From Chloroflexota bacterium (GTDB taxonomy: Bacteria; Chloroflexota; Dehalococcoidia; Lucifugimonadales; Lucifugimonadaceae), in assembly GCA_002712125.1 (NCBI GenBank), contig PASL01000029.1, forward strand, positions 9,239 to 23,369: a stretch of 14,131 nucleotides of DNA. Reading direction: 5' to 3'. The first letter of the stretch is position 1; every line of letters starts with the position of its first letter. The notes beneath the pieces were generated by a model. The model was not told the origin of the DNA. It saw nothing but the letters and a program-made list of their open reading frames with translations, and made no database searches. Positions 1-14,131 of this stretch are shown here, in pieces. The position numbers were made by a program, and so were the translations under genes.

Positions 1-365
1 ATGAAATGATTGCTAATCTATCTGGTGGGGAAAAACAAAGAACATTCATTGCAAGAGCTTTAGCTCAAGAGTCAGAAATATTACTCCTAGATGAAGCTTT
101 TAGTGGTGTTGATTTTGGCTCACAAGAGGATATAGCCGATGTGCTAAAATTGCTAACTTCTGAATCTAAAACAATTCTTATGTCCACACATGACTTGAAT
201 AGTTTATCTGATAGATATGATAAGGTTTTGTGCCTGAATGGGCATATTTGTGCATATGGCTCACCTGAAAAGGTCCTAACGGAAGAAGTATTAAAGGAAT
301 TATATGGTGTTCACAAGGATAGATTAATTGATCATAGGATAGGAAATCATAATAATGATTTATGA
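1..365 (+). CDS. Zn/Mn-type ABC transporter ATP-binding protein, 3' part
   Basis: This is the C-terminal half of an ABC ATPase cut by the left window edge; the frame is open from position 3. Counting from the Met at 6-8, the signature LSGGEKQR is at residues 5-12, Walker B ILLLDE at 25-30, the D-loop SGVD at 33-36 and the switch histidine in STHD at 62. Walker A and the Q-loop must lie upstream. The short tail after the nucleotide-binding core, the sequence style and the following ABC-3 permease point to the metal-ion (ZnuC/MntB-like) group. The tail carries several histidines (H103, H110, H115), which could be related to metal handling, though this is only a suggestion. Its stop overlaps the permease start by 11 bp, so the two are translationally coupled. 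Whether the metal is zinc, manganese or iron cannot be told from this part. Confidence 0.93.
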   Translation, partial: EMIANLSGGEKQRTFIARALAQESEILLLDEAFSGVDFGSQEDIADVLKLLTSESKTILMSTHDLNSLSDRYDKVLCLNGHICAYGSPEKVLTEEVLKELYGVHKDRLIDHRIGNHNNDL

Positions 366-1194
366 CCTAGTAATCGTGCCCTTAACCTACAACTTTTACT
401 TACAGGCTACTTTAGTATGTATCTTAATTGGTATCGTTTGCCCATTGTTAGGTGCTTTTGTTATAAATCGAGAATTAGGTTTCATGGGAGATGCAATGGC
501 TCATTCAGTTTTACCTGGCATGATTATAGCTTTTTCAATAGGTATAAATCCATTTATAGGAGCTATACCTAACGCGATATTTATAGCGCTATTGATAGGT
601 TTTTTAGTTAGAAGATTCAAAATTTCTACAGATACGTCAATTGGAATAATTTTTTCTTTTCTTTTTTCAATTGGCTTAGTGATTATGTCGATAATTGGGG
701 GTACAAAAATTAATTTAGAGGAAATATTAATTGGCCAGGTACTAAGTATTTCTAATGTAGATGTAATAATTACTTCTATTCTATCAGTGATAGTTATTTC
801 AATAACACTTATTTTTTATAGGCCTTTGGTATATATAGGGTTTGATTACTATGGAGCAACAGTGTCAGGAATTCCATCACAAAAACTTGATTACCTGTTG
901 CTTATATTGCTATCAATAGTCATTGTTGTTTCACTTCAGTTAGTAGGTATTATTTTAGTTATTGGATTACTAATAACTCCATCAGCAGCAGCAAGTCTAC
1001 TAGTGAAGAGATTCAAGAATGTTATTATTCTAGGGATCATTATAGGTATTACTTCCTCTGTATTAGGATTATATATTTCATTCCATTCCGATTTGCCATC
1101 AGGACCTACTATTTGTATTGTTTCCACTGTTATATTTTGTATATCTTTACTTAAGAAATTTATATTTAGTAGGAAATATTTTATCCAACTCTAA
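355..1194 (+). CDS. ABC-3 family metal-ion permease (ZnuB/MntB-like)
   Basis: This 279-aa integral membrane protein is the membrane half of the metal importer whose ATPase precedes it. It is almost entirely hydrophobic segments separated by short loops, about eight or nine in total. Family landmarks are GDAMAHSVLPG at residues 45-55, the long segment ending ITPSAAA near 207-213, and SFHSDLPSGPT near 242-252. These match ABC-3 (ZnuB/MntB/TroC) permeases and the length is normal. The start overlaps the ATPase stop. The substrate-binding lipoprotein is not in the window, so it should be upstream of the ATPase or elsewhere. Its 3' end overlaps the convergent channel gene by 14 bp. Metal specificity cannot be assigned. 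Confidence 0.93.
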   Translation: MIYDLVIVPLTYNFYLQATLVCILIGIVCPLLGAFVINRELGFMGDAMAHSVLPGMIIAFSIGINPFIGAIPNAIFIALLIGFLVRRFKISTDTSIGIIFSFLFSIGLVIMSIIGGTKINLEEILIGQVLSISNVDVIITSILSVIVISITLIFYRPLVYIGFDYYGATVSGIPSQKLDYLLLILLSIVIVVSLQLVGIILVIGLLITPSAAASLLVKRFKNVIILGIIIGITSSVLGLYISFHSDLPSGPTICIVSTVIFCISLLKKFIFSRKYFIQL

Positions 1195-2635
1195 CTCTTT
1201 CCTCTGGATAAGATATGATATCTTCTTGGCTTTCCTTTGACATAAAGAGTACTAATGTAATTGGTCCAAACCTACCAGTAAACATAGCTAGTGACAATAT
1301 TAGCTGTCCTACAGTACCATACTGGCTTGTCTCTCCTATAGACCAACCACACGTTGCAAATGCCGATACTACCTCAAATATAGATTCTGTATAATCAGCA
1401 TTAGGCTCAAAAAACTGAAATAAAATCACTAGTAACATTATACTTACAATTGCTGTAGCACCTACGGCCATAGATTTTAATACATCAAAGGAATTAATTT
1501 TTCTATTTGCAAAAGATATATTTTCTCTTCCTTTGAAAATTGAATATGTAGAGATCAATATAATCATTAATGTATTTACTTTAATTCCTCCTGCTACTGA
1601 AGAAGTAGTTCCGCCTATAAACATTATTAATGCAGATACATTAATGTTTGAATTTTCAAGGTTATTGTAAGCTACACTGGAGAAACCTGAAGTCCTATTA
1701 ACTGAGTGGAATAAGGATTGAGAAATTTTGTTAGCAATATTTTCATTACCAATACTGCCAGAATTGTTAAATTCAATTACAAAAAAACTTATAAATCCAA
1801 GAGTTAATGCAAACGTGGTCCCAATAATTACAAGTTTGGTATCAAGATTGAATAAAATCCATTTTTTCTTAGAAATAATATTTGCAAGGGTAGCGTAACT
1901 CAATGCGCCAACTAATATCATTATCGAAATAGTGCCTAAGATTATTTTATCATCTGAAAATCCTATTAAACTACTACCGCCTACCTTTGCATCAGGAAGA
2001 ATTTCAAATCCAGCATTGTTAAATGATGATATTGATAAAAATATGCTTTGATAAAGGGTTTGAGTAGAAGATATTCCTGACCATAATGGGGTAAAAAAAT
2101 TCCATTTGATAAAAAATATTAAAGATCCAATTATTTGTATTAAGACTGCAACAAAGATAATATTTCTTGCCATTGAGGAAATTACTCCAATTCTATTTTC
2201 TCCAAGTCCAGTTCTTGTGATCATTCTATTTTCTAATTTATGGCCACTACTTAAAAACAGAAGAAAAGCGATACCTGTTATGAATCCTAATCCACCAACA
2301 AAAATTAAAATACCTATAACTATTTCTCCAAATATTGACCAGTAACTATCGGTACCTACAACAATTAATCCTGTACCTGTGATTGCTGATATAGAAGTAA
2401 ATAAAGAAATGTTAGGTGATGTGAATCTATTTTCTTCGGATGCAATAGGTAATGATAAAAGTATGGTTCCAATGATCGCAAATGCAAAAAAACTATAAAC
2501 TAATATCAAAGGTGATGTAGGGCCTCTATATGAAACTTTACGTTTTTCAACTTGAGTAATAACAGGTGATAATTCAGACTGTCTTGGTCGCCTTACAATA
2601 TTTTCTTTATCTAATTTATTTCTATTATTGTTCAA
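1181..2635 (-). CDS. KtrB/TrkH-family potassium (cation) uptake channel subunit
   Basis: This 484-aa membrane protein forms the ion-conducting subunit of a Ktr/Trk potassium uptake system. The four pore-loop filter segments are visible: TGTGL (86-90), NNAGF (206-210), NRTSGF (313-318) and ATCGWS (427-432). The gate loop between them is present as SSVAGGIKVNTL (345-356). The tail has GRFGPIT (454-460) and ends YPEERVRVG, the typical KtrB C-terminus. The fourth filter segment usually reads like TVGLS; here Cys and Trp replace Val and Leu, with the filter glycine kept. A charged 40-residue N-terminus precedes the first membrane helix. No RCK partner (KtrA/TrkA) is encoded nearby, so it must be elsewhere. 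K+ versus Na+ preference or coupling is not decidable here. The gene is convergent with and overlaps the ABC permease. Confidence 0.93.
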   Translation of the reverse strand: MNNNRNKLDKENIVRRPRQSELSPVITQVEKRKVSYRGPTSPLILVYSFFAFAIIGTILLSLPIASEENRFTSPNISLFTSISAITGTGLIVVGTDSYWSIFGEIVIGILIFVGGLGFITGIAFLLFLSSGHKLENRMITRTGLGENRIGVISSMARNIIFVAVLIQIIGSLIFFIKWNFFTPLWSGISSTQTLYQSIFLSISSFNNAGFEILPDAKVGGSSLIGFSDDKIILGTISIMILVGALSYATLANIISKKKWILFNLDTKLVIIGTTFALTLGFISFFVIEFNNSGSIGNENIANKISQSLFHSVNRTSGFSSVAYNNLENSNINVSALIMFIGGTTSSVAGGIKVNTLMIILISTYSIFKGRENISFANRKINSFDVLKSMAVGATAIVSIMLLVILFQFFEPNADYTESIFEVVSAFATCGWSIGETSQYGTVGQLILSLAMFTGRFGPITLVLFMSKESQEDIISYPEERVRVG

Positions 2636-2677
2636 TATAAGTGAAAATTTTTGTTTATTTGAAATCTTTATGTTTTA

Positions 2678-2683
2678 TATACT
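2678..2683 (+). promoter_or_regulatory. Candidate -10 element (TATACT) for the 104-aa gene
   Basis: TATACT lies 20 bp before the ATG at 2704 within the 68-bp divergent spacer (2636-2703). No good -35 at 16-18 bp is visible; TTGAAA at 2659-2664 is only 13 bp away. The leader would be short and shows no Shine-Dalgarno. This is a weak call based on one hexamer. Confidence 0.25.
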
Positions 2684-2703
2684 AAAATTAATAAATTCAA
2701 TTT

Positions 2704-3018
2704 ATGTCTAAAAGAATAATTATAATTTTATCAGTACTTTCATTATTAATAATTTCATTAATCGTATCATCTCAACGTGAAAAAAGTGATTTTGTAGAAG
2801 GAAGAATTATTGACTTTGAACAAACATCTCTAACAACATTTTCTAGTATTAGAATTATCGATTTTGATGGGAAAGAGTGGGAATTCCATGCTGAAAAAGA
2901 ATTTATTGGATTTTTCCCGTCTCATTTACAAGAGCATATAGTTCAAGATTATCCAGTAAAAATTAGGTTTGAGTTCTCAACAGATAGCAAAAAATATATT
3001 ACTGAAATATGGGATTAG
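2704..3018 (+). CDS. Small membrane-anchored protein of unknown function
   Basis: This 104-aa protein is not assigned to a named family. Residues 4-22 form one strongly hydrophobic segment after a short basic N-terminus (MSKR), so it is a signal anchor or signal peptide with no lipobox. The rest should face the outside. Residues 29-104 alternate in a beta-rich pattern: VEGRIIDFEQTSL, then SIRIIDFDGKEWEFHAE, then a helical FFPSHLQEHIVQ and VKIRFEFS. The pattern suggests a small beta-barrel (OB-like) domain, which is inference from the pattern only. It is divergent from the channel gene, and its last 20 bp overlap the convergent thioredoxin-like lipoprotein gene. No Shine-Dalgarno precedes the ATG. 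Codon use resembles its neighbours, and the protein ends in a plain stop, so it looks like a real gene. Confidence 0.75.
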   Translation: MSKRIIIILSVLSLLIISLIVSSQREKSDFVEGRIIDFEQTSLTTFSSIRIIDFDGKEWEFHAEKEFIGFFPSHLQEHIVQDYPVKIRFEFSTDSKKYITEIWD

Positions 3019-3865
3019 CTATAATTGATTCTTCAATTTCATCAATATTAACAAACCCTTCAAACCTCTCAACTATAAAACCATTTTCGTCAATATAAAA
3101 TGTCCAAGGCTCAGTATTTAATTCCCACAGATAAACGATTTCAGATTGTTTTCCAACAGAATAATCTCCATTGAGTAACATTTCATCTGGATTTTCGAAA
3201 ATTTCTACGTGTATAAAATCAATAATATTTGAATACTTGTCTGCGAGTTTTGACAATGCTTCAACTTGAGGACCACATGTCCTTGTGAAGCAGAAGCCTG
3301 GAGTAGAAAAGGATAAAAGAACTGGCCTTTTGTTACTCAAAGAATCTACTAAGTCATTTGCATAAAGCCTTGAATCGGGATTTATTGCACTACTAATTTT
3401 CTTTATTTGTTCTAAAGTATTAGCTGTTCTGGTGCTGGTAAGTGGTGCTAAATCACCGACATTTGGAGCCTCTGTATTTGATTTAACTAAAATCGCAGCT
3501 TCTCCATTATAGTTATTACCATCTTTCGTGTATGAAAGATAAATTTTCCAGAATCCAGGTTGATTGAATGTAAGATAAGTAGTGTAAATTCCTCCTTTTA
3601 TCGGCCATTCTCTCCATTCAACATCTTCTTGAAGGATTTTTTTTAAACAACTTTCCTCTTTGCAATATTCTATATAAATTTTACTGTTTAGATCATATAT
3701 AGGATTGTTATTTTCATCACTAATTATAAAAGGTAATCGAGCTTTTCCTACCCCTATGTCTGTAGCAAGTAAACGTACTTTTACATCTATTTGCTTTTCA
3801 GTTATAGAACATCCTAAAATAATCAGAAGAAAAACAGGTAAATAAAATAATTTATAAAACTTCAT
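2999..3865 (-). CDS. Lipoprotein with a C-terminal thioredoxin-like domain
   Basis: This 288-aa exported protein has a basic N-terminus, a hydrophobic stretch and a lipobox ILGC with Cys19, so it is probably a lipid-anchored extracytoplasmic protein. Residues 25-128 look like a beta-sandwich (for example GGIYTTYLTFNQPGFWKIYL at 91-110) with a separate Cys pair at 68 and 73. Residues 165-288 form a thioredoxin-like fold: PVLLSFSTPGFC leads to the cysteine pair C192/C197, and a cis-proline-type EPWTFYIDENG is at 252-262. The pair is spaced CX4C (CFTRTC) rather than CXXC or the CXXXC of Sco proteins. Likely roles are thiol redox or metal delivery outside the membrane, but the substrate is unknown. 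It is convergent with the 104-aa gene. Confidence 0.82.
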   Translation of the reverse strand: MKFYKLFYLPVFLLIILGCSITEKQIDVKVRLLATDIGVGKARLPFIISDENNNPIYDLNSKIYIEYCKEESCLKKILQEDVEWREWPIKGGIYTTYLTFNQPGFWKIYLSYTKDGNNYNGEAAILVKSNTEAPNVGDLAPLTSTRTANTLEQIKKISSAINPDSRLYANDLVDSLSNKRPVLLSFSTPGFCFTRTCGPQVEALSKLADKYSNIIDFIHVEIFENPDEMLLNGDYSVGKQSEIVYLWELNTEPWTFYIDENGFIVERFEGFVNIDEIEESIIANPIFQ

Positions 3866-3961
3866 ATTAGTATTTAATTTTACATTTTTTTATATGTTTA
3901 TTTATAAAAAAGTTGTAGTATTTTTAATATTTAAATTTTTATTTATAAATTAAGTTATTAT
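3866..3961. promoter_or_regulatory. Divergent AT-rich promoter region
   Basis: This 96-bp spacer separates the lipoprotein gene (-) from the sugar-acid operon (+). It is nearly pure A+T with long T runs, so candidate -10 hexamers are plentiful and none stands out. The bases just before the ATG at 3962 contain no Shine-Dalgarno, unlike the two downstream genes in the operon. The first gene may therefore be leaderless or use an A/U-rich initiation region. By position it must hold the promoters for both directions. Confidence 0.45.
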
Positions 3962-5134
3962 ATGGCAAATTCTACAGGTAAAATCAAAAGTATTGAGATA
4001 AGGTTTTTAGAAGCAAAATTAAATAAACCATTTGGTTGGTCTCAAAGATGGACCACATCAAGAAGTATCATAATATTAAAACTTACAACTTCAGAAAATT
4101 ATGTAGGTTGGGGCGAAACATACGGGTCATACAATTCTTGTATTGAAATGAAATCTTTAGCTGAATTAGTTATTGGGCAAGATTCAGATAACATAAACAA
4201 AATTAATAATAAAATTTTTTCTCAAACATTTCAAAGTCATGCCTTCGCTGGGTCAGCTTCATCTTTTATGAGTGCATTAGATATTGCTTTATATGATATA
4301 AGGGGTAAATTTCTAAATGAACCTATATCTACGCTTCTTGGTGGATGTTTGAAAAGAAATATCCCAGTTTATGCTACAGGCTTATATTATCTTGAAGGTT
4401 TTCCAATAAAGCCGCATTTAGATGAAGCACTTGGATATATTAAGGAGGGTTTTACAGGGATGAAAATGAAGGTAGGTGGATTATCTATTAGTGATGATGC
4501 AAAAAGAGTCAGTCAAACAAGAGAGGCAATTGGCCCAAATATTAAGCTTATGATTGATGCAAATGAAGCTTACGACAAAAGAACGGCTTTAGAGTTGTCT
4601 GAACTTATCAGTCAAGATAATATAACATGGTTTGAAGAACCGTGTCCATCTAGGGATTTTCACAGTAATCGTTATGTTACAGAAAATTCAAAAATTCCTA
4701 TTTCTGGTGGGGAGTCACTTCACACAAGTCTAGAATTTTCTAGAGTGATTTCAGATAATGTTTTTGATATTATCCAACCTGACATCTGCTCTGTAGGTGG
4801 GGTTTCTGAAATGAGAAAAGTTGGAAATATGGCTAATTCTTTTGGAGTAAAAATAAATCCTCATTTTTGGGGTACTGGTATAAGTTTTTCAGCTGTTTTA
4901 CATTGTATGTCGGTTCAGCGAATTTTAAATAACAGTCAAGTAAATGCTCCTTATGAAAATCAATCAGTATTAGAATTTGATCAAACTCCTCATCCTATTA
5001 GAGATGAATTGACGGATAAGTTTATTATTAAGAATAGTACGGTAGAAGTTCCTCAAAAACCTGGTTTAGGTATAGAAATTAACGAAGATGTTTTAGATAA
5101 ATATCTTAAAGGAGAAATAATAAATGTCTACTAG
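3962..5134 (+). CDS. Enolase superfamily, MR subgroup; D-galactarolactone cycloisomerase-like
   Basis: This 390-aa protein has the two-part enolase-superfamily layout: a capping domain (about 1-130 plus the C-terminus) and a modified TIM barrel. Active-site landmarks are K168-M-K170 on the second strand, metal ligands D199 (MIDAN), E225 (WFEEP) and E251 (SGGES), and the D274 (QPD)/H301 (NPHFWGTG) dyad. This is the full mandelate-racemase-subgroup set with bases on both faces. The PHFWGTG motif, the LEFDQTPHP stretch (337-344) and the tail PGLGIEINEDVL resemble D-galactarolactone cycloisomerase (Gci) more than classical mandelate racemase. Substrate is therefore probably an aldarolactone or acid sugar, by inference. 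It is the first gene of the operon and overlaps the next by 11 bp. Another MR-subgroup dehydratase activity is the main alternative. Confidence 0.88.
   Translation: MANSTGKIKSIEIRFLEAKLNKPFGWSQRWTTSRSIIILKLTTSENYVGWGETYGSYNSCIEMKSLAELVIGQDSDNINKINNKIFSQTFQSHAFAGSASSFMSALDIALYDIRGKFLNEPISTLLGGCLKRNIPVYATGLYYLEGFPIKPHLDEALGYIKEGFTGMKMKVGGLSISDDAKRVSQTREAIGPNIKLMIDANEAYDKRTALELSELISQDNITWFEEPCPSRDFHSNRYVTENSKIPISGGESLHTSLEFSRVISDNVFDIIQPDICSVGGVSEMRKVGNMANSFGVKINPHFWGTGISFSAVLHCMSVQRILNNSQVNAPYENQSVLEFDQTPHPIRDELTDKFIIKNSTVEVPQKPGLGIEINEDVLDKYLKGEIINVY
5108..5114 (+). promoter_or_regulatory. Shine-Dalgarno for the DapA-like gene, inside the upstream CDS
   Basis: AAAGGAG ends 9 bp before the ATG at 5124 and lies inside the 3' end of the preceding enolase-family gene. 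It supports the overlapping start and coupled translation. Confidence 0.7.
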
Positions 5135-6068
5135 CAATATTCCAGATATTGATCCTATTATAGTTGCGCCAACAAATTTACCTGTAAAAGATGATGATTC
5201 ATTGGATTATGATGCATTATCAAGAAATATTGAAAAATTTTGTGATACTGCTCTTTCTGGATTCGTTGTTGGAAGTTATGGTGGAGAAGAATTTCACATA
5301 AGTGAGCAAGAGAAAGTTATGGCAATGAAAACTGTATCAGAGGCTCATAGCGGAAGAAAATTTGTTATTGCTGGAATCGATGCTCTTTCTCCAACAGAGG
5401 CTATTAGAATGTCTGAACTTTATGCAAAAAATGGTGCTGATATGATTAGAGTTAGAATTCCTCCATCATCTCCTCAACATTACCACAAAAAACCTAATCA
5501 GGAATCAATACAAGATTATTTTGAAAAAATCTCTAAAAATAGTCCTTTACCTATAATTCCAATACATCAACCAAAAGCCCCTGGAGGGGTTGATATATCT
5601 CCACAAGAGTTATCTGATATAACTTCAATGGATAATATGTTTGCATACATACATTCCCTAAATTTTAGGTATGAGACTAGGATGCCTGCTTTTATAAACC
5701 CAAAAGTTAAGTTTTGGTCTTGTAACGGCGCTCTACTTCTCCCATCCGGAATGCTAGGAGCTGTTGGGGCTTGTTTACTTTTTGGTAATTGGGGTCCACA
5801 TATAGCTAGAGATATAATAGATTTTTGCATGAATAAACGATTTGAAGAAGCACAAAAACTCCAACAAAAAATTAATTGGATTGATTTTTTGGGTATTTCC
5901 TGGGGAGTTGGAGTGCAAAAGGCAGGACTAAACTTACTTGGTTATGAAGGAACAGTACCTAGAAAACCGAATTTACCATTAAATTTAGACCAAATTGAAG
6001 AGATAAAAGATGCTCTTATCTTTGCTGGAATATTGAATTCAGATGGATCTCCAGCACCACAAATATAA
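5124..6068 (+). CDS. DapA/N-acetylneuraminate-lyase-fold protein lacking the usual catalytic Lys and Tyr
   Basis: This 314-aa protein follows the DHDPS/NAL family from end to end: an N-terminal GSYGGEEFHIS (50-60) in place of GTTGESPTLS, then VIAGIDALSPTEAI, then PLPIIPIHQP (141-150), ALLLPSGMLGAVGA (203-216) and AGILNSDG at the end. Family members act as class I aldolases or dehydratases on 2-keto acids. In a by-eye alignment the catalytic Tyr (IIYNVP) falls on I147 and the Schiff-base Lys (GIKE) on I176, next to H177. The GXXGE loop has one extra residue, and PPYY reads PPSS. Nearby lysines K194 and K196 sit one strand later. The fold is therefore clear but the reaction is not. Placement between two acid-sugar enolase members suggests a role on 2-keto-3-deoxy acids, or a changed chemistry. 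Confidence 0.85.
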   Translation: MSTSNIPDIDPIIVAPTNLPVKDDDSLDYDALSRNIEKFCDTALSGFVVGSYGGEEFHISEQEKVMAMKTVSEAHSGRKFVIAGIDALSPTEAIRMSELYAKNGADMIRVRIPPSSPQHYHKKPNQESIQDYFEKISKNSPLPIIPIHQPKAPGGVDISPQELSDITSMDNMFAYIHSLNFRYETRMPAFINPKVKFWSCNGALLLPSGMLGAVGACLLFGNWGPHIARDIIDFCMNKRFEEAQKLQQKINWIDFLGISWGVGVQKAGLNLLGYEGTVPRKPNLPLNLDQIEEIKDALIFAGILNSDGSPAPQI

Positions 6069-6069
6069 T

Positions 6070-6075
6070 AAAGGA
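6070..6075 (+). promoter_or_regulatory. Shine-Dalgarno for the 432-aa enolase-family gene
   Basis: AAAGGA lies 7 bp before the ATG at 6083, in the 14-bp gap after the DapA-like stop. It fixes the start and supports operon membership. Confidence 0.65.
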
Positions 6076-6082
6076 TAATACT

Positions 6083-7381
6083 ATGACGACAGATATTTCT
6101 AAAAATTCTAGTCCTAGCGACTTAAAAATTACAGACATGAGAATTGCTGTGGTAGGTAAAGGAGGTTGGAGATGGCCGATAATTAAGATATTTACTAATC
6201 AAGATATAATTGGTTTGGGTGAGGTACGTGACGGGGCATCTGCTAGATACGCACTGATGCTCAAAAGTAGGCTTTTAGGAGAAAACCCTTGTGAAATTGA
6301 TAAATTATTTCAAAAGATCAAACAATTTGGAGGTCATGGTAGGCTAGGAGGGGGTGTTTGTGGGGTAGAGATGGCACTTTGTGATCTTGCTGGTAAAGCG
6401 TACGGTGTTCCTGCTTATATGCTTGCTGGAGGCAAATATCGAGACAAAGTCAAAGTATATGCTGATACACCTCTAAAAAAGGATCCTAAAGAAATGGGAG
6501 AAGCATTGAAAGGTAGAATGGAGAGGGGTTTTGAGTTTTTGAAGATGGATATAGGTTTGTGGATTGCTTCAGAATTTGAAAATGGAGTTATTAATAAAAA
6601 AGAAATTAAAGAATCTGCAACAATTATGCATCCTTTTACTGGTATACAAGTTACCGATTATGGGATTTCTAAAATGAAAGACTACGTTTCAGCTGTTCGT
6701 GATGTGATTGGTTATGAAATTCCTCTTGCTTCTGATCATTTTGGTCATATGGGTGTAGAAAATGCAATAAGAATTGGCAAAGCTTTAGATGAATTTTCAT
6801 TAGCTTGGTATGAGGATATGATACCTTGGCAATTTGTTGATCAATGGAAGATGCTAAAAAATAGAGTCGATACCCCAGTTTGTACGGGTGAAGATATATA
6901 CCTTAAATCAGGGTTTGAACCTCTAGTTGAAGAAAGAGCGATATCGGTTGCTCATCCTGATTTAGCGACCTCAGGTGGAATTATTGAAACTAAAAGAATA
7001 GCTGATTATTGTAGAGATGCCGGAATTGGCGTAGCATTACATCAAGCTGGTTCCCCTGTAGTAGCTATGGCTAATGTTCATTGTGCAGCTGCAATTGATA
7101 ATTTTATAGCACTAGAAATGCATTCTGTAGATCATCCATGGTGGGATGATTTGGTTAGTATTGTGGGAGCAAATGATAAGAAAATTATTAATGAAGGATA
7201 TGTCAATGTTCCATCAGGACCAGGTTTAGGTATTGAACTAAATGAAGAAGTTATAGAAGAATATTTGGCTGATCCAGCATCTGATAAACGTGGAAGATTT
7301 TTCTCTGTTTATCCGAAAGGATTATTTGAAAGTACAGATGAATGGAATGATATTGACTCACATGATAGAACATGGAGTTAA
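6083..7381 (+). CDS. Divergent enolase-superfamily enzyme, probable acid-sugar dehydratase
   Basis: This 432-aa protein is longer than its window relatives. Second-strand residues are K154-M-D156 in place of KxK. Metal ligands are D218 (ASDHFGH), E244 (WYEDM) and E270 (CTGED), followed by D293 (HPD), H320 (ALHQAG) and E345 (ALEMH). An insertion of about 30 residues (roughly 158-195) between barrel strands 2 and 3 recalls the active-site loop of D-mannonate dehydratase. The tail after PGLGIELN runs on for about 50 residues (DPASDKRGRFFSVYPKG). At D218 the order is D-H-F-G-H, whereas galactonate dehydratase has D-F-H-G-R, so the usual x-His position is Phe and His flanks it. A dehydratase on a sugar acid is the best guess; the exact substrate is unknown. 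It is third in the operon and convergent with the MFS gene, 3 nt apart. Confidence 0.85.
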   Translation: MTTDISKNSSPSDLKITDMRIAVVGKGGWRWPIIKIFTNQDIIGLGEVRDGASARYALMLKSRLLGENPCEIDKLFQKIKQFGGHGRLGGGVCGVEMALCDLAGKAYGVPAYMLAGGKYRDKVKVYADTPLKKDPKEMGEALKGRMERGFEFLKMDIGLWIASEFENGVINKKEIKESATIMHPFTGIQVTDYGISKMKDYVSAVRDVIGYEIPLASDHFGHMGVENAIRIGKALDEFSLAWYEDMIPWQFVDQWKMLKNRVDTPVCTGEDIYLKSGFEPLVEERAISVAHPDLATSGGIIETKRIADYCRDAGIGVALHQAGSPVVAMANVHCAAAIDNFIALEMHSVDHPWWDDLVSIVGANDKKIINEGYVNVPSGPGLGIELNEEVIEEYLADPASDKRGRFFSVYPKGLFESTDEWNDIDSHDRTWS

Positions 7382-7384
7382 AAA

Positions 7385-8698
7385 TTATTTTGGATTATAC
7401 CTATAGTTTCTAATTCCTGGAACTTTAATCCAGATTGCCATTACTATAAATATTGATAATACTCCACCTACTATCATAGTTCCACTAGCGCCTATGATTA
7501 CTGCCAAAAATGCCACTTCCATTTGTCCTATGTTGTTAGCACTTTGGGCTGCGAATGAATGAGCACTAGAAGCTCTACCAATTAATCTGTCTGGAGTTGT
7601 TAATTGTACAATTGTTTGGCGCATAGTCATTCCAACTGAATCAGTTGCTCCCAGAATTGCTACAATTACTAACCCTACCCAAAAAATAGGATTTAATCCG
7701 AATAAAATTAAACCAATTGCATATGCTATGGTAGAATAAAGAACTATTTTTCCTTTACTCTTTATTTTTTCTGTAAAAAGTACAACTAATGAACCAAGTA
7801 CTCCTCCAAGTGCATTTGCTGATGCTAGTAGTCCTGTCCCTTCAGCTCCCATACCATATAAACCTTGAGAAAATAATGGAAAAAGCATTCTGTAGAAACT
7901 TAATATGGTAACGCCGACATCTAATAGATATAAACCTGGTAGGATAGGGTGTTTAAAAACATATCTAGCACCTTCTTTTAGAGCTGAAAGTTGTGATATT
8001 TTTTTTGTTATTTTATCTGGTTTTCCATCTGCCATTATTAATGCTGGGCTAATCATACTTATTAATCCAAAAACTGTACCAACTAAAAATGTTACAGACG
8101 CACCAAATTGTACATAAAATAACATAAATATTAAGGGGGATACGATTTGGCCAATTTGAAATGACGCTGTTTGAATAGTAACTCCTTTAGTCATATTTTG
8201 TTTTTCAATTACTCTTGGTAATAAAGCCGGTCTAGCTGAATTCCCTAACATATTTACTATTGCGGTAAGACCTGTTGTTACAAAGATCATCCAAGGAGCT
8301 AACATATTTGTGAAAGCAACAAAAGTTAAGAAAAGAAGAGCAAAAAAAGAAAATCCTTGGGTAAATATCATAAGTTTTTTTCTATCAAAAATATCCGCTA
8401 AAAGTCCGCCATATATGATTAATGGCATTGTTCCTAGTTGTATAACCCCTAATAAGCCAAGTGATGCAGCAGAGCCTGTTTCTTCAAATAACCATTGAGT
8501 ACTAGCAAGTAATCTTAGTTGCATGGCGACAAGCATACTGATTCCTGATAACCATAGGAAAAAATAATCTTTTCCTAAGATTTTCAGATCAGATATAAAA
8601 TTATTAATTACTTGAAAAATTTTAGTTCTCGTTGTTATGATAGACTTGAAAAAAAATAAGTATAACTTGAATTTACATTTAGTTTCTTGTAAGTTCAA
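7385..8698 (-). CDS. MFS transporter (MFS_3/EntS-like)
   Basis: This is a 437-aa major facilitator superfamily carrier. Motif A reads GGLLADIFDRKK at 97-108 after the second membrane helix. The N domain has GNSARPALLPRV (152-163), and the C-terminal half has PDRLIGRASSAHSF (369-382), typical of the MFS_3/EntS exporter-like group. About 12 hydrophobic helices can be traced. The listed start is TTG at 8698. It leaves 40 residues before the first helix (near residue 44) and only 30 bp to the divergent SDR. The first in-frame ATG (codon 55, ending at 8536) would cut into helix 1, so the true start lies in between or is this TTG. Its place in the sugar-acid island suggests transport of a substrate or product, by inference. 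Confidence 0.88.
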   Translation of the reverse strand: MNLQETKCKFKLYLFFFKSIITTRTKIFQVINNFISDLKILGKDYFFLWLSGISMLVAMQLRLLASTQWLFEETGSAASLGLLGVIQLGTMPLIIYGGLLADIFDRKKLMIFTQGFSFFALLFLTFVAFTNMLAPWMIFVTTGLTAIVNMLGNSARPALLPRVIEKQNMTKGVTIQTASFQIGQIVSPLIFMLFYVQFGASVTFLVGTVFGLISMISPALIMADGKPDKITKKISQLSALKEGARYVFKHPILPGLYLLDVGVTILSFYRMLFPLFSQGLYGMGAEGTGLLASANALGGVLGSLVVLFTEKIKSKGKIVLYSTIAYAIGLILFGLNPIFWVGLVIVAILGATDSVGMTMRQTIVQLTTPDRLIGRASSAHSFAAQSANNIGQMEVAFLAVIIGASGTMIVGGVLSIFIVMAIWIKVPGIRNYRYNPK

Positions 8699-8719
8699 GT
8701 CAAAAAGACTAAGATTTTT

Positions 8720-8723
8720 GGAG
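8720..8723 (+). promoter_or_regulatory. Shine-Dalgarno for the SDR gene
   Basis: GGAG (within TTGGAG) sits 5 bp before the ATG at 8729. The SDR promoter must lie in the 30-bp gap or inside the N-terminal coding part of the divergent MFS gene. Confidence 0.55.
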
Positions 8724-8728
8724 AAAAA

Positions 8729-9547
8729 ATGTATAAAGAATTAATAGGTAAATCAGTTTTGGTAACAGGCGGCGCGTTGGGTATCGGAGCAGCCACTGCA
8801 AAAGCATATGCAAAAGCAGGTTCATTAGTAACTATTTTTGACCTAAATAAAAATGCTGGTATGGATATTGTAAAGTCTATAGTTGACGAAGGGGGAGAAG
8901 CTCAGTTATTTCATGGAGATGCTAGTAAATCCGAAGACTGCATAGATGCAGTAAATATGGCAATTAGTAATTATAAATCTTTATCCATTCTATTTAATAA
9001 TGTTGCTATTCAACCCCCTGACTCATATCTTAACGTTGTAGATTTACCAGAGGAAATGTGGGACCAAATAATTAACGTAAACTTAAAAAGTAGATATTTG
9101 ATGGCAAAATTTTCAATTCCTCATATGAAAAAACAAGGTAAAGGCGTAATAATATCTGTTGCTAGCGTTCAAGGATTACAATCTATGCCTCTTGTCCCTG
9201 CTTACGCAGCGTCAAAAGGTGGTGATTTATCATTAATGAGACAAATGTCTTTAGATTTTGCAAAAGATAACATACGATTTGCTTCAATAAATCCAGGAAC
9301 AATAGAAACACCGATGGTTTTTAATGCTCTTGAAGGAACTGGAGAAAATATAGAGGAAGGATTAATAAATTCTGCACAAGCTCACCCTATTGGTAGAAAT
9401 GGCAAACCAGAAGAAATAGCTAAAATGGCATTATTTCTATCAAGTGATAATGCTCAATTTATTACGGGGTCTCATTTCAATGTAGATGGGGGTATGATGG
9501 CTAAAGGTGCTTGGGCTAGTTCTGTTGGATCATCGGGGTCAAACTAA
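8729..9547 (+). CDS. Short-chain dehydrogenase/reductase (SDR), classical type
   Basis: This 272-aa NAD(P)-dependent oxidoreductase has a Rossmann fold. Nucleotide motif TGGALGIG is at 13-20. D38 at the end of beta 2 (FDLN) favours NAD over NADP. NN is at 90-91 (FNNVA, with V where NNAG has A) and N118 in NVNLK. The catalytic residues are S146, Y159 and K163 (YAASK), with the usual 13-residue Ser-Tyr spacing. PG plus T at 189-191 and the closing NVDGG (251-255) are standard. The tail after NVDGG is about 17 residues, ending rich in Ser and Gly. In this context a sugar or sugar-alcohol dehydrogenase is likely, but SDR specificity cannot be read from sequence. The gene stands alone on the plus strand between two minus-strand units. 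Confidence 0.92.
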   Translation: MYKELIGKSVLVTGGALGIGAATAKAYAKAGSLVTIFDLNKNAGMDIVKSIVDEGGEAQLFHGDASKSEDCIDAVNMAISNYKSLSILFNNVAIQPPDSYLNVVDLPEEMWDQIINVNLKSRYLMAKFSIPHMKKQGKGVIISVASVQGLQSMPLVPAYAASKGGDLSLMRQMSLDFAKDNIRFASINPGTIETPMVFNALEGTGENIEEGLINSAQAHPIGRNGKPEEIAKMALFLSSDNAQFITGSHFNVDGGMMAKGAWASSVGSSGSN

Positions 9548-9554
9548 AATAATT

Positions 9555-10697
9555 TTAAATGTATGCAATTGAGTTGTCGGGGTATACTCTGTCGCCTCTA
9601 TGCCATGATTTTTTGTAAGGATATTTATTGAAAAATTCATAATTAATATCTATGCCTAAACCAGGTCCATCAGGTAGTTGGTAAAATCCTTCGACCACTT
9701 TAGGGGTATTTGTCACTGACTCTATTTCATTTTCTTTATAAGCCCTAGTTTCTTGTATTAAGAAATTGGAAGTTGCTGTATCAAAGTGTAAATTTGCAAT
9801 GGTTGCCAAGGGGCCCATAGGGTTATGAGGGGCTACTGTAAGATCATGGGCTTCAGCTATAAATGCAATTTTTCGCATTTCTGTAATACCTCCTACTATA
9901 CATAATTCTGGTTGTAGGATATCAACAGCGTTCTCCCTAATTAGATCCCATAATTCAAATTTTGTGTAAAGGCATTCTCCAGTAGCTAGTTTACATTCCA
10001 TTTTTTCCCTTAATTTTCCCATTTCATATCTATTTTCCATTCTAATAGGCTCTTCTAAAAACCATGGATTAAACTCTAGTAATACATCTGATAATTCTAG
10101 TACTCTTACAGGTTCGAAAATAGCCGCGTGTGCATCAAATCCAACCTCTATATTATCTCCTATTGCATTTCTAATAGCTAAAAATCTTTCTCTAGCATCT
10201 TTTAAAGCTTGGTTCCATGTCATATCTCTCCAGTTAGGGTTGAATGGGCTTGTCTTAAGCGCTGTGTATCCTTTGTCAGCATATTTTTTTGCGTCGTCAG
10301 CAAGCTCATTAGGGGTGGCTCCATGAATATCAAAATATGCTCTAATTTTATCTCTGTATTTACCACCCAGTAATTCATAAACGGGCATATTTAAGTGTTT
10401 ACCTTTTATATCCCATAAACTTTGATCAATTCCTGATAGAGCAGATAAACCAGATGACCCGATAGGAAATCTTGCTCCTTGGTAACACAAAGCCCAATTT
10501 CTTTCTATCTCAAAAGCATTTTGTCCAATTAGTTGTTCAGCAAAATATTCAACCCATGCAGGCGCCGCCTTATCGGGACCTACATGATAGATTTCCCCAA
10601 CTCCATAAAGCCCAGATTCTGTATGTGTTTTAACATACACAAGGTTTCCATTATTTTTATGGCTAGATAAGAGACACTCTATTTTTGTTATTTTCAT
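9555..10697 (-). CDS. Enolase superfamily, galactonate-dehydratase-like
   Basis: This 380-aa protein has a capping domain with SALSGIDQSLWDIKGK near 85-100, then a barrel. Catalytic landmarks are K148 (ALKTSP), D188-A-H190 (FDAH), E215 (FLEEP), E241 (ATGEC), E264 (QPE) and H291 (APHNPMGP), with E316 near the end. The D-x-H pair and PHNPMGP are the pattern of D-galactonate dehydratase (DgoD) and related acid-sugar dehydratases. The residue paired with the His base is usually Asp (QPD); here it is Glu. An AAGG Shine-Dalgarno (10706-10709) precedes the ATG by 8 bp. It lies 24 bp downstream of a paralogue in the same operon and is convergent with the SDR. Substrate could be galactonate or another aldonate. 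Confidence 0.88.
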   Translation of the reverse strand: MKITKIECLLSSHKNNGNLVYVKTHTESGLYGVGEIYHVGPDKAAPAWVEYFAEQLIGQNAFEIERNWALCYQGARFPIGSSGLSALSGIDQSLWDIKGKHLNMPVYELLGGKYRDKIRAYFDIHGATPNELADDAKKYADKGYTALKTSPFNPNWRDMTWNQALKDARERFLAIRNAIGDNIEVGFDAHAAIFEPVRVLELSDVLLEFNPWFLEEPIRMENRYEMGKLREKMECKLATGECLYTKFELWDLIRENAVDILQPELCIVGGITEMRKIAFIAEAHDLTVAPHNPMGPLATIANLHFDTATSNFLIQETRAYKENEIESVTNTPKVVEGFYQLPDGPGLGIDINYEFFNKYPYKKSWHRGDRVYPDNSIAYI

Positions 10698-10721
10698 TTT
10701 CTTAACCTTGTAATTAATAAT

Positions 10722-11861
10722 TTATAGAAAGCCAGGAGAACCATCTTGATAATTCTTAAAGCCTCTATCCCATTTCATTGGAGGATTTTTTGATATTTCT
10801 TTATGGTTTAAACTCATTCCTAACCCTGGTTTGTTAGGAAGATTGAAAAAACCATTAACAGGATACCAATTTTCATTGATAAATTTAGATTTTTCTTTTT
10901 TGTTATCGCCATGCCATTCTAAAATGACAAAATTATTAATTGAGGCCGCATGATGAACACTAGCGGCTGTACTAATAAGGCCCAAGGGGTTATGAGGAGC
11001 GACTGTTATGTAGTGTGCTTCGGCAATTGAAGCGATTTTTTTTGCCTCTAAAAGTCCTCCGCAACAAAGTAAATCTGGTTGGATAATATCAACACTATTT
11101 GAGTTCATTAGTTCAGTGAACCTGTGAATACCATACAAATTTTCTCCTGTGGCTAAAGCAACTCTAATATTTTTCTTGATTTCATGGCTTGATTTTACAA
11201 AATCTGCTCTAGCTGGTTCTTCAATAAACATAAGATTATAATTAGATAAAGTGTTAGAAAGTTCAATAGACTTTGAAGGTTCAGGTATTGATGTGTGAAA
11301 GTCAACTGCAAGATCTACCTCATCCCCAATAATGCTTCTTATAATACTAAGTCGCTTATCCGCTTCTTTTACTGCATCTAGCCAGTTAATAGTTCTCCAG
11401 TATGAAGGAAGTGGGCTAGTCTTAAAAGCTGTATAGCCTTCCTCCATCAAGGATAAAGCGTTATTGCCAACTTCTTCAGGTGAGTCACCATATATTGCAT
11501 GATAAACTCTTACCTTATTTCTAGTGGCTCCTCCAAGTAAAGAATAAACAGGTTGATTAGAATCTTTACCCATTATGTCCCATAGTGCTATATCTATGCC
11601 AGATAGGGCAGACCAGCCAACTTGTCCTAAGGGGAATCGAAGATTATTTTTAGCTCTTTTTAGAAGCCACTCTATCCTCGAAGGGTCTTCTCCTATAAAC
11701 CATGGTCTGATTTCTTCTATAAAAGAAATTACAGATTTGTCAGGTCCTATAGAGTAACATTCACCTGTGCCAACAATTCCATCATTAGTTACAATTTCAA
11801 TGAATATATTGTTTCTTGTACCGTCTGATGCATGAAAAATATCAATGCTTTTAATAATCAT
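10722..11861 (-). CDS. Enolase superfamily, galactonate-dehydratase-like (paralogue)
   Basis: The protein has 379 aa if the ATG at 11861 is used. A GTG six codons upstream (11879) is open, but the sister gene starts MKITKIE, matching MIIKSIDI here, so the ATG is preferred. In this numbering the landmarks are K147 (AFKTSP), D187-F-H189 (VDFH), E214 (FIEEP), E240 (ATGEN), D263 (QPD), H290 (APHNPLG) and E315 (ILEWH). It shares with its neighbour the TSP segment after the lysine, the IxEPxxxIELS stretch, and a tail of the form W-x-RG-(x)n-Y-x-D. All DgoD-type catalytic residues are kept. It is the first gene of a two-gene minus-strand operon, with its promoter in the AT-rich region to the right. 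A different stereochemistry of substrate from the sister is likely but unproven. Confidence 0.87.
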   Translation of the reverse strand: MIIKSIDIFHASDGTRNNIFIEIVTNDGIVGTGECYSIGPDKSVISFIEEIRPWFIGEDPSRIEWLLKRAKNNLRFPLGQVGWSALSGIDIALWDIMGKDSNQPVYSLLGGATRNKVRVYHAIYGDSPEEVGNNALSLMEEGYTAFKTSPLPSYWRTINWLDAVKEADKRLSIIRSIIGDEVDLAVDFHTSIPEPSKSIELSNTLSNYNLMFIEEPARADFVKSSHEIKKNIRVALATGENLYGIHRFTELMNSNSVDIIQPDLLCCGGLLEAKKIASIAEAHYITVAPHNPLGLISTAASVHHAASINNFVILEWHGDNKKEKSKFINENWYPVNGFFNLPNKPGLGMSLNHKEISKNPPMKWDRGFKNYQDGSPGFL

Positions 11862-11945
11862 AATAAAAAAATTTAGCACTTATAAATGACTTTGTCACTA
11901 TGTTAAATGTGGATATTACACCTTGTTTTAGTTTGTAGGCATGCC

Positions 11946-11961
11946 CTCAGTATAAAATGAG
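11946..11961. promoter_or_regulatory. CTCA-N8-TGAG dyad over a minus-strand -10 (TATACT)
   Basis: CTCA at 11946-11949 and TGAG at 11958-11961 form an inverted repeat. On the minus strand TATACT (11949-11954) lies inside it and could be the -10 for the tandem dehydratase operon; a TTTGTA-like -35 lies about 16 bp upstream. A repressor on such a dyad would block the promoter. This is a short motif with low statistical weight. Confidence 0.3.
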
Positions 11962-12037
11962 TTCAAATATTACAAAGCATTACTGTCTAAATATAACACT
12001 AAAAATTTAAAATATAATAAAGAAATAAAAATTAAAG

Positions 12038-12256
12038 ATTAATGATTAATCTATCAAAAAACGGAATAAGTAATCAGTTTACAAGTTGCAATTTAAAAAT
12101 TATTTCATGTAAATATGATTAAATTAAAAAATTAAAGAATTTTAGAAAATTATATGAATAATATGGCTTAAAAGATTAAATATGCTAATTAATAAGTATA
12201 AATATCTTGTAAATATCTCAAATATAAGATAATATAGAGATTAAATAGGATTAAAT
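12038..12256 (+). repeat. Six same-strand GATTAA words upstream of the winged-helix gene
   Basis: GATTAA starts at 12038, 12044, 12117, 12174, 12239 and 12249. The last four extend to GATTAAAT, and the copy at 12044 is part of the palindrome GATTAATC. All are on the plus strand, and the last lies 9 bp before the ATG at 12266. Six copies look more than expected even in this composition, since each needs a G. They could be regulator sites or only AT-rich drift. Confidence 0.4.
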
Positions 12257-12265
12257 TAAGATAAT

Positions 12266-12928
12266 ATGTCAAAATTAAATAACTTTATATACCCTGAGTA
12301 CTCTTTAGAGAGCTCCTTGGATATTATAAGAACAATTTATAATAATTTCGCAGGAGAGGTCTCTAGATCTGGGTTAGCCTCTATTATGTCCATGTCTGAG
12401 CGAGGAGGCGCATTTACTGATAGAGTGGCTTCACTGAAGCTTTGGAATTTATTAGAAGGTAAGAGTAAGCTTAAGGTTACTTCGTACGGTGTGAATATTA
12501 TTACTTCTTATTCACCTGAAATAATAATTAAGGATATTATTTTAAGAGTTCCATTATTTAATGAGATTGCAACTAGAGTAAATAATCTAGGGGGTAGTTA
12601 CACTAAAGAGCAAATTAAAATCATTACTTCTGATATTACTGGTGTATCTATTGATAATTATGAGTACAAATTAAACCATATTTATAGTATTTTTCATCAG
12701 ATATCTAAATATGTTTGTTCAAAAAATATTCTAGCGAATACAAATCAACAGGCACCCAATTTAAAAAAATTAAAAATTGAGTTTGATGATTTTACTATTG
12801 AATCTGATTTAAGTGTTACAAATATTGATACTGCTATAATTTCATTATGGAGTAAAAGGTCCGAGTTGGAAAAACAATCTAATTATTCACTACCTTCACC
12901 TATAGAAATTCTTATTAGAAATAAGTAG
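12266..12928 (+). CDS. Hypothetical protein with predicted N-terminal winged-helix domain
   Basis: This 220-aa protein has no recognised family name. Residues 12-85 read as a helical winged-helix unit: SLDIIRTIYNNF, then SRSGLASIMSMS, then GGAFTDRVASLKLWNLLEG, then a short wing KLKVTSYGVNII. This resembles the small DNA-binding-like modules found in several uncharacterised bacterial and archaeal proteins. Residues 88-150 are mostly helical, and 165-220 are polar without clear motifs (LKIEFDDFTIESDLSV). There is no signal peptide or membrane segment, so it should be cytoplasmic. Position next to the acid-sugar island, with repeats in its upstream region, makes a regulatory role attractive, but this is inference. 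No good Shine-Dalgarno is present; AGGA is 15 bp from the ATG. It is convergent with the MDR gene, 4 nt apart. Confidence 0.75.
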   Translation: MSKLNNFIYPEYSLESSLDIIRTIYNNFAGEVSRSGLASIMSMSERGGAFTDRVASLKLWNLLEGKSKLKVTSYGVNIITSYSPEIIIKDIILRVPLFNEIATRVNNLGGSYTKEQIKIITSDITGVSIDNYEYKLNHIYSIFHQISKYVCSKNILANTNQQAPNLKKLKIEFDDFTIESDLSVTNIDTAIISLWSKRSELEKQSNYSLPSPIEILIRNK

Positions 12929-12932
12929 AAAA

Positions 12933-13862
12933 TTACGGCTTAAGAATAACTGAAGTAGTGTTTTCTTTTTTATGTAGTTTATACGCGTTTATGGAATCTT
13001 GTATTGGAATTACATGGGAAACTAATGCTGTTAGTTCTATAGACTTTATCATCAGTCTTTGAACTAATAATTCCACTTTTTTTGTTGTAGGACGTTCAGC
13101 CATGAAAATTTTATCTTTGTTTATTTTATATTTACTTAAAAATAGTGAAGATGATTGCTCCTCAATAAATATAATTTTTTTAAAATCATTTTCACTTATA
13201 GTTTTATAAAGATCATTTTGGTCTTCAATTAATCCAACTACAAGTGCATCACTTACTGGAATTTTTGAAGAATAAACTTTATCTACTAAATTTCCAAATA
13301 TTTTTTTTTTGAATATGTTTTTTTCTTTAGCGTAAATATTATAATCTTGTTTCTTTAATAAATAATGTATTGCTCCAATAGTGCTATTGTAAAAACCGTT
13401 TGTAGTAAATGTTTTTATCTTTGGATAAGATTTTAGAAAATTATCTATACAAAAATAACCGGAAGAATAATCTCCTCCAAGTAGTACTGCTCTTTCTTCT
13501 ATTGCAGGGTTGATCTTAATCAGGTTTTTGTCAGCATATGGGATTTTTACATATTCTGCGTGTCCTCCAGGAAGTTTTGGAGTTCCAAAAAATATATCTT
13601 GGGATGCTTCTATCTTTGAATTATTTATTACTAAATCATCGATATCAAATTTATTTACATCAGATCCTATTTCAACAATATGTCCAGCAAATTCTGAACC
13701 TGGAACATAATTAATAGTTTTTGCGTAATACTCAAAAAAACGATCTCTTTCTGATATAGTGCTGCTTGTTACCATTAATATTGCTTCATGAGATTCATAT
13801 ATTTCAGGACGTTGAATATTTATAATTTTTATTTTATTTTTTTCAATATTTAGGCTGAGCAT
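12933..13862 (-). CDS. Degenerate MDR (alcohol-dehydrogenase-like) protein
   Basis: The protein has 309 aa, shorter than the usual 340-350. The GroES-like half is recognisable: PGSEFAGHIVEIGSDV (54-69), DDLVINN, LPGGHAEYVKIP (98-108) and LLGGDYSSGYF (127-137). The zinc ligands of Zn-dependent dehydrogenases are changed: the Cys position in the ICG(T/S)D motif is S37 (ISERD), and the His of PGHE is S56. The four-Cys structural zinc loop is absent. The nucleotide-binding part reads TTNGFYNSTIGA (153-164), without the regular GxGxxG, and is short. It therefore looks like a non-zinc, possibly non-catalytic MDR. It starts 1 nt after the uvrC stop, so it is probably co-transcribed with it. It could be an active enzyme of an unusual subclass, or a gene drifting after loss of function; the frame is intact. 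Confidence 0.72.
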   Translation of the reverse strand: MLSLNIEKNKIKIINIQRPEIYESHEAILMVTSSTISERDRFFEYYAKTINYVPGSEFAGHIVEIGSDVNKFDIDDLVINNSKIEASQDIFFGTPKLPGGHAEYVKIPYADKNLIKINPAIEERAVLLGGDYSSGYFCIDNFLKSYPKIKTFTTNGFYNSTIGAIHYLLKKQDYNIYAKEKNIFKKKIFGNLVDKVYSSKIPVSDALVVGLIEDQNDLYKTISENDFKKIIFIEEQSSSLFLSKYKINKDKIFMAERPTTKKVELLVQRLMIKSIELTALVSHVIPIQDSINAYKLHKKENTTSVILKP

Positions 13863-13863
13863 T

Positions 13864-14131
13864 TTATATGCTTTCTTTGATTTTTTTTGCCAATTTTTTT
13901 GAAAATCCTTTTAGCAATGCAATATCAGAATCAGAGGCTTGTTTAATCTTGTTTACTGAACCAAAATGTTTCAATAAATATTTTCTTTTACTAGCTCCAA
14001 TACCATCAATTGAATCAAGTATAGATTTATTGGAGTTGTTATTTCTCAAATTTCTATGGAAATTTATTGCAAATCTATGAGATTCATCTCTAATTCTTTG
14101 CAGTAAGAATAGGGGTTTAGATGTTCGGTCA
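13864..14131 (-). CDS. uvrC: Excinuclease ABC subunit C, C-terminal part
   Basis: This is the 3' end of uvrC; the rest lies past the right edge. The frame is open to 14131, giving about 88 residues. The most diagnostic stretch is LFLLQRIRDESHRFAINFHR, which is the UvrC C-terminal half around the conserved DE-HRFA motif. It is followed by the helix-hairpin-helix region: LDSIDGIGASKRKYLLKHFG, then SDSDIALLKGFSKKLAKKI. UvrC makes both incisions in nucleotide excision repair, and the HhH part binds DNA for the 5' cut. The TTG at 14049 is internal, not a start. The stop is 1 nt before the MDR start codon. Confidence 0.95.
   Translation of the reverse strand, partial: DRTSKPLFLLQRIRDESHRFAINFHRNLRNNNSNKSILDSIDGIGASKRKYLLKHFGSVNKIKQASDSDIALLKGFSKKLAKKIKESI

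Follow-up and report, generated by a model that had tools for sequence, protein, structure and literature searches.

Gene organization at the locus

The window analysed here is a 14,131-nucleotide stretch of contig PASL01000029.1 (positions 9,239 to 23,369, forward strand) from a Chloroflexota bacterium that is probably a member of the marine SAR202 group; coordinates below are those of the window. It holds four enolase-superfamily genes, two of which, MR1 and MR2, flank a gene for a protein of the DHDPS/NAL family that has no lysine at the Schiff-base position (the lysine-less gene). The features of this gene run are as follows.

3962..5134, + strand: MR1, enolase-superfamily protein, likely a sugar-acid dehydratase, directly upstream of the lysine-less gene (PF13378, 192.7 bits)
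5110..5114, + strand: Shine-Dalgarno-like AGGAG, 9 bases 5′ of the ATG, read in the sequence
5124..6068, + strand: lysine-less DHDPS/NAL-family protein, 314 aa; intact ORF with an ATG start and a PF00701 match
6083..7381, + strand: MR2, enolase-superfamily protein, conserved neighbour of the lysine-less gene (PF13378, 154.9 bits)

The Shine-Dalgarno sequence and intact frame described in the initial annotation were both found, and the start of the uninterrupted 314-codon frame overlaps the end of MR1 (5134) by 11 bases. The nearest solved chain to MR1 is galactonate dehydratase (5olc). Alignment of MR2 with 2qq6 matches an Asp, two Glu and a His, which we take to be the metal ligands and the base.

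The product of 5124-6068 is homologous to PF00701 (DHDPS/NAL) over its full length, as the initial annotation had proposed in stating that it follows the family from end to end. A Pfam profile search matched residues 15-298 to PF00701 (95.1 bits; cut-off 22.1), which was the sole family reported at E 0.01, with no match to PF03737 (RraA-like, class II) at this threshold; all 28 members of a set of relatives (A1) also match PF00701. Profile-profile alignment of the lysine-less clade described below against Lys-bearing members (hhalign) gave 100% and E 4e-51. The protein had seven matches to NCBIfam equivalog models (dapA, KDG aldolase, HpaI-not-DapA, two NanA models and two KdgD-type models), all seven under the curated cut-offs. 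Weak matches to PEP_mutase (11 of 28 members) and DeoC (4 of 28) were considered as a hint of metal-enolate chemistry and rejected as a register shift between barrels; in the members shown, the weak match joins residues about 15-164 to profile positions 68-226. None of 10 Lys-bearing members gave such a match at E 0.01.

Loss of the catalytic lysine and tyrosine

In an alignment to E. coli DapA, NanA and YagE, Ile147 of the window protein aligns with the catalytic Tyr133 and Ile176 with the Schiff-base Lys161, whereas hhalign placed a one-residue gap at Lys161, flanked by Tyr175 and Ile176. Because the two alignments differ here, the register at Lys161 is uncertain by one residue; a lysine stands at the canonical position in neither reading, and the absence of both catalytic residues, on which the initial annotation was built, is thus borne out. 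The two sites are listed below with their counts among the relatives described in the next paragraph.

5562..5570, + strand: I147-H148-Q149, with Ile at the catalytic Tyr position followed by a clade-specific His-Gln (Tyr in 0 of 119 relatives)
5646..5651, + strand: Y175-I176, the Schiff-base lysine position (Lys in 0 of 119 relatives and in 21 of 21 other family members)

Relatives were collected with a profile built from 28 sequences, matches being taken at E 1e-45 or better. Within the order, 82 of the 247 genomes had matches to this profile, at 119 places. The residue-level reading took in these places and one more (in G037); one fragment (L197) misses the site, leaving 119 relatives, from five families of the order, that could be read over it. 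At the lysine column these have Ile (106), Val (9), Leu (3) or Asn (1), and at the tyrosine column Ile (114) or Met (5), so that none of the 119 has the lysine restored. Since the lysine is present in 21 of 21 other family members (hereafter ordinary members), the loss is not a matter of chance. The tyrosine is not strictly defining, five of the 21 having Gln at that column. Across the phylum, 12 of 400 genomes matched the profile. Three of them belong to the window's own family and are lysine-less; the other nine hold 10 matched places (E 1.7e-55 to 8.3e-46), all 10 of which have both Lys and Tyr.

The lysine and tyrosine were not lost in isolation. Thr44 and Thr45 (now Y52 and G53), Tyr107 and Arg138 in E. 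coli DapA numbering are also replaced in the window protein, and across the clade the old proton relay and carboxylate site were replaced together. The loss of these four residues went unmentioned in the initial annotation. Its inserted residue in the GXXGE loop disappeared on realignment: S51-Y52-G53-G54-E55 aligns with G43-T44-T45-G46-E47 without gaps in hhalign, the GE being kept, the first Gly changed to Ser and the XX changed to Tyr-Gly. The PPSS that it read in place of PPYY is present, and an insertion follows PPSS in the three window-genus proteins only; in other members the loops here are short and variable.

Origin and maintenance of the clade

Maximum-likelihood analysis of 85 proteins placed the 64 lysine-less ones in one clade (support 100/100), apart from the 21 Lys-bearing ones, and the lysine label required one change on the tree versus a mean of 19 in shuffles. 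The stem of the clade is very long (2.48 changes per column), and the tree program warns of long branches meeting.

The dN/dS ratio was 0.037-0.070 for three pairs within the window's genus and 0.017-0.055 for eight of ten pairs in the sister genus g8, the other two g8 pairs being not computable and dS being saturated in several. We conclude from these ratios that the lysine-less protein is maintained, and they rule out pseudogene decay. Misalignment, a frameshift or an assembly error might be invoked for the missing residues, given a draft genome in 34 contigs and a lysine column that is ambiguous by one residue; with 119 relatives in agreement, two alignment methods that both lack the lysine and dN/dS far below 1, we find such an artefact scarcely credible.

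The gene is not universal among close relatives. Some nearly complete genomes of the family are without it (for example G067, 97% complete), and one window-genus genome (G019) had no match to the clade profile; the window's genome has one copy. No relatives of the lysine-less protein were found in viral contigs. On plasmids, 303 records matched by similarity, all at less than 60% identity, the best of the 40 listed being at 28.1%. Within the openly licensed PMC literature, no published account of this branch was found among the matches listed.

Candidate positions for a relocated lysine

The initial annotation suggested that the lysine chemistry had moved to K194 or K196 on the next strand, in which case the protein would still be a class I aldolase. 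K196 is Lys in 52 of 119 relatives, which gives this idea some footing; K194 is Lys in only 17 of 119, and the other residues at the two columns are Arg, Pro, Gln and others, so that neither position is kept as a catalytic lysine would be. One lysine is invariant:

5919..5921, + strand: K266, the sole invariant lysine, probably structural (Lys in 118 of 118 covering rows and in 19 of 21 ordinary members)

Besides K266, which is Lys in 64 of 64 tree members, no column reaches at least 80% Lys among them. K266 aligns with a lysine of human HOGA1 that lies two residues after a Gly, a placement that fits Lys289, whose salt bridge to Glu80, in the GXXGE loop, has been reported (PMC3188589). Because it aligns with this salt-bridge lysine and is kept in ordinary members, K266 is most likely structural, and the pair that it would form with E55 is retained in the clade. 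As the tyrosine and the carboxylate-binding threonines have gone too, we consider a Schiff-base lysine relocated to another strand highly improbable.

Residues newly fixed in the clade

Positions elsewhere in the protein became fixed in the clade with residues that are rare or missing in ordinary members.

5277..5291, + strand: Y52-G53-G54-E55-E56, where the carboxylate-binding Thr44/Thr45 are replaced; E56 is clade-specific (117 of 117 covering rows, 0 of 21 others)
5379..5381, + strand: D86, aligned with E. coli DapA G78 (Asp in 114 of 117 and Glu in 3 of 117; Asp in 0 of 21 others)
5448..5456, + strand: R109-V110-R111, aligned with E. coli DapA L101-V103 (each 119 of 119)
5667..5675, + strand: R182 and E184 (R182 in 112 of 119, with Leu in 7; E184 in 119 of 119; both 0 of 21 others)
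5715..5729, + strand: W198 and N201-G202 (118, 112 and 112 of 119)

Thus the clade has fixed Glu56, Arg109, Arg111, Gln149, Tyr175 and Glu184, and Asp86, His148, Arg182 and Asn201 are nearly fixed. Among the 21 ordinary members, R109 and Y175 (119 of 119 in the clade) occur in none, R111 and Q149 (119 of 119) in three each, W198 in one and N201 in three; clade position 201 is Ser in 7 of 119. H148 is present in 114 of 119 relatives, with Asn in the other five, and His occurs in one of 21 ordinary members.

Active sites of such barrels lie at the C-terminal ends of the strands. Alignment to DapA would put most of the new residues close to this end of strands 2 to 7, presumably in the active-site region of the barrel. 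An AlphaFold model made from three near-identical sequences had a mean pLDDT of 39.9, too low to place them.

Conservation of the gene neighbourhood

The operon context noted in the initial annotation is conserved: the order MR1, lysine-less gene, MR2 was kept in all three window-genus genomes that have the gene. Of 17 g8 loci, 15 include an MR2 orthologue in the run of genes and 14 an RraA-like gene. The two that do not include MR2 are L016 and L033, and L033 sits at the edge of its contig. The one g8 RraA-like gene tested by Pfam matched PF03737 with 70.7 bits. MR2 is also downstream in G075, where its frame continues into a segment similar to the end of the RraA-like protein. In the window's genus, no RraA-like gene was observed next to the lysine-less gene, and the window's genome has only distant RraA-like proteins, in five places and at 23-33% identity.

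Enolase-superfamily genes are abundant in these genomes, with 36 PF13378 hits in the window's genome and 78 in G040, a 3.09 Mb single-contig genome of a sister genus. The enolase expansion reported for SAR202 group I (PMC6946804, PMC10444878) is one of the grounds for the probable SAR202 assignment. G040 resembles the cultured SAR202 strains, for which 80 enolase-family genes and about 3.08 Mb are given (PMC10444878). In G040 and G042, a divergent lysine-less paralogue follows a different enolase-superfamily gene. The two lysine-less copies of G040 are closer to enolase-superfamily genes than would be expected, with 5.1% and 1.1% of random loci as close, in a proximity test chosen after seeing the data.

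Other subclades have different surroundings. MR2 and the RraA-like gene were absent from all six g6 loci as far as the flanks reach; the leucine biosynthesis gene leuD is adjoining or one gene away upstream in five of six f6/f30 loci, and an acyl-CoA dehydrogenase gene is upstream in two of five f34 loci. G023 and G024 have a Lys-bearing DapA-family gene immediately upstream of their lysine-less gene and TauE next to it, in a setting of the 5-oxoprolinase/methylcitrate-type cluster, with methylcitrate-type genes further on in G024. Given these leucine-biosynthesis, acyl-CoA dehydrogenase and 5-oxoprolinase/methylcitrate-type neighbours, a single role in sugar-acid metabolism may be too narrow for the clade as a whole.

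The tandem arrangement in G023 and G024 raises the possibility that the lysine-less protein is a non-catalytic pseudoenzyme, which has kept the barrel and its assembly surfaces and pairs with or regulates another protein such as a Lys-bearing DapA-family enzyme. The loss of the canonical catalytic residues and the retention of the E55 and K266 structural pair are both consistent with this idea. However, among the 33 longer-flank loci (L100-L132), of which some are short, a profile search that may miss distant members detected a tandem Lys-bearing gene in only two, and the single-copy gene of the window's genome had no DapA-family neighbour among the window genes scanned. Moreover, several charged residues that are missing in ordinary members became invariant, and a dead site needs none. 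We therefore regard a pseudoenzyme as somewhat unlikely; strong selection together with the newly fixed charged residues favours a working pocket over a dead one.

Proposed function and mechanism

Schiff-base catalysis in the clade is very unlikely, because the clade has lost its lysine, its tyrosine and the threonines that bind the carboxylate, and a lysine-free NAL keeps only trace activity: the K165C mutant has 0.09% of kcat/Km in the table of PMC3792637, and its text gives a 720-fold cut in kcat/Km. Since lysine and tyrosine were lost in every member examined while other charged residues were fixed, the protein probably catalyses a reaction different in kind from that implied by its aldolase annotation. 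Of the two options in the initial annotation, a moved lysine fails on the variability of K194 and K196, and new chemistry on an acid-sugar product appears the better one, in view of the newly fixed polar residues and the dehydratase-like neighbours.

We infer that the protein is an enzyme, and likewise its substrate, its metal and its reaction. Sugar acids are proposed as the context for the window's subclade because its neighbours are enolase-superfamily proteins resembling acid-sugar dehydratases, and the substrate would most likely be made or used by the neighbouring MR2. The arginine pair R109/R111 may hold the carboxylate of a substrate derived from a sugar acid, and E56, D86, H148 and E184, together with Q149 and N201, may carry out acid-base catalysis. 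A divalent metal could perhaps sit at the centre of the new site, as in class II pyruvate enzymes. The step itself might be a hydration, dehydration, isomerisation, epimerisation or lactone opening; any of these seems likelier than cleavage into pyruvate and an aldehyde, because the operon of the sister genus g8 encodes its own RraA-like (class II-type) aldolase.

The same neighbourhood bears on another reading, in which the mechanism was switched and the reaction kept, the protein being an ordinary 2-keto-3-deoxy acid aldolase or hydratase that works through a metal-bound enolate. The acid-sugar dehydratase-like neighbours suit such an enzyme, lysine-free mutants such as NAL K165C retain trace turnover, and in the window's genus, where the RraA-like genes are distant and only elsewhere in the genome, the lysine-less protein could supply the cleavage. 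In g8, however, the RraA-like aldolase adjoins in 14 of 17 loci, which would make a second cleaving enzyme redundant, and we judge this reading unlikely.

Our preferred reading is that this branch of the DHDPS/NAL fold, old and specific to its lineage, gave up Schiff-base chemistry and remodelled the active site to become a sugar-acid-linked enzyme; we give this roughly an even chance. Its more specific form, in which the lysine was lost a single time on the line of descent to this Chloroflexota order and the result is an active, Schiff-base-free enzyme for a dedicated, undescribed step of sugar-acid breakdown, we hold tentatively, at a little under even.

If correct, this would be a natural swap of mechanism within one fold, with a whole clade kept under strong selection without the lysine. 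COG0329 is among seven paralogue sets proposed for non-phosphorylative sugar pathways in cultured SAR202 strains (PMC10444878); should the lysine-less proteins fall within the counted COG0329 set, an aldolase role would be wrong for them. With two lysine-less copies in G040, which may itself be such a strain, tests with a cultured host may be possible.

Comparison with known members of the family

The superfamily has been described as sharing a Schiff-base-forming catalytic lysine (PMC13398020), and even KdaD, which has Glu in place of the tyrosine, is described there within the family with a catalytic lysine. The nearest relatives in the tree, ten Lys-bearing Chloroflexota DapA-family proteins (L090-L099), likewise keep both lysine and tyrosine in 10 of 10 cases, unlike the clade, although support for any one exact sister is weak.

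DapA (E. coli; M. jannaschii 2yxg) belongs to the same Pfam family and aligns with the window protein from end to end, but Thr44, Thr45, Tyr107, Tyr133, Arg138 and Lys161 of the E. coli enzyme are all replaced, and the window protein scores 75.3 against a cut-off of 206 for the dapA NCBIfam model. A separate DapA-like gene in the window's genome (L006) has both YNVP and the lysine. The family members of sugar-acid pathways, namely KDG aldolase, NanA and 5-dehydro-4-deoxyglucarate dehydratase, resemble the lysine-less gene in the kind of pathway that its neighbourhood suggests, and here too the scores fall well below the curated cut-offs (58.8 against 390, 55.4 against 281 and 29.7 against 374, respectively).

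The best solved-structure match of the clade profile is human HOGA1 (PDB 3s5n/3s5o; 140.6 bits, E 6e-40). Both have the GE of the GXXGE loop as well as the structural Lys/Glu pair. HOGA1 is reported to require Lys196 and Tyr168 and to use Ser77 and Asn78 (PMC3188589). None of these four residues is kept in the window protein, although the position of Asn78 is Asn in 64 of 117 clade members.

Gene neighbourhoods of the lysine-less gene

Four enolase-superfamily genes lie within an 8-kb stretch of the window, two of which flank the lysine-less DapA-family gene, and matches to the enolase-superfamily domain PF13378 number 36 in the 1.36 Mb of the window's genome.

Enolase-superfamily genes in the window
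3962-5134, flanking gene (MR1)
6083-7381, flanking gene (MR2)
9555-10697
10722-11879

At two loci, L128 and L132, the lysine-less gene is directly preceded by a Lys-bearing DapA-family gene and a gene for the beta subunit of Na+-transporting oxaloacetate decarboxylase, in a run that also holds LamB/YcsF and carboxyltransferase genes (families assigned by Pfam for L128 and by gene clustering for L132). At five loci from two other families of the order (L100, L102, L103, L104 and L106), the lysine-less gene is the last of its run, with leuD either adjoining it or preceding it by one gene; leuA and leuC are also present in the longer runs (L102, L103 and L104). Family names for these runs were taken from L102, and the remaining loci were assigned by clustering.

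Lys-bearing proteins with Gln at the Tyr position

The alignment also revealed a second unusual DapA-family group, in which the Schiff-base Lys is retained and Gln replaces the catalytic Tyr (5 of the 21 Lys-bearing members), three of them encoded in the window's genome.

Members with Lys kept and Gln for Tyr
L003
L004
L007
L128, 6506-7399
L132, 6915-7814

L007 and a further match, L008, on contigs C2 and C25 of the window's genome, have equal match scores and the same gene length; this pair may represent a duplicated contig end of the draft assembly.
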